Source: Candidatus Tenderia electrophaga
GTDB lineage: Bacteria > Pseudomonadota > Gammaproteobacteria > Tenderiales > Tenderiaceae
DNA length: 64,000 bases
Direction: 5' to 3'
NCBI GenBank assembly: GCA_001447805.1
Contig: CP013099.1
Coordinates: 434,001 to 498,000, forward strand
Shown: positions 1 to 64,000 of the stretch, piece after piece
Layout: each line of letters starts with the position of its first letter
How positions within the stretch are numbered: the first letter of the stretch is position 1
Notes under the pieces: model-generated
What the model saw: the letters and a program-made list of their open reading frames with translations, nothing else
Databases searched by the model: none
Told to the model about the DNA's origin: nothing
Made by a program: the position numbers and the translations under genes

Positions 1-510
1 CTTGCCGTCGGTGTCGCGCCAGATTTCCGGGCCGGTAGTCTTTTCATGGATCGAGGGATTGGACGGGTTGCTGAACTGCTGCGGCATGAAGTATTTATCC
101 GGATCCTGGGCCACTAGTTCTTCGGCCCGGGCAATGGCGCCGGGCATGCCCTTGGCGCCTTCGGTCAGTACCAGTGTGGCGCCCAGGGCCTTCATCACCT
201 TGCGCCGTTCCACGCTCATGGTTTCGGGCATGGTCAGGGTGACGGGATAGCCGCGCGCGGCGGCGACGAAGGCCAGGGCAATGCCGGTATTGCCGCTGGT
301 GGGTTCGATGATCTCCATGCCCGGGCGCAATACGCCGCGCTCTTCGGCGTCCCAGATCATGGAGGCGCCGATACGACACTTGACCGAATAGGCCGGATTA
401 CGGCCTTCGATCTTGCCCAGCACCGTGGCCTGGGTGTCGCCGATGATATTGTTGATTTGCACCAGCGGTGTGTTGCCGATGGACTGCGAATTGTCTTTGT
501 AATAGCTCAT
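1..510 (-). CDS. cysK: cysteine synthase A, 5' part (runs off the window)
   Basis: PLP enzyme making L-cysteine from O-acetylserine and sulfide in the cytoplasm. The 170 codons visible carry the family hallmarks: NTPLV near the N-terminus, [19 protein letters not shown] with the PLP-binding lysine in SVK, the PTSGNTG substrate loop, [12 protein letters not shown] and [10 protein letters not shown]. The reading frame is open to base 1, so the C-terminal ~45% lies outside the window. The ATG at 510 gives the expected N-terminus for CysK. The type is CysK rather than CysM, judged by the SVKCRIGA and EKTTGPEI segments. It is divergent from the barrel gene at 616 across a 105-bp promoter region. 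Confidence 0.95.
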
Positions 511-615
511 CCCGATCTATCTCCCAGTTGCTTAAATGTGGCATAGTGTGCCGAATTCTTGGGTGCAGACAGCTTAGCCCAGGGCGCGGGTCGTGGCTAG
601 TCGGGGAGAATAATC

Positions 616-1332
616 ATGCAAAGATTGATGGCAGCAAGTGTATTGGCGCTGGCCGCAACGGCGGTGGCGGCGGATGACCTGGACAACATCGGCAATCTTA
701 ACCAAAGCCAGTTCGACGGCCTGTCCCAGGACCTGGCCGCCGCCTTCAGCTATAAGGCGGGCGCCTCGGCGGAAGCCCTTGGGGTCATCGGTTTCGACGT
801 GGGCGTGGCGGTCACCTCCACCGACCTGGAACACCCTGACGCTTGGACCGCGGCCATGAGTTCGGGCGACACCATCGATACCTTGATCATACCTAAGCTG
901 TATGTGCAAAAAGGCCTGCCCTTTGACATCGACGTGGGCGGCTATTATTTCACCGTGCCCGATTCCAACATCGACGCCTGGGGCGCCGAGATCAAGTATT
1001 CCATCATCAGTGGCAATGTGGCTTTGCCGGCGGTGGCGCTGCGCGGCAGTTTCACCACCCTGGATGCCGATGATCAGCTGGAGCTGGACAGCCAAAGCGT
1101 CGATGTGAGTATTTCCAAGGGAATACTGATGCTGACGCCCTACGCCGGCATCGGCCGGGTGTGGGCTGAGAGCACGCCCAAAGCGGGGTCGGGCCTGCAG
1201 ACGGTGGACATTTCCGAGACCCGCACTTTCATCGGTGTGACCCTTCATCCGCCGTTGTTCAACCTGGCCTTGGAGCGCGACTCGGTGGGCGGGATCGTGT
1301 CTTACAACCTCAAATTTGGCTTGGCGTTTTAA
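616..1332 (+). CDS. predicted outer-membrane beta-barrel protein, unknown function
   Basis: 238 residues. An N-terminal signal peptide (MQRLMAASVLALAATAVAA, then DDL) marks it as exported. The mature part is rich in alternating polar/aromatic strands and ends in a phenylalanine (LKFGLAF), the usual terminal signature of outer-membrane barrels. A GGGGAG ribosome site 7 nt before the ATG supports the start. I do not recognise a named family. It is convergent with the next gene, which is also a predicted barrel, with only 13 bp between the stops. Function unknown. Confidence 0.8.
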   Translation: MQRLMAASVLALAATAVAADDLDNIGNLNQSQFDGLSQDLAAAFSYKAGASAEALGVIGFDVGVAVTSTDLEHPDAWTAAMSSGDTIDTLIIPKLYVQKGLPFDIDVGGYYFTVPDSNIDAWGAEIKYSIISGNVALPAVALRGSFTTLDADDQLELDSQSVDVSISKGILMLTPYAGIGRVWAESTPKAGSGLQTVDISETRTFIGVTLHPPLFNLALERDSVGGIVSYNLKFGLAF

Positions 1333-1345
1333 GGCCCGCCGGCGA

Positions 1346-2017
1346 CTAAAAATATTTTCCGAAATAGATGCGCCCGCCCTGGCGGGCACCGCCGCTGGCC
1401 TCGATGCCGACGACGCCGCGATCCGCCGTTTCCAGAATTAGACCGGCGCACTGGCCGCTGTCATCGCGGTTGTCCAAGTCTTGCTGTGAAGCCGCCGTAC
1501 CCTTTAATTCCTGCTCAGCCTCCACGCTCAGAGCGAATACACAGCCGTAGAATTTGAAGCCACCGCCCAGGCGCAAGCTGGCCCACAAGCGTGCTTCGCC
1601 CTGGGTCCAATCCAGTTCCAGGGTGTCGCCGCCCACTTCCTCGCGGCTGTCGTAGTAGTTGTATTCCAGATCGAGCCCGGCCTGCAGTCGGTTACGTTCT
1701 GCGGTGCGGCTATTGAACCCCAGGCCGGCGTAATAGCCGGAAGGGTCGAAATTTAACGCCGTGCTGTCGTATTCATGCTCCGCTCCGAGACGTCCCAAAC
1801 GCAGCGCCAGTCCAATCCATGGCGTAACGTGCTCGCGATAGCTGAAGCCGAAGCTGTTGGCTTCCAGGCGGGTGCCCCCTTCCAGCGGGATGCGCTGTTG
1901 TTCGAACTCCAGTTCAAAATAGAAAGGATACGCGCTGCTGGCTGTGACCGCCGTGGGTAGGATGCCGGCGGCGAGACCCAGGCATAAGGCGACGGTGGGT
2001 TTTTGTAGGTTATTCAT
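1346..2017 (-). CDS. predicted outer-membrane protein, unknown function
   Basis: 223 residues from the chosen start. The signal peptide is clear (MNNLQKPTVALCLGLAAG, cleavage near AVTA-SSA) and the protein ends IYFGKYF, a barrel-type terminal aromatic. An in-frame ATG at 2026 is also possible, but the AAGGAG at 2029-2034 is only 2 nt from it and 11 nt from the ATG at 2017, and the shorter form has the more normal signal peptide. The upstream AEC transporter ends 15 bp before this start, and its stop codon overlaps the ribosome site, so the two are probably cotranscribed. No recognised domain. Confidence 0.78.
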   Translation of the reverse strand: MNNLQKPTVALCLGLAAGILPTAVTASSAYPFYFELEFEQQRIPLEGGTRLEANSFGFSYREHVTPWIGLALRLGRLGAEHEYDSTALNFDPSGYYAGLGFNSRTAERNRLQAGLDLEYNYYDSREEVGGDTLELDWTQGEARLWASLRLGGGFKFYGCVFALSVEAEQELKGTAASQQDLDNRDDSGQCAGLILETADRGVVGIEASGGARQGGRIYFGKYF

Positions 2018-2032
2018 GCGTTCCATTGCTCC

Positions 2033-2953
2033 TTAACTCGCCCAGCTAAACCAGAGTGGAATGGTGACCAGGCTGACGCTGGTGGTGACGGTCACCGCCA
2101 GGGCATAAAAGCTGGTATGCAGGCCGTAGCGGTCGCATAGCACCAGACCCAGCACCATGCTCGGCAGGGCGGCCTCGAGGATGGTGCCGGTCAGGGTCGT
2201 ACCCTCCAGTCCGATATTCGTTGCGACAAAGAGGGCCACCAGGGGCATGATGCCCAACTGCAACAGCACCACGGGCAGCAGCAGGGGCAGGGTGTGGCGG
2301 CGCCAGGCCGACCATTGCAGACTCATGCCCAGGGAGATCAACATCAACGGAATCACGGCAATGCCCAGCATGCCCAGCCATTCGTCCAACCATTCGGGCA
2401 TGGGCACGCCGGCGAGATTGAGTGCCACCGCGATCACGGCCGCCCATAGCGGTGGGACCCGCATCAAGGTGTCCAGGGGGCGTGATTGATGCGGGTGCTC
2501 ACCGTGGGCCGAGGCCACTAGAATGCCCAAGGTCAGCAATATGGGGGTGCAGGCGAACAGGTCGTACTGAATGGCGATCGAGCGCGCCTGAGGTCCCAGC
2601 AGTTGTTCCAGCACCGGTAGCCCCATGTAGGTGGCGTTGGGAAAGGCCGCCGCCAGGATCAAGGCCCCGGCGGTGGGTTTGGAGCAGTGCTTAAAGCCAT
2701 AGCGATACACCAGCCAGGCCAGCAGCATGCAGACCAGAATGCCGCTGACGGCAGTGGCCGAGATGCGCAGCGAATCCAGCCCCAGGGGCGAACTCCACAG
2801 CACGTCCAGGACCAAGGCCGGCAGCAGCAGGATGTACACCAGGCCGGTGAGCGAGGTGCGCGAGGTATCGGCGGGGATGCCCAGCGGGGTCCAGATGCGC
2901 CAGGCCACACCGCAGGCGATCAGGGCGGCCATTTGGGTGAAGATATCGAACAT
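2033..2953 (-). CDS. AEC-family (auxin efflux carrier type) transporter
   Basis: Inner-membrane permease of the auxin efflux carrier/malonate transporter family, about 306 residues, the family's usual length. Around ten hydrophobic segments are visible. Helix-break motifs typical of the family are present, including FPNATYMGLPVL in the first half and ISLGMSL plus ALPSMVLG in the second. An open frame extends upstream to 3031, but the extra 26 residues are not hydrophobic, and MFDIFTQMAALIACGV is the natural first helix, so I start at 2953. The substrate cannot be deduced; family members carry organic anions or auxin-like acids. Confidence 0.88.
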   Translation of the reverse strand: MFDIFTQMAALIACGVAWRIWTPLGIPADTSRTSLTGLVYILLLPALVLDVLWSSPLGLDSLRISATAVSGILVCMLLAWLVYRYGFKHCSKPTAGALILAAAFPNATYMGLPVLEQLLGPQARSIAIQYDLFACTPILLTLGILVASAHGEHPHQSRPLDTLMRVPPLWAAVIAVALNLAGVPMPEWLDEWLGMLGIAVIPLMLISLGMSLQWSAWRRHTLPLLLPVVLLQLGIMPLVALFVATNIGLEGTTLTGTILEAALPSMVLGLVLCDRYGLHTSFYALAVTVTTSVSLVTIPLWFSWAS

Positions 2954-3098
2954 AGATTCTGATTGTTGTTGTAAAGAAACAGCCGCTTGAATTGCCGCCG
3001 ATTGTAGCATTGCGCCGCCGGGGCGCGGCAATGGAGATATTCCGTACTTTGCCGATAAATCCTGAAGTATGTCTCATTAAATCAGGTGGACGCAGAAG

Positions 3099-4406
3099 GT
3101 GTGGTTAAGGACGCTGAGCGCCTTGGTGCTGGCAGGGAGCATGATTGGTCATGCGTATGCCGCCGACTCACTCGCCGCGTTGGTGGCGCAGGGTCAGTAT
3201 CAGGTCGCCTATGAACAAGCCCTGGAGCGGCAGCTGGAGCTGGCGGGCGAACCTCAATTCGATTTTCTTTTTGGTCTGGCGGCGTTGGAAAGCGGGCATC
3301 CGCAGCAGGCCGTGTTCGCGCTGGAGCGGACGCTGGCGGCCGTGCCCCAGGATCACCGCGCCCGGCTGGAGTTGGCGCGCGCCTATTTCGCCCTGGGCAA
3401 TTTCGAACAAGCCCGGTCGCTGTTTAATACCGTGCTGGCCAGCGACCCGCCCGCGCAGGTGAAAGAGAACATTCAACGCTTTCTCGAGCAACTGGCCGAG
3501 CGCCGCAAACTGCGCGATCACCAACTGAACGTTAGCACCGAGCTTAAGCTGGGTTACGACAGTAATATCAGCAGCGGCACCACGCAGCAGGCAGTGGCCA
3601 CCGTGATCTTTCCAGCATTGCAGCTGAGCGAGACCAGCCGCGAGTTGGGCGATGAATTCGCCGAGGTGAATGCCGGCATCAGCTATCTCAAATTGCTGCG
3701 CAAGGACATGGGCTACTTCGTCTCCGCCTCACTCAACGAGCGCCAGAACAGTCATTACAATCTCTTCAACACGCGCCTGATGGGGCTCAGCGGCGGATTT
3801 GTCTATCAGGCCAAAGGCCATAGCCTGCGCCTGCCGCTGCAGTATCAATACCTGCAATATCACGACGCTAACGGCGATCATTCTCGCACCAGTGCCGGCC
3901 TGGGGGTGGAATGGAGTCTGGGCGACCGCAGCACCCGCTATGTACTGTTCAGCCAGTGGGCCCAGCAGCGTTATAGTGCCGGCCAGGAGTCCCGCGACGT
4001 GGATCTGGCCCTCGCCGGCGTCGCCGTTTCCACTGACATCGCCATGCTCAAGACCGGCCTGAGCGCTAGCGCCTATTACGCCGATGAATCCCCCCAGACC
4101 ACGGGCAGCGAATACTTCGGCCGCGCCTATGGCGGCGTGCGTCTGGTGGCCACCTGGCGTCCCCATAGCGCCCACAACTTTGAGCTCGCCCTCAGCGCCC
4201 AGCAGGTGGAGCACGACGCCGTCCAACCCTTGTTCGGCAAGCTGCGCGAGGATGACTATCGCCAGGCCGCCTTGGCATGGCACTGGCGTTTTGATCCCCG
4301 CTGGCGTTTTAGCATGGGGCTGAGTCACACCCGCAACGACTCCAACCTACCCATCTATACCTACCAGCGCGCGCAGCAGTACCTCAGCTTGCGCTTTGAT
4401 TACTGA
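3099..4406 (+). CDS. TPR plus outer-membrane barrel protein, Slam/type XI secretion-like
   Basis: 435 residues starting at GTG with AGGTGGA 8 nt upstream. Visible parts: a signal peptide ending at AYA-ADS (about residue 22), TPR-like helical repeats at about 25-140 (SGHPQQAVFALERTL, ARAYFALGNFEQARSLF), then a strand-rich domain at about 145-435 opening with LKLGYDSNISSG and closing with SNLPIYTYQRAQQYLSLRFDY. This order, the GYDSN opening and the SN-P-Y-Y-R ending match surface lipoprotein assembly modifiers (SlipAM/DUF560), outer-membrane translocators of the Slam or type XI system. Known members sit beside their cargo genes, and here two giant exported proteins follow, the first starting 16 bp after the stop. 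Family assignment is by eye; export of the neighbours is inference. Confidence 0.72.
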   Translation: MWLRTLSALVLAGSMIGHAYAADSLAALVAQGQYQVAYEQALERQLELAGEPQFDFLFGLAALESGHPQQAVFALERTLAAVPQDHRARLELARAYFALGNFEQARSLFNTVLASDPPAQVKENIQRFLEQLAERRKLRDHQLNVSTELKLGYDSNISSGTTQQAVATVIFPALQLSETSRELGDEFAEVNAGISYLKLLRKDMGYFVSASLNERQNSHYNLFNTRLMGLSGGFVYQAKGHSLRLPLQYQYLQYHDANGDHSRTSAGLGVEWSLGDRSTRYVLFSQWAQQRYSAGQESRDVDLALAGVAVSTDIAMLKTGLSASAYYADESPQTTGSEYFGRAYGGVRLVATWRPHSAHNFELALSAQQVEHDAVQPLFGKLREDDYRQAALAWHWRFDPRWRFSMGLSHTRNDSNLPIYTYQRAQQYLSLRFDY

Positions 4407-4422
4407 CAGGGACGCTGACCGC

Positions 4423-7400
4423 ATGCAGCGAAATCTGAAACCGGGACTGGCGCTGATACTGGTGTTGGCCTCGTTTCAGCTATCGGCGGTGGAGCCGGCC
4501 GGTTTTGTGTTGATGGCCACGGGGACGGTCGAAGCCGTGCAGACCAATCAGCAGACGCGGCCGCTCAAACGGCGCTCGCCCTTCTTCCCCGGTGAATCCC
4601 TGAGAACCGGTCCCGAGGCCAAGGCCCAGGTACGCTTTCGCGATGGCTCGCTGATCACCCTGCGGGCGCAGACCGAAATTCGCCTCGACGAATTCCGTTT
4701 CGACGAACCGTTCAAAGGCGAGGACAAGAACATTTTCACCCTGGTCAGCGGCGGCTTTCGCACCATTACCGGCAAGATCGGCAAGCAGAAGCCGGACAAC
4801 TATCAAATGAAGAGCTCGGTGGCCAGCATCGGTGTACGCGGCACCACCTATGAAGTGGTGCTGGCGCAAGGTCTAAACGTGGCCGCCTGGCAAGGCTCCA
4901 TCGTGGTGGAAAACCAAGGCGGGCGCATGACCCTGGGAGCGGAGGGACGCTACAACTTTGCCGTGGTGAGTTCTCCCCGCAGTGCGCCGCGCGGCAGCAT
5001 GAAACCGCCGCCCGCCATCGCCAACGAACAACGGCAAGCAATCCAAGAGAGCGAGGACGACGCCGCTCAGGAAGAAGGCGCCGCGCCGGAAGAACCCAGT
5101 GAGAGCGAGGACAGCGCCGCGGACGATCAGAGCGAGGACAGCGAAGGTACGCTGGCCGAGCAGATCAGCAATGACGCCGATGACCCCGCCGACGCGCCCC
5201 CTGTGGTGACGGTCAGTGATGTAGATCCGGCGCCCGAGGCGTTAGAAGCGGAGCCGCTTCCCAGCCCGATCCCCGATCCCATCCTCACGCCGGTGCCGGA
5301 GCCGACACCCACGCCTGACCCCGATGTCGATCAGCGCCTCCTCGACGTCACTCTCGACCGGGTCGGCATGGCCGTGGTGGAGGGCACGGGTTATTCCCAA
5401 ATGCTGGCCGGCGGTCAGGCCGGGCAGGACGGCAACGCCGCCTATCACATCGCCGACAACGGCCTGGACCCTGCCGAGACCGGTTTCGCCACCACACCGT
5501 TTATACAAGTGCTGACCCAGGGCCAGGCGCCGCTGGGCAACAACATGAGTGTCAACATCGACGCCAATCACAGCGTCACTTACGGTGTGTGGGAGGCCAG
5601 CGCGGGGGCGCCGGCGCAGTTACGCACCGATGCCGCCGACGCCGCGGTATTCACCGCCATCGACCAGCCTATCTATTGGGTGGTAACCGATTTGAGCGCC
5701 GACACCGTGGTTGCCGGCCGTAGCGGCCAGATTGATTACCGTCACGTGAGCGGCTTTCTCGGCGGCGGCAGCGGCGGTGCGGTGAATGATGTCTATATGA
5801 ATCTGAGCGTCAATTTCGACACCCTTGCGGCGAGCGGCGAAGTGAATATCTATACCGCCAGTGAGCTGTGGCAGCTCAGCCTGAGCGGCAGCCTGAGCCA
5901 GCCGACGCTGGATTTCACCACGCTCACGGGTGATGTCAACGGCAGCGCCGTGCAGGGCGAGTTCAACAGCCTGTTCAGTGGCGCCAACGCCCAGGCCCTG
6001 GCCAGCAGTTTTGATCTGGAGAAGGTGGGCGATCCCAACACCTACGTCTCGGGCGTGGCGGTGGTGGACGATAGCGCGGTGGGGGATCTGCGCCTCAGTC
6101 CGGCCGAACAGACCAGTCTGGACCGGGTTGGCATTGCGCTGCAGGTCAACGGTCAAGCCGGTGCCCATTGGTTCATCGGCCCGTCCACGGCAGGCGCCTT
6201 GAATGACGGCCCCTTGATGACGCACAACGGGGTGTCCCCCGGCGATCCCGCCTTTGCCAGTGCGCCACTCGCGCAGGTGCTGCGGGACGACATCGCTTAC
6301 CTGAGTTCCTCCTATGAGGCCTCCACTGTGCCGGTGAGTTGGGGCACCTGGCAAACCGATGTGCAGGTCCAGCTCTCCGCCTTCGATCCCAATGACAGCG
6401 TGACCCTGACTGAGCCGGTGCGCTGGATGAGCGTGTTGCCCAGCACCAGCGGCGTACTGGCGGGCAAGAGCGGTGTGGCGCGTTTCGCCCCGATTTATGC
6501 CGAAGCGGTGGATCACAATGCCAATGCCTTTCTCAAATTCTTCCTCGGCCTGGAGGTGGACTTCGACCTGGCCCAGTTCCATGGCTCCGGCGTCTACGAG
6601 ACCCCCGCCAACGATGCCTGGCACTTCTTTTTCGACGGCAACATTACTGGACCGGAGCTGGGGTATACGACGCTAAATGGGGTGCGTCGCGACAGCCTGG
6701 GCAACGAGCTGGCCATCGACGGCGCGTTGAGCATGCTATTCACCGGCAGCGCGGCCGAGGCCATCGCCGGGGCCTATGAGTTCGAACTCAGCAGCGACAG
6801 CACTCAATACATCACGGGCAATTTTCTACTGGGCCAGGATCTGCGTCTCAGCAGCACCGAGGTGGGCAGCCTGGACCGCTACGGTGTGGCCATGACGTCG
6901 AGCGGCGCCGTCGGGGCGGACTGGTTCGTCGGTCCGGCCTCGAACGGTAACCTGGGCGATCCCCTTATCGCCGAGAATTTCGCCCACGCCGGCGATCCCC
7001 ACTTTCACGACTTGCCGTTGGCCGAGATCCTCAAACGCGGCGCCACCACCACCCAGATCGTGCAAAGCGATACCAATTTTCCGGTGAGCTGGGGCATTTG
7101 GAACAGCGGCGCCGAGTTGCACACCGATCCCGCCAACCCGGGCCTGGTCAGCACCCTGGCCGAGCCGGTGGTGTGGATGACGGTGCTGCCGAGCGCGGAG
7201 TCGGTGGTATTGGGGCGTACTGGGCGCGGCTTTTATTTCGCACGCCAGTGCTGCGCCGGCTTCGGCCAGACCGACACCGGCTACGGCATCGATACCCTGT
7301 CTTTCGATCTGGGGCTGGATTTTGATAGCGGGCAATTTAAGGCGCGCTTGTATGTCTACGAGCCCGACACGGATTTCTGGAATGTACTGTTGGGCGGCCA

Positions 7401-8400
7401 CCTGCTCGGCACCGAGCTGCAGGTCGACAGTCTGGATGCGGTGAATTCGTATTACGCCAATTATTCAGACGCTCTGGGCAATACAGCCGTGGACGGCGAG
7501 TTCAGTCTGGTGTTCACCGGTGCCGGCGCCGAGGCCCTGGCGGTGGCCTATGAGCTCGAGTCCGCCGCCGACAGCAGCTACTACCTTCAGGGCGCCTTCG
7601 TTGCCGGGCAGGATGTGCGCCTCGCTCCCGGCGAGCTGAATGCGATGCAGCAGGTCGGCGTATTGGCGGGTTGGAGCAATGGTTTCGGCATGGCGACCAC
7701 GGCGCCCATGTCGCCGGTGTTCGCCCACGACGGCATGGGCAGTTATCACCCCGGCGATGCCTGGTTCGAGCTGGCCTCGCTGCAAACCGTATATCGTCAG
7801 GGCGGCGCTGCGGAGGACATGTTGGGGGGGCACGCGGTGGCGGGCGACCCGGCTTTCCAGGTCAACTGGGGCCGCTGGAATGCGGCGGCAGGTACGCCGG
7901 CCACCTATCAGGGCGATCCGGCCGATGCCGCCAGCCAGGGCGATATCACCACGCCGCTGTACTGGCTGACCCTGGCGCCCACGCCGCTGGATACCCTGGC
8001 CGCCAAGACCGGCCAGCTCAGCTACAACGCCCCGGTGAGTGTGATCGGCGCTGGGGTGGACGGGGACGTCAATCCCGCCAGCGTCTCTTTTGCCGCCACG
8101 GTCGATTTCGACACCGGCGCCTTGAACAGCGGCAGCATGCATGTGGAGCATTTGGGCGGCCAGAGCTGGGATATGAATTTCAACGCCGCGCCCGGTTCCA
8201 TGACCCCCTCGGGCGCCTTTCAATATGTCTCCGCAAGCGGTCTCTACGATGGTGCCACCAGCGCCAACGGCAGCATGGATCTTATTCTCACCGGCGCCGC
8301 CGCCGACGGCCTGGCGGGGCGCTTCAATTTTAACGCCAATCCGGGTGTCGCCAAGGATATGAACGGGGTCTTTCTGGTGTGCCAGAGCGGGGGCTGTTAA
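4423..8400 (+). CDS. giant exported FecR-domain protein with four C-terminal repeat modules
   Basis: 1325 residues. Layout: signal peptide (about 1-25, cleavage near SAVE, with no lipobox cysteine); FecR-type beta domain (about 30-185, with GESLRTGPEAKAQVRFRDGS and SSVASIGVRGTTYEV); acidic/proline linker (about 190-305); then four homologous modules starting near residues 312, 566, 816 and 1074. Each module runs D-R-V/Y-G, then V-SWG-W, then P-V/I-YW or VVWM, then VDFD and W-L-F-G, and closes with LFTGSAAEAIAG-like sequence. The closing motif resembles the C-terminal barrels of TbpB-like Slam cargo. The protein ends in a cysteine pair, CQSGGC. I start at ATG 4423, after the upstream gene's stop, with AGGGA about 10 nt before. 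Likely cargo of the upstream translocator (inference). Confidence 0.8.
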   Translation: MQRNLKPGLALILVLASFQLSAVEPAGFVLMATGTVEAVQTNQQTRPLKRRSPFFPGESLRTGPEAKAQVRFRDGSLITLRAQTEIRLDEFRFDEPFKGEDKNIFTLVSGGFRTITGKIGKQKPDNYQMKSSVASIGVRGTTYEVVLAQGLNVAAWQGSIVVENQGGRMTLGAEGRYNFAVVSSPRSAPRGSMKPPPAIANEQRQAIQESEDDAAQEEGAAPEEPSESEDSAADDQSEDSEGTLAEQISNDADDPADAPPVVTVSDVDPAPEALEAEPLPSPIPDPILTPVPEPTPTPDPDVDQRLLDVTLDRVGMAVVEGTGYSQMLAGGQAGQDGNAAYHIADNGLDPAETGFATTPFIQVLTQGQAPLGNNMSVNIDANHSVTYGVWEASAGAPAQLRTDAADAAVFTAIDQPIYWVVTDLSADTVVAGRSGQIDYRHVSGFLGGGSGGAVNDVYMNLSVNFDTLAASGEVNIYTASELWQLSLSGSLSQPTLDFTTLTGDVNGSAVQGEFNSLFSGANAQALASSFDLEKVGDPNTYVSGVAVVDDSAVGDLRLSPAEQTSLDRVGIALQVNGQAGAHWFIGPSTAGALNDGPLMTHNGVSPGDPAFASAPLAQVLRDDIAYLSSSYEASTVPVSWGTWQTDVQVQLSAFDPNDSVTLTEPVRWMSVLPSTSGVLAGKSGVARFAPIYAEAVDHNANAFLKFFLGLEVDFDLAQFHGSGVYETPANDAWHFFFDGNITGPELGYTTLNGVRRDSLGNELAIDGALSMLFTGSAAEAIAGAYEFELSSDSTQYITGNFLLGQDLRLSSTEVGSLDRYGVAMTSSGAVGADWFVGPASNGNLGDPLIAENFAHAGDPHFHDLPLAEILKRGATTTQIVQSDTNFPVSWGIWNSGAELHTDPANPGLVSTLAEPVVWMTVLPSAESVVLGRTGRGFYFARQCCAGFGQTDTGYGIDTLSFDLGLDFDSGQFKARLYVYEPDTDFWNVLLGGHLLGTELQVDSLDAVNSYYANYSDALGNTAVDGEFSLVFTGAGAEALAVAYELESAADSSYYLQGAFVAGQDVRLAPGELNAMQQVGVLAGWSNGFGMATTAPMSPVFAHDGMGSYHPGDAWFELASLQTVYRQGGAAEDMLGGHAVAGDPAFQVNWGRWNAAAGTPATYQGDPADAASQGDITTPLYWLTLAPTPLDTLAAKTGQLSYNAPVSVIGAGVDGDVNPASVSFAATVDFDTGALNSGSMHVEHLGGQSWDMNFNAAPGSMTPSGAFQYVSASGLYDGATSANGSMDLILTGAAADGLAGRFNFNANPGVAKDMNGVFLVCQSGGC

Positions 8401-8447
8401 TCGGCGCTAAGCCCTTGTTCTAACAGCGCCTGTGCGCCTGGCCCAGC

Positions 8448-8463
8448 TGTGATCGGCGTCACA
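8448..8463. promoter_or_regulatory. CRP (cAMP receptor protein) type operator
   Basis: TGTGA-N6-TCACA with both five-base half-sites perfect and the canonical six-base spacer. It lies 100 bp before the second FecR-domain gene, in the 147-bp gap between the two paralogues, roughly 60-70 bp before a plausible start site, which would suit class I activation. The class III adenylate cyclase encoded at 11674-13902 makes cAMP control plausible. CRP itself is not in the window. Confidence 0.65.
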
Positions 8464-8505
8464 GTTTCGGCCCTGAGGGTGCGTTCGTCTCAAGTATATG
8501 TCGAT

Positions 8506-8520
8506 AACCTAATATAGGTT
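8506..8520. promoter_or_regulatory. perfect 6-bp inverted repeat overlapping a probable -10
   Basis: AACCTA-ATA-TAGGTT, a 15-bp palindrome containing the -10-like hexamer TAATAT at 8510-8515, just upstream of AGGAGG and the ATG at 8548. It could be a repressor operator overlapping the promoter, or simply the AT-rich core promoter. No regulator family is assigned. Confidence 0.35.
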
Positions 8521-8547
8521 CCTCGAGCCGTATAGGAGGCGCGCACT

Positions 8548-11500
8548 ATGAACGATCTATCCCACCTGTTGCGGGGCATCATCATCGCCCTGTTGTTGAT
8601 GGCTCCGGCCTGGTTGCTGGCCGCAGAGCCGGCAGGCTATGTGTTGATGGCCACGGGTGAGGTGGTAGCGGTGCAGCCCGATAGTGAAGTGCGGACGCTG
8701 ACGCGCAGGTCGCCGTTCTACTCCGGCGAGTCGCTTAAGACGGGTGCCGATGCCAAGGCCCAGGTGCGTTTTCGCGACGGCGCGTTGATCTCCTTGCGCC
8801 CGGATACCGAGATCCGCATCGATGATTTCCGCTATCAGGAAAGCGACGGCGGTGAGGACAAAAACATTTTCACCCTGATCAATGGCGGCTTTCGCACCAT
8901 TACCGGCAAGATCGGTAAGAAGAATCCCAAGAATTATCAAATGAAGAGTTCGGTGGCCAGTATCGGCGTGCGCGGTACGAACTATGAAGTGGTGCTGGAC
9001 AAGGGCCTGAATGTGGCCACCTGGCAGGGCACCATTGTGGTGGAGAACGCGGCCGGGGCCATTACACTGGGCGCGCAAGGGGTGTTCAATTTCGCCCATG
9101 TGGCCGGGCGGACTGCGAAGCCGCTGGGGCTCATGACACCGCCGCCGGTGATCGGGGAGAACCCCGAGCTGTCCACTGGCCAGGGTCCGGATGAAGGTGA
9201 TACGGACCTCGAGAATGAGGAATCTGAGCCGCTCGCTAACGCCCCAGCCCCCGATGACGGCGAGCCTGTTCCGAATAGTCTGAGCCATTCAGATCCCGCT
9301 GAGCCGGCGCCGACACCGATCAGCCTGGAACAAGGCAGCTTCATTCCGGAGCCGGTGATCGATACCGGCGACCAACGCCTGCAGGGCGTGAGCCTCAGCC
9401 GTGTCGGCATTGTGCAAAAGGTGGATGCCGTCAGCGGTTTCGACTACCTGGTGGCGCCCTCGGGCGAAGATGCCAACAGCGCGCCGGTATTCGCCGATGT
9501 CGGCTTGTCGCCCGACGATCCGAATTTCTATAGCGCCGCCGCCAGCGAGGTACTGCGCCAGGGCAGCGCACCCTTGGTGGCGAGTTACGACGCCCCCGCC
9601 CTGGGCGTGAGCTGGGGCATCTGGGACGGCAATGCCCAGCCCGCCGAACTGGCCACCGACGCCAGCGATGCCAGCATCGCCACACCGATCAGTCAGCCGG
9701 TGCACTGGCTGACCGTGACCGCCAGCGACGCCACCACGGTCAGTGCCAAGACCGGCCGGTTCAGTTTCCGCAATGTGCTGGCCTTCGACGGGGTCGGCAG
9801 CGACGGTAGCGTCACCGGCCTGTATGTGGATCTGGGGGTGGATTTCGACAGCGCCAGCGTGGCCGGTGACATGCATGTCCATACCGCCAACGAGCTTTGG
9901 GATGTGGACTTGAGCGGCACCGTGAGCGCGCAGGGTTTAAGCATCAACAGCGTCAGCGGCTCGGTCAACGGCACACAGAGTGTCACCGGTGTCGCCGAGT
10001 TGATGTTTGTCGGCAGCGCGGCCGAGGCCCTGGCGGGCATGGCCTCGTTTGAGGCGGTGGGCAATGCGGCGGTCTACCTCGACAGCATGTTCCTGGTCAA
10101 AAACGATGTGCGTCTCGGCGGTCTGGTGCTGGAGCGGGCCGGCATCGTGCTGGAGTCCAACGCCCTATCTGGCGTGCATTACAGCGGCGGCCTGGCGGCC
10201 GTTGGCACGCCGGTGTTCGCCGACAACGGCCTGTTGCCCGGCGACGCCTTGTTCGATGTGGCGGCCATTACCGATGTGATCAGTCAGGGCGGGGCAACGC
10301 TCATCTCCAGCTACGATGATCCCAACTATGCCATCAGCTGGGGCATTTGGAGCGGCGCGACGCTGCAGACCGATCCTAATGACGCCACAGTGACGAGTAA
10401 TCTCAGCGATCCCGTGGTGTGGATGAGTGTGTTGCCCAGCGATGATGTGGTGCTCGCCAGTCGCAGCGGCGGCGCGTATTACCACAGCGCCCCCGTCTCG
10501 CCGGCGACCCAGGGCATCAGCAACGGCGGGCTCGGCATCACCAGCCTCAATGCCGACTTGAAAGTGGATTTCGACATGGCGCAGTTCAAGGGCGCCTTGT
10601 CCCTGATGACCAATCCTTCAGACAGCTGGGATCTGAGCTTTGACGGCAACCTGGTCGGTGCGCGCCTGGAGGTGACCGCCATGAGCGGCACGTACAGCGG
10701 CGCCGGCGGCAGCGGCGCGGCCAGCGGCAATCTTTTCATGGTGCTCAGCGGCAGCACCGATCCGAACGCCATCGCCGGCGCCTTCGACCTGGAATATGCG
10801 GCCGATCCCAATTATTACGTACAGGGAAATTTCATCGCCGCGCGGGATTTACGCCTGGGTTTTAATGAGGCGCCGCTGGACCGTGTGGTGCTGGGGGCGC
10901 TCGGCAGTTCGGGGTCCAATGCCACCCTCATCGGTCGCGCCAGCGGCGGCACCAGCCCGGTGATCGGTCTGAGCAATTATTATTTTGATCCCGCCCAGCC
11001 GGCGTTTTGGTTGGAAGAGGCCAGTGACATTATCAAGCAGGGCGGCACGCCTGATCTGGTGGCAGCCCAGACCACTACCAGTTATCAGGTCGGCAGTCCC
11101 GATCCGGCCTACGAGGTGAGCTGGGGGGCCTGGAACGGCCAGGCGACGGCGCTGAACAAACAGACCGACCCGCTCGATCCCACTGTCAGCACGGCGGTGA
11201 ATTCGGATCTGTTCTGGATCACTTTCATGCCGACGGCCATTGATGGCGGTACCGGGACCCCGGGTGGCAAGACCGGCCAGGTAGTGTACGACCAGACCGC
11301 GACCAACTGGGTGGCGGGCAGCACCAGTACCGGCGCGATTAATAACAGCTCGTTTTATTTTTCCGCCAATGTGGATTTCGATACCGGCAACGTGACCTCA
11401 GGCACCATGGGCTTTTCCGACGCGTCCAATACCAACTATTGGAATGCCTCCTTCACGGGCACCCTGAACGGCGCCGAGTTGCAGATCAGTTCGCCGCTGG

Positions 11501-11670
11501 TGTACTACAATTCGGATACCGTCAATCCCGCCGCGGCTGAGATGAAGGGCATGCTCACCGGCCCTCAGGCCGAGGGTATCGCCGGCAGTTTCGATTTTGA
11601 CTATATGGCCGGCACGGCCACCGCCGAGGGCGTGTTCCTGAGCAACTGCGCCGGCAATACCGGCTGCTAG
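8548..11670 (+). CDS. exported FecR-domain protein with three repeat modules (paralogue of 4423-8400)
   Basis: 1040 residues with AGGAGG 8 nt before the ATG. Same layout as its neighbour: signal peptide (cleavage near LLAAE, no lipobox), FecR domain with GESLKTGADAKAQVRFRDG and SSVASIGVRGTNYEV, a Glu/Pro-rich linker, then three ~250-residue modules starting near residues 283, 529 and 777, one fewer than the paralogue. The last module closes with MLTGPQAEGIAGSFDF, close to the TbpB-family barrel motif, and the protein ends in a cysteine pair, CAGNTGC. It arose by gene duplication with gain or loss of a module. Its own CRP-like site and promoter precede it. It ends 3 bp from the stop of the convergent cyclase gene. 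Function unknown; a surface or secreted role is inferred. Confidence 0.8.
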   Translation: MNDLSHLLRGIIIALLLMAPAWLLAAEPAGYVLMATGEVVAVQPDSEVRTLTRRSPFYSGESLKTGADAKAQVRFRDGALISLRPDTEIRIDDFRYQESDGGEDKNIFTLINGGFRTITGKIGKKNPKNYQMKSSVASIGVRGTNYEVVLDKGLNVATWQGTIVVENAAGAITLGAQGVFNFAHVAGRTAKPLGLMTPPPVIGENPELSTGQGPDEGDTDLENEESEPLANAPAPDDGEPVPNSLSHSDPAEPAPTPISLEQGSFIPEPVIDTGDQRLQGVSLSRVGIVQKVDAVSGFDYLVAPSGEDANSAPVFADVGLSPDDPNFYSAAASEVLRQGSAPLVASYDAPALGVSWGIWDGNAQPAELATDASDASIATPISQPVHWLTVTASDATTVSAKTGRFSFRNVLAFDGVGSDGSVTGLYVDLGVDFDSASVAGDMHVHTANELWDVDLSGTVSAQGLSINSVSGSVNGTQSVTGVAELMFVGSAAEALAGMASFEAVGNAAVYLDSMFLVKNDVRLGGLVLERAGIVLESNALSGVHYSGGLAAVGTPVFADNGLLPGDALFDVAAITDVISQGGATLISSYDDPNYAISWGIWSGATLQTDPNDATVTSNLSDPVVWMSVLPSDDVVLASRSGGAYYHSAPVSPATQGISNGGLGITSLNADLKVDFDMAQFKGALSLMTNPSDSWDLSFDGNLVGARLEVTAMSGTYSGAGGSGAASGNLFMVLSGSTDPNAIAGAFDLEYAADPNYYVQGNFIAARDLRLGFNEAPLDRVVLGALGSSGSNATLIGRASGGTSPVIGLSNYYFDPAQPAFWLEEASDIIKQGGTPDLVAAQTTTSYQVGSPDPAYEVSWGAWNGQATALNKQTDPLDPTVSTAVNSDLFWITFMPTAIDGGTGTPGGKTGQVVYDQTATNWVAGSTSTGAINNSSFYFSANVDFDTGNVTSGTMGFSDASNTNYWNASFTGTLNGAELQISSPLVYYNSDTVNPAAAEMKGMLTGPQAEGIAGSFDFDYMAGTATAEGVFLSNCAGNTGC

Positions 11671-11673
11671 TGA

Positions 11674-13902
11674 TTATTTTTCGCGCCGCTCATACACCCC
11701 GTCCCATTGCGGGCCGGGGGGGCGTTGTCTGAGTTCGGCGATGCGCTCCAGATAGAGTGGATAGAGGCGGCTCGCGGGCTGCTGCAGCAGCAGTCGGCGC
11801 AACAGCGCCTCGGCTTGATCCCAGTCCTGGGCGTAATACGCTGTCAGCGCCGCCTCGTGCTGTGTCAGCGTGTGCAGTAGGGCGGGTGTCGCCGCATCCC
11901 GGCTGCACAGCGGTTCGAAGACCGCCACCGCAGTGGTCTTGCCCTTCACCTTGACGCGATCGAGCTGACGAAACAGAAACGCGTCCTGTCCCGCCTTGGT
12001 GAATTCGCTGACCACCAGGCCGACGCCGTAGAACTTGGTCAGCCCCTCGATGCGTGAACCCAGATTGACGTTGTCGCCCAGCACCGTATAGGCGCGGCGG
12101 TAGCTCGATCCCATGTCGCCCACATTCATCAGGCCGCTGTTAAGGCCGATGCCGATATTGATTTCCGGATAGCCTTCCGCCGCCAGAATGGGCTTGAGCT
12201 CGGCGGTTTTTTCCAGCATTTGCAGGGCCGCGCGCAGGGCGTGTTTGGCATGCTCCGGGTCGCTCAGGGGGGCGCCCCAGAAGGCCATGATCATGTCGCC
12301 CACGTATTTGTCGATGGTGCCCTGGTGCTCGAAGATGATCTCGGTCATGTGGGTGAAGTAGCGGTTGAGCAGGCTGCGCAGGGCCTCCGGCGAGAGTTGT
12401 TCCGACAGGCCGGTAAAACCGCGGATGTCGGCGAACAGCACGGTCATCTCGCGGCTCTCGCCTTCGAAGCCGAAGCTCTCCGAGGTCTGCGACATGGCGT
12501 CCACTAACTGGGGCGGCACATACTGGCCGAACATGTTTTTCAGCTGCACCCGCTTGCGCGTTTCGTACAGTAAACCGTAGCTGATGTTGACCGCCGCTAG
12601 GGTCAGGATCAACAACAGTGGCCAGGCCACCGCCAAGGCCAGGCCCTGAGCCTGCCACAGCCAGAAGTTGCCGTAAGCCACTCCCGCCGCGGTCAGCAGG
12701 CTGGTGATGAGCAGCGGCAAGGGGGCGAGACGGGGCAGCAGCAGCGCCAGCAGCAGGCCGATGGCCAGGGTGGCCATGAGATTGGCGCCGTCGGCCCAGG
12801 CGGGCTCGTAGGGAAAATCGTTGTCGAGGATGCTGCGCACCATGTTGGCGTGCACCTCCACGCCGGGGTAGATGTTCTCCACTGGCGTGGCCACCAGGTC
12901 GGAGATGCCGACCGCAGTGGCGCCCACCAGCACGATGGTGCCCGCCAAACGGGCCGGGTCATAGTCGCCGTGCAGGATGTCGGTGGCCGAGATGTAGGGG
13001 AACTGCCCCGCCGGGCCGCGGTAGGGCACCAGGGCGAAGCCCAGGCCGTCGGTGGGAATGGTGGTGCCGCCCAGAATGATCTTTTCCACTGCATCGATGT
13101 TGCCGATGGGGGCGGTCTTGATCTCCACCTGTTCCAGGAACAGATAGAGCTTGGCCAGATTCAGCGACAAGGAGCCGTACACCTGGGTGCCGTGGCGGAT
13201 CAGCATGGGGGTGCGGCGGATGATGCCGTCCGGGTCCGGCCAGGTGGTGACAAAGCCGCTGGAATAGGCGGCGTCTTGCAGCAGCGGCACGCTGGCGGTG
13301 TAGTTGGGCATGGCCTTGATGCCGGAGCGACGCACCTGTTCAGGCGTCAGGCTGAGCAGGGCCGGCGGCAGCTCGCCCAGCGGCGCGCTGTCTTCCTCGT
13401 GGAACAGATAGCCGAGCGTGACATCGCGCCCGTCCAGGCTTTCGGCCAGGCGGTGGTCGTTATCGAAATGGGGCAGCAGGGCCTCCAGGTTGCGTATCAG
13501 GGCCGCATTGTCCGGCTGATCCGCGGCGACCCGTGCCAGCACCGCTGCCGCCTTATTGCGCTCCGGCTCAGAAAAAATGATGTCGAAGCCCACCACCACG
13601 GCGCCGCCCGCGAACAGGCGTTCGGTGAGGGCGGCGATCTTGTCGCGCGGCCAGGGCCAACGGCCTTCGGCGGCCAGGCTCTTTTCGTCGATGTCGATAA
13701 TCACGATGCGCCGGTCCAGGGCCGGGTCTTGCGCCAGGGCGCCATTCAGCCTGAGATCATAAGCCATTGATTCAGCGCGTTGTTTTAAGGCTTTGAGGAG
13801 GGGGATATCGGCAAACTGGGCCCAGCCGAACACGATGCTGACAGCAATGCCCAAGAGCGTCGGCAGCGATTTGGCGGTGAAAGGGTTTTGGCTCATGCGC
13901 AT
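11674..13902 (-). CDS. membrane-bound CHASE2-sensor class III adenylate cyclase
   Basis: 742 residues. An N-terminal membrane helix (about 13-30) is followed by a large extracytoplasmic CHASE2 sensor (about 40-370, with IDEKSLAAEGRWPWPR and the YPGVEVHANMV segment typical of CHASE2), three clustered helices (about 372-445) and a class III cyclase domain (about 482-665). The metal aspartates are present in LFADIRGFT and KYVGDMIMAF. Substrate-selecting residues are lysine (DKYVGD, near 530) and threonine (YTVLGDNVN, near 609), the class IIIb combination specifying ATP, so it should make cAMP. The transition-state Asn/Arg (NVNLGSR) are intact. A short TPR-like tail follows. It is tail to tail with the FecR paralogue; its promoter faces the PilZ gene. 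Confidence 0.93.
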   Translation of the reverse strand: MRMSQNPFTAKSLPTLLGIAVSIVFGWAQFADIPLLKALKQRAESMAYDLRLNGALAQDPALDRRIVIIDIDEKSLAAEGRWPWPRDKIAALTERLFAGGAVVVGFDIIFSEPERNKAAAVLARVAADQPDNAALIRNLEALLPHFDNDHRLAESLDGRDVTLGYLFHEEDSAPLGELPPALLSLTPEQVRRSGIKAMPNYTASVPLLQDAAYSSGFVTTWPDPDGIIRRTPMLIRHGTQVYGSLSLNLAKLYLFLEQVEIKTAPIGNIDAVEKIILGGTTIPTDGLGFALVPYRGPAGQFPYISATDILHGDYDPARLAGTIVLVGATAVGISDLVATPVENIYPGVEVHANMVRSILDNDFPYEPAWADGANLMATLAIGLLLALLLPRLAPLPLLITSLLTAAGVAYGNFWLWQAQGLALAVAWPLLLILTLAAVNISYGLLYETRKRVQLKNMFGQYVPPQLVDAMSQTSESFGFEGESREMTVLFADIRGFTGLSEQLSPEALRSLLNRYFTHMTEIIFEHQGTIDKYVGDMIMAFWGAPLSDPEHAKHALRAALQMLEKTAELKPILAAEGYPEINIGIGLNSGLMNVGDMGSSYRRAYTVLGDNVNLGSRIEGLTKFYGVGLVVSEFTKAGQDAFLFRQLDRVKVKGKTTAVAVFEPLCSRDAATPALLHTLTQHEAALTAYYAQDWDQAEALLRRLLLQQPASRLYPLYLERIAELRQRPPGPQWDGVYERREK

Positions 13903-14049
13903 CTGGTCGAACGTGACGGGTTCTACACCCTTGGGTATCGGCCAAGTTTAAAAATATGTGATTGAATTCTTTGGCATATTGCAATTGAGCCCGGCGCCGC
14001 TTAGGCCTATACTGCTGATCAATCTGGCTTTTTGTGCCGAGGAGGTGCA

Positions 14050-14355
14050 ATGGAGCGTCGCTGGAGTAGGCGCAAGCAAGTGATACAGGACGTTCTGCTA
14101 CGCCGCGAAGGCCTGGGGGTGCTGCGTTGCGAAACCCGTGATATCAGCTTTGAAGGGGCCTGTATCGAGACCGGTCTGATCTCTGTGCCGGCCTCGATCG
14201 AGATCGAATTGATCTTCACCCATGATGACCAATACACCGCCGAGGTGGTGCGCATCGGCGCCCAGGTGGTGCGCGCCTATGGGCATGGTATCGGCGTCAA
14301 TTTCCAACACTATTACGACGGTTCGCATCGGTTTCTGCTAAAGCTGCTCGATTAA
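14050..14355 (+). CDS. PilZ-domain protein (c-di-GMP receptor candidate)
   Basis: 101 residues, essentially one PilZ domain. The N-terminal arginine cluster RRWSRRKQ and the D-x-S-x-x-G motif (RDISFEGA) are both present, as needed for c-di-GMP binding. AGGAGG sits 4 nt before the chosen ATG. An earlier in-frame start would add MCRGGA from within the ribosome site and is rejected. The partner pathway is unknown. It lies between the divergent cyclase gene and amtB, and is transcribed with amtB's orientation but separated by a 193-bp regulatory gap. Confidence 0.85.
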   Translation: MERRWSRRKQVIQDVLLRREGLGVLRCETRDISFEGACIETGLISVPASIEIELIFTHDDQYTAEVVRIGAQVVRAYGHGIGVNFQHYYDGSHRFLLKLLD

Positions 14356-14410
14356 TGCTTGGGTGGTGTTGGTGCAGCAGCGCCCCGATTGAGGGCGCCC
14401 ACAACACCGA

Positions 14411-14427
14411 TGCACCAACTAAGTGCT
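14411..14427. promoter_or_regulatory. NtrC-like enhancer site
   Basis: TGCACC-N5-AGTGCT differs from the NtrC consensus TGCACC-N5-GGTGCA at two positions. It lies about 80 bp upstream of a sigma-54 promoter, a usual enhancer distance. TTGGTGCA at 14369-14376 forms an 8-bp inverted repeat with 14411-14418, and between them GCGCCC/GGGCGC (14380-14398) forms a further hairpin that could end the PilZ transcript. Confidence 0.5.
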
Positions 14428-14491
14428 TTTTGTGCCCGGTTGTTGCCGCTGGATTATTATAAATTGCTGATTTTATTGGTTCGCACAATAT

Positions 14492-14507
14492 TGGTGCGGT
14501 TCTTGCT
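14492..14507 (+). promoter_or_regulatory. sigma-54 promoter of amtB
   Basis: TGGTGC-N5-TTGCT, with the invariant GG (14493-14494) and GC (14505-14506) exactly 10 nt apart, as required for -24/-12 promoters. The predicted start near 14517 leaves a ~30-nt leader before the amtB ATG at 14549. Nitrogen-limited, NtrC-activated transcription is expected. Confidence 0.65.
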
Positions 14508-14548
14508 GAGAATGTCGCCACATTTATTCATGAGTCAGAGGAGCACAG

Positions 14549-15742
14549 ATGGAAGCCTTTCAAAGCGGTAGTGACGTCTTGTTTTTGTTGATGGGGGCGG
14601 TGATGGTGCTGGCCATGCATGCCGGTTTCGCCTTTCTCGAGGTGGGCACGGTGCGGCACAAGAACCAGGTGAATGCCCTGGTCAAGATCATCGGGGATTT
14701 CGCCGTTTCCACTATCGCCTATTTCTTTATCGGCTACAGCCTCGCCTACGGCATGTCGTTTTTCGAGGCGGCACCGACGCTGACCGAAAAGAACGGCTAT
14801 GAGTTGGTCAAGTTCTTCTTTTTGCTGACCTTCGCCGCGGCCATCCCGGCCATCGTCTCCGGCGGTATCGCCGAGCGCGCCCGTTTCAATCCCCAGTTGG
14901 CGGCGACCTTTCTGCTGGTGGGCTTCATCTACCCCTTTTTCGAAGGCATCACCTGGAACGGCAATTTCGGTGTCCAGGCCTGGCTTGAAAGCACATTCGG
15001 CGCCGGCTTCCACGATTTTGCCGGCTCCATCGTGGTACACGCCATGGGCGGCTGGATCGCCCTGTCCGCCGTACTGCTGCTGGGGCCGCGTCACGGTCGT
15101 TACGGCAAGGACGGGGTGATGTTCGCCCATCCGCCCTCCAGCATTCCGTTCCTGTCGCTGGGGGCCTGGATTCTGACCGTGGGTTGGTTCGGCTTCAACG
15201 TCATGTCGGCCCAATCGGTGGAAGGGGTCAGTGGATTGGTGGCGCTGAATTCGCTCATGGCCATGGCCGGCGGCGTGCTGGCGGCCCTGTTCGTGGGGCG
15301 CTACGACCCGGGGTTCGTCCATAACGGTCCCCTGGCCGGCTTGGTGGCGATTTGCGCCGGTTCTGACGTTGTCCATCCCTTGGGTGCCCTGTTCATCGGC
15401 CTGGTGGCCGGGGCGCTGTTCGTCTGGACCTTCACCCTGACCCAGAATCGTTGGAAGATCGACGATGTCTTGGGTGTCTGGCCACTGCACGGGCTGTGCG
15501 GCGTGTGGGGCGGTCTGGCGGCCGGCGTGTTCGGCGCCGAGGCGCTGGGCGGCATGGGCGGTGTCAGTTTCATGTCCCAGCTGCTCGGCACCTTGCTCGG
15601 TGTGGTGGTGGCCTTCGGCGGCGGCTTGATCGTCTACGGTGCATTGAAACAGGTAATCGGTCTGCGCCTGAGCCAGGAAGAGGAGTACGAGGGGGCCGAT
15701 ATCAGCATTCACAAGATCGCCGCCAATCCCAAATACGATTAG
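14549..15742 (+). CDS. amtB: ammonium transporter, Amt family
   Basis: 397-residue inner-membrane ammonium channel with about 11 hydrophobic helices. The pore twin histidines are in SIVVHAMGGW and in WPLHGLCGVWGG, and the phenylalanine gate region reads FFLLTFAAAIPA. It lacks a cleaved signal peptide: the first helix begins almost at once (FLLMGAVMVLAMHAGFAFLE). AGAGGAG lies 5 nt before the ATG. Normally paired with the PII protein GlnK, but no glnK is adjacent here; the neighbours are PilZ and miaB. Expected control is sigma-54/NtrC. Confidence 0.95.
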   Translation: MEAFQSGSDVLFLLMGAVMVLAMHAGFAFLEVGTVRHKNQVNALVKIIGDFAVSTIAYFFIGYSLAYGMSFFEAAPTLTEKNGYELVKFFFLLTFAAAIPAIVSGGIAERARFNPQLAATFLLVGFIYPFFEGITWNGNFGVQAWLESTFGAGFHDFAGSIVVHAMGGWIALSAVLLLGPRHGRYGKDGVMFAHPPSSIPFLSLGAWILTVGWFGFNVMSAQSVEGVSGLVALNSLMAMAGGVLAALFVGRYDPGFVHNGPLAGLVAICAGSDVVHPLGALFIGLVAGALFVWTFTLTQNRWKIDDVLGVWPLHGLCGVWGGLAAGVFGAEALGGMGGVSFMSQLLGTLLGVVVAFGGGLIVYGALKQVIGLRLSQEEEYEGADISIHKIAANPKYD

Positions 15743-15767
15743 CCCGGCGCGGCGTCCAGTCCGGCTC

Positions 15768-15790
15768 CAAGCCCGCCGCCGGCGGGCTTG
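15768..15790 (+). terminator. strong hairpin after amtB
   Basis: CAAGCCCGCC-GCC-GGCGGGCTTG, a perfect 10-bp stem with a 3-nt loop, 26 bp after the amtB stop. There is no uridine run directly behind it, so it may act as a Rho-assisted terminator or 3'-end stabiliser rather than a classical intrinsic terminator. Confidence 0.5.
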
Positions 15791-15853
15791 CTGGTTGTGG
15801 CGGGCAAAAAAATGCTAAAATTCGCCACCCTTTTGCGTATTGAGCACTGAGCG

Positions 15854-17215
15854 ATGGAACAAAAGCTTTATATCAAGACCTTCGGCTGCCAGATGAATGA
15901 ATACGATTCAGCCAAGATGGCCGACCTGCTGCACGAGTCGCACGGCCTTGTGCTGACCGATCAGGCCGACGCGGCGGACGTGTTGTTGCTCAATACCTGT
16001 TCCATCCGCGAAAAGGCGCAGGAGAAGGTGTTTTCCCATCTCGGTGTGTGGCGCGAGTGGAAACAGGCGCGCCCGGACCTGGTGATCGGCGTGGGCGGTT
16101 GCGTCGCCAGTCAGGAGGGCGCGGCGATTCGCAGCCGCGCGCCCTATGTGGATGTCGTATTCGGCCCCCAGACCCTGCACCGCCTGCCCGAGATGATCGA
16201 CGCCGTGCGCCGCGAGCGGGCGCCCATGATCGATATCTCCTTTCCCGAAATCGAGAAATTCGATCGCCTGCCCGAGCCGCGTGCCGACGGCCCTACCGCC
16301 TTCGTCTCCATTATGGAAGGCTGCAGCAAGTATTGCAGCTTCTGTGTCGTGCCTTATACCCGCGGCGAGGAGATCAGCCGCCCCTTCGACGATGTCATCG
16401 CCGAGGTCGCCGCCCTGGCCAGGCAGGGCGTGCGCGAGGTCAATTTGCTGGGGCAGAACGTCAATGCCTATCGCGGCGTGATGCATGACGGCGAGATCGC
16501 CGACCTGGGCCTGCTGATCCACTACGTCGCCGCCGTCGACGGTATCGACCGCATCCGCTATACCACCTCGCACCCGCTGGAAATGAATGACAGTCTGATC
16601 CAGGCCTATGCCGAGGTGCCCGAGTTGGTGAGTCATCTGCACCTGCCGGTGCAGAGCGGTTCGGACCGCATTCTGGCGCAGATGAAGCGCGGCCATACGG
16701 CGTTGGAATACAAGTCCATCATTCGCCGCCTGCGGCAGGCGCGCCCCGATATCAGTATGTCATCGGACTTTATTATCGGTTTTCCCGGCGAGAGCGACGC
16801 CGATTTCGCGGCCACCCTGCAGCTCATCGAGGATGTGGGTTACGACCGCAGCTTCAGCTTCATCTACAGCGCCCGCCCCGGCACGCCGGCGGCCAATCTG
16901 CCTGACGACGTGCCCCATGCGGTGAAGCAGGCGCGCCTGGCGCGGCTGCAGGCACGCATCAATGAAATGACCATGGAAATCAGTCAGTCCATGCTGGGCA
17001 CGGTGCAGAAAATCCTTGTGGAACGGCGCTCTACCAAAGACGCCGCCATGTTCGCCGGCCGCACCGAAAACAACAGGGTTGTAAATTTCGCGGCGGAGAA
17101 CGATATTATAGGTAAGTTCGTCAATATTCGGATTACAGAGGCGTTGCCCAACTCGCTGCGCGGTGAATATATTGAGATGGCTGAATCAAAATCGAACGTG
17201 GCCCGCTGCGCATAG
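15854..17215 (+). CDS. miaB: tRNA-2-methylthio-N6-dimethylallyladenosine synthase
   Basis: 453-residue radical-SAM methylthiotransferase that adds a methylthio group to i6A37 of tRNAs. The N-terminal auxiliary-cluster cysteines are in [20 protein letters not shown] and GGCVASQEG. The radical-SAM triad CSKYCSFC falls at residues 157, 161 and 164. A C-terminal TRAM region (about 385-445) is present. Length and motif spacing are those of MiaB rather than RimO or MtaB. It heads the usual miaB-phoH-ybeY-corC-lnt run. Confidence 0.96.
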
Positions 17216-17288
17216 TTTGTTCGTGTCGCGTCAGACCCCCACCCATGTCAATTTCCCAGGATAAAAGGCTTCAGGCTATATATACGTT

Positions 17289-18308
17289 TTGAACGGACAA
17301 TCCACATCCTCCGATTTTCTCCTTGAACCCGTCGATAACCAGCGCTTGGCCAATCTGTGTGGCAAGTTCGATGAACACCTGCGTCAGATGGAACAGCGCT
17401 TGGGCGTGGAGATCAATAATCGCGGCAACCTGTTCCGCATCATCGGTGACGACAAAGCCCCGGTACAAGTGGCCGAGCACTGTATTCGTGAGCTGTATGC
17501 CACCACCGACAGCGACGTGGTCACCCCCGAAGGCGTGCATCTGATGCTGCAGCAGCAGGCCGGTGATATCGAGACGGACGCGCCGCCGGCCGAGGTCAAA
17601 GGCGTGGAGACGGCGGTGGTCAAGACCCCGCGCGCCGTGATCAAGGGACGTGGCACCAACCAGCTGCGTTATCTGCATAACGTGCGCAGTCACGACGTCA
17701 ATTTCGGCGTCGGCCCGGCGGGCACCGGTAAGACCTACCTGGCCGTGGCCTGCGCTATTGAGGCCCTGGAGCAGGAGCAGGTGCAGCGCATCATCCTCAC
17801 CCGACCCGCCGTGGAGGCCGGTGAGCGGCTCGGCTTTTTGCCCGGCGACCTGGCGCAAAAGATCGATCCCTATCTGCGCCCCTTGTACGACGCCCTGTAT
17901 GAAATGTTGGGCTTCGAGCGTGTCGCCAAGTTAATGGAGCGGCACGTCATCGAGATCGCACCGCTGGCCTATATGCGCGGCCGCACCCTCAACGACGCCT
18001 TCGTGATTTTGGACGAGGCGCAGAACACCACGCGCGAACAGATGAAGATGTTCCTTACCCGCATCGGCTTCAACTCCAAGGCCATCATCACCGGTGATGT
18101 CACCCAGGTGGACCTGCCGCGCGGTGTGCACTCCGGTCTGCGCCATGCAGTGGAGGTATTGGCCGGTGTCGACGACATCAGCTTCACCTTTTTCAAGGCC
18201 AAGGACGTGGTGCGCCATGCCCTGGTGCAGCGCATCGTGCAGGCCTATGACGCGCATGACCGTAAGCAGCCCGCTGACGGAAACCCAGAGAAAAAGAATG
18301 AACATTGA
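17289..18308 (+). CDS. ybeZ: PhoH-family ATPase (YbeZ)
   Basis: 339-residue cytoplasmic PhoH-like ATPase, a partner of the YbeY endoribonuclease in ribosome RNA metabolism. Walker A is GPAGTGKTYLA, Walker B is FVILDEAQN, and the family block VEAGERLGFLPGDL is intact. The only sensible start is TTG at 17289: an in-frame stop lies at 17262-17264, no ATG or GTG follows it before the conserved LEPVDNQRLANLCG, and the N-terminus then matches the family. The last 11 bases overlap the next gene, indicating translational coupling. Confidence 0.93.
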   Translation: MNGQSTSSDFLLEPVDNQRLANLCGKFDEHLRQMEQRLGVEINNRGNLFRIIGDDKAPVQVAEHCIRELYATTDSDVVTPEGVHLMLQQQAGDIETDAPPAEVKGVETAVVKTPRAVIKGRGTNQLRYLHNVRSHDVNFGVGPAGTGKTYLAVACAIEALEQEQVQRIILTRPAVEAGERLGFLPGDLAQKIDPYLRPLYDALYEMLGFERVAKLMERHVIEIAPLAYMRGRTLNDAFVILDEAQNTTREQMKMFLTRIGFNSKAIITGDVTQVDLPRGVHSGLRHAVEVLAGVDDISFTFFKAKDVVRHALVQRIVQAYDAHDRKQPADGNPEKKNEH

Positions 18309-18780
18309 CCTCGATGTTCAGTATGCCGTCAATGAAGACGACGGCGAGCCTCCCAGTCCGGGCTTGATCCGCAATTGGGTCGAGGCGGCGCTGCAGGGGC
18401 GCCGCGATGAGGCCGAGCTCACCGTGCGTATCGTCGCGCCGGATGAGATCCGTCGGCTCAATCGCGACTATCGGCACCAGGACAAGCCCACCAACGTGCT
18501 CTCCTTTCCCTTCGATCCACCCGACGGCATCGATCTGCCCTTGCTGGGTGATGTGGTGATCTGCGCCGCGGTGGTGGCGCGCGAGGCGCATGAGCAGGGC
18601 AAGAGCGAGCAGGCCCACTGGGCCCACATGGTAGTCCACGGCGTACTGCACCTGTTGGGCCATGATCATATCGAGGAAGGCGAAGCCGAGCTAATGGAAG
18701 CCCGGGAACTCGAAATATTGCAGGGCTTGGGCATTGCCAACCCCTATGCAGACACAGAGCCGCAGCAAGCGGCCGATTAA
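18298..18780 (+). CDS. ybeY: endoribonuclease YbeY (16S rRNA maturation)
   Basis: 160 residues. The zinc site HGVLHLLGHDH (H-x3-H-x5-H) is complete, and the preceding TNVLSFPFD and LGDVVIC blocks are those of YbeY. It acts in 16S rRNA 3'-end processing and quality control of 70S ribosomes. The ATG at 18298 lies inside the end of ybeZ, the usual coupled arrangement. The first residues (MNIDLDVQYAV) agree with family N-termini. Confidence 0.95.
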   Translation: MNIDLDVQYAVNEDDGEPPSPGLIRNWVEAALQGRRDEAELTVRIVAPDEIRRLNRDYRHQDKPTNVLSFPFDPPDGIDLPLLGDVVICAAVVAREAHEQGKSEQAHWAHMVVHGVLHLLGHDHIEEGEAELMEARELEILQGLGIANPYADTEPQQAAD

Positions 18781-18807
18781 ACACAGCTATCATTCACACA
18801 GGAAAAG

Positions 18808-19704
18808 ATGACAATGAACGAAGATCGATCGAGTAGCAGCCCGACCTCCCGCTCCTGGCTCGAACGCCTGGGGCAGGTGTTGTCGGGCGAGCCCAAAGAC
18901 CGTTTCGAGTTGATTGAATTATTGCGCGACGCGCAGCAACGCCAGCTGTTGGACATAGACGCCCTGGCCATGATGGAAGGCGTCATGCAGGTGTCGGAAA
19001 TGCAGGTGCGCGAGATCATGATCCCGCGTGCCCAGATGGTGGTGGTGCAGCAGGACATGGCCCTAGATGAGATCCTGCCGGTGATCACCGAGTCGGGCCA
19101 TTCGCGCTTCCCCGTCATCGGCGAAAACCGTGACCAGGTGGTCGGGCTGATCCTGGCCAAGGACCTGCTGCCCTATTTCATCGCCGAAAACGATGAAGAC
19201 TTTTCCGTGCGCGATGTGTTGCGTCCGGCGGTGTTCGTGCCGGAAAGCAAGCGCCTTAACGTGTTGCTCAAGGATTTTCGCGCCAATCGTAATCACATGG
19301 CCGTGGTGGTGGATGAGTTCGGCGGCGCCGCCGGTCTGGTGACGATCGAGGACGTGGTGGAACAGATCGTCGGCGAAATCGCCGATGAGCACGATATTGA
19401 AGAAGACATTCACATCAAGAGGCAGAATGACAATCGTTACATCATCAAGGCGCTCACGCCGATTGAGGATTTTAATCAATACTTCGGCGCCGAATTCAGC
19501 GATGAAGAGTTCGACACCATGGGTGGGTTGGTGATGCAGGCCTTCGGCCGCATGCCGGTGCGCGGCGAGATCGTCTCGATCGATCAATATCGCTTCAAGG
19601 TGTTGAGCGCCGACAGCCGGCGCATCTATTTATTGGAAGTGAATATCGTGTCTGAGCAGCAGCACGAAATACCGCAACCCATGGCGCAGGATCAAGGCGG
19701 CTGA
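18808..19704 (+). CDS. corC: HlyC/CorC-family CBS-domain protein
   Basis: 298 residues without membrane helices: an N-terminal segment (SWLERLGQVLSGEPKDR), two CBS domains (about 70-190, with VREIMIPRAQM at their start and FGGAAGLVTIEDVVEQIVGE) and the C-terminal CorC_HlyC domain (about 205-290). It is associated with magnesium/cobalt efflux and, through its position next to lnt and ybeY, with envelope and ribosome maintenance. It follows ybeY by 27 bp in the conserved cluster. Confidence 0.92.
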   Translation: MTMNEDRSSSSPTSRSWLERLGQVLSGEPKDRFELIELLRDAQQRQLLDIDALAMMEGVMQVSEMQVREIMIPRAQMVVVQQDMALDEILPVITESGHSRFPVIGENRDQVVGLILAKDLLPYFIAENDEDFSVRDVLRPAVFVPESKRLNVLLKDFRANRNHMAVVVDEFGGAAGLVTIEDVVEQIVGEIADEHDIEEDIHIKRQNDNRYIIKALTPIEDFNQYFGAEFSDEEFDTMGGLVMQAFGRMPVRGEIVSIDQYRFKVLSADSRRIYLLEVNIVSEQQHEIPQPMAQDQGG

Positions 19705-19812
19705 GTCAGTGCCGTGTACCATGGAAGGTGGGTTTAGTGTGTGGGTGTCGAGGTGTATCTGTCTGTCTCCGCTCTGCGCTGCGCGTGTCGTGGCTGAATT
19801 GTCGCTAGGCCA

Positions 19813-21351
19813 GTGCCTGTGAATCCACTTACGCGGGTGTTCATGCGTTTGACCCACGGCTGGCGCGGAGATCTGTTGGCCTTGGTGGCCGGCGTTGCGA
19901 CCCCGTTGGCCTTCGCGCCCATCGCTTGGTGGCCGCTGGCCGTCCTCACCACGGCCGTGTTGCTGGCGGTGTGGTTGTTTTCCGCGCCGCGCCGCGCCGC
20001 CTGGCGCGGCTTTCTCTACGGTCTCGGCCTGTTCAGCGTCGGTATCAGCTGGGTCTTTATCAGTATTCATTACCACGGTTATGTGGACCTGGGGCTGGCG
20101 CTGTTGCTGACCCTGTTGCTGATCGTGGTGATGGCTATGTTCCCCCTGTTGCTGGGGGCCTTATTGGGGCGTTTGTTTCCGCAGGGCTTCGAGACCCGCG
20201 CCACACGCTACAAACTGCTGCTGGTGTTCCCCGCCGCCTGGGCCTTGATGGAGTGGACGCGTGGCTGGTTCTTGACCGGTTTCCCCTGGCTCAGTCTGGG
20301 CTATAGTCAGACCGATTCGCCGCTGGCAGGCCTGGCGCCGCTGGTGGGGGTTTACGGCGTATCCTGGGCGGTGGTGTTCAGCGCCGCACTGCTGGTGGGA
20401 CTGTTGCTGGACAAGGCCGGGCGGATATTCTATAGCGCCATGCTGGTCCTGTTGTGGCTGGTGGCCGGCGTCCTCAATGACGTCGATTGGACCCGCCCCC
20501 ACGGTGCGCCGCTGGATGTGGCCCTGTTGCAGGGCAATATTCCCCAAGACCTGAAATGGCATCCGGACGTGCGCCGCCCGACCATCGAGCTCTATACCGA
20601 ATTGACACGCCAGCATTGGGACGCCGATCTGATCGTCTGGCCCGAGACGGCCCTGCCGGCGTTTTATTACGAAACCGAGAGCTTTCTGAACGATCTCGAG
20701 GCCGAAGCGCAACAGTATGATACGGATATGTTGATCGGCATGCTCACCCTTGATAAGGACAAGCGCCGGTACTTCAACACCATGATGAGCATCGGTACGC
20801 AGCGCGGCCAGTATCACAAAAATCATCTGGTGCCGTTTACCGAATACCTGCCGCTCAAATCCATCCTCGGCGGGCTGGTGTCCTTCATGCAGGTGCCCAT
20901 GTCCGACTTCAGCAAGGGCGGCGCCGATCAGGCGCCGCTCAAGGTGGCCGATCAATACGCCGGTATCTCCATCTGTTTTGAAGACGCCTTCGGCGAAGAG
21001 ATCATCAACGCCCTGCCCGAGGCGACCCTGCTGGTGAATGTCAGTAATGACGCCTGGTTCGATGATTCCTGGGCGCCGCCGCAACACCTGCAAATGGCGC
21101 GTATGCGGGCACTGGAAACCGGCCGACCCATGTTGCGTGCCACCAATACCGGCATCAGCGCCGTGATCGATGAAAAGGGCCGCATCATCGAGCGGGCGCC
21201 GCAGTTTCAAGTGGCCAGCATCAGCGCCACCATTCAGCCGCGTACAGGAATGACCGTATATGCCGTTACAGCTAACTGGCTGGTGGTTGTGGTGGCGCTA
21301 TTATTGATCGGTGTATCATTTTGGCGCTTGAGGCGGGCGCCCGTTGAATAG
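19813..21351 (+). CDS. lnt: apolipoprotein N-acyltransferase
   Basis: 512-residue inner-membrane enzyme adding the third acyl chain to lipoproteins. N-terminal helices (about 15-195) precede a periplasmic nitrilase-type domain (about 225-480) and a final helix (VTANWLVVVVALLLIGV). The catalytic triad is complete: Glu278 in WPETALPAF, Lys336 in YHKNHLVPF and Cys388 in ISICFEDA. GTG at 19813 is the longest plausible start; GTG 19819 and ATG 19843 are alternatives. A 108-bp gap separates it from corC. Confidence 0.95.
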   Translation: MPVNPLTRVFMRLTHGWRGDLLALVAGVATPLAFAPIAWWPLAVLTTAVLLAVWLFSAPRRAAWRGFLYGLGLFSVGISWVFISIHYHGYVDLGLALLLTLLLIVVMAMFPLLLGALLGRLFPQGFETRATRYKLLLVFPAAWALMEWTRGWFLTGFPWLSLGYSQTDSPLAGLAPLVGVYGVSWAVVFSAALLVGLLLDKAGRIFYSAMLVLLWLVAGVLNDVDWTRPHGAPLDVALLQGNIPQDLKWHPDVRRPTIELYTELTRQHWDADLIVWPETALPAFYYETESFLNDLEAEAQQYDTDMLIGMLTLDKDKRRYFNTMMSIGTQRGQYHKNHLVPFTEYLPLKSILGGLVSFMQVPMSDFSKGGADQAPLKVADQYAGISICFEDAFGEEIINALPEATLLVNVSNDAWFDDSWAPPQHLQMARMRALETGRPMLRATNTGISAVIDEKGRIIERAPQFQVASISATIQPRTGMTVYAVTANWLVVVVALLLIGVSFWRLRRAPVE

Positions 21352-21400
21352 ATAACGGGGTGCTTGATGGGTATGTGGAGCGACAAGCGGAAAATAGGGT

Positions 21401-21805
21401 ATGGCCAAAACGATCAAAATCACCCCGGAAAATAAGTGCAGTTTCTGCAAGGGTTCTATCTGTTGCACCTATGTCACGCAACAGATCGACACGCCGCGCT
21501 CCATGAAGGATTTCGATTTTATCCTGTGGCAGCTGTCGCATCGCGATGTGCAGGTCTACAAGGACGAAGATGGCTGGTTTCTGTTGTTCAATCAGCCCTG
21601 CCGCCATCTTCTGCCGGGGGGCGGTTGCGGCATCTACGAGCGGCGCCCACGCATCTGTCGTGAATATGACAATGACTTTTGCGAATACGATGTGCCGGCC
21701 CAGGAGGGCTTCGAGTTGTTCTTCGAGGATGACGCGGCCTTGGACAAGTACTGCCGCAAGCGTTTCAAGAAGTGGGACAAACGCTTCAAGAAATGGGGGG
21801 TCTAG
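21401..21805 (+). CDS. YkgJ-type cysteine-cluster protein
   Basis: 134 residues. CSFCKGSICC near the N-terminus, then PCRHL, GGGCGIYERRPRICREY and a late CRKRF give the cysteine spacing of the YkgJ/CxxCxxCC family, thought to bind zinc or an iron-sulfur cluster. The C-terminus is strongly basic (KRFKKWDKRFKKWGV). It sits between lnt and ppk1, 72 bp before the ppk1 ATG. Biochemical role unknown in the family. Confidence 0.85.
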   Translation: MAKTIKITPENKCSFCKGSICCTYVTQQIDTPRSMKDFDFILWQLSHRDVQVYKDEDGWFLLFNQPCRHLLPGGGCGIYERRPRICREYDNDFCEYDVPAQEGFELFFEDDAALDKYCRKRFKKWDKRFKKWGV

Positions 21806-21814
21806 CGCCGGCGC

Positions 21815-21849
21815 TTGTCATAATTCTTCGGCCTTCACTGTGCTAAGAT
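21815..21849 (+). promoter_or_regulatory. Pho-box-like promoter of ppk1
   Basis: TTGTCATAATTCT at 21815-21827 matches the first and central part of the PhoB box consensus. The -10-like TAAGAT is at 21844-21849, 11 nt after an 18-bp box ending at 21832. The chad-parA-ppx promoter has the same 11-base core and the same 11-nt spacing. The second half-repeat is poor here. Confidence 0.45.
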
Positions 21850-21877
21850 CGAGACATTGCCAGGCCATAGCGTCACC

Positions 21878-23950
21878 ATGGAAGAAATCGATCTTAAGCA
21901 ACCCGAGTTTTATATCAACCGCGAGCTGAGCCTGCTCGAATTCAACCGTCGCGTACTGGAACAGGCCAAGGACGAGCGTGTGCCCTTGCTGGAGCGCGTG
22001 CGTTTTCTGTGTATCTCCAGCACCAATCTGGATGAGTTTTTCGAGGTGCGCGTCGCCGGGCTGAAGCAAAAGGCCGGGCTGGGCGCTGTGGAGAGCGGGC
22101 CGGACAACATGTCGGCGCCCGAGGTGCTGAAAGAGGTCAACCTGCGCGCCCACGATCTGGTCGATGAGCAGTACCGCGTCCTCAACGACATCATGTTTCC
22201 GCTGTTGGAACAGCAGGGCATTCGCTTCATCCGGCGCGATGATTGGAATACCTCGCAAAAGCGTTGGCTGCGCAGGTTCTTTAACGATTCACTGCACCCG
22301 GTGTTGAGCCCCATGGGGCTGGACCCGGCCCATCCCTTTCCGCGCATCCTCAATAAGAGCCTCAACTTTATCGTCGCACTCACCGGCAAGGACGCCTTCG
22401 GCCGCAACAGCGGCCTGGCGGTGATCTCGGCGCCGCGCTCCCTGCCGCGGGTGATCCAGTTGCCTGCCGACGAGACCGACAGCGGGCCCTACGATTTCGT
22501 GTTTCTCTCCTCGGTAATGCACGCCTTCGCCGACGTGCTGTTCCACGGCATGAAGGTGGAGGGCCTGTATCAGTTCCGCGTCACGCGCAACAGCGAGCTG
22601 TTCGTTGACGAAGAGGAAATCGACGACCTGTTGCGCGCCGTTGAGGGCGAGCTGCTGACGCGCAACTACGGTGACCTGGTGCGCCTGGAGGTGGCCCACA
22701 ACTGTCCCCAGGAACTGGTCAAGTTTCTCGAGGACCAGTTCGTGTTGGCGGATACTGACGTCTATCAAGTCAATGGCCCGGTCAATCTCAACCGGCTGGC
22801 CGAGGTCTGCGATCTGGTCGACCGCCCCGATCTAAAGTATCCCTCGTTCACGCCGCGCCTGCCGCAGCAGCTGGCCAGCAAGGACGTCTTCAAGGCCCTG
22901 GTCAAGCGCGATGTCTTGCTGCATCTGCCGTTTGAATCCTTTCTGCCGGTGATCGATTTTCTGCGCCAGGCGGCGGAGGATGCGCATGTGCTGGCCATTA
23001 AGCAGACCCTGTATCGCACCGGGCCGCAGTCGGCCGTGGTCGACGCCCTGGTGGCCGCCGCCCACGCCGGCAAGGAAGTGACGGTGGTCATCGAGCTGAT
23101 GGCCCGTTTCGACGAAGAGGCCAATGTCGCCCTGGCCGCGCGCCTGCAGCGTGCCGGCGCCCACGTGGTCTACGGCGTAGTGGGGTACAAGACGCATGCC
23201 AAGATGATCCTGGTGGTGCGCCGTGAAGGCAAGCGCCTGCGTCACTACGTGCATCTGGGCACGGGTAATTATCATCCACGCACCGCGCGTATTTATACCG
23301 ATTACGGTTTAATGACCTGCAACAAGGCTATCGGTCAGGATGTGCAAAAGGTCTTCAACCAGCTCACCAGCCTGGGCAAAGTGGCCAAGCTCAACCGACT
23401 GTTGCATTCACCCTTCACCATGCACCAGGCCATGTTGGATAAGATCGAGCGCGAGATCGTTCACGCCGGCGCAGGCGGGGGCGGGCGCATTATCGTCAAG
23501 GTCAACGCCGTGATCGATCCGCAATTGATCCAGGCCTTGTACCGCGCCTCGCAGGTAGGGGTGGAGATCGATTTGATCGTGCGCGGCATGTGCCGTTTGC
23601 GCCCCGGTATTCCCGGCGTTTCGGACAACATTCGGGTGCGCTCGGTGATCGGCCGCTTTCTGGAGCACACGCGGGTATTCTATTTCGCCAACGGCGGTGA
23701 AGAGGAAGTGTATGCCTCCAGCGCCGATTGGATGGAGCGCAACATGTTTCGCCGCGTGGAGGTCTGCTTCCCCATCGAGAACAAGACGCTGCGCGAGCGC
23801 GTCAAGCAAGACCTGGCCTGGTACCTGAAGGATAATACCCAGGCCTGGATGCTCAGCGCCGACGGCAGTTACGCCCTGCCGCAGATGGACGAGGGGGAAG
23901 AACCCTTCTCGGCCCAGCAGGCCCTGCTCAATGAATTGGCGGAGAGTTAA
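21878..23950 (+). CDS. ppk1: polyphosphate kinase 1
   Basis: 690 residues, the usual length. It polymerises the ATP gamma-phosphate into polyphosphate, reversibly, at the membrane or granule. N-terminal FYINRELSLLEFNRRVLEQA and CISSTNLDEFFEVRVA are family signatures. The autophosphorylated histidine is in GYKTHAKMILVVRR (about residue 440) and the second active-site histidine in GRFLEHTRVFYF. I chose the ATG at 21878; an open frame from a TTG 21 bases upstream gives an unusual N-terminus. It is convergent with ppx, 7 bp apart, unlike the ppk-ppx operon of E. coli. Confidence 0.96.
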   Translation: MEEIDLKQPEFYINRELSLLEFNRRVLEQAKDERVPLLERVRFLCISSTNLDEFFEVRVAGLKQKAGLGAVESGPDNMSAPEVLKEVNLRAHDLVDEQYRVLNDIMFPLLEQQGIRFIRRDDWNTSQKRWLRRFFNDSLHPVLSPMGLDPAHPFPRILNKSLNFIVALTGKDAFGRNSGLAVISAPRSLPRVIQLPADETDSGPYDFVFLSSVMHAFADVLFHGMKVEGLYQFRVTRNSELFVDEEEIDDLLRAVEGELLTRNYGDLVRLEVAHNCPQELVKFLEDQFVLADTDVYQVNGPVNLNRLAEVCDLVDRPDLKYPSFTPRLPQQLASKDVFKALVKRDVLLHLPFESFLPVIDFLRQAAEDAHVLAIKQTLYRTGPQSAVVDALVAAAHAGKEVTVVIELMARFDEEANVALAARLQRAGAHVVYGVVGYKTHAKMILVVRREGKRLRHYVHLGTGNYHPRTARIYTDYGLMTCNKAIGQDVQKVFNQLTSLGKVAKLNRLLHSPFTMHQAMLDKIEREIVHAGAGGGGRIIVKVNAVIDPQLIQALYRASQVGVEIDLIVRGMCRLRPGIPGVSDNIRVRSVIGRFLEHTRVFYFANGGEEEVYASSADWMERNMFRRVEVCFPIENKTLRERVKQDLAWYLKDNTQAWMLSADGSYALPQMDEGEEPFSAQQALLNELAES

Positions 23951-23957
23951 GAAGCGC

Positions 23958-25478
23958 TTAGCTTTGGGCTTCCTGGCACAGGCGTAGTTCAAATCCCGCA
24001 TTGGCCAGGAAGCACTTTTCCTGTTCCAGGTCCGCCTGGGTGAGGGGGTGTTGTTGCAGCCAGGTGTCGTCCAGGCACAGTTCAAGGCTGGTTTTGTTGC
24101 TGAGTTTCAGCGTGAACGCGGGCAGAGGGGTGTCGCTGCGGCCGCGATGCAGGATCACCGCCAGACGTAAAATCACCGACAATCGTTTGACCGGTTTGCT
24201 GATGCGCTTGGGGAGTTCCTTGTAGAGTTTGAGTGGCGGTTTGCGCCGTTGGCTGCGCACGATGGCGGCGAGAAAGCGCTGCTCCTGTTGGGAAAATCCT
24301 GCCAGGTCGGAGTGTTCAATAATGTAGGCGGCGTGATGGTGATGACGGTTGTGGGCGATATCCAGGCCGATTTCGTGTAACTCCGCGGCCCAGCCCAGCC
24401 ACTGTTCGGCCTCTTGGTAATCCAGCCCCCACTCGAGCGTCACCTGCTGCAGGGCATCGAGGGCGGTTTGTTTAACTCGCTGCGCCTGCCCGGCGTCGGC
24501 ATGGTAGCGCTGCGCCAGATGGGCGATGCTGGAGTCGCGCACGTCCTGGTCTTGCAAACGACCGATGAGGTCGTGCAGCAGGCCCTCGCGCAGGGCGCGG
24601 TCCGAGACCTCCATCTCCTTGATGTCCAAGGCCTCGAAGGTGGCCAGCAGGACGATGGCGCCGCCGATAAACACGGGCGCGCGCTCATCGGCCAGCCCGT
24701 CCAGTTTAATCTTGTCGACACTGTCGAAGCTGCCCAGTTTCTCGATCAGTTTTTTCAGGCCGTCCAGGGTGATGGTGTCGCCGCTCCAGCCGGCGGCGCC
24801 GAGCACCTTGCTCACTGAGCGGATGGTGCCGGAGGCGCCGATGGCCTGATCCCAGCCCACTTTCAAAAAACCGCTGACATGCGGTTCCAACTCGGTGAGG
24901 GCGAAGATGCGCGCCCTGTCGATGCGCTTGGGTGTGATGCCGCCGTCGGGGAAGAAATTGCGGCTGACAGTGACACAGCCCATTTCCATGCTTTCCATGT
25001 ACACCGGGCCCCTGTCGTCGCCGATGATGAGTTCGGTGCTGCCGCCGCCGATGTCCATCACCAGGCGGCGTTGACCCGTCACCGCCAGGCTGTGGGCGAC
25101 GCCGCGATAGATCAGGCGCGCCTCTTCCACCCCGGAGATGATGTCGATGGGATGGCCCAAGGCCTCTTCCGCTCGCGCCAGGAAGGTGTATGAGTTGTTG
25201 GCGTTACGCAGGGTGTTGGTGCCCACGGCGCGCACGCTGCCGGGCGGGAAGTCGGCCAGGCGTTGGCCGAATTTACGCAGGCACTCCAGTGCCTGCTCCT
25301 GGGTCGCCGCATCGATGTTGTTGTCGGCATCGATGCCGCTGGCCAGGCGGATGGCATCGCGGATACGGTCGATCACCGCGACCTGGCCGTCCTGGATGCG
25401 CGCCACGATCATGTGAAAACTGTTGGAGCCAAGGTCGATGGCGGCGGCGGTGTCGGGAGTCGCTCTTGATCTGGGCAC
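23958..25478 (-). CDS. ppx: exopolyphosphatase (Ppx/GppA family)
   Basis: 506 residues. The actin-like ATPase fold motifs AAAIDLGSNSFHM and VMDIGGGSTELI are complete, and a C-terminal HD-like helical domain (about 315-500, with AAELHEIGLDIAHNRHHHH) is of the Ppx type. It hydrolyses polyP from the ends and may also act on pppGpp. The frame extends to 25664 but would overlap parA by over 100 bp with unlike sequence. The GTG at 25478 leaves about 15 residues before DLGSNS, as in E. coli Ppx. Last gene of the chad-parA-ppx operon. Confidence 0.93.
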   Translation of the reverse strand: MPRSRATPDTAAAIDLGSNSFHMIVARIQDGQVAVIDRIRDAIRLASGIDADNNIDAATQEQALECLRKFGQRLADFPPGSVRAVGTNTLRNANNSYTFLARAEEALGHPIDIISGVEEARLIYRGVAHSLAVTGQRRLVMDIGGGSTELIIGDDRGPVYMESMEMGCVTVSRNFFPDGGITPKRIDRARIFALTELEPHVSGFLKVGWDQAIGASGTIRSVSKVLGAAGWSGDTITLDGLKKLIEKLGSFDSVDKIKLDGLADERAPVFIGGAIVLLATFEALDIKEMEVSDRALREGLLHDLIGRLQDQDVRDSSIAHLAQRYHADAGQAQRVKQTALDALQQVTLEWGLDYQEAEQWLGWAAELHEIGLDIAHNRHHHHAAYIIEHSDLAGFSQQEQRFLAAIVRSQRRKPPLKLYKELPKRISKPVKRLSVILRLAVILHRGRSDTPLPAFTLKLSNKTSLELCLDDTWLQQHPLTQADLEQEKCFLANAGFELRLCQEAQS

Positions 25479-25557
25479 GGTAGGCGTCGCGTCGCTGTGA
25501 TTATGTTGCTGGCAGTGTACCGGCTTTTCTGTGTTCAGGTAAACACAGCGCCAACGC

Positions 25558-26298
25558 CTAAAAAATGATGCGGTTAAGCTCCTGCCACAGGGCGCCATAG
25601 GCCTGGGCGGCGCGACTGGCCGGGGCGATGCAGGCGGGTTGGCGCGCCACGCCCATGCGTTCAATCTCGCTGATGTAGGGGATGCGCGCGCTCAGGAACA
25701 GGGTCAGTGTCTGCGGCGGTTGTTCGATGATCAGGCGATGCATCTGGCGGCGCCTGTCGACCATGGAGAAAAAGGGGTGCAGGCGGTCCGTGGGCAGGTC
25801 TTCATTGCGGAAATGGTCATAGATCTGTTTCAGCGTGCGCAGCGACAGGGTGGTGGGGATGGTCGGGATAAGCAACATGTCGGCGGCGCGAAAAATATTT
25901 TCCGACACCAGCGAGATGCTCGGTGCGCAGTCGATGAACACCAGATCGTAGTCGTCACTCAGGGCTTGCAGCAGCTTGGCGATGCGGCGGGTCGGGTGCT
26001 TGCGCGCTTCCAGTATCAGATCCAGGTTGCGACTGGAGAAATCCGCCGGCAGCAGATCGAGCATGGCATAGTCGGTGCCTTTAATATGGTCGTCCAGGTC
26101 GCCCTTGGGTTTGACAAGGCGATCCACGCCGCCCTTGACCTTGGCCTTGATGCGAAAATAATAACTGGCCGCTGCCTGCGGATCCATGTCCCACAGCAGG
26201 GTGCGGTAGCCGCTGCGGGCGCTGAGGTAGGCCAGGTTGACGGCGCTGGCGGTCTTGCCCACGCCGCCCTTGATATTGTAGAGGGCGATGGTCTTCAT
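25558..26298 (-). CDS. ParA-family partition ATPase of the polyphosphate operon
   Basis: 246 residues. The deviant Walker A box KGGVGKTASAVN with its signature lysine, the switch DMDPQAAASYYF and Walker B-like LVFIDCAPS identify a ParA/MinD ATPase of the short chromosomal or cargo-positioning type. No ParB, HTH or parS sequence is nearby. Instead its start overlaps the CHAD gene by 4 bp and ppx follows 79 bp later, which suggests positioning of polyP-associated cargo over the nucleoid (inference). The C-terminal half is less conserved. Confidence 0.88.
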   Translation of the reverse strand: MKTIALYNIKGGVGKTASAVNLAYLSARSGYRTLLWDMDPQAAASYYFRIKAKVKGGVDRLVKPKGDLDDHIKGTDYAMLDLLPADFSSRNLDLILEARKHPTRRIAKLLQALSDDYDLVFIDCAPSISLVSENIFRAADMLLIPTIPTTLSLRTLKQIYDHFRNEDLPTDRLHPFFSMVDRRRQMHRLIIEQPPQTLTLFLSARIPYISEIERMGVARQPACIAPASRAAQAYGALWQELNRIIF

Positions 26299-27830
26299 GG
26301 GTTAAACAGCGCTTTGAAACTTTGCCGGTGCGGCTTGCTGTTGAATTGGGTAAAGCGCTCATGGAACGCCTGGCGCTGACCTTGCTGCTGGACGTTGAGG
26401 TTGGCAATAAGCGTGTCGAGCGCGTGGGCGGTGGTCTGCGGCAGGCGCCCCTGTTCGTGCATGGCCTCCCGCAAGCGGGCGAAGAAATCGATATGCACGT
26501 GAATGTCCTGATACTCCCCCAGGTTGTCCTGCAAATGCTTGAGGATGGCGATGAGCTGCTTGAGTTTTTTTCTGGCATAGAGCGTGCGGAAGAATTCCAT
26601 CAGGTAACGCAGCTTCTTGCAGCTCTTGCGCAGGGTGTGCAGGTCCTCCGGCGCTGACGCGGCGGTGATCGCCTTGCCCTGTTTCAGCACCTTTTTGTAG
26701 CTTTTCCAGATGCGCTCGTCCGCCACCTGTGCCAATGGCCGTTTGGCGTTGGCCAGGCGTGTGTTGGCCGGCACCGGTGTTTCCAAAAACCTGCGCCAGC
26801 CTTGGTAGAAGCGGGCGTGGCTGTTTGAGCGCAAATGGCGACACACATTTTTGTAGGCCGTGCGGCGTTGTTCCCGGATGAAGGCCAGGGCCGGCTCGAG
26901 ATCGTCCTGCAGGGTGTTCGGCAGCAGCGTGCGATAGTCATCGAAGTTAAGCAGCATCACATCCAGATCGCGCAAGGGGGTGGTGATCCGGCCCAGCTGG
27001 GCCAGCTGGCGTTTGGCGCGTGCCAGCGCGCGTTGCGGCACGGTGCCCGGCAGCTGTCCCAACAACGTGCGGCTGCGCCGCACCGCGATGCGATAGTCAT
27101 GCAGAAACTCGCTGTCGATGTCCTTGATCACGCCGTCTTCGTTGCGACGCATGACGCCCAGGAAAAATGCCAGCAAGCGTTTCATCTGCGCGTCGCTGCG
27201 TGCCTGGCCGTCTAACACGATATCCGCCTTGCTGTTGTAGCTTGTGTCTATGTCGAGACGCTTGAGCAGCAGTTGCAGCGCGCCTTGTGGGGTCGCCTCT
27301 AGTGAGGGTTCGTGTTTCAGCTGGGCGCTTATTCGTTTGTTGTCCGTGTCATAGCCTTTGATGGGGGTGTGAAACAACAGCTTGAGCGCCTGGCCGGCGG
27401 CGCCCGGGTTGATTTGTTCGATGCAGATCACAGCGGTGGTCTTGGCCTGGGCGTTGAGTTGCCGCAGGCATTGTTGTGTCACCGTGGCTTTTATGTGCGG
27501 CAGCAGGGCGCGCACATCGAGGATGGGTCTAAGCAGGCTTGCCAGGCGGGAGCGGCCCAGTTCGTCGACAAAACGGGGCAGTTTGGCGCTGTGCAGTTGG
27601 GTGATGAATGTCAGGTCGCGCAGGCGCAACAGTTGCAGCGAGATCGCATCGTCGCGGTGCTCGGCCTGCAGGCAGTAGCCCTTGTTGAGCAGGCGCCAGT
27701 CGAAGCTGTCCAGGTAGTCGCGTCTGAAACGCTGTCGTGGTTCCTCGCTCAGGCTGAGGGTTTGGCCAAGCTGATGGGCCAGCGTTGAAGCGCCGCTCTT
27801 CGGATTGATGAGGTAGCCGTAAGACGGCAT
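26295..27830 (-). CDS. CHAD-domain protein (polyphosphate-binding)
   Basis: 511 residues. The C-terminal half (about 215-500) is a CHAD domain of paired helices rich in conserved His/Arg/Lys: FLHDYRIAVRRSRTLLGQL, LRDLDVMLLNFDDYR, and LHTLRKSCKKLRYLMEFF. CHAD domains bind inorganic polyphosphate. The N-terminal half (about 1-200) is not a recognisable CYTH domain although it sits in the place of one. AGGAG lies 10 nt before the ATG. First gene of the chad-parA-ppx operon, overlapping parA by 4 bp, behind a Pho-box-like promoter. Confidence 0.88.
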   Translation of the reverse strand: MPSYGYLINPKSGASTLAHQLGQTLSLSEEPRQRFRRDYLDSFDWRLLNKGYCLQAEHRDDAISLQLLRLRDLTFITQLHSAKLPRFVDELGRSRLASLLRPILDVRALLPHIKATVTQQCLRQLNAQAKTTAVICIEQINPGAAGQALKLLFHTPIKGYDTDNKRISAQLKHEPSLEATPQGALQLLLKRLDIDTSYNSKADIVLDGQARSDAQMKRLLAFFLGVMRRNEDGVIKDIDSEFLHDYRIAVRRSRTLLGQLPGTVPQRALARAKRQLAQLGRITTPLRDLDVMLLNFDDYRTLLPNTLQDDLEPALAFIREQRRTAYKNVCRHLRSNSHARFYQGWRRFLETPVPANTRLANAKRPLAQVADERIWKSYKKVLKQGKAITAASAPEDLHTLRKSCKKLRYLMEFFRTLYARKKLKQLIAILKHLQDNLGEYQDIHVHIDFFARLREAMHEQGRLPQTTAHALDTLIANLNVQQQGQRQAFHERFTQFNSKPHRQSFKALFNP

Positions 27831-27864
27831 GTATTCAGTGCTCCTGCGGTGACTGAAAAGGCCC

Positions 27865-27908
27865 AGTCTAGCAGGCGCAGGGTGTGAAAATTATGACAAT
27901 TGTGACAG
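27865..27908 (-). promoter_or_regulatory. Pho-box-like promoter of chad-parA-ppx
   Basis: Read on the minus strand, 27908 to 27882 is three 9-base direct repeats: CTGTCACAA, TTGTCATAA, TTTTCACAC. The last 18 bases fit the PhoB box in about 13 positions. The -10-like TAGACT (27870-27865) follows after 11 nt, leaving a ~28-nt leader before the CHAD ATG. The core TTGTCATAATT is shared with the ppk1 promoter. Confidence 0.5.
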
Positions 27909-27917
27909 TCGCTAGCG

Positions 27918-28424
27918 CTAATCGATCTCGCCGGGGCGAATGATTTGCTGCAGCTTGCCGCACTCGGCGGTGAGTTGTTGCCAGTCGTCCGGCAGGCCGA
28001 TCTGGGCCAAAGTGGCGGTGGCCATCAGCTTGCCCTTTTTGGAGCGCGGCAGGTTAGGGCCGCAGAGATAGGTGAGCAGCTCGTCCAGGCCGGGGTTGTG
28101 GCCCACCAGCATGATGTCGTCCATATCCTGCGGACAATGCGCCGCCACCTCCAGCAAGGTGGAAACGTCGGCCAGGTATAAGCGTTCGTCGAAATGGACC
28201 AGGGTGTCAGGGATGTCCAGGTGTTGCCGCAGCCCCTGCACCGTATCCAGCGCCCGCCGGGCCGGGGAGCTGACTATCCATTCCGGCTGAATGTGGGCCT
28301 CCTTCATCCAGCGCCCCATGCGTTCAGCGGCCTTGTGCCCGCGTGCATTGAGCGGACGATCGAAATCCGGCAGGTCGTTGGACCAGTCCGACTTGGCGTG
28401 GCGGAACAGCAGCAGGGTCTTCAT
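27918..28424 (-). CDS. sixA: phosphohistidine phosphatase SixA
   Basis: 168 residues of the histidine-phosphatase superfamily. The catalytic LFRHAKSDWSN (RH motif) at the N-terminus and the later VGHNPGLDELL give the two active-site histidines. SSPARRALDTVQGL supplies the phosphate-binding arginine. SixA dephosphorylates phosphohistidine in phosphotransfer proteins. It lies upstream of the CHAD operon on the same strand with an 87-bp promoter gap. Confidence 0.92.
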   Translation of the reverse strand: MKTLLLFRHAKSDWSNDLPDFDRPLNARGHKAAERMGRWMKEAHIQPEWIVSSPARRALDTVQGLRQHLDIPDTLVHFDERLYLADVSTLLEVAAHCPQDMDDIMLVGHNPGLDELLTYLCGPNLPRSKKGKLMATATLAQIGLPDDWQQLTAECGKLQQIIRPGEID

Positions 28425-28439
28425 GTGGCGATGTCCGGC

Positions 28440-28961
28440 TCAGGTCTCGGCGGGACGGGTAAAATAGGTCCCGCGGCACTTGGGGCAGGGCGGGATGTGA
28501 CCGGCTGCGTGAAAGTGCAGCTCCTCGCCGCAATCCATGCAGGCCAGCAGGCCCGGGCCGGTGATCTCGCCGGTGCGGTACTCGGTGGCCTCGGCCAGCT
28601 GCTCCTGGAAGTCGAGCATGTCCAGCTTGGCCTGGTCGGCCACGCTCAGGAACATGTCGAATAGCTGGTTTTCGATCAGATTGAGATCAATGCGCAGCCA
28701 GTCTTTGAATTCCTGCGCCTCGTCGCCGGCCAGGTATTCACCGGCGTCCTGCAGGTCGCGGCGTAGATAATCGCCGATCTGCACCGCCTCCTCGCGGCTC
28801 AGCTCGCCCAACTCCACGGCCCGCTCCTCGGCGTTCTCGATGGCCTGGCGCAGGCGCGGCGCGGCGGCCTTCTCCGCCTTGCCCAGGGTCTTTTTGACCC
28901 GGCGCATCATCTGGTTATAGGCATGAACCTGCTTTTCATTGTGCTGGCTTTCTTCGCTCAT
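28440..28961 (-). CDS. YbeL/DUF1451-family zinc-ribbon protein
   Basis: 173 residues. An N-terminal and central helical region (about 5-140, acidic, with coiled-coil character) is followed by a C-terminal zinc ribbon, CMDCGEELHF then CPKCRGTYF. This is the YbeL (DUF1451) layout, and as in E. coli the gene is next to leuS, here divergent. I start at ATG 28961 with AAGGA 8 nt upstream; longer in-frame extensions overlap the leuS promoter region. Function unknown. Confidence 0.9.
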   Translation of the reverse strand: MSEESQHNEKQVHAYNQMMRRVKKTLGKAEKAAAPRLRQAIENAEERAVELGELSREEAVQIGDYLRRDLQDAGEYLAGDEAQEFKDWLRIDLNLIENQLFDMFLSVADQAKLDMLDFQEQLAEATEYRTGEITGPGLLACMDCGEELHFHAAGHIPPCPKCRGTYFTRPAET

Positions 28962-28997
28962 GATGCGTGTCCTTCTTTGTATATGCTTATTCATTAG

Positions 28998-31622
<2,625 letters not shown>

Positions 31623-31626
31623 TCGC

Positions 31627-32181
31627 ATGTTCCCCCTGTTTCCCCGGGGCGTGGTGGCCGCCATCCTGGTGCTGGGTCTGAGCGCCTGCGGCTGGCATCT
31701 GCGCGGTTCCCAAACCATGGATGTGAGCCTGCCGCCGGTCTATCTGGAATTCCACAACGCCAGCGCCGAGCTGCGCCGTGATCTGAATCAGACCTTGGCG
31801 TCAGCCCAAGTGAACGTCGTCAACCAAGCGGCGCAGGCCGGGTTGTTGCTCACCATTCACAATGAGCAGCGCGGTCGTCGCGTGCTGGCGGTGGACAGCA
31901 GCGGCCGGGTGAGTGAATACGAACTGCAATACACGCTCACGTTCTCCGCGCGCGATCGCGGCGGCAAGGTGCTCATCCCACAAGACAGCATCGTGCAGCA
32001 ACGTGATTACCGCTTCGACGAAAGCCAGGTGCTGGCCAAGGGCGAAGAAGAGAAAAAACTGTTCGACTTCATGCGGCGCATGTCCATCCAGGCATTGTTG
32101 CGGCGTTTGCATGCCTTGGACATCGGCGCAGAGGCCGACACACCCACGCAAGCTGAAGCAGAGTCCAGTAATGCAAATTAA
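31627..32181 (+). CDS. lptE: LPS-assembly lipoprotein LptE
   Basis: 184 residues. The lipobox LSAC gives acylated Cys near residue 20, followed by GWHLRG, the LptE signature. LptE plugs the LptD barrel that inserts lipopolysaccharide in the outer leaflet. ATG 31627 is 4 bp after the leuS stop, and the 3' end overlaps holA by 11 bp. Length and position between leuS and holA match other gammaproteobacteria. Confidence 0.93.
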   Translation: MFPLFPRGVVAAILVLGLSACGWHLRGSQTMDVSLPPVYLEFHNASAELRRDLNQTLASAQVNVVNQAAQAGLLLTIHNEQRGRRVLAVDSSGRVSEYELQYTLTFSARDRGGKVLIPQDSIVQQRDYRFDESQVLAKGEEEKKLFDFMRRMSIQALLRRLHALDIGAEADTPTQAEAESSNAN

Positions 32182-33205
32182 GCCGGAACAGCTTAACGCC
32201 CAGCTCAAGCGCGGCTTGGCATCCATCTATTTCGTCAGCGGCGACGAAGCACTGCTGGTGCAGGAGGCCTGCGACGCCATCCGCGCCGCCGCGCGCCAGG
32301 CCGGTTGCAGCGAGCGCGAGGTGCATCACGTGGAAGGCGGCTTCGACTGGCAGGGCTTTGTGCAATCCGGCGACGCCATGTCCCTGTTCGCCGAGCGCAA
32401 ACTGATCGAATTGCGCCTGCCCACCGGCAAGCCTGGCGACGCCGGCAGCAAGGCCTTGCAGGCCTACGCCGCGCGCCCGTCCGAAGACAATATCCTGTTG
32501 ATTATTTCCGGCAAGCTCGAGGCCAATGCGCGCAAGAGCAAATGGTACAAGGCCCTGGATCAGGCCGGCGCCCTGGTCACTATCTGGCCCATGGATCTTA
32601 AACAACTGCCCGGCTGGGCCATGCGCCGCATGCAAGACAAAGGCCTGCAACCCAGCCAGGAGGCGGTGGCGCTCTTGGTGGAGCGGGTCGAAGGCAACCT
32701 GCTCGCCTGTGCCCAGGAGATCGAAAAACTATTGTTGCTACACGGCCCCGGTCCTATAGATATCGATCAAGTCGCCGCCGGCGTCACCGACAGCTCGCGC
32801 TTTGACATCTATAAACTGGTCGACGCCGCCCTGCAGGGCGATCCTGTGCGCACCACACGCATCATCAACGGCCTGCGCGGCGAAGGCGTGGAGCCGGTGC
32901 TGGTGCTCTGGGCACTGAGCCGCGAGATCCGTGCCATGGCCGGTATGGCCTTCGAAATCTCCCGGGGCGAGCGCGGCGAACAGGTGCTGGCCAAGCACCG
33001 TGTCTGGGAAAAACGCAAACCCCTGGTGCGCGCCGGACTCAAACGCCATTCCCTGGCCCAATGGCAGGACATGCTCGAGCGCTGCGCCGAGATCGACGCC
33101 ATGATCAAGCGTGGCCGCGCGGGCAATGTGTGGGATGAATTCCTGGCCTTGAGTGTGTGCTTGGGCGGTGCCGAGTTGTTTCGCAGGGTGGGGCATGCCG
33201 TGTAG
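32171..33205 (+). CDS. holA: DNA polymerase III subunit delta
   Basis: 344 residues. Delta opens the beta clamp within the clamp loader. N-terminal IYFVSGDEALLVQEACDAI and central LPGWAMRRM and VEGNLLACAQEIEKL are HolA signatures. The ATG at 32171 lies inside the end of lptE. Last gene of the leuS operon. Confidence 0.95.
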   Translation: MQIKPEQLNAQLKRGLASIYFVSGDEALLVQEACDAIRAAARQAGCSEREVHHVEGGFDWQGFVQSGDAMSLFAERKLIELRLPTGKPGDAGSKALQAYAARPSEDNILLIISGKLEANARKSKWYKALDQAGALVTIWPMDLKQLPGWAMRRMQDKGLQPSQEAVALLVERVEGNLLACAQEIEKLLLLHGPGPIDIDQVAAGVTDSSRFDIYKLVDAALQGDPVRTTRIINGLRGEGVEPVLVLWALSREIRAMAGMAFEISRGERGEQVLAKHRVWEKRKPLVRAGLKRHSLAQWQDMLERCAEIDAMIKRGRAGNVWDEFLALSVCLGGAELFRRVGHAV

Positions 33206-33458
33206 TGCACTGGCCGGGGACAGTGTTGCTGGCGCATTCGTCAGATTAAAGTCAGCGAACGACTGTCGGGCCGGCAGTATTTTCTAACGTACAGGGGCGC
33301 GTTACCGCCGGACGATCTGGTTGGACGGCGTTTGGCGCTGCCGCGGCTATTATTAGCCGTCCACGCTGCGCACGAATTCGATAAATTCATGACCGTCTCG
33401 CTGAAGCGGCTTGAAGCATTGCGTCAGCGGTGGCGTAGCCGGGACCGTAGTAAACGGT
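33206..33458. other. 253-bp intergenic stretch with hairpins after holA
   Basis: No supported gene. ACTGTCG-GGC-CGGCAGT (33262-33278, one mismatch) followed by ATTTTCT is a weak terminator for leuS-lptE-holA. Further on, GGACGGC (33323-33329) pairs with GCCGTCC (33356-33362), and a perfect inner hairpin CGGCTA-TTAT-TAGCCG spans 33344-33359; its role is unknown. Confidence 0.4.
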
Positions 33459-33875
33459 TTAGGCGGCCGTGACAGCGACTTCTATGCCCAGCAATATCAC
33501 ATAGGGGTATGCGGCCGCGGGGCGTAAGGTGTTGAGCATACATTCTTTCAGTAGGGCGCTGATCCCGGGGCGCGCGCCCTGCCGACTGGAGTAGAATTGC
33601 ATGCCGGGCTGGTCTTCCGGCAGTTCTAACAATTTTTCCACCGTCAGCAGGCGCTGGGTGGTACGTGCTTGAATGGTTCGCCAAAAACCTTCCTGAAACC
33701 ACAAGACCAACAAAAACAACACGGCCAGCGACAGGTCCAAGCCCAGCTTGAGTGAGAACAGGCAGACCAATACGGCGGCTAGTTTGATGAGCAGGCTGTA
33801 GCGATCGTAGCGGTCGTGTTCCCGGTGCAGGGTTCTCCACTCCTGACTGAGCAGATAGTGTGGGGTAACGTGCAT
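33459..33875 (-). CDS. small membrane protein, unknown family
   Basis: 138 residues. A basic, polar N-terminus (MHVTPHYLLSQEWRTLHREHDRYDRY) is followed by two hydrophobic segments (about 29-66, LIKLAAVLVCLFSL and LSLAVLFLLVLWF), a cytoplasmic-looking stretch and a C-terminal hydrophobic end (YPYVILLGIEVAVTAA). A perfect GAGGAG lies 8 nt before ATG 33875, which is much better than the longer start at 33908. I do not recognise the family. It is transcribed against holA and proA, preceded by the repeat-rich region at 33922-34076. Confidence 0.7.
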   Translation of the reverse strand: MHVTPHYLLSQEWRTLHREHDRYDRYSLLIKLAAVLVCLFSLKLGLDLSLAVLFLLVLWFQEGFWRTIQARTTQRLLTVEKLLELPEDQPGMQFYSSRQGARPGISALLKECMLNTLRPAAAYPYVILLGIEVAVTAA

Positions 33876-34518
33876 CCGCAATACTCCTCGAATGGTTTGA
33901 GACTGCATCCATCCATTGAGAGCAATAAGTAGACCCGCTGTCGGCTATTACCCTACTTATTGCCGATATCTCCCTAGTGCCGACAGGGTTCAAAGGCGCA
34001 CGCATTAATTACGCCAGAATTGCCAGTCCAGTTAAAACAGTCGCTTATATGGCACAGAGCGTGCGCAGGGTTCAAAAGTGTAAAAAATTACGACGCCTGA
34101 ACGGCGGCCGGCGAGCGGGTTTTGCCGCGCATTGATCGTGGCCAGTGGCAGCTGCGAGCGCGGGAGCTGGTTTCCAATCTATTGCTGGGTCGGGATTCGG
34201 TCAAAGCGCGTGGGCGGAACCTTGTTGCTGTGCTCAATGCGGCGCCGGCCATGCGTTTATTGCGGGCGGTTCCGTCGCTTGTCTTGTTGCGTGCTGAGCG
34301 GCTGCGTCTCACGCCCGAATCGTTTCGCGTCATCCGCGCAGCCCGGGCCGGCAGTGTCTGCGGACCGGGGAAACGCCCACCGTTCGGCGTGGATCGGCCC
34401 CGCGGGGACAAGTGTACCCCGGAGTTGCTAAAATACCCTCTTCGCCCTTTGGGGTTGTCGAACACTTTTTTGTTGGGCGGTGTGCTTGCCCGGCCCAGCC
34501 GAGGATTGGAATTGAACC
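33876..34518. other. 643-bp stretch without a supported gene before proA
   Basis: The first 200 bp hold the structured repeat region described separately. The rest (34080-34518) is GC-rich. Open frames exist on both strands (for example 34122-34526 plus and 34088-34465 minus), but none has a good ribosome site or recognisable sequence, and the plus one overlaps the proA start. A -10-like TAAAAT lies at 34429-34434. Possibly a decayed gene. Confidence 0.4.
33922..34076. repeat. interlocked inverted and direct repeats in noncoding DNA
   Basis: GCAATAAGTAG (33922-33932) has its exact complement CTACTTATTGC at 33953-33963. CTGTCGGC (33938-33945) has GCCGACAG at 33979-33986. The order A-B-A'-B' is interlocked, so the stems are either a pseudoknot or mutually exclusive. 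GCGCACGC (33996-34003) pairs with GCGTGCGC (34059-34066). CAGGGTTCAAA occurs twice in direct orientation (33984-33994 and 34066-34076). It lies upstream of the minus-strand membrane protein gene, so it could be its leader or operator region. Confidence 0.6.
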
Positions 34519-35778
34519 ATGAGTGATATCGAACAGTACATGACCCAGGTCGGCCGCCAGGCCCGCGGCGCGGCGCGTGCCATGAGCCGCGCCGCTACCG
34601 CCGCCAAGGATGCGGCGCTGCGCGCCATCGCCGCCGCCATCGAGGCGCAGCAGGCCGAGCTGCTGGAGGCGAATAATAAGGACATGCAGGCCGGTCGTGA
34701 TGACGGTCTGGATGCGGCCCTGCTGGACCGGTTGGAATTGAACGAGGCGCGCATCGCCGGCATGGCCGAGGGGCTGCGCCAGATCGCCGCGCTGCCCGAT
34801 CCGGTGGGCGGCATCAGTGACTTGAGCTACCGCCCCTCCGGCATCCAGGTGGGCAAGATGCGCGTGCCCCTGGGGGTGCTGGGCATCATCTATGAATCGC
34901 GTCCCAATGTCACCGCCGATGCCGCCGGCTTGGCGCTGAAATCGGGCAATGCAGCGATTCTGCGCGGCGGATCCGAGGCCCTGCACTCCAACCAGGCCAT
35001 CGCCCGGTGCGTCCATGCCGGGCTGGAGAAGGCCGGTCTGCCGGCCGCCGCGGTGCAAGTGCTGGAGACCGTCGACCGCGCTGCAGTAGGCAAGCTGATC
35101 ACCATGCCGGAATATGTGGACGTCATCATCCCGCGCGGCGGCAAGGGCCTGATCGAGCGCATCAGCGCCGAGGCGCGCGTGCCGGTGATCAAGCACCTGC
35201 ACGGTGTCTGTCATGTCTATCTGGACGACGAGGCCGATCTGGAAAAGGCGATCCAGATCGCTTTCAACGCCAAGACCCACCGCTACGGCGTGTGCAACGC
35301 CATGGAGACCCTGCTGGTGGCCGAGGGCATCGCCGAGCGGGTGCTGCCCGAGTTGAGCGGCATGTATCTGGAGAAGGGTGTGGAGCTGCGCGGTTGTCAG
35401 ACCACCTGCCGTCTGGTGCCCGCCGCCAAGCCGGCCACGCAGGAGGACTGGGATACAGAGTACCTGGCACCCATTCTGTCGATCCGTGTGGTCAAGGACG
35501 TGGACGAGGCCATCGATCACATCGCGGCCCACAGCTCCAGCCATACCGAGTCCATCGTCACCGAGAATTACACTCGGGCGCGCCGTTTTCTGCGCGAGGT
35601 GGATTCCTCGTCGGTGATGGTCAACGCCTCCACCCGCTTCGCCGACGGTTTTGAATACGGCCTGGGGGCGGAGATCGGCATCAGCACCGATAAGTTCCAC
35701 GTGCGCGGCCCGGTGGGATTGGAGGGGCTGACCTCACAGAAGTACGTGGTTCTGGGTGAGGGCCAGATCCGCCAGTGA
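34519..35778 (+). CDS. proA: gamma-glutamyl phosphate reductase
   Basis: 419 residues of the aldehyde-dehydrogenase superfamily; the NADPH-dependent second step of proline synthesis. Family blocks seen: [33 protein letters not shown], the catalytic cysteine in [14 protein letters not shown] and [17 protein letters not shown]. The gene overlaps nadD by 4 bp. proA-nadD-rsfS-rlmH is the usual order in pseudomonads and relatives. Confidence 0.97.
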
Positions 35779-36416
35779 TCGCGCTTTTCGGCGGCACCTT
35801 CGATCCGGTCCACTACGGCCATTTGCGCCCGCTGCTGGAGGTGAAGCAGGCACTCGCCCTGAATCAGGTACGGCTGATCCCCGCCTTTATTCCGCCCCAT
35901 CGCGATACACCGGGCGCCGAGGTGACACATCGCTTGGCCATGCTGCGCTTAGGGGTGGCGCAGGTGCCCGGTTTCGTCATCGACGAGCGCGAGCTACGGC
36001 GCGGCGGCCGCTCCTACTCGGTGGACACGTTGCAATCCCTGCGCGACGAGATCGGCGCGGCGACGCCGCTGTGTCTGATCATGGGGCTGGACGCCTTCGC
36101 CGGTTTGGCGAGCTGGCATGAATGGCAACGTTTGACCGAGTTGGCCCATTTGGTGATCGCTCAGCGCCCCGGCGCCGAGCTGCCCGGCAGCGGTCCGGTG
36201 GCCGAATTGATGGCCACCGCGCGTGCGCGACACGCCGCTGAGTTGCAACAACAGCCGGCGGGTAAACTCTGGTTTCAGGAGGTCACTCAACTGGAAATCT
36301 CCGCCACCGCCATTCGCGCAGAGCGCGCGCGGGGCGGCGATATACGTTTCTTAGTGCCGGACAGTGTGCGGCAATACATAGAGACCCGAGGGCTCTATCA
36401 ACACCAAGAGGGTTAA
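35775..36416 (+). CDS. nadD: nicotinate-nucleotide adenylyltransferase
   Basis: 213 residues. GTG start at 35775 overlapping the proA stop. The N-terminus [13 protein letters not shown] holds the nucleotidyltransferase HxGH motif, and [15 protein letters not shown] supplies the C-terminal phosphate-binding motif. It forms deamido-NAD from nicotinate mononucleotide and ATP. Confidence 0.95.
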
Positions 36417-36782
36417 ATGAAAGAAGAAGAGATCAAGAACCTGGCCGTCACGGCCCTGGAGGATATGAAGGCGGTCAATCTGGTGGTGCTCGATGTGCGC
36501 GGCAAGTCCAGTGTCACCGATTTCATGATTATCGTCAGCGGTACCTCGGACCGTCACGTCAAGGCCATGGCCAATAATGTGGCGGTGGAACTGAAAAAGG
36601 CCGGGGTCAAACCGCTGGGCGTGGAGGGCGATAAAGTGGGTGAATGGGTGCTGGTGGACCTGGCCGATGTCATCGTGCATATCATGCTGCCCGATGTGCG
36701 CGACTTCTATCAGCTGGAAAAGCTGTGGGAGGCCGGTTCCATCGACGAAATCGCCGAGTTGCGTCCCAACTCCCAATCCTAG
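36417..36782 (+). CDS. rsfS: ribosomal silencing factor RsfS
   Basis: 121 residues (DUF143/YbeB). VTDFMIIVSGTSDRHVKA and GEWVLVDLADVIVHIM are family blocks. It binds ribosomal protein uL14 and blocks subunit joining in starvation. The ATG follows directly on the nadD stop, so the two are translationally coupled. Confidence 0.95.
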   Translation: MKEEEIKNLAVTALEDMKAVNLVVLDVRGKSSVTDFMIIVSGTSDRHVKAMANNVAVELKKAGVKPLGVEGDKVGEWVLVDLADVIVHIMLPDVRDFYQLEKLWEAGSIDEIAELRPNSQS

Positions 36783-36792
36783 CCCGCATTTC

Positions 36793-37263
36793 ATGCATAT
36801 TCACCTCATCGCCGTCGGGCAGAAAATGCCCGCCTGGGTCAAGCAGGGCTATGAGGAATACGCCAAACGCCTGCCGCAAAGTTTCAGTCTAAAGCTTACC
36901 GAAATCGCCCCGGGCCAGCGCAGCAAACGCAGCGATCCCCGGCGGGCGATTGAGGAAGAAGGTGCCAAAATCATCAATGCCATTCCCGCGCCTGCCCACG
37001 TCATCGCCCTGGACGAGGGCGGCAAGCAATGGACCACCCTGCATCTGGCCGAACAGATGCAGGGCTGGATGCAGGACGGCCGTGACATCGCCCTGCTGGT
37101 GGGCGGGGCCGATGGTTTGTCACATGGATGTAAACAGCGTGCCGAGCAACGTTGGGCCTTATCGAAATTGACCCTGCCGCACCCGCTGGTGCGCGTGCTT
37201 CTCGCCGAACAGTTGTATCGTGCCTGGAGCGTTACCCAGGGCCATCCCTATCATCGCGAGTAG
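36793..37263 (+). CDS. rlmH: 23S rRNA pseudouridine-1915 N3-methyltransferase
   Basis: 156 residues of the SPOUT methyltransferase family. HVIALDEGGKQ, the SAM-knot region LLVGGADGLS and the C-terminal AEQLYRAWSVTQGHPYHRE are typical of RlmH. The ATG at 36793 is 10 bp after the rsfS stop. Final gene of this block. Confidence 0.96.
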   Translation: MHIHLIAVGQKMPAWVKQGYEEYAKRLPQSFSLKLTEIAPGQRSKRSDPRRAIEEEGAKIINAIPAPAHVIALDEGGKQWTTLHLAEQMQGWMQDGRDIALLVGGADGLSHGCKQRAEQRWALSKLTLPHPLVRVLLAEQLYRAWSVTQGHPYHRE

Positions 37264-37271
37264 TGGGTCTG

Positions 37272-38441
37272 TTATTCCACAGCTGCGCCGCGCCGAATGG
37301 CGATGCGGGTCATGATCGGGCCGATGATCTCGAAGAATATGGTGCTGCTGATCACCACCGACAACAATACCTGACGATATTCGGGAAACTCAGCGGCGGC
37401 CATTAAGGCCATGCCCATGGCGGCACCCGCCTGCGGTAACATCGCCATCCCCATCCAGCGTCGTGTGCCCTGATCGGCACTGCAAAGATAAGCGCCGAAG
37501 CCGGCGCCGCCGATCTTGCCGACAGCGCGGAATACACAATAGATGACACCGATCAAGGCGATCTCTTTGACGTGGGAAAGATTCAACGACGCACCCGCCA
37601 ACACGAAAAAGATCGCCATCAACGGCCATTCGACTCCCTCGATGGCGTGAAAGGGATATTCATGGTGCTTGGCCAGATTGGTGATGGTTGCGCCCAGCAC
37701 CATGGCGGCGATCAAAAACGAGACTTCCAGCCATAAGGCCAAGCCACCGCAAACAAACACTACGCCCAGGGCCTCGGTCAACATCGGTTGTCCGGGTTTA
37801 ATCCGGCCGGTGAGATAGGCGGCGGGTAAGCCAACAGTGAGTCCGAGCACAACCGCGCCGCCGATCTCGTGTACGGCCGCCAAGACAAACGAGTATTCGT
37901 CGCCAGAGCCGTTAAGCACGGTGACAGTCGCCATGCCCAGGCTGAACAGGATCAGGCCCCAGCCGTCGTCCAGGCTGACGATGGCGAACAGTATTTTGGA
38001 AAAATTGCCTCGGTATCCCGATTCAATCGCAGTGTCCACCGTGGCCGCGGGATCGGTGGCCGAGGCGATACAGCCCAGCAATATGGCGATTTCCAGAGGC
38101 ATTCCGAATGCGATCAAGGCCAGGCTGACAATCATGGTGGTGACTATGGCGGCGCTGATGGAGATAGAAAGGATCTTTTTGCCCGACTGCTGAAATGTCT
38201 TCTTGGTCAGCATGCCGCCCATTAAAAATCCGACCATCAGCAGCGTCATGTTGGTGATGATTTCAAAGCGCGCACTGAAAAATTCCGGAATGAGATCGAA
38301 GCCCTCTTCGCCGATTACGATGCCGAAGATAAGCAATAGGGTGATGCGCGGTAAAAAGGTGTGACGTCCCAGCGCGTCGGTTGCCAAGCCCGCGAGCAGG
38401 ATTGCGCCGATCGCCAATAAAAACTGTGTGCCGGTTTCCAT
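37272..38441 (-). CDS. cation/proton antiporter (CPA family)
   Basis: 389-residue inner-membrane protein with about 11-12 helices of the Na+/H+ exchanger fold. The core motifs SATDPAATVDTAIES and SLDDGWGLILF carry the ion-binding acidic residues. No regulatory nucleotide-binding domain follows, so it is not a full KefB/C. The exchanged cation cannot be deduced. It ends 8 bp from the convergent rlmH stop. Confidence 0.88.
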   Translation of the reverse strand: METGTQFLLAIGAILLAGLATDALGRHTFLPRITLLLIFGIVIGEEGFDLIPEFFSARFEIITNMTLLMVGFLMGGMLTKKTFQQSGKKILSISISAAIVTTMIVSLALIAFGMPLEIAILLGCIASATDPAATVDTAIESGYRGNFSKILFAIVSLDDGWGLILFSLGMATVTVLNGSGDEYSFVLAAVHEIGGAVVLGLTVGLPAAYLTGRIKPGQPMLTEALGVVFVCGGLALWLEVSFLIAAMVLGATITNLAKHHEYPFHAIEGVEWPLMAIFFVLAGASLNLSHVKEIALIGVIYCVFRAVGKIGGAGFGAYLCSADQGTRRWMGMAMLPQAGAAMGMALMAAAEFPEYRQVLLSVVISSTIFFEIIGPIMTRIAIRRGAAVE

Positions 38442-38721
38442 GTCTAGTGTCAGTATATTGACCGTCTTTGCGGCGACTCAAGCATAAATTTGCACGAAGG
38501 TTATCGCCGTGTGTTTGTGGTTTTTAATGCTTGTCTGAAATTTATTGCGACTTTGCGTGCTTGGATGTTTTTAATTTTTTGAACCCTGGTCTAATATTCT
38601 CGCAGGTGGGGTCGATGATGAGTTGGATGATGGCATGAGCAGTTCTTTTTGCATTCATCTATCATTTGAAACTAAAATGAGTCCGCACTCTTTTTGAAGC
38701 AAATAAAATGGAGAATTTTTA
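38442..38721. other. AT-rich leader of the histone-like gene
   Basis: 280 bp without a gene, clearly more AT-rich than its surroundings. TTTTGAACCCTG at 38577-38588 is identical over 12 bases to the complement of 34066-34077 in the repeat region upstream of the membrane protein gene. GGAGA 7 nt before the ATG is the ribosome site. No convincing sigma-70 pair was found. Confidence 0.4.
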
Positions 38722-39252
38722 ATGGTAAAAAGAGCAACGAAAAAGAAGGCGCGTACTGCTCGTGCCAAGGCACGTCGTAAGCCAACGGTATCAGTTGCGA
38801 AGATTCTTAATGAAATGCCGATCGACGCCGAGCACAAAAAGGCGATCACCGCAGCAAGCCGTGCGGTAAAGGCTCAGGAGCGAGCCAATGCTGCGCTGGC
38901 CAAGGCGACTGCCAAAAAGGATGCTGAAGACGCGCGCGTGAAAAAGGCCGCTGCGGCAGCCAAGAGCAAGAAGACCGCCGCAGCCAAGAATGCCGTGGCC
39001 AGAGCCCGCGCGGCCAAATCCAAGGCCATTGAAGCGGTCAAGACCGCCAGGGCATCCGTAACCGAGGCCAATGCCGCGGTCAAGGACGCCATGTCGGCCA
39101 TTGATACCATCAAGAAGAAAGAGGCGGCCAAGGAGAAGGCCGTGGCCAGTTTCCTGGCGAAATGGGAAAAGGCCTACAATCGTAGTGCTGCCGCTGCTGC
39201 CAAGAAAAAGAGCCGTCGTAAGAAAAAGACGCGTCGTAAGAAAAAGGCTTAA
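38722..39252 (+). CDS. lysine/alanine-rich histone H1-like protein
   Basis: 176 residues, about half Lys plus Ala. A basic N-terminus (MVKRATKKKARTARAKARRK) and a very basic C-terminus (KKKSRRKKKTRRKKKA) flank a long Ala-rich helical segment (about 40-155), likely coiled coil. This resembles bacterial histone H1-like/AlgP-type nucleoid proteins in composition; true homology cannot be judged by eye because of the low complexity. Expected to bind DNA, and possibly polyphosphate as a polyanion. Monocistronic, with strong terminators after it. Confidence 0.75.
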   Translation: MVKRATKKKARTARAKARRKPTVSVAKILNEMPIDAEHKKAITAASRAVKAQERANAALAKATAKKDAEDARVKKAAAAAKSKKTAAAKNAVARARAAKSKAIEAVKTARASVTEANAAVKDAMSAIDTIKKKEAAKEKAVASFLAKWEKAYNRSAAAAAKKKSRRKKKTRRKKKA

Positions 39253-39268
39253 AGCCGTCCCGACGACA

Positions 39269-39322
39269 AGCAGCCCGGCTTAGGGCTGCTGGAAAAAGGC
39301 CCGCGGTACGGGCCTTTTTTTT
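39269..39322 (+). terminator. tandem hairpins, the second an intrinsic terminator
   Basis: First hairpin AGCAGCCC-GGCTTA-GGGCTGCT (39269-39290). Second, AAAAAGGCCCG-CGGTA-CGGGCCTTTTT (39293-39319), runs into a stretch of eight T (39315-39322). The second is a textbook intrinsic terminator of the histone-like gene. Confidence 0.9.
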
Positions 39323-39650
39323 GTTGTTACATCCGGCCAAGGGCTGAGATGCCGGTGATTGAAGCTGACGATGGACTCTCGAGAATGTCGATCAACCGGA
39401 CAATCACACACTGTTCACGCCCTTGGCCTGGCGCGCTTCAAGCGGGTCTTCGCGCCCGTATGCGTGCGCTTGACTCAACGCGCAGCGATATACAGCTACC
39501 CCTTTACCAAAAGCACAAGCGCTCCAGCGCGGCGCCTAGGAGCGCGAATCATGCGTCTGCTCGCGCGCCCCTGGTGAGAAATGCGGGCTAAGCGCCGCAA
39601 ACTGATATAATTGCCCGACAAATTTAGCGATAAATCAGATGGGCGTCTGC
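39323..39650. other. 328-bp stretch before purE with no supported gene
   Basis: Two overlapping plus-strand open frames (39349-39591 and 39359-39577) have no ribosome site and no recognisable sequence. The DNA presumably holds the purEK promoter, but no clear -35/-10 pair was identified. Confidence 0.4.
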
Positions 39651-40157
39651 ATGAACACAAAAAATAAACCGCTGGTGGGAATCATTATGGGCTCGACCTC
39701 GGATTGGGACACCATGCGCCACGCCGCCGAGGCCTTGGAGCAGTTAGGGATTCCGCACGAGGTGGAGGTGGTCTCCGCGCACCGCACGCCGGACAAGTTA
39801 TTTCAATATGCCGAGGCCGCCGAACACCGGGGTATCGAAGTGATTATCGCCGGTGCCGGCGGCGCCGCCCATCTGCCCGGCATGGTGGCGGCCAAGACGG
39901 TGGTGCCGGTGCTGGGCGTGCCGGTGCAATCCAAGGCGCTCAACGGCATGGACTCGCTGCTGTCGATCGCGCAAATGCCGGCCGGGATTCCGGTGGGGAC
40001 CTTGGCCATCGGCAGGGCCGGTGCCGCCAATGCCGCCTTGCTGGCGGCGGCCATGCTGGGCAATAAGTATCCCGAGTATCGCGATGCCTTGAAGCGGTTT
40101 CGCACGGCCCAGACGGATAAGGTATTGGCCAAGCCCGATCCGCGGGAGCAGGATTGA
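39651..40157 (+). CDS. purE: N5-carboxyaminoimidazole ribonucleotide mutase
   Basis: 168 residues. PurE class [14 protein letters not shown] near the start, [12 protein letters not shown] with the catalytic histidine, [14 protein letters not shown] and [20 protein letters not shown] 39639 in the same frame is also possible (four residues longer); the shorter start matches family N-termini. It interconverts N5-CAIR and CAIR in purine synthesis and overlaps purK by one base. Confidence 0.96.
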
Positions 40158-41239
40158 TGGTGGTTGGAATTCTCGGCGGCGGTCAGTTGGCGCGCATGCT
40201 GGCGCTGGCCGGTTATCCGCTGGGGCTGAACTTTATCGTGTTGGACCCGGCGCCGGATGTCTGCGCCGCGCCCGTGGCCGAGCACATGCAGGGCGATTAT
40301 GACGATCAGGCCTTGTTGGCCGAATTGGCGCAACAGGCCGACATCGTCACCTATGAATTCGAGAATGTGCCGGCACAGGCGGTGGCCTATCTCGCCGACA
40401 AGGTGGCGGTGTATCCGCCGCCACAGGCCTTGGCGGCGGCACAGGATCGGCTCAATGAAAAGACGCTGTTTCGCCGTCTGGGTGTCGACACCCCGGATTT
40501 CGTTGCGGTCAACAGCCTTGAAGAATTACAACAAGCCATGGATCAGGTGGGCTGGCCGGCTGTGGTCAAGACGCGCACCCAGGGCTATGACGGCAAGGGT
40601 CAGGCGATTTTGAAACGGCCCGACGATCTGGCGCCGGCTTGGCAATCCCTGGGCGGCGTGCCCGCCATTGTCGAAGCCTTCGTACCCTTCGCGCGTGAAG
40701 TTTCGATTATCGCCGTGCGCAGCACCACGGCCGAAGTGGTGTGTTATCCGCTCACCGAGAATAGTCATCGTGACGGCGTTTTGCGCCTCTCCATTGCCCG
40801 GCCCGACGACCCGATGCAGGGCCAGGCGGCGAGTTACGCCGCACGCCTGATGAAGGAACTGGACTATGTCGGTGTGCTGGCCCTGGAATTGTTTCAGGCC
40901 GATAATCGCCTGTTGGCCAATGAGTTTGCGCCGCGGGTGCATAACTCCGGGCACTGGACCCAGGACGGCGCCGCGACCTGTCAGTTTGAGAATCATTTGC
41001 GCGCCGTGCTGGGTTTGCCGCTGGGGTCGACGGACGCCGTCGGCCATAGCGCCATGGTCAACCTGGTCGGTACCATTCCGGCGCAGGCGGACGTGCTGGT
41101 CAACAGCCACGCTCACCTGCACCTCTATGGCAAGGCGCCGCGTCCCGGGCGCAAGGTCGGTCATATCAATTTGTGCGCCGAAAGCCGCGCCGCACTGGAG
41201 GCCGGGCTCAAACGCGTCCTCGCGCTGGCCGGGGAATAA
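40157..41239 (+). CDS. purK: N5-carboxyaminoimidazole ribonucleotide synthase
   Basis: 360-residue ATP-grasp enzyme that makes N5-CAIR from AIR, bicarbonate and ATP, feeding PurE. GILGGGQLARMLALAG, YEFENVP, KTRTQGYDGKGQ and NEFAPRVHNSGHWTQDG are family blocks. ATG 40157 overlaps the purE stop (TGATG). Bicarbonate use links it loosely to the carbonic anhydrase elsewhere in the window. Confidence 0.96.
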   Translation: MVVGILGGGQLARMLALAGYPLGLNFIVLDPAPDVCAAPVAEHMQGDYDDQALLAELAQQADIVTYEFENVPAQAVAYLADKVAVYPPPQALAAAQDRLNEKTLFRRLGVDTPDFVAVNSLEELQQAMDQVGWPAVVKTRTQGYDGKGQAILKRPDDLAPAWQSLGGVPAIVEAFVPFAREVSIIAVRSTTAEVVCYPLTENSHRDGVLRLSIARPDDPMQGQAASYAARLMKELDYVGVLALELFQADNRLLANEFAPRVHNSGHWTQDGAATCQFENHLRAVLGLPLGSTDAVGHSAMVNLVGTIPAQADVLVNSHAHLHLYGKAPRPGRKVGHINLCAESRAALEAGLKRVLALAGE

Positions 41240-41284
41240 AAACCGCGTTGTTATTGCGCTAGGCGGCGGGCTGTGACAGCCGCT

Positions 41285-41317
41285 GGATTGTGTCTAAGCT
41301 TGTAGTCAGACACATCC
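41285..41317 (+). promoter_or_regulatory. hairpin directly upstream of the Kef-type antiporter start
   Basis: GGATTGTGTCT pairs with AGACACATCC across a 12-nt loop with one bulged T, ending 10 nt before the ATG at 41328, where the ribosome site should be. No T-run follows, so it is not a terminator of purK; it could modulate translation of the antiporter. Confidence 0.4.
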
Positions 41318-41327
41318 GGATGACGCC

Positions 41328-42530
41328 ATGGAAGCCCATAGTTTCTTTCTCCACCTGCTGTTGGTTCTGCTGACGGCGCGTATCTTCGCCGAGTTGGCGA
41401 CGCGTCTGAAATCGCCCTCGGTGATCGGTGAGTTGCTCGCCGGTGTGGTGCTGGGGCCGAGCCTTCTGGGTTGGGTCGACCCGGTGCAGGCGATCCGTTT
41501 GTTGGCCGAGATCGGCATCATTCTGTTGTTGTTCGAAGTGGGCTTGAACACCGATGTGCGACGCCTGATTCACAGCGGTAATGAGTCGGTGGTGGTGGCC
41601 CTGGCCGGGTTCCTGTTGCCGCTGGCGCTGGGCTTCGTGCTTGCGGTCGTTGTGTTCGACTTGCCGTCCTTGGTGGCCTTGTTTATTGGCGGTACCCTGA
41701 CGGCCACCAGCATCGGCATTACCGTGCGCGTGTTGACGGACTTGGGTCGGCAGCAGTCGCGCGAGGGTCAGGTGGTGTTGGGCGCGGCTGTGCTCGACGA
41801 CATCATGGGCGTCATCCTGCTGGCCTTGCTGTATGAATTCTCCCTCGGCGGCGGCGTCAGTCTGACCAACGTGGGCAAGGTGTTTATCTTCGTGGCCGCC
41901 TTTTTCGTCATGGCGCCCATCGCCGCCAAGCTGATTTCCCTGGTGATCCGTCACTTCGACGGCGTGACGGGATTGCCCGGCCTGATTCCCACCACCATCG
42001 TTTCGCTAGTGCTGTTTTTCGCCTGGCTGGCCCACACCATGGGTGCGCCTGAATTGTTGGGCGGCTTTGCCGCGGGCTTGGCGCTGTCGCGGCGCTTCTT
42101 TCTGCCCTTCGGTATCGCGCTGCGCACCGATCCCCAGTTCGCCGCCAAGATCGAGGCACAGATGAAACCCATTATTCAACTGTTCACGCCGATCTTTTTT
42201 GTCATGGTGGGGCTGTCGCTGAATCTGCATGAGATCGATTGGGGCTCGCCGTTTATCTGGGCCTTTTCCGGTTCCATGCTGGTGGTGGCGGTGCTCGGCA
42301 AGATGATCGGTGTCCTGGCGATTAAGGAGTCCTGGCCGCTGCGCTGGATGATCGGCACTGCCATGGTGCCGCGCGGTGAAGTGGGCTTGATCTTTGCGGA
42401 GTTGGGGCGCGTCAGCGGTATCTATTCCGCCGAGGTCTATGCCGGTCTGGTGATCGTGATTGCCTTGACCACCTTGCTGCCGCCCTTGGTGATGAAGTGG
42501 GCCTACACCCGCCTGGCCAGATACTATTAA
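41328..42530 (+). CDS. Kef-type cation/proton antiporter, membrane subunit only
   Basis: 400 residues with about 12-13 helices. PSVIGELLAGVVLGPSLLGW, IGIILLLFEVGLNTD, VVLGAAVLDDIMGVILLA and GTAMVPRGEVGLIFAELG are monovalent cation/proton antiporter-2 motifs. The C-terminal TrkA-N nucleotide-binding domain of KefB/KefC is absent. Which cation it carries is unknown. No obvious ribosome site; a hairpin precedes the start. Confidence 0.9.
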   Translation: MEAHSFFLHLLLVLLTARIFAELATRLKSPSVIGELLAGVVLGPSLLGWVDPVQAIRLLAEIGIILLLFEVGLNTDVRRLIHSGNESVVVALAGFLLPLALGFVLAVVVFDLPSLVALFIGGTLTATSIGITVRVLTDLGRQQSREGQVVLGAAVLDDIMGVILLALLYEFSLGGGVSLTNVGKVFIFVAAFFVMAPIAAKLISLVIRHFDGVTGLPGLIPTTIVSLVLFFAWLAHTMGAPELLGGFAAGLALSRRFFLPFGIALRTDPQFAAKIEAQMKPIIQLFTPIFFVMVGLSLNLHEIDWGSPFIWAFSGSMLVVAVLGKMIGVLAIKESWPLRWMIGTAMVPRGEVGLIFAELGRVSGIYSAEVYAGLVIVIALTTLLPPLVMKWAYTRLARYY

Positions 42531-42664
42531 TCCGGCAATCGAATCGGTCGTGCTGAGCTGGTCGATTGGCGCCCGGTAAAACCTGGTGCAGAGTGTGCGT
42601 CTGCTGGAGTTTGCCGGGCGCCCATTGACTGAAGGCCAATGGCGGCACAGTGCTGTGCCTCGTA

Positions 42665-43603
42665 TTAACCGCTTTTCTTTTTTCTGGCGCGCGGATGGGC
42701 CTTGTCGTAGACGCTGGCCAGGTGTTGAAAGTCGACATGGGTATAGATCTGGGTGGTGCTGATATCGGCGTGGCCGAGCAACTCCTGCACCGCGCGCAGA
42801 TCGCCGGAGGATTCCAGTAAATGACTGGCAAAGGAGTGCCGCAGCATGTGTGGATGTACGTGTTTGTCCAGGCCCTGTTTCACTGCCCACTGACGCATGC
42901 GTTCCTGGATGGCGCGCGCCGACAGGCGTTTGCCGTGGCGGCTGAGGAATATCGCCGTTTCGCCTTGCGCCGCCAGCTCGGCCCGGCGTTTGTACCACTG
43001 TCGCAGGGCTTCCAAGGCGAAGCGGCCGATGGGGGCGATGCGGGTCTTGGCGCCCTTACCGGTGATGCGCACGGTCTGGTCGGCTAGATCGATATCGTTC
43101 AAGTCGAGAGCGGCCAGTTCACTGAGGCGCAAGCCGGAGGAGTACATCAATTCCATGATGGCCCAGTCGCGCCGGCTGAGGACGTCGTCGGATTTGATGT
43201 CCAGTAGCCGGGCCATCTGATCGACATCGAGCAGGTCCGGCAGGGCTCGCTGTTGCTTGGGTGCGCTCACCGAGGCGGCGGGATTGAGGCGCGCCAGGCC
43301 TTCGCGTTGCAGATAGTTGTAGAAGGAGCGGATGGCCGACAGGCAGCGCTGCAGGCTGCGTCCCGCCAGGCCGTTGCGGCGCAGTCGCGCGACGAATGCG
43401 CGGATATGATGATCGCGCAGCTCCTGCCAGTCGCCGATTAGCTGTTCGCGGCAGTATTCACTGAGCTTGTTGAGATCGCGGCGATAGTTGCTGAGGGTGT
43501 GGGGCGAGACGCGCCGTTCATGTTGCAGATAGGCGAGGAAATCATCGATCAGCCCGGGGTCGGGCTGAGCGGTGGCGCTGTCATCATTTGTTGTCGGCGA
43601 CAT
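42665..43603 (-). CDS. xerC: tyrosine recombinase XerC
   Basis: 312 residues. The SAM-like N-terminal DNA-binding domain (FLAYLQHERRVSPHTLSNYRRDL) and catalytic domain carry Arg in SGLRLSEL, HPHMLRHSFASHLLE (His and Arg), the LGHADIS histidine and the nucleophilic Tyr in TQIYTHV. It resolves chromosome dimers at dif with XerD. Its start overlaps the DUF484 gene by 20 bp; dapF-DUF484-xerC is a common gammaproteobacterial operon. Confidence 0.96.
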   Translation of the reverse strand: MSPTTNDDSATAQPDPGLIDDFLAYLQHERRVSPHTLSNYRRDLNKLSEYCREQLIGDWQELRDHHIRAFVARLRRNGLAGRSLQRCLSAIRSFYNYLQREGLARLNPAASVSAPKQQRALPDLLDVDQMARLLDIKSDDVLSRRDWAIMELMYSSGLRLSELAALDLNDIDLADQTVRITGKGAKTRIAPIGRFALEALRQWYKRRAELAAQGETAIFLSRHGKRLSARAIQERMRQWAVKQGLDKHVHPHMLRHSFASHLLESSGDLRAVQELLGHADISTTQIYTHVDFQHLASVYDKAHPRARKKKSG

Positions 43604-44333
43604 AGGGGCGGATGGCGCGACTCAGGATTTCGCCCAGGTTGCTGAGAAACAGGGTGCCCATGTTGGTGTGAAAACGGCGTTCATCATGGCTGCCGATAGC
43701 GAGGATGCCGAGATAGTTGCAGCCCCGCGCAGAGCAATGCTCGCCGCCCAGCGGGATCAGAGCGGTGGATTTGATCTGCTCGGCGACCTCGCCGAACATG
43801 TAGCCCAGTTGTTCCGGCTTGAGTGCGCCGCAGACCGGTTTTTCGTGGCCCAGGATTTGTCTGAAGCCGTCCAGGCGCGGATCGTCCATCGGTACGAAGA
43901 TGGTCTGCATGAGGTCGTTGTCCGCGTCGATGTCGGCCTGCGCCGTGTCGACGAACAGCTTGACGGTGACCGCGTCGGCGCCGAATTCGCCGCGCAGACT
44001 GTCGTCCAGGGCGATGTAAATCTCGTTCAGGCTGTCGGCGTCCATCACCGCCAGGGTCAGAGTGTGCATGCGTTCGTTGAGCTGATCGTTGTCACGGGCG
44101 ATCTGGATCAGATTTTCCAGCTGGGTCTTGAGCTTCAGATTCTGCTCACGCAGGGTGGTGATCTGACGCTCGATCAGCGACACCGCGCCGCTGAGCTGAT
44201 GACTGATGTTGAGCTCGGCCAGCACGTCCGGATTTTGTTCGAAAAATTCCGGATTCTGGTGCAGATATTCGGCAATGGTTTCGGCGTCGATCATGGCGGG
44301 ACCTTGGGGCTGGGAATTCTGCTTGCTGCTCAT
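43584..44333 (-). CDS. DUF484-family GAF-like protein
   Basis: 249 residues. The N-terminal [19 protein letters not shown] motif and helical stretch ([18 protein letters not shown]) precede a GAF-like domain (about 90-245) with [20 protein letters not shown]484 proteins lie between dapF and xerC across gammaproteobacteria; their role is not established. The start overlaps the dapF stop by 4 bp. Confidence 0.93.
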
Positions 44334-45163
44334 ATTTCTATACTTCCTTCAAAAACGTAAGTGGCGGGGCCTGTCATCCAGACGGGCTGATGGTCGCCCA
44401 GCCAGCGTATCAATAGTTGTCCGCCGGGCAAATCGACGTTTACCGTGTCGTCCAGTTCGCCCAGGCGATGGCCGACGACTGTGGCGGCGCAGGCGCCGGT
44501 GCCGCAGGCCAGCGTCTCGCCGGCGCCGCGCTCGTAGACACGCAGGCGGATATGGTCGCGCGCCAGGATCTGCATGAAACCGACATTCACCCCGCGGGGA
44601 AAGGCGGCATGAGCGCTGATGGCCGGCCCCAGCAGTGACACGGGCGCGGTATCCACATCCTTGACCTGTAACACGGCGTGGGGATTGCCCATGGATATGG
44701 CGCCGATGCGGATCTCTTGGTCTTTAATTTTGAGCGTATAGCTGTCCTGCGGGCCGTCGGCGTCAAAGGGCAGGCTGGCGGGATCGAACTTGGGGGCGCC
44801 CATATTGACGGTTACCTGGCCGTCCTGTTCCAGACGCGGATAGATGATGCCGGTCTTGGTCTCGACGGCGATTTCGTCTTTGTGGGTGAGTTGGCGGTCG
44901 CGCACGAAGCGGGCGAAGCAGCGCGCGCCGTTGCCGCATTGTTCCACTTCGCCGCCGTCGGCGTTGAAGATGCGATAGCCGAAGTCCGCCTCGCCGGTGA
45001 GCGCCTTTTGCACCAGCAACAGTTGGTCGCAGCCGACGCCGAAATGACGGTCGGCGATACGGCGGATCTGCTCGGGGCTGAGTTTGACCGTCTGGTTTAT
45101 GGCATCGATGACTACGAAGTCGTTGCCCAGGCCGTGCATTTTCGTGAAATTGAGGCGTTGCAT
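44330..45163 (-). CDS. dapF: diaminopimelate epimerase
   Basis: 277 residues. Both catalytic cysteines are present, in [13 protein letters not shown] and in [12 protein letters not shown]. The opening [15 protein letters not shown] is the family signature. It converts LL- to meso-diaminopimelate for lysine and peptidoglycan. First gene of dapF-DUF484-xerC, divergent from the DksA-like gene. Confidence 0.97.
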
Positions 45164-45307
45164 TCGGCCAGTTTAGCACGTAAATCAGGAATATAGATGT
45201 GTTTTGCCGTGCCGCCCCGGTGTCAGGGGAGGTTCAATTTCCGGCCGAATTGACTAGGATTATGAATATCGATGGAGTCAATGAAGCCACAACCTAAGGA
45301 GGCAGCA

Positions 45308-45688
45308 ATGGCCCTAAGTAATGAACAACTTCAACAACTGAAGCAGCGGCTGGAGACGCGCCTGGCCGAGTTGCGGCAGATCATCAGCGATGCACTGGCT
45401 GCCGCCGGCCATGATCAATTGGTCGGGCAGGTGCGTGATAGCGGTGATGAAGCCCTGGTGGAACTGTTGTCCGGGGTGGACATGGCCATTGCTGAAATCG
45501 ATACCCAGGAGTTAATGGATATTCGCGCCGCGTTGGATCGCATGGAGACGGGTCAGTATGGCCGGTGCATCGATTGCGGCGGGGAGATCGCGCCGGCGCG
45601 GCTCCAGAGCCAGCCAGCCGCCAGCCGTTGTATCGAGTGTCAGGAGGTCTTCGAGTCCCGCCACCGGCGCGCGACACCGAGCTTGTGA
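45308..45688 (+). CDS. TraR/DksA-family zinc-finger protein
   Basis: 126 residues: an N-terminal coiled coil (about 1-85, LKQRLETRLAELRQII) and a four-cysteine zinc finger CIDCGGEI...CIECQEVFE. It is shorter than DksA and lacks a DxxDxA tip in the coiled coil, so it is probably one of the small DksA-like proteins binding the RNA polymerase secondary channel, not DksA itself. AAGGAGG 5 nt before ATG 45308 decides the start over the longer frame from 45272. Confidence 0.88.
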   Translation: MALSNEQLQQLKQRLETRLAELRQIISDALAAAGHDQLVGQVRDSGDEALVELLSGVDMAIAEIDTQELMDIRAALDRMETGQYGRCIDCGGEIAPARLQSQPAASRCIECQEVFESRHRRATPSL

Positions 45689-45733
45689 AGCGATCCGCCG
45701 GGGCGCTGCGCGGCCCGGCGGGTTCGGCGTCAT

Positions 45734-46282
45734 TTAGAAGTGCGGTTTTTCAGGCGCGGCATTGAAGCGCTCGATGCTGGAGATGATCTCGGCCTTGGCC
45801 TCTTCGGCATCGCCCCAACCGTCGATCTTGACCCACTTGCCGCTTTCCAGATCTTTGTAGTGTTCGAAGAAGTGAGCGATCTGGCTCAACAGCTGTTTGG
45901 GCATGTCCTCGATGTCTTTGATGTGATCATAGCGATCGGTGAGTTTGCCCTGCGGCACCGCCAAGACTTTGGCATCTACCCCTGATTCGTCGGTCATTTT
46001 CAATACACCGATGGGGCGCACGCGGATGACGGAGCCGCTGATCAGCGCATGGGGGGTGATCACCAGCATGTCGACCGGGTCGCCGTCTTCGGACAGAGTG
46101 TGGGGCACATAGCCGTAGTTGCAGGGATAGAACATGGCGGTGGCCATGAAGCGGTCGACGAACATGGCGCCGGTGTCTTTATCGACTTCGTATTTTACCG
46201 GGTCGCTATGGGCGGGGATTTCGATAATGACGTTGACGTTGTTAGGGATATCTTTCCCCGAATCCACTCTGTCCAGATTCAT
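45734..46282 (-). CDS. ppa: soluble inorganic pyrophosphatase (family I)
   Basis: 182 residues. The substrate/metal block [23 protein letters not shown] and [20 protein letters not shown] are family I signatures. It hydrolyses cytoplasmic PPi. It is divergent from hppA, which uses the same PPi to pump ions, so the two compete for substrate. Confidence 0.96.
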
Positions 46283-46437
46283 TTTTCTTCCTCACTTGTC
46301 CACAAAAGGCGCACATTATATATGGAGTGGCCGCCTTGCGCTAATAGGCAGGCGTGCTATCTATATATACGAACAAATTATATTGAGCGCAATTTCACCG
46401 GCCTCAAGGGGCTTTGTATAGATAAGAGGGAGGTTTT

Positions 46438-48441
46438 ATGGCAGTGGTCGAACTGTTACCCCCGTTATTGGGCGGGGTGGGATTGTGGGTGGCCTATAGG
46501 CTCTACCGCGACGTGCTCAAATGGCCGGCGGGGGAGGGCAAGGTGCAGGAGATCGGCGATGCCATCCACGAGGGGGCGATGGTGTTCCTCAAGCGCGAAT
46601 ATGTCACGCTTGCCATCTTCGCCGCGATCGTGACCCTGTTTTTGTTGTTCACCCTGGGCGTTGGCACCGCCTTCGCCTTTGTCGTCGGCGCGCTGGCCTC
46701 GGCCAGTGCCGGCTATATCGGCATGTATTCCGCCACTCAGGCCAACGTGCGGACCACCACTGCGGCCCATACCCAGGGGGTGGCGCAGGCCTTGAGTGTG
46801 GCGTTTTCCGGCGGCTCCATCATGGGGCTGGCGGTGGCCTCTGTCGGCTTGCTGGGTTTGGGGTTTCTCTATCTGATCTTCGGCGGTGATCCGGAAACCG
46901 CTCACATGATCCACGGTTTCGGCATGGGGGCCTCGAGCGTGGCGCTGTTTGCGCGTGTGGGCGGTGGCATCTATACCAAGAGCGCCGATGTGGGCGCCGA
47001 CCTGGTGGGCAAGCTGGAGGCCGGCATCCCCGAAGACGATCCGCGCAACCCGGGTGTGATCGCCGACAATGTGGGGGATAACGTAGGCGATGTGGCCGGC
47101 ATGGGTTCGGATATCTTCGAATCGTATTGCGGCGCCATGATCGCCACGATTGCCATGGCCTCAACGCTAAGTATGAATCTGGTGGCCGAATTGGGCGAGC
47201 GTCAGGATCTGATGTTCTTGCCCCTGGCCCTTTCCTCGGCCGGCTTGCTCTGTTCCATCGGCGGCATCTATCTGGTGCGCGCCTCCTCCCGCAAGCCGGC
47301 GCAGACCGCCTTGCGTATCGGTACACTTGGCGCCGCCGCGGCCTTCATTGTCGTTGCATTGCTGGTGGTGTTGATGCTGGGGATTTCGGCCGCGGTATGG
47401 GGTGCGGTACTGGCGGGCGCGCTGGGGGGTATGGTGATCGGGCTGGTGACCGAGTATTACACCGGCGGCGCGCCGGTGCGGCATATCGCCCGTTCGGGCG
47501 AGACCGGTCCGGCCACGGTGATGATTAGCGGCTTGGCAACGGGCATGCGCTCCACCTTGATCCCGGTCCTCACTCTCTTCATGATCATCTTCATCTCCAC
47601 CGAGTTGTGCGGCCTGTACGGTGTCGGCATCGCCGCAGTGGGTATGCTGGCCACCGTGGGCATCACCATGGCCATCGACGCCTACGGTCCGGTGGCGGAC
47701 AATGCCGGCGGCATCGCTGAGATGAGCGAGCTGGGCCCCGAGACGCGCAAGATCACCGACAGTCTGGATGAGCTGGGCAATACCACGGCAGCCATCGGTA
47801 AGGGCTTCGCCATCGGTGCCGCCGCCCTGGCGGCCTTGGCCATCATTGCCGCCTTCACTCAGGAGATTACCCGGCACGTGGCGGATTTCAGTCTGGCGTT
47901 GGATAACCCGCGTGTCTTGATGGGTATGTTTCTCGGCGCGGGATTCCCGTTTCTGGTCTCGGCCCTGACCATGACCGCCGTGGGTGACGCCGCCTTCGAC
48001 ATGATCCATGAAATCCGGCGCCAGTTTCGCGAAATCCCGGGGCTGCTTGAGGGGACCGGCAAGCCGGACAGCGCCCGCTGTGTGGATATCGCCACTAAGG
48101 CGGCGCTGAAAAAGATGGTCCTACCCGGTGTCTTGGCTGTCGCGGCGCCCATCGTAGTAGGGTTCACCTTCGGTCCGGAAACATTGGGCGGTATGCTCGG
48201 CGGCGCCTTGGTGAGCGGTGTGTTGCTGGCCCTGACCATGGCCAACGCCGGCGGCGCCTGGGATAACGCCAAGAAATATGTCGAGAAGGGCGAGCTGGGC
48301 GGCAAGGGCTCGGATGTACACAAGGCCTGCGTGGTCGGCGATACCGTCGGCGATCCATTCAAGGATACCTCCGGGCCTTCCATGAATATCCTAATCAACG
48401 TGCTGGCGATCGTGAGTCTGGTAATCGCGCCCTTGTTATAG
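46438..48441 (+). CDS. hppA: membrane-bound ion-pumping pyrophosphatase
   Basis: 667 residues, about 16 helices. The catalytic loop reads [18 protein letters not shown] then [20 protein letters not shown], as in all membrane PPases. The segment [14 protein letters not shown] has alanine where the K+-independent type has lysine, so this is the K+-dependent class, which includes both H+ and Na+ pumps. GAGGGAGG lies just before the ATG. It couples PPi hydrolysis to a membrane gradient. Confidence 0.96.
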
Positions 48442-48447
48442 CCCGCC

Positions 48448-48477
48448 ACAGCCCCTCGACGGAGGGGCTGTTTCTTT
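48448..48477. terminator. bidirectional terminator between hppA and pfp
   Basis: ACAGCCCCTC-GACG-GAGGGGCTGT, a perfect 10-bp stem, followed by TTCTTT. It lies in the 42 bp between the convergent hppA and pfp stops. Confidence 0.8.
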
Positions 48478-48483
48478 GCCGGT

Positions 48484-49746
48484 TTAGATTTTGAATCGGG
48501 CCTTCAGCTTTTTGGCGACGGCGACGTTTTTCATGCGCGCGTATTGCGGCAGGCCGTTTTTATAGGGCGGATAGTCCTCGCCCTTGATCAACGGTGCCAG
48601 ATATTCGCGGCAGGCATCGGTGATCTCAAAGCCGTTACGGCTGATGAAATTCTTGGGCATCATCTTTTCCACGTTGGCGACATCCGCCAATTTCGCTTCG
48701 CCGATCGTCCAGCGATAGGGTTTGTTGGATTTGCGCACGATGGTGGGCATGACCGCGTTTTTGCCCTTTAGCGCCAACTCCACCGCCGCCTTGCCCAGGG
48801 CATAAGCCTGTTCCACATCGGTCTTGGCAGCGATATGCCGCGCCGAGCGCTGCAGGTAGTCGGCCACCGCCCAATGGAATTTATGTCCCAGCTCGTGCTT
48901 GATCAGATTGGCGAGCATGGGTGCCACGCCGCCGAGTTGGGCATGGCCGAAGGCATCTTTGATGCCCGAGTCGGACAGGAATTTGCCGTCTTTGTCGCGC
49001 ACGCCTTCGGAGACCACGATCACGCAGTAGTCGTACTTCTTCACCGCCTTGTCCACCTGTTTGAGAAATTTCGCCTGGTCGAAGGCGACTTCCGGAAACA
49101 GGATGATGTGCGGTGCATCGCCTTCCTGCTCTTGCGCCAGCCCGGCCGCGGCGGCGATCCAGCCGGCATGCCGCCCCATAACCTCCATAACGAAGATCTT
49201 GGTGGATGTCTTGGCCATGGAGGCCACGTCATAGGCCGCCTCGCGGGTGGAGACGGCGACGTATTTTGCCACTGAGCCGAAACCGGGGCAGTTATCGGTA
49301 ATGGGCAGGTCGTTGTCCACGGTCTTGGGAATACCGACACAGGTGATGGGGTAACCCAATTCGGCACCGATTTGCGAGACCTTGTGTGCAGTGTCCTGCG
49401 AATCGCCGCCGCCGTTATAAAAGAAATAACCGATGTCATGTGCCTTAAAGACCTCGATCAAACGCTCGTATTGGGCGCGGTTCTCCTCGATGCCTTTAAG
49501 TTTGTAACGGCAGGACCCGAAGGCGCCGCCGGGTGTATGACGCAGCGCGGCGATATTGGCGGCGCTCTCCTTGCCGGTATCGATGAGATCTTCGGTCAAG
49601 GCGCCGATAATACCGTTGCGTCCCGCGTATACGTTGCCGATTTTGTCTTTGTGTTGCCGTGCGGTTTCTATCACGCCACAGGCGGATGCGTTAATGACTG
49701 CAGTAACGCCTCCTGACTGTGCATAAAAGGCATTTTTTTTCGTCAT
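48484..49746 (-). CDS. pfp: pyrophosphate-dependent 6-phosphofructokinase
   Basis: 420 residues. The PPi-type residues are visible: Asp in [11 protein letters not shown], where ATP enzymes have Gly, and Lys in [10 protein letters not shown], where they have Gly. [15 protein letters not shown] follows. It catalyses reversible phosphorylation of fructose 6-phosphate with PPi, so it can also serve gluconeogenesis or a Calvin cycle. A GAGG site precedes the ATG. Its neighbours hppA and ppa share its PPi pool. Confidence 0.94.
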
Positions 49747-49956
49747 GGCAGTGACCTCGTTGAATTGAGTTGTGGAATTAATGCGAGATGTCTTGACAGT
49801 GAAGCCAAAATAATTTTGTTAATCGATTGACCTAATCAGTACTTGGATGTAGTTTTACCATATTCCAGACTATACTCGATGCAAAGTAACAAGGGGGACA
49901 GTCGATAGCGTGCTGGAATCAATTGATAAGAACAGCAAATAGAGAGAACTGACGAA

Positions 49957-51228
49957 ATGAGAATTGTACTTCTGGGTGCTCCAGGGTCTGGGAAAGGTAC
50001 ACAAGGAAAGCTGCTCTCTGAAAAATTTCACATCCCTCAGATATCCACAGGTGATCTGCTGCGCGCCGCCGTTGCCGCTGAAACGCCGCTCGGTTTGCGA
50101 GCCAAGGCGGCGATGGATGCCGGCCAACTGGTGTCGGACGATATCGTGTTGGGGATGATAGAAGAGCGCCTGGCCCAACCTGATGCCAAGGACGGATTCA
50201 TATTGGACGGTTTCCCCCGCAATATCCCCCAGGCCGAGGCCCTGGATACACTGTTGATGCGAATCGGCAAGCCCTTGCAGGTCGCCTTGCTGATGGACGT
50301 CGACTTTGATCTGCTCATGCAGCGTCTCACCGGTCGGCGTACCTGTGAATCCTGCGGACAAGTATTCAATATTTATACATCGCCCTCCAAGATCGATGGG
50401 CGCTGTGACAGCTGTGGAGGTAATCTGCGCCATCGCGCGGATGATCGAGAAGAGACAATTAGTAACCGCCTCAAGGTGTATGAAGCGCAGACTGCACCGT
50501 TGGTGGATTACTACCAGAGTCGTGGCAAGCTTAAGAAGGTTGAAGCTGTGGGAGAAATTGCCGATATATTCAACGGCATATGCAAGCTCCTCGATGAAGT
50601 GATTGAAGAAGAGAAGCAGCGAGCCAATGACATGCCGGCGGACGTAGATGCTATAGCCGCGGCAGTAACAAAGAGATTGTCAGCAGCGAAAGAGGAAAAA
50701 CCGATGAAAAAATCAGCCAAGAAAAAGGCTGCGGCCAAGAAAAAGTCCGCAGTCAAGAAGAAGGTAGCGACCAAGAAGACGGTAGCACCGAAGAAAAAGG
50801 CGACCAAGAAGAAGGTCGCAAAGAAGAAGGTAGCCGCCAAGAAGAAGGCGGCACCGAAGAAAAAGGCGGCCAAGAAGAAGGTCGCGAAGAAGAAGGTAGC
50901 CGCCAAGAAGAAGGCGGCACCGAAGAAAAAGGCGACCAAGAAGAAGGTCGCAAAGAAGAAGGTAGCCGCCAAGAAGAAGGCGGCCCCGAAGAAAAAGGCG
51001 GCCAAGAAGAAGGTCGCGAAGAAGAAGGTCGCGAAGAAGAAGGTAGCCGCCAAGAAGAAAGCGGCACCGAAGAAAAAGGCGACCAAGAAGAAGGTCGCGA
51101 AGAAGAAGGTCGCGAAGAAGAAGGTAGCCGCCAAGAAGAAAGCGGCACCGAAGAAAAAGGCGGCCAAGAAGAAAGTCGCCAAGAAAAAGGCCACCCCCAG
51201 AAAAAAGACGGCTAAAAAGAAAAGGTAG
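49957..51228 (+). CDS. adk: adenylate kinase with a C-terminal histone H1-like lysine-rich tail
   Basis: 423 residues, about twice the family length. Residues 1-215 are a complete long-form adenylate kinase: P-loop GAPGSGKGTQG, DGFPRN, and a zinc LID with CESCGQVF and CDSCGG. Residues 216-248 form a short acidic linker, and about 249-423 are almost only Lys, Ala, Val, Pro and Thr in repeats such as KKKVAAKKKAAPKKKA. The frame is continuous, ending KKKR, with a strong terminator after it. An internal ATG at 50704 (PMKKSAKKK) could in principle start a separate histone-like protein, but no good ribosome site is seen before it. Role of the tail unknown. Confidence 0.9.
   Translation: MRIVLLGAPGSGKGTQGKLLSEKFHIPQISTGDLLRAAVAAETPLGLRAKAAMDAGQLVSDDIVLGMIEERLAQPDAKDGFILDGFPRNIPQAEALDTLLMRIGKPLQVALLMDVDFDLLMQRLTGRRTCESCGQVFNIYTSPSKIDGRCDSCGGNLRHRADDREETISNRLKVYEAQTAPLVDYYQSRGKLKKVEAVGEIADIFNGICKLLDEVIEEEKQRANDMPADVDAIAAAVTKRLSAAKEEKPMKKSAKKKAAAKKKSAVKKKVATKKTVAPKKKATKKKVAKKKVAAKKKAAPKKKAAKKKVAKKKVAAKKKAAPKKKATKKKVAKKKVAAKKKAAPKKKAAKKKVAKKKVAKKKVAAKKKAAPKKKATKKKVAKKKVAKKKVAAKKKAAPKKKAAKKKVAKKKATPRKKTAKKKR
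50702..51225 (+). repeat. coding minisatellite of the adk tail
   Basis: Tandem near-identical units of about 60-75 bp built from AAGAAGAAGGTCGC, GTAGCCGCCAAGAAGAAG and GCACCGAAGAAAAAGGCG blocks, alternating gcg-gcc and gcg-acc variants. The purine-rich coding strand explains long shadow frames on the opposite strand. Copy number is likely unstable between strains. Confidence 0.9.
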
Positions 51229-51247
51229 TTGATTTAACTGCGATATA

Positions 51248-51281
51248 ATGGAGCGGCATAGCCTATGCCGCTCCATTTTTT
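51248..51281 (+). terminator. intrinsic terminator of adk
   Basis: ATGGAGCGGCATA-GCC-TATGCCGCTCCAT, a perfect 13-bp stem with a 3-nt loop, followed by a run of T (51276-51281). It lies 20 bp after the adk stop. Confidence 0.93.
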
Positions 51282-51296
51282 GTTTTAAGAGGGTAA

Positions 51297-52304
<1,008 letters not shown>

Positions 52305-52323
52305 TCGCAGGTATACCGTCGCG

Positions 52324-53163
52324 ATGGAGACAGTGAGTACAGATCGTTACGCCGTCATGGGCAACCCCATCGGTCACAGCAAATCACCGCAAATTCATAC
52401 CCAATTCGCCCGTCAGACCCGCCAGGCCATCAACTATGAAGCCCTGTTGGTGGAATTAGGCGGCTTCGCCGCGGCCGTGGAACGATTTCAGGCCGAAGCG
52501 GGCAAAGGCTTGAACATTACCGTGCCCTTCAAGCAGCAGGCCTGGTCATTGGTGACCGAGCGCAGTGAGCGCGCCCGCGTGGCCGGGGCCGTGAACACCA
52601 TCGTATTTCGTGACGACGGTAGCCGCTACGCCGACAATACCGACGGTGTTGGACTGGTGCGCGATCTGCGCGTCAATCACAACATCGTCTTGCAAGACAA
52701 GGCCGTACTCATTCTGGGGGCGGGTGGCGCCGTGCGCGGTGTACTGGCACCCTTGTTGGCGCAGCGCCCCGCCCATTTGGTGATCGCCAACCGTACCGAC
52801 GCCAAGGCCGTGGAATTGGCCGGACGCTTCCGCGAATTGGGTAATATCACCGGTTGCGGCTTCGATGATCTGGGCACGGCGCCCTTCGACCTGGTCATCA
52901 ATGCGACGTCCGCCAGCCTCGAGGGGCAGATGCCGCCGTTACCCGACGATGTGTTGGCCGCCCAGGCGGTCTGCTATGACCTGATGTACAGCGCCGCGGC
53001 GACGCCGTTTCAGCTATGGGCGCAGGCCCGCGGTGCGGCCAAAGCGGTTGATGGGCTGGGCATGCTGGTGGAGCAGGCGGCTGAATCATTTTGCCTCTGG
53101 CGCGGGATGCGGCCCGAGACTCAGCCCGTCATCGCCCGGCTCAGGGCCGATATGAGCACCTGA
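52324..53163 (+). CDS. aroE: shikimate dehydrogenase
   Basis: 279 residues. VMGNPIGHSKSPQIHTQFA, the catalytic lysine in NITVPFKQQAW, the aspartate in DNTDGVG and the nucleotide-binding LILGAGGAVRG are all in place. NADPH-dependent reduction of 3-dehydroshikimate. ATG 52324 gives the expected N-terminus; the open frame reaching back into hemB is not real. Confidence 0.96.
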   Translation: METVSTDRYAVMGNPIGHSKSPQIHTQFARQTRQAINYEALLVELGGFAAAVERFQAEAGKGLNITVPFKQQAWSLVTERSERARVAGAVNTIVFRDDGSRYADNTDGVGLVRDLRVNHNIVLQDKAVLILGAGGAVRGVLAPLLAQRPAHLVIANRTDAKAVELAGRFRELGNITGCGFDDLGTAPFDLVINATSASLEGQMPPLPDDVLAAQAVCYDLMYSAAATPFQLWAQARGAAKAVDGLGMLVEQAAESFCLWRGMRPETQPVIARLRADMST

Positions 53164-53220
53164 AACCCTAGCCCCCGTTGCATAAAATGACACGGTGTTG
53201 GCGGCGGCGCGAGTGTTGGA

Positions 53221-53871
53221 ATGATGGCTTGCAATAGATTGGGCGCCGCACTGCTTGGCGGCGGCGCTATGCTGATGTTCCTGGTCGTCGCCCTGGCCGC
53301 GGATAATAACGGCGGGGCCGATTGGGAGGAGATCAAACACGCCGACGGGATTCGCGTGCTCTCCACGGACGTTGCGCAGGATATCGTCAAGGTCAAGGCT
53401 ATCGCCGTCCTGGCGGCATCCCCGCAAGCGGTCAGGGCGGTGATCGACGCCGTCGCACAGCAACCCGCATGGGTGCCCTACCTGACTGAAACCCGCGTGC
53501 TTAAGAACATATCCCCTGACGAGGCGTTGCTTTACAGCCGTTTCGATGCCCACTGGCCGGCACGTGACCGCGATTTCGTGTACCGCTCCCGCGTCAGTCG
53601 TGATGCGGCGGGACGTATTGTCTACCGTCTGGAATCCTACCAAAGTCCGTTGATGCCCGAGCGTGACGATTATGTCCGCGGCATCCTCATGGAGGGGCTG
53701 TATATCATTGAGCCCAAAGATAAAGATAGCGCGCGTGTGGAATTTATGTTCCACGCTGACCCTCGCGGTAGGCTGCCCCTGTGGATCGTAAATATCGTCC
53801 AAAGGCGATTTCCGTTCCAAGCCTTGTTAGGCTTAAGGGAACGGCTCGGTCTAAACGCGGCGGCGCCTTGA
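53221..53871 (+). CDS. exported START-domain protein
   Basis: 216 residues. An N-terminal hydrophobic signal (about 8-27, GGGAMLMFLVVALAADN) precedes a START/SRPBCC lipid-binding fold (about 35-205) with KVKAIAVLAASPQAVRAVI, PARDRDFVYRSRV and MEGLYIIEPKD. Bacterial homologues of unknown ligand occur singly like this one. Probably periplasmic or inner-membrane anchored. Ligand unknown. Confidence 0.82.
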   Translation: MMACNRLGAALLGGGAMLMFLVVALAADNNGGADWEEIKHADGIRVLSTDVAQDIVKVKAIAVLAASPQAVRAVIDAVAQQPAWVPYLTETRVLKNISPDEALLYSRFDAHWPARDRDFVYRSRVSRDAAGRIVYRLESYQSPLMPERDDYVRGILMEGLYIIEPKDKDSARVEFMFHADPRGRLPLWIVNIVQRRFPFQALLGLRERLGLNAAAP

Positions 53872-53965
53872 GCTCAATGGCGGATCGCGGTATGACCTGT
53901 TGCTGATAACGATAGGCGCAAGTTTGCCGCTTGCCGGAAGGGGATAAGGAGGGGTGTTGGAGATT

Positions 53966-56752
53966 ATGTTGCCATTTTATGGGTTGTGGTTCCTACTTCT
54001 AGGTTTGCTGATCATAGTTTGGCCGAAACACGACAGCGACTACTGCATTGTTCGCTTGCTTTGGTTGTTGGCTGGTTTTGGCGTTGTGTACGGTCTGGCC
54101 GAATGGGTCGATTGGTGGTGGCTGACGTCCAGTTTGCATGCCCACCTCGGCGGGCTCCACCACGTGTTGGTCGCTGCCAGCTCTATTTTTCTGTTCGAAT
54201 TCGGCCGCCGCCTGGCCCATGTGGCATGGTCGCCGGCCGCAATTTCCGCTCCGCCCCCTAGGTTCCTGTCGCACTGGCTATATGTCCCGTTGCTGCTGGT
54301 CGTGCTTGGCGGAGCTTTAGTCTCGACGCAATTTTTTGTCAGCATCGAAATCCTGTCGCGCTATGGCTTCGTCTTCACCGGCGCGCTGCTGACCGGTGTT
54401 GCGCTGCTACGTTACTGGCGTACCCACATGCAGCCGAATGTGCGCGCGATCGATACCCGCCGCGTAAAGGGTGCTTTTTACTTGTTGGCTGTATCGTTCC
54501 TCCTCTACGCGCTGGTTGGCGGTATCGTCGTTCCGCCCGCGGCATGGCTGCCGGCCGCAGTGATCAACGAACACACCTTTCCGGCGCAGTTTTACGTGCC
54601 CGTCGAGCTCGCGCGCAGCGCCTGTGGCATCATTATGCTTGTGGCGCTGAGCTATGTGCTGAGGTTTATCGAGCGCGATTCACGTCGGCAACTGCAGGTC
54701 GCGCGCGCCGATTCGGCGCGCGACCGCCAGACCCTAAGCCGCGTCAGTCGTCAGAGTGAGATATTGCTGCGTACCGCCAGCGACGGTATCCACGTGCTCA
54801 ATCTGGAGGGCGACGTGGTCGAGGCCAACGACGCCTTTTGCAACATGCTGGGATACACCCGGGCAGAGGTGTTGGGGATGAATGTGAGAGAGTGGGACGC
54901 CCACTTCTCCGCCGAAGAACTGAAAATCCGTATTCCACAGCTGCTCGACAAACTGAATATCTTCGAGACGGTGCATCGGCGCAAGGACGGTCGTCTGATG
55001 GACGTGGAGATCAGCACCATCGGTGTGACCATCGATGATGAAATACTGCTTTACTGTTCCTCCCGCGACATTACCGATCGTAAGCACGCCGAGCAGCAAT
55101 TGCGTCTGGTGGCGCGGGTATTCGACCGCGCCGCGGAAGGTGTCATGATCACCGATGCAAACCAGCATATTCTCACTGTAAACGACTCCTTCGTGACGGT
55201 CACCGGCTATGAGCGCGAGGAGGTGATCGGCAAGACCCCTGCCATTCTGCGTTCCGGCAAGCAGCCTCCGGAATTCTACAAAAAGATGTGGGAACAGCTT
55301 CAGCGTCGCGCTTGGTGGCAGGGCGAAATATGGAATCGCCGCAAGAACGGGGAGCTTTATCTGGAATGGCTTTCCATCAATGCGGTGCGCGATGAGTCCG
55401 GTGAGGTGATCAATTACATCGGCATGTTCAGTGATGTAACGCTGATCAAGGAATCGCGGCAGCGCATGGAGTTTCTCGCCACCCATGACGAACTCACCGG
55501 CCTGCCCAACCGCGCCCTGTTCAATGACCATCTGAGGCTTGCGCTGGCCCGTTCCGAGAGAAGCGGAACGCGGCTGGCACTGATGTTCGTCGATCTGGAT
55601 AACTTCAAGATGATCAACGACACCCTCGGCCACGAGGAAGGCGATGAACTGCTGATGCAGGTGTCGGAGCGCTTGAAAAAATGCGTGCGCGGGATCGACA
55701 CGGTGGCGCGCCTGGGGGGCGATGAGTTCGTGGTGCTTATGGAGATCGAAGGGCGGCGCGAGGCGCAGATCATGGCCGACCGGATTCTGGACATCTTCAC
55801 CACTTGCTATACGCTGCAGGGCCAAGAGTATTTGGTGTCGTCGAGTATCGGCATCAGCATGTTCCCCGATGACGCCGGCGATCCCAAAATACTCATGCGC
55901 CATGCCGATACCGCCATGTATCGCGCCAAGGAGCAGGGTAAAAACACCTATATGTTTTTCACCGGCGATATGGCGGAAAAGCTCAGTCGCCGTATGGTGG
56001 TGGAAAACGCCTTGCGCCGGGCAAAGGAAAAGAGTGACATATTTTTGGAATATCAACCCCAGATTGATCTGCATAACGACAGGGTGGTCGGCGTCGAGGC
56101 GCTATTGCGGTGGAATCACAATGGCAATGTCGTTATGCCGGACGAGTTTATTCCCATCGCCGAAGAATCGATCCTGATCGCGGAGATCGATGAATGGGTC
56201 ATTGGTGATGTCTGTAGACAAATACGCGAATGGGATAAAGCCGGCCTGCCCGCCTTCACAGTCAGCCTCAATGTCTCGGCGCGTCAGTTTCACAACCCCG
56301 GTATTGTTGGCCGCTTCACCAATATCGTGTCGCAGGCCGGCGTCGCGGCCGAACGTATTTGTCTCGAGATCACGGAAGGTGTGCTGATGGATGTGGAGTC
56401 CGCCGCGAGCATTCTGACTGAACTCAACCAGGTCGGGTTTCGGGTGAGTGTGGACGACTTCGGTACGGGCTTTTCCTCCCTGTCTTATCTGAAGCGCTTG
56501 CCCATCCATGAAGTCAAAGTGGACCGCAGTTTCATTGACGGCCTGGCGGATGACCCGGATGACTACGCCATCACCAAGGCCATTGTCGCCATGGCGCGTT
56601 CCATGGGCTTGAAGACGGTCGCCGAGGGGGTGGACTCAGAGGCCCAGCAACAGGTGCTGAAGGGCATCGGTTGTGACATCGGTCAAGGGTATTTGTACGC
56701 CCAATCCCTGCCGCCGTCGGCCCTGGGAGCTTGGCTGCTGCAGCGCATGTAA
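53966..56752 (+). CDS. membrane PAS-GGDEF-EAL c-di-GMP signalling protein
   Basis: 928 residues from ATG 53966; GTG 53954 and TTG 53957 lie too close to AAGGAGGGG. About six or seven N-terminal helices (to about residue 235) are followed by two PAS domains (about 270-380 and 390-510), GGDEF (about 515-670) and EAL (about 685-925). The GGDEF motif is intact (RLGGDEFVVL), and EALLRWNHNG plus SVDDFGTGFSSLSYL are also intact, so both cyclase and phosphodiesterase activities are possible. The membrane part is a sensor of unknown signal. The PilZ protein at 14050 could be one receptor. Confidence 0.94.
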   Translation: MLPFYGLWFLLLGLLIIVWPKHDSDYCIVRLLWLLAGFGVVYGLAEWVDWWWLTSSLHAHLGGLHHVLVAASSIFLFEFGRRLAHVAWSPAAISAPPPRFLSHWLYVPLLLVVLGGALVSTQFFVSIEILSRYGFVFTGALLTGVALLRYWRTHMQPNVRAIDTRRVKGAFYLLAVSFLLYALVGGIVVPPAAWLPAAVINEHTFPAQFYVPVELARSACGIIMLVALSYVLRFIERDSRRQLQVARADSARDRQTLSRVSRQSEILLRTASDGIHVLNLEGDVVEANDAFCNMLGYTRAEVLGMNVREWDAHFSAEELKIRIPQLLDKLNIFETVHRRKDGRLMDVEISTIGVTIDDEILLYCSSRDITDRKHAEQQLRLVARVFDRAAEGVMITDANQHILTVNDSFVTVTGYEREEVIGKTPAILRSGKQPPEFYKKMWEQLQRRAWWQGEIWNRRKNGELYLEWLSINAVRDESGEVINYIGMFSDVTLIKESRQRMEFLATHDELTGLPNRALFNDHLRLALARSERSGTRLALMFVDLDNFKMINDTLGHEEGDELLMQVSERLKKCVRGIDTVARLGGDEFVVLMEIEGRREAQIMADRILDIFTTCYTLQGQEYLVSSSIGISMFPDDAGDPKILMRHADTAMYRAKEQGKNTYMFFTGDMAEKLSRRMVVENALRRAKEKSDIFLEYQPQIDLHNDRVVGVEALLRWNHNGNVVMPDEFIPIAEESILIAEIDEWVIGDVCRQIREWDKAGLPAFTVSLNVSARQFHNPGIVGRFTNIVSQAGVAAERICLEITEGVLMDVESAASILTELNQVGFRVSVDDFGTGFSSLSYLKRLPIHEVKVDRSFIDGLADDPDDYAITKAIVAMARSMGLKTVAEGVDSEAQQQVLKGIGCDIGQGYLYAQSLPPSALGAWLLQRM

Positions 56753-56784
56753 TGTCGATGGAGATTCAGGACAGTGCGTGGCGG

Positions 56785-57315
56785 TCAGGATTTCATATGC
56801 CGGTTTTTCAATTCCACATAGTGTCGGGCAGAGAATTCCAAATAGGCCAATTCCTGTTCCGATAGCGGGCGTATCTTTTTCGCCGGGCTGCCCAACCACA
56901 GATGGCCGCTTTCGATGACCTTGCCCGGTGGCACCACGCTGCCGGCCGCCACCATGGCCTTGCTTTGCACCACCGCGCCGTCGAGCACGATGGCCCCCAT
57001 GCCGACCAGGGCGTAATCTTCCACGCTACAGGCGTGCAGCACCGCCTTGTGCCCGACAGTGACCCCGTCGCCGATGATCGTGGCGAAGCCGCCCGGGTTG
57101 AATTCGTTATCGGCGGTGACGTGGATCACCGTGCCGTCCTGAATATTGGTGCGTGCGCCGATGACGATCTTGTGTACGTCACCGCGCGCCACCACCGCAG
57201 GCCAGATGGAGCTGTCGGCACCGATGGTGACGGCACCGATGACGCTGGCGTCTGGATCGACGTAGGCGCTAGCAGCGATGTCAGGATGAATATCTTGAAA
57301 GCTTCGTATACTCAT
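56785..57315 (-). CDS. gamma-class carbonic anhydrase-like protein (YrdA type)
   Basis: 176 residues of left-handed beta-helix hexapeptide repeats. The zinc histidines are visible in GTVIHVT, VTVGHKAVLHAC and the surrounding coils, and the RGDVHKIVIGARTNIQDG block is typical. GGAGG 8 nt before ATG 57315 decides the start over 57336. YrdA-like members may or may not have carbonic anhydrase activity. Confidence 0.9.
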   Translation of the reverse strand: MSIRSFQDIHPDIAASAYVDPDASVIGAVTIGADSSIWPAVVARGDVHKIVIGARTNIQDGTVIHVTADNEFNPGGFATIIGDGVTVGHKAVLHACSVEDYALVGMGAIVLDGAVVQSKAMVAAGSVVPPGKVIESGHLWLGSPAKKIRPLSEQELAYLEFSARHYVELKNRHMKS

Positions 57316-57650
57316 GATGTTTTCCTCCACGAACAATGATGCGCGCGGCGGCGCGGATGTGATTCCATCTTACCTGCCTGCGCTGCCGCTTGCATGGGGG
57401 GCGGGCAATATTTCTGTGTCCAATCATGACGGCGTGCTCTGGTATTGGGCCAAGCATCCACAACCTTTTAATCCGGATTTCTTACCGCCGTGGGTGGCGA
57501 GAATAAAGCGATTAACGCGAAAACCCGTGATTGACAAAACGCAATGATGGACGCGTAAAGACATGTACGCTGTCATGTATGAGCATGACTTGATCGCAGG
57601 TGTTTGACCGACATGGCTGTAATCAATTCCACAAAATTGAGGATGAAACC
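57316..57650. other. 335-bp gap with a possible promoter for the OmpA-like lipoprotein
   Basis: A perfect -35 TTGACA at 57531-57536 is followed 17 nt later only by a weak -10 (CGTAAA, 57554-57559). The 77-codon open frame at 57314-57547 overlaps the start of the opposite gene and has no ribosome site. Confidence 0.3.
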
Positions 57651-59126
57651 ATGAAGACCGCAATAACGTTATTCAGTTTGATTCTGACAGTAGGTCTGGT
57701 TGGCTGCGCCTCGCAGCCCAAACAGACACAGGCTCAGATAATGAACCAGTACCCCCACATCAATCGTCTCGATGCAGCGCTGCAGGATGCCCGGCGGGAA
57801 GGCGCGGAGTTGCTTGCGCCGCAGGGTTATACCAAGGCCAATGATCTGCTGGATCGTGCTGTTTCACAGGCGCGCAATAACGACGGCGACGCCGCCCAGA
57901 AAATCGCCCTCCAGGGGCTGGATGTAGTAGACGAAGTCAACCAAGATATGGCGACCAGTAAAGACATGCTCAAAGAGGTGCTGCGGCAGCGAGAAGACGC
58001 ACTCGCCGCCGGCGCACCCAACGTGCGACAGGAAGAAATGTCCAGGCTGGATGAGGACTTAAAGCAGACCGCTGCCTTGATCGAGGGCGGCAACACTGAA
58101 CGCGCCAAGCAGCGCCGGCCCAAACTCCTATCCGGCTATTCGCAAATCGAATTGGTGGCTTTGAAGGAAGGCACGGTGGAGTTGGCCGAGGCGGCGATTA
58201 ATGATGCCAAGGAGCAAGAGGCAGCGGAATATGCACCGCAGACCTTGAAGCAGGCCGAGAGAGAAATGAAACTGGCGACCTCGATCCTGGATGCCGACCG
58301 GACAGATACGGAAAAGGCGGATAGACACGCAAAAACCGCCCGCTATCTTGCCGAGAAAAGCGCGGCGATCGCGGAAACCGTCAAGGATTTCGAGCGCCGT
58401 GATTACACCATGGAAGAGGTGGTGCTGTGGTATCAGGATCAACTTAAGACCATCAATCAACCGATCGGCGGCCAACTGCCGTTCAATCAACAAAATGACA
58501 AGGTGGTGTCCGCGTTGAAGTCGGAGGTCAATGATCTGATCGACGCGCGCAATACGGCACAAAGTCAATTGCAGACCGCCGAACAAAAACGTAATGCAAT
58601 GGCCGATGCCCATGCAGAAAAGCTGGCACAATTGAAGTCTGAGTACGAGGCCCAACTGGCCATGACAGAACACGCGCGCGACGCCTCGGCGCAAATGGAC
58701 GCCGCCGAGGAACAGAAGTTCGAAAAGGTGCAGAGTCTGTTCGATGACGGCGAGGCCACCGTCTATCGTCAAAAGAACAATGTTGTGATTTCCGCCTATG
58801 GCTTTGATTTTCCCACCGGGCAGAGTGAGATCCAGACGGACAATTTCCCGTTGATGAACAAGATTATCAAAGCAATCAAGACCTTTCCCAACGCACGCGT
58901 CGAGGTCACCGGGCATACGGATGCGACGGGAAGTGATGAGATCAACCAGGCCTTGTCCCAGTCCCGCGCCGAAAAGGTATCCAAGTTTCTCACCGAGGTG
59001 GGAGAAGTGTCGCAAAGCAGAATTAAGGCGCGCGGCTTTGGTGAAACTAAACCCGTAGCCAGCAATGAGACCCCCGAGGGTCGCGCTGAAAACCGCCGCG
59101 TCGAAATCGCCATTGTCAACGAGTGA
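57651..59126 (+). CDS. OmpA-like outer-membrane lipoprotein with DUF4398-type helices
   Basis: 491 residues. The lipobox LVGC sets an acylated Cys near residue 19. The long helical middle (about 35-350) includes a DUF4398-like TKANDLLDRAVSQARNNDG part and coiled coil rich in Ala/Glu/Lys. The C-terminal OmpA peptidoglycan-binding domain (about 380-490) has VEVTGHTDATGSDEINQALSQ and ENRRVEI. It likely tethers outer membrane and cell wall. GAGGA 7 nt before the ATG. An intrinsic terminator follows. Confidence 0.9.
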   Translation: MKTAITLFSLILTVGLVGCASQPKQTQAQIMNQYPHINRLDAALQDARREGAELLAPQGYTKANDLLDRAVSQARNNDGDAAQKIALQGLDVVDEVNQDMATSKDMLKEVLRQREDALAAGAPNVRQEEMSRLDEDLKQTAALIEGGNTERAKQRRPKLLSGYSQIELVALKEGTVELAEAAINDAKEQEAAEYAPQTLKQAEREMKLATSILDADRTDTEKADRHAKTARYLAEKSAAIAETVKDFERRDYTMEEVVLWYQDQLKTINQPIGGQLPFNQQNDKVVSALKSEVNDLIDARNTAQSQLQTAEQKRNAMADAHAEKLAQLKSEYEAQLAMTEHARDASAQMDAAEEQKFEKVQSLFDDGEATVYRQKNNVVISAYGFDFPTGQSEIQTDNFPLMNKIIKAIKTFPNARVEVTGHTDATGSDEINQALSQSRAEKVSKFLTEVGEVSQSRIKARGFGETKPVASNETPEGRAENRRVEIAIVNE

Positions 59127-59190
59127 AGCGAGGCTCGGTATCTATCGGCTGGGCTTAGCTTAAACGCGGACGCTAGGAATACCGATGGAG

Positions 59191-59225
59191 GCTGCCGGTG
59201 GAAACAGGGCACCGGCAGCTTTTTT
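59191..59225. terminator. intrinsic terminator after the OmpA-like gene
   Basis: GCTGCCGGTG-N9-CACCGGCAGC with a perfect 10-bp stem, followed by six T (59220-59225). It lies between convergent genes and could also serve gor. Confidence 0.88.
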
Positions 59226-59246
59226 GTTGATTTTCGAGGCGCTGAA

Positions 59247-60596
59247 TTATTTCAATGTGACCCATTCCTCGGCACTGGTCGGGTGGATGGCGACGGTATT
59301 GTCAAAGTCGGCCTTGGTGGCGCCCATCTTGATGGCTACGGCGAAGCCCTGCAGCATCTCATCACAGCCATGACCGACCATGTGGCAACCGACGATATTT
59401 TCCTCTGCGCCGACACAGACCAGCTTCATGGCTGTTTTGGTTTTGTGCCGGGTCAGTGCGTGATACATGCCGGTAAAGCGGGTCTGGTAGATCTTCACTT
59501 GGCTGCCGAATTGTTCCCGCGCCTGGGCTTCGGTCAGTCCCACCGTGCCGATCGGCGGATGGGCGAAGACCACGCTGGGGATGTTGTGGTAGTCCAGCCG
59601 GCTGTCGCTTTGGCCGCCGAACAGCCGGTCGGCCAGTTTGCGGCCGGCGGCGATGGCCACCGGTGTCAGTGTTGCCCTGCCGGTGACGTCACCGATGGCG
59701 TAGATATTGTCGATGTTGGTGTTCTGAAATTCGTCCACAAGAATAGCGCCGCTGGCGTCGCAGATCAGATCGATGGCCTCCACATTGAGACGGTCGCTGT
59801 TGGGGATGCGGCCGATGGCCCAAATCAGACAGTCATAGCCCGAGAGTTCCGGGCGCTCATGGGGCACAAGCACCAGCTTGTCGTTTCGTCCCAGGGTGAC
59901 GGTCTCGAGATTGTAGCAGGGGTGAATACCGACGCCGTCCTGCTCCATCTGTTGCCGGAGCGTGTCGCGGATCAGCGCATCGAAACTCGACAACAGCTGG
60001 TCGCCGCGCAGCAACATATCCACCTGACTGCCCAGTGCATTCAACACGCCGGCGATTTCCACGGCGATATACCCGCCGCCGACAATGGCGACCTTTTGCG
60101 GCAGCGTCTCCAACTCAAAAAAACCGTCCGAGGTGATGCCGAATTCGCCCCCCGGAAGCTGCGGCGTTAGCGGCCGTCCACCGCTGGCGATGATGATGTG
60201 GTCGGCCTGATACGCGACACCGTTTATCTCAACCGTGTGCTGGTCGATGAAACGGGCATGACCCGGGATAAAGTCCACGCCGGCCGTGTCGAGGCTGTCG
60301 AGGTGGATTTGATTGAGACGCTGCACATAGGCGTCGCGCCCCTGTTTCAGCTTCGCCCAGTTGAGTCCGCCGTGGCTGAGACTGAAGCCGTAGTCTTTGG
60401 CGTCCTCAAGGGCGTGGCCGAGGCTGGCGGCGTACCACATCACCTTTTTCGGGACACAGCCGACATTGACGCAGGCCCCGCCGAGACGGCCGGCCTCGAT
60501 CACGGCGCAGCGGGCGCCGTGCTTGGCGGCCTGCTTGGTGGCGGCCAATCCGCCGCTGCCGCCGCCGATTGCGATAACATCGTAATGCTTGCTCAT
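59247..60596 (-). CDS. gor: glutathione-disulfide reductase
   Basis: 449 residues. The FAD motif [15 protein letters not shown], the redox-active [16 protein letters not shown], the NAD(P) motif [11 protein letters not shown] and the C-terminal [11 protein letters not shown] with the catalytic histidine are complete. The CVNVGC and MWYAA region indicates glutathione reductase rather than lipoamide or mercuric reductase. The NADP-preferring arginine pair after the second nucleotide motif is not obvious to me (LLRGDQLL), so the cofactor may vary. Confidence 0.93.
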
Positions 60597-60653
60597 TAAT
60601 ATCCTCGTTCCGTTTGCCGATATTCCAGGCTAGTCAACAGGAGAATCCGATTC

Positions 60654-61226
60654 ATGGAAATCAGCACCTTTATCTTGCTCGGTGTGCTTGTAGTCATCTC
60701 GGGTTATGGCGTCATGATCTACAACAACCTGGTCAGACTCAAGCATAACGTATCCCAGGCCTGGTCCAATATCGACGTGCTGCTGAAGCAACGCCACGAC
60801 GAATTGCCCAAGCTGGTGGAAACCTGCAAGCAGTACATGGGCTACGAGCAGGAGACACTGGAAAAGGTCATGCAGGCCCGGTCGCGGGTGGCCGACGCCC
60901 GCGCCGCCGGCGATGTGGCGGCCTTGGGGCCGGCCGAGACTCAACTGCGCATGGGGCTGGGCAATCTGTTTGCCGTGGCCGAAGACTATCCCGAGCTCAA
61001 GGCCAGCGAGAGCTTCCAACATCTGCAGACCCGTATCAGCGGCCTGGAAAACCAGATCGCCGACCGGCGCGAGTATTACAATGAAAGCGTCAATAACAAC
61101 AACGTCCGTATTGAACAGTTCCCTGATGTCATCATTGCCAACATGTTCAAATTCGGGCCGCGCGATCTGCTCGAGTTTAGTGACGAGGAAAAGCGTGATG
61201 TGGATGTGAAAGCCTTGTTTACGTAA
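60654..61226 (+). CDS. lemA: LemA family protein
   Basis: 190 residues. One N-terminal membrane helix (about 5-22, FILLGVLVVISGYGVMIYNN) then a four-helix bundle with LKHNVSQAWSNIDVLLKQRH, RREYYNESVNNNNV and a conserved FP segment. The LemA role is not well defined. It is paired with the GIDE gene 19 bp downstream, a frequent bacterial pairing. Confidence 0.93.
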   Translation: MEISTFILLGVLVVISGYGVMIYNNLVRLKHNVSQAWSNIDVLLKQRHDELPKLVETCKQYMGYEQETLEKVMQARSRVADARAAGDVAALGPAETQLRMGLGNLFAVAEDYPELKASESFQHLQTRISGLENQIADRREYYNESVNNNNVRIEQFPDVIIANMFKFGPRDLLEFSDEEKRDVDVKALFT

Positions 61227-61245
61227 ATCCCAGCCCCCTTAAGTA

Positions 61246-62175
61246 ATGATGCCGCAACTCCCCATGGGGCTGGCCCCCGCCGAATACTGGATCGTCGTCG
61301 CGGTGGCCGTGGCTGCCACGGTGGCGGCATTTTGGTTCGGCTGGCGCAACTGGCGCCGGGCACGACTGATCGAAGATGCCCCCACCGCCAAGATCCGTTC
61401 GGCCCATCAGGGCTATGTCGAGCTGGAGGGGCACGGACGGCTGATGGACGGCGAACCCGTTGTCGCGCCGCTGACCAGTCATCACTGCCTCTGGTATCGC
61501 TATCAGATCGAGCGTAAGGACACCTACCACACTAAACACGGTACCCAGACCAAGTGGACCACCGTGCGTCAGGAGACCAGTGACAATCTATTCCTGCTGG
61601 ACGACGACAGCGGACACTGCGTTATCGACCCGGGCGGTGCCGAGATCACCACGGATGAAAAACTGTGCTGGTACGGCGATAGCGAGTGGCCCCTGTCGGC
61701 CCCTCTGCTGGGCAGTGGTTCGGCCTTTGTTGGCACGGGGCGTTATCGCTATACCGAGTGGCTCATGCTCGAGGGCCAGCCCTTGTACGCCATCGGCCAG
61801 TTCAAGACCGTGGCGCCGGCCCAGATGTACAGTGTCGCCGAACAGACGCGCGACCTGATCCGCGACTGGAAACAGGATCAGGCGGCCTTGCTGGAGCGTT
61901 TCGACGTCAACAAGGACGGCCGGATCGACCAGGACGAATGGAAAATCGTACGCCACTCGGCCAAGCTGCACGCCCAGCAGGAACACCGCGAACGAGCGCG
62001 GCAGCCGGAGATTCATATCCTGGCGCGGCCGGAAGATACGCGTCATCCCTACCTGTTGTCCATTTATCCGCAGGATCAGCTTACCAAGCGCTATCGCCTG
62101 CGTGCCTACCTCTCTTTGGCGGGATTCTTCCTCGCCGGCGCCGCGGCCGCCTGGTTGTTGCAGCAGGGCTTCTAG
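61246..62175 (+). CDS. GIDE-domain membrane protein with an EF-hand
   Basis: 309 residues. An N-terminal helix (about 13-35) and a C-terminal helix (about 287-309) flank a GIDE/MULAN-type domain (about 45-200, with GHGRLMDGEPVVAPLTSHHC and WYRYQIER). At residues 220-231 the loop DVNKDGRIDQDE fits the EF-hand calcium consensus at every liganding position. No RING domain is present, so ubiquitin-ligase activity as in the eukaryotic relatives is not implied. It follows lemA in the same operon. Confidence 0.87.
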   Translation: MMPQLPMGLAPAEYWIVVAVAVAATVAAFWFGWRNWRRARLIEDAPTAKIRSAHQGYVELEGHGRLMDGEPVVAPLTSHHCLWYRYQIERKDTYHTKHGTQTKWTTVRQETSDNLFLLDDDSGHCVIDPGGAEITTDEKLCWYGDSEWPLSAPLLGSGSAFVGTGRYRYTEWLMLEGQPLYAIGQFKTVAPAQMYSVAEQTRDLIRDWKQDQAALLERFDVNKDGRIDQDEWKIVRHSAKLHAQQEHRERARQPEIHILARPEDTRHPYLLSIYPQDQLTKRYRLRAYLSLAGFFLAGAAAAWLLQQGF

Positions 62176-62345
62176 CTGTTATTGACTGGGCTGCCTTGAC
62201 GGCGGCCGTTCAGGCGAACCTTGATGATTGTTGCGATATAATCGCGCTGTTACGGGCCCCGACGGCGCGCAAGACCGCCGTCGCTGTGCGAATGGCGCAC
62301 GCCGGGGCGTTGTTTCGAATGAATTGCAGAAAAGTTAAATCGTAA

Positions 62346-62777
62346 GTGGAAAATTTTACTCCCTTCAGCGCCTTGGCCGGTGGTGTGTTGATCGGCCTTA
62401 GCGCCACCCTGCTGCTATTGTTTAACGGCCGTATCGCCGGTGTTAGCGGTATCCTCAGCGGCATTTTCGTCCAGCCGCGCGGTGACCGATTGTGGCGCTT
62501 GATGTTCGTACTCGGTATGGTCGGCAGCGGCGCCGTTTATCAATGGTTCAGCGACGCAGGGTTTGAAGAATACCGCGCCGTTTCCATGCCGCTGCTGCTC
62601 GTCGGCGCCTTCTTTGTTGGTTTTGGTACCCGCATGGGCGGGGGGTGTACCAGCGGTCACGGCGTCTGCGGCATCGGTCGGGTGTCGCCGCGCTCCATCA
62701 TCGCAACCTTTGTCTTTATGGGGTTCGGCTTCATCACCGTGTTCGTGTTGCGTCATCTGCTGGGGGTGGGGGTATGA
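62346..62777 (+). CDS. YeeE/YedE family sulfur-transport subunit, first half
   Basis: 143 residues from GTG 62346, four helices. FVGFGTRMGGGCTSGHGVCG carries the conserved cysteine loop of YeeE/YedE (thiosulfate or other sulfur-compound import). Full-length YeeE has two such halves; here the second half is a separate gene overlapping by 4 bp (ATGA). Confidence 0.9.
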   Translation: MENFTPFSALAGGVLIGLSATLLLLFNGRIAGVSGILSGIFVQPRGDRLWRLMFVLGMVGSGAVYQWFSDAGFEEYRAVSMPLLLVGAFFVGFGTRMGGGCTSGHGVCGIGRVSPRSIIATFVFMGFGFITVFVLRHLLGVGV

Positions 62778-63193
62778 GGCAGAATCTGCTCGCCCTGCTG
62801 GCCGGCGCCTTGTTCGGTTTGGGCTTGTGCGTGTCGCACATGGCTGATCCGGCCAAGGTGATTAACTTTCTTGATGTGGCCGGGCATTGGGACCCCAGTT
62901 TGATACTGGTAATGGTCGGTGCCTTAGCCGTGACGCTGCTTGCCTTCGCCTGGGTGCTGAAGCGACCGGCGCCGTTGTTTGCCTCTGAATTCAAGGTGCC
63001 GATCGCCGCGCAGGTGGACAGAAAGTTGCTGCTGGGCGCTGCTTTGTTTGGCATTGGTTGGGGCATGATTGGCTATTGCCCCGGCCCCGCCATTACCGCC
63101 CTCGGTTTCGGCCTGAATACCCCCTTAATGGTGGTGTTGGCCATGATTGCCGGTTTCATGGTCCATAAATTCATATTCGAGAAAACACCGTAA
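62774..63193 (+). CDS. YeeE/YedE family (DUF6691-type) second half
   Basis: 139 residues, about four helices. GIGWGMIGYCPGPAITALG has the matching conserved Cys-Pro-Gly-Pro loop, and GLGLCVSHMADPAKVINFLDV is a family signature. With the preceding gene it should form one two-protein transporter. No sulfur-metabolism gene is adjacent except cysK at the other end of the window. Confidence 0.9.
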   Translation: MRQNLLALLAGALFGLGLCVSHMADPAKVINFLDVAGHWDPSLILVMVGALAVTLLAFAWVLKRPAPLFASEFKVPIAAQVDRKLLLGAALFGIGWGMIGYCPGPAITALGFGLNTPLMVVLAMIAGFMVHKFIFEKTP

Positions 63194-63301
63194 TACTCCC
63201 TTTTATTAGCGTTGGCCGGCGGACGTGGGGACTAAGGCTGACCGGCGCAGATATGGTAAATTGGGCCGTGTTCCCTTTGGCAGCAAAATAAAGGCGCAAA
63301 T

Positions 63302-64000
63302 ATGACGAATCCCCTGCTCACCATGAATGGCCTGCCGCCGTTCTCCCATATCAAACCCGAACACATCGAGCCCGCCATCGATCAATTACTGGCCGAGAGC
63401 CGCGAGCAGGTGGAGAATCTGCTCACCGCCAGCCAGCGCTACACCTGGGACAACCTGGTGCAGCCGCTGGAAGAGGCGGAAGAGCGCCTCGGGCGTGCCT
63501 GGTCACCGGTGTCGCATATGAATTCGGTGCTCAATTCGGATGCGCTGCGCGCCGCCTACAACGCCTGCCTGCCCAAGCTCAGCGATTACGCCACCGAGAT
63601 GGGCCAGCACGAAGGTCTGTTCCGCGCCTTCAAACAGATCGCCGAGGGGCCGGAATATGCCACGCTCGACACAGCGCAGAGGAAGATCATCGACAACGCC
63701 CTGCGTGATTTCCGCCTGTCCGGTATCGAACTGCCCAAGGACAAGCAGGCGCGCTACAAGGCCATCATGCAGGAACTTGCCGCGCTCAACAGCAGGTTCG
63801 GCGAGAACATCCTCGATGCCACGAATGAGTGGAAGATCCAGATCAGCGACGCATCGCGGCTCAGCGGTCTGCCCGAGTCGGCGCGCGGTATGGCCAAACA
63901 GATCGCCGAGCGCGAGGGCCTGGAAGGCTGGGTCTTCAACCTGGAGTTTCCCTCCTATCTGCCGGTGATGACCTACGCCGATGACCGCGAGTTGCGCCGT
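63302..64000 (+). CDS. prlC: oligopeptidase A (M3 family), 5' part
   Basis: The first 233 codons of an M3 metallopeptidase, running off the window. Typical N-terminus NPLLTMNGLPPFSHIKPEHIEPAI, followed by NDALRDFRLSGIELP and LNSRFGENILDATNEW. The HExxH zinc site lies beyond base 64000, so activity cannot be checked. It degrades signal-peptide fragments and cytoplasmic peptides in relatives. The ATG at 63302 matches the family start. Confidence 0.94.
   Translation, partial: MTNPLLTMNGLPPFSHIKPEHIEPAIDQLLAESREQVENLLTASQRYTWDNLVQPLEEAEERLGRAWSPVSHMNSVLNSDALRAAYNACLPKLSDYATEMGQHEGLFRAFKQIAEGPEYATLDTAQRKIIDNALRDFRLSGIELPKDKQARYKAIMQELAALNSRFGENILDATNEWKIQISDASRLSGLPESARGMAKQIAEREGLEGWVFNLEFPSYLPVMTYADDRELRR

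Follow-up and report, generated by a model that had tools for sequence, protein, structure and literature searches.

The Slam proteins and their type XI relatives, grouped as SlipAM, DUF560 or PF04575, are outer-membrane translocators encoded beside their cargo. Slam and HrpB transport TbpBBD cargo, lipidated or soluble, and the C-terminal barrel has been proposed as the targeting part of such cargo (PMC8406197, PMC12282271). Both TbpB and hemophilin have been established as cargo of Slam/type XI systems (PMC8406197, PMC9090332), HrpC and hemophilin are established soluble cargo (PMC8406197), and Skp serves as a holdase for Slam1 (PMC9090332). As of 2021, nine of the ten type XI translocator sequence clusters had no characterised member (PMC8406197), and for cluster 3 the co-occurrence with a known barrel domain is rare (PMC12282271).

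We describe here a locus in the window, by which we mean the whole 64,000-nucleotide stretch analysed, from Candidatus Tenderia electrophaga. Three genes on the forward strand, called T, A and B, form its core. T (3099-4406; GTG start) encodes a 435 amino acid candidate translocator of the SlipAM/type XI superfamily. A (4423-8400; ATG start; 1325 amino acids) begins 16 nucleotides past the stop of T; an alternative TTG start at 4396 would give 1334 amino acids. B (8548-11670; 1040 amino acids) has an AGGAGG ribosome site upstream and is a paralog of A, with which it aligns over almost the whole length at 38% identity. An earlier note on this DNA had described a 1325-residue exported protein 16 bp after T followed by a 1040-residue paralog, and the coordinates agree with that description. 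Three nucleotides beyond B, convergent with it on the reverse strand, lies a gene for a CHASE2-adenylate/guanylate cyclase (11674-13902; PF05226 and PF00211). Promoter and terminator scans gave no clear excess over shuffled sequences.

Two further genes in the window encode small predicted outer-membrane proteins, one on the forward strand (616-1332; DUF6588-like, under the cut-off) and one on the reverse strand (1346-2026; OMP_b-brl-like, under the cut-off). Both are kept beside T in most relatives from the genus or family (L028, L029, L031, L032); in L030 only the homolog of the first is found there. In L029, which is from the same genus, the FecR cargo (8810-12942) is spread over three open frames of 271, 801 and 265 amino acids, reflecting either decay or an assembly error.

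T begins with presumably periplasmic TPR helices (residues 34-140; 3198-3518; TPR_19, E 3e-13), followed by a predicted β-barrel (residues 141-434; 3519-4400). The GYDSN opening and the SNLPIYTYQR ending that the earlier note had read in a TPR-plus-barrel protein are both present, at residues 152-156 and close to the C-terminus, respectively. The AF2 model (pLDDT 95.6) has the TPR helices and exactly 14 strands. The closest solved structures to the barrel are CymA and OmpG (Z 20-23), which are 14-stranded barrels; no Slam structure is among the PDB matches of T.

The SlipAM likeness proposed for 3099-4406 is missed when T is searched by itself, but it holds for the family. PF04575 finds no match in T alone at E 1 (cut-off 22 bits) and none across the whole source genome; TPR_Slam stays below its cut-off, and the second half of T has no Pfam match over cut-off. 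A search for relatives yielded 14 full-length homologs outside the source genome. Among the 86 members of the T family, 41 match PF04575 and 30 match TPR_Slam, and the relatives at loci L018, L007 and L019 pass the curated PF04575 cut-off. When the 86 T sequences are compared by hhalign with a set of six SlipAM proteins, most of them high-scoring Slams, the probability is 100 and the E-value 6.2e-44 over 401 columns, from the TPR part through the last strand, at 17% identity. Searched against 274 genomes of the class, a profile built from 15 T sequences retrieves unquestioned Slams (as judged by PF04575) at nearly full length, for example the Slam G260:C3 (PF04575, 228 bits) with an E-value of 9e-25 over profile columns 21-436. 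The low identity and the PF04575 miss by T itself both count against reading T as a translocator; since members of its family match PF04575 and the profile-profile comparison finds the Slams, we set the miss aside. By homology and by its modelled fold, T is a predicted divergent SlipAM/type XI outer-membrane translocator.

Might T instead be an exopolysaccharide export porin, or some other TPR-barrel channel, with A and B as unrelated surface proteins merely travelling along? T does match EpsL weakly (24 bits against a cut-off of 275), 47 of the 86 family members match BBP2_2 weakly, and BcsC, PelB and AlgE also appear among the Foldseek matches. We judge the EpsL and BBP2_2 matches to be generic barrel likeness. 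The Slam match, however, is full-length and takes in the TPR part, the 14 strands fit CymA and OmpG best, no polysaccharide genes are found among the scanned neighbors, and the linkage of T to FecR-module genes is too strong for chance companions. We regard the porin as highly improbable.

Some T homologs have what appear to be long N-terminal extensions (L109, 4167-6062; L110, 7900-9876; L118, 2512-5115); these are open frames of 631-867 amino acids, and in each case a FecR gene is still next.

The products of A and B each start with a signal peptide (4423-4488 and 8548-8622), read by eye. A pattern search found no lipobox cysteine in either, in keeping with the claim that the cargo is non-lipidated; A and B are exported, apparently non-lipidated proteins. 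A FecR domain follows (PF04773, cut-off 24 bits; A, 4600-4902, 47 bits; B, 8734-9036, 48 bits), and after a linker come repeated modules of about 250 amino acids, four in A and three in B, which are mutually 23-37% identical. The modules of A occupy 5332-6084 (residues 304-554), 6085-6837 (555-805), 6838-7611 (806-1063) and 7612-8397 (1064-1325, ending in CQSGGC), and those of B occupy 9373-10104 (276-519), 10105-10845 (520-766) and 10846-11667 (767-1040). This is the build that had been claimed, a FecR domain joined to three or four barrel-like handles. Each module contains a WG.W-like motif (YG.W in one copy), a [VL][ND]FD motif and a closing G...A motif. Every module in A and B closes with a motif like LFTGSAAEAIAG, and profile alignments place FYGPKAEEMAG of TbpB and FYGAKAEGLAG of hemophilin at the equivalent position, in keeping with the suggestion that an LFTG-AAEA-AG-like close recalls TbpB-like cargo.

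Sequence comparisons point to the same relatives. On its own, the last module of B matches PF01298 (TbpB_B_D) at 29 bits, over the cut-off of 26, while no match over the cut-off is seen in A; the model for Slam-dependent surface lipoproteins, NF041636, gives 26 and 39 bits, below its cut-off of 80. A cargo profile of FecR plus module finds TbpB (8.7e-7) and hemophilin (1.3e-6), with LbpB and NHBA found weakly, and a module-only profile finds TbpB (5e-7) and hemophilin (5.5e-6), the latter through three hemophilin entries. TbpB and hemophilin are the best solved relatives of the modules by sequence. An AF2 model of residues 1-525 of B predicts FecR, a long disordered linker, a handle and eight strands. 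Module 1 of B is the one modelled, the other six being placed by sequence alignment; it superimposes on the C-lobe of TbpB (VIA-align) with Z 14.3 over 190 residues (rmsd 3.6), on NHBA with Z 13.7 over 112 residues, and on fHbp with about Z 12-13. For this module, the comparison with TbpB C-lobe barrels proposed in the earlier note finds a match, with eight strands and a handle in the model.

A closely spaced pair of cysteines (CQSGGC, CAGNTGC) lies at the C-terminus of A (8380-8397) and B (11630-11667), and such a pair also occurs in betaproteobacterial cargo (L206, L211, L212, L222, L233).

An independent check agrees with this: when the module profile, built from FecR cargo only, is run over 17 loci, its top ranks are genes directly upstream of SlipAM genes. 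These stand beside bona fide Slams, at L159 (E 5e-5), L158 (2e-4) and, weakly, L157.

What we observe are homologies, an architecture, a gene linkage and a co-occurrence; by homology with Slam and HrpB, T would be expected to transport A and B. We consider it very likely that the locus belongs to a divergent Slam/type XI branch in which non-lipidated FecR proteins with several handles are displayed. The earlier note had proposed a translocator with non-lipidated FecR multi-barrel cargo; its account of the anatomy and of the kind of system stands, and that T carries A and B across the membrane is something we infer. A and B would reach the periplasm through Sec, unlipidated. As with known type XI cargo, T might then engage the TbpB-like barrel at the C-terminus, and the chain would pass outward through the 14-strand barrel of T. 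The four or three handle-plus-barrel modules would be displayed or released outside. The N-terminal FecR domain might stay in the periplasm as an anchor or signal partner, perhaps, at a guess, for the neighboring CHASE2 cyclase.

In a variant compatible with this scheme, T still acts as a type XI translocator, but A and B end up in the medium as soluble proteins, as hemophilin does, with the FecR domain exported too and having no anchoring role. The missing lipobox would fit such a release, which has precedents in HrpC and hemophilin (PMC8406197). However, the FecR domain sits at the N-terminus of 62 of 62 cargo proteins used (chosen for having FecR and a module), pointing to some function in the envelope, and the long disordered linker after it would suit a tether. 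We hold the soluble variant to be plausible but somewhat less probable than its opposite.

The pairing of T with FecR-module genes recurs in many free-living bacteria of the Gamma- and Betaproteobacteria. We gathered 104 non-redundant relatives of T with more than 200 bits and room downstream, selected by T rather than by FecR from an uneven sample of genomes. A FecR gene lies directly downstream on the same strand in 87 of them, with a median gap of 15 nucleotides, and near or overlapping T in five more. About 12 have no FecR gene in reach, which counts against the translocator reading. Both FecR genes of the source genome are downstream of T. Among 101 FecR proteins near T, 74 have C-terminal modules, from one to seven each; where no module was detected, much of the cargo runs into the edge of its contig or is broken across frames, and some is truly short. 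Proteins with six or seven modules (2.2-2.5 thousand residues) are found in Pseudomonadales, SAR86-labelled and other gammaproteobacterial MAGs. The longest seen here, with seven modules and 2.3-2.5 thousand residues, are those of L168, L171, L177, L183 and L188, all from gammaproteobacterial MAGs.

Are T and the modules also associated across genomes? Of 274 genomes, 37 have both, 13 have T only, 2 have a module only and 222 have neither (Fisher p-value 2.6e-32, uncorrected for relatedness of the genomes and with an analyst-set T threshold of about E 1e-50). Since 37 of the 39 module-bearing genomes also have T, the association is not due to chance. The two exceptions, G159 and G270, have module proteins without FecR and no T nearby. 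In a tree of T, made by a quick method and with long branches, FecR-linked genes cluster (9 changes against 29 when shuffled) and most of them belong to a single branch of 98 rows (88 with FecR, ten without; support 95), which is apart from the Slams and from the Rhodobacterales homologs.

Eight T genes without a FecR gene in reach (L173, L176, L179, L187, L190, L192, L172, L217) are close kin of FecR-linked T genes, and an aminotransferase-like gene follows each of them after 0.6-1.1 kb; their cargo has been lost or is encoded elsewhere. In a sister branch of T (support 100), the neighbors carry a short protein with the WG.W motif, mostly without FecR (L114, 5592-6758; L122, 7717-8052; L125, 7617-7979; L041, 7609-8397). 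It is perhaps another type of cargo.

We turn to the FecR domain and the cyclase. The modelled FecR domain of B resembles the cell-surface signalling domain of PupR (Z 15.2). A and B do not have the build of classical FecR anti-sigma regulators, in which a cytoplasmic anti-sigma domain and a membrane helix come before FecR and an ECF sigma gene is nearby: here only a signal peptide precedes FecR. No sigma-factor gene is found among the scanned neighbors of the locus. The LapA-type retention module NF033682 matches the N-terminal half of the FecR domain in 45 of the 62 cargo proteins, and A and B at 20-25 bits (cut-off 50). The N-terminal half of the FecR domain also matches 5ix9 (titled "Antifreeze protein"; E 3.8e-6), which we take to be the N-terminal region of a Marinomonas adhesin. 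Five of ten FecR proteins unlinked to T match the LapA-type model too, and the likeness was dropped as evidence for anchoring.

A homolog of the CHASE2 cyclase is found near 34 T-FecR loci. In the 3.76 Mb of the source genome there are two strong CHASE2 genes, one of them the cyclase gene next to B, so chance is a poor explanation for this recurrence. FecR-CHASE2 pairs are also known without T: a LysM-FecR protein occurs with a CHASE2 kinase (PMC5192318), and in S. meliloti the CyaD1/Clr cAMP circuit includes the FecR protein smc02177 (PMC5498481). These neighbors and the likeness to PupR would suit a trans-envelope sensor in which T serves as scaffold or receptor barrel, A and B are periplasmic, and FecR relays to a cAMP-making CHASE2 cyclase. 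Such a sensor, though, leaves unexplained both the homology of T with Slam and the one to seven C-terminal TbpB-like modules, and A and B have no inner-membrane anti-sigma part. We think it improbable as a full account of the locus. Display and signalling may nevertheless be combined, as a sensor need not exclude a translocator. It is tempting to speculate, and we rate it as rather unlikely, that the display system is also a sensor, with the modules outside and the FecR domain, periplasmic after transport, reporting to the CHASE2 adenylate cyclase. If so, secretion or the binding of a ligand outside would change cAMP inside.

Why might such cargo have been overlooked? PF01298 matches only 1 of 62 cargo stretches (FecR plus first module), and NF041636 matches 5 of 62, so surveys of Pfam co-occurrence would mostly miss the barrel; that so few single cargo proteins pass PF01298 also weighs against the translocator reading. 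FecR is not mentioned in two surveys of type XI systems (PMC12282271, PMC8406197). In a search of mainly open-access journal papers, we found no literature linking DUF560/Slam with FecR and no prior description of a FecR-fused, multi-handle class of type XI cargo. The new cargo build would join FecR to between one and seven handle-barrel units. Across the Gamma- and Betaproteobacteria, the T branch keeps a TbpB-like C-terminal barrel that Pfam mostly misses, which makes this cargo directly testable, and the repeated CHASE2 neighbor suggests that surface display may be connected with cAMP.

In comparison with known systems, T is closest to the Slam/type XI proteins (Slam1, NilB, HrpB). They share TPR helices and a 14-strand barrel in the same order, conserved D-S-N and SN..Y.Y motifs, and a gene beside TbpB-barrel cargo. 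They differ in that identity is 17%, the T of the window falls below PF04575, its cargo is fused to FecR, and the T branch is found mostly in free-living Gamma- and Betaproteobacteria with a CHASE2 cyclase as neighbor. The FecR/PupR signalling proteins share the FecR fold with A and B, which, in contrast, have no cytoplasmic anti-sigma part and carry FecR right behind the signal peptide. The LapA-type retention module of RTX adhesins resembles the N-terminal half of the same domain, with all matches in the window below cut-off. Among cargo, the surface lipoproteins TbpB, LbpB, NHBA and fHbp share the module fold (Z 12-14), and TbpB has two such lobes, but they are lipidated and lack FecR. The soluble cargo hemophilin (HphA) and HrpC resemble A and B in having a signal peptide without lipobox and a C-terminal handle plus eight-strand barrel, and hemophilin matches the modules by sequence profile (E 1e-6). 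They have a single module and no FecR, while A and B have four and three modules plus FecR, and relatives have up to seven. The multi-TbpBBD cargo of Sphingomonas and Psychrobacter (PMC12282271) likewise has several barrel domains per protein, with N-terminal proline-threonine or PTD repeats where A and B have FecR.
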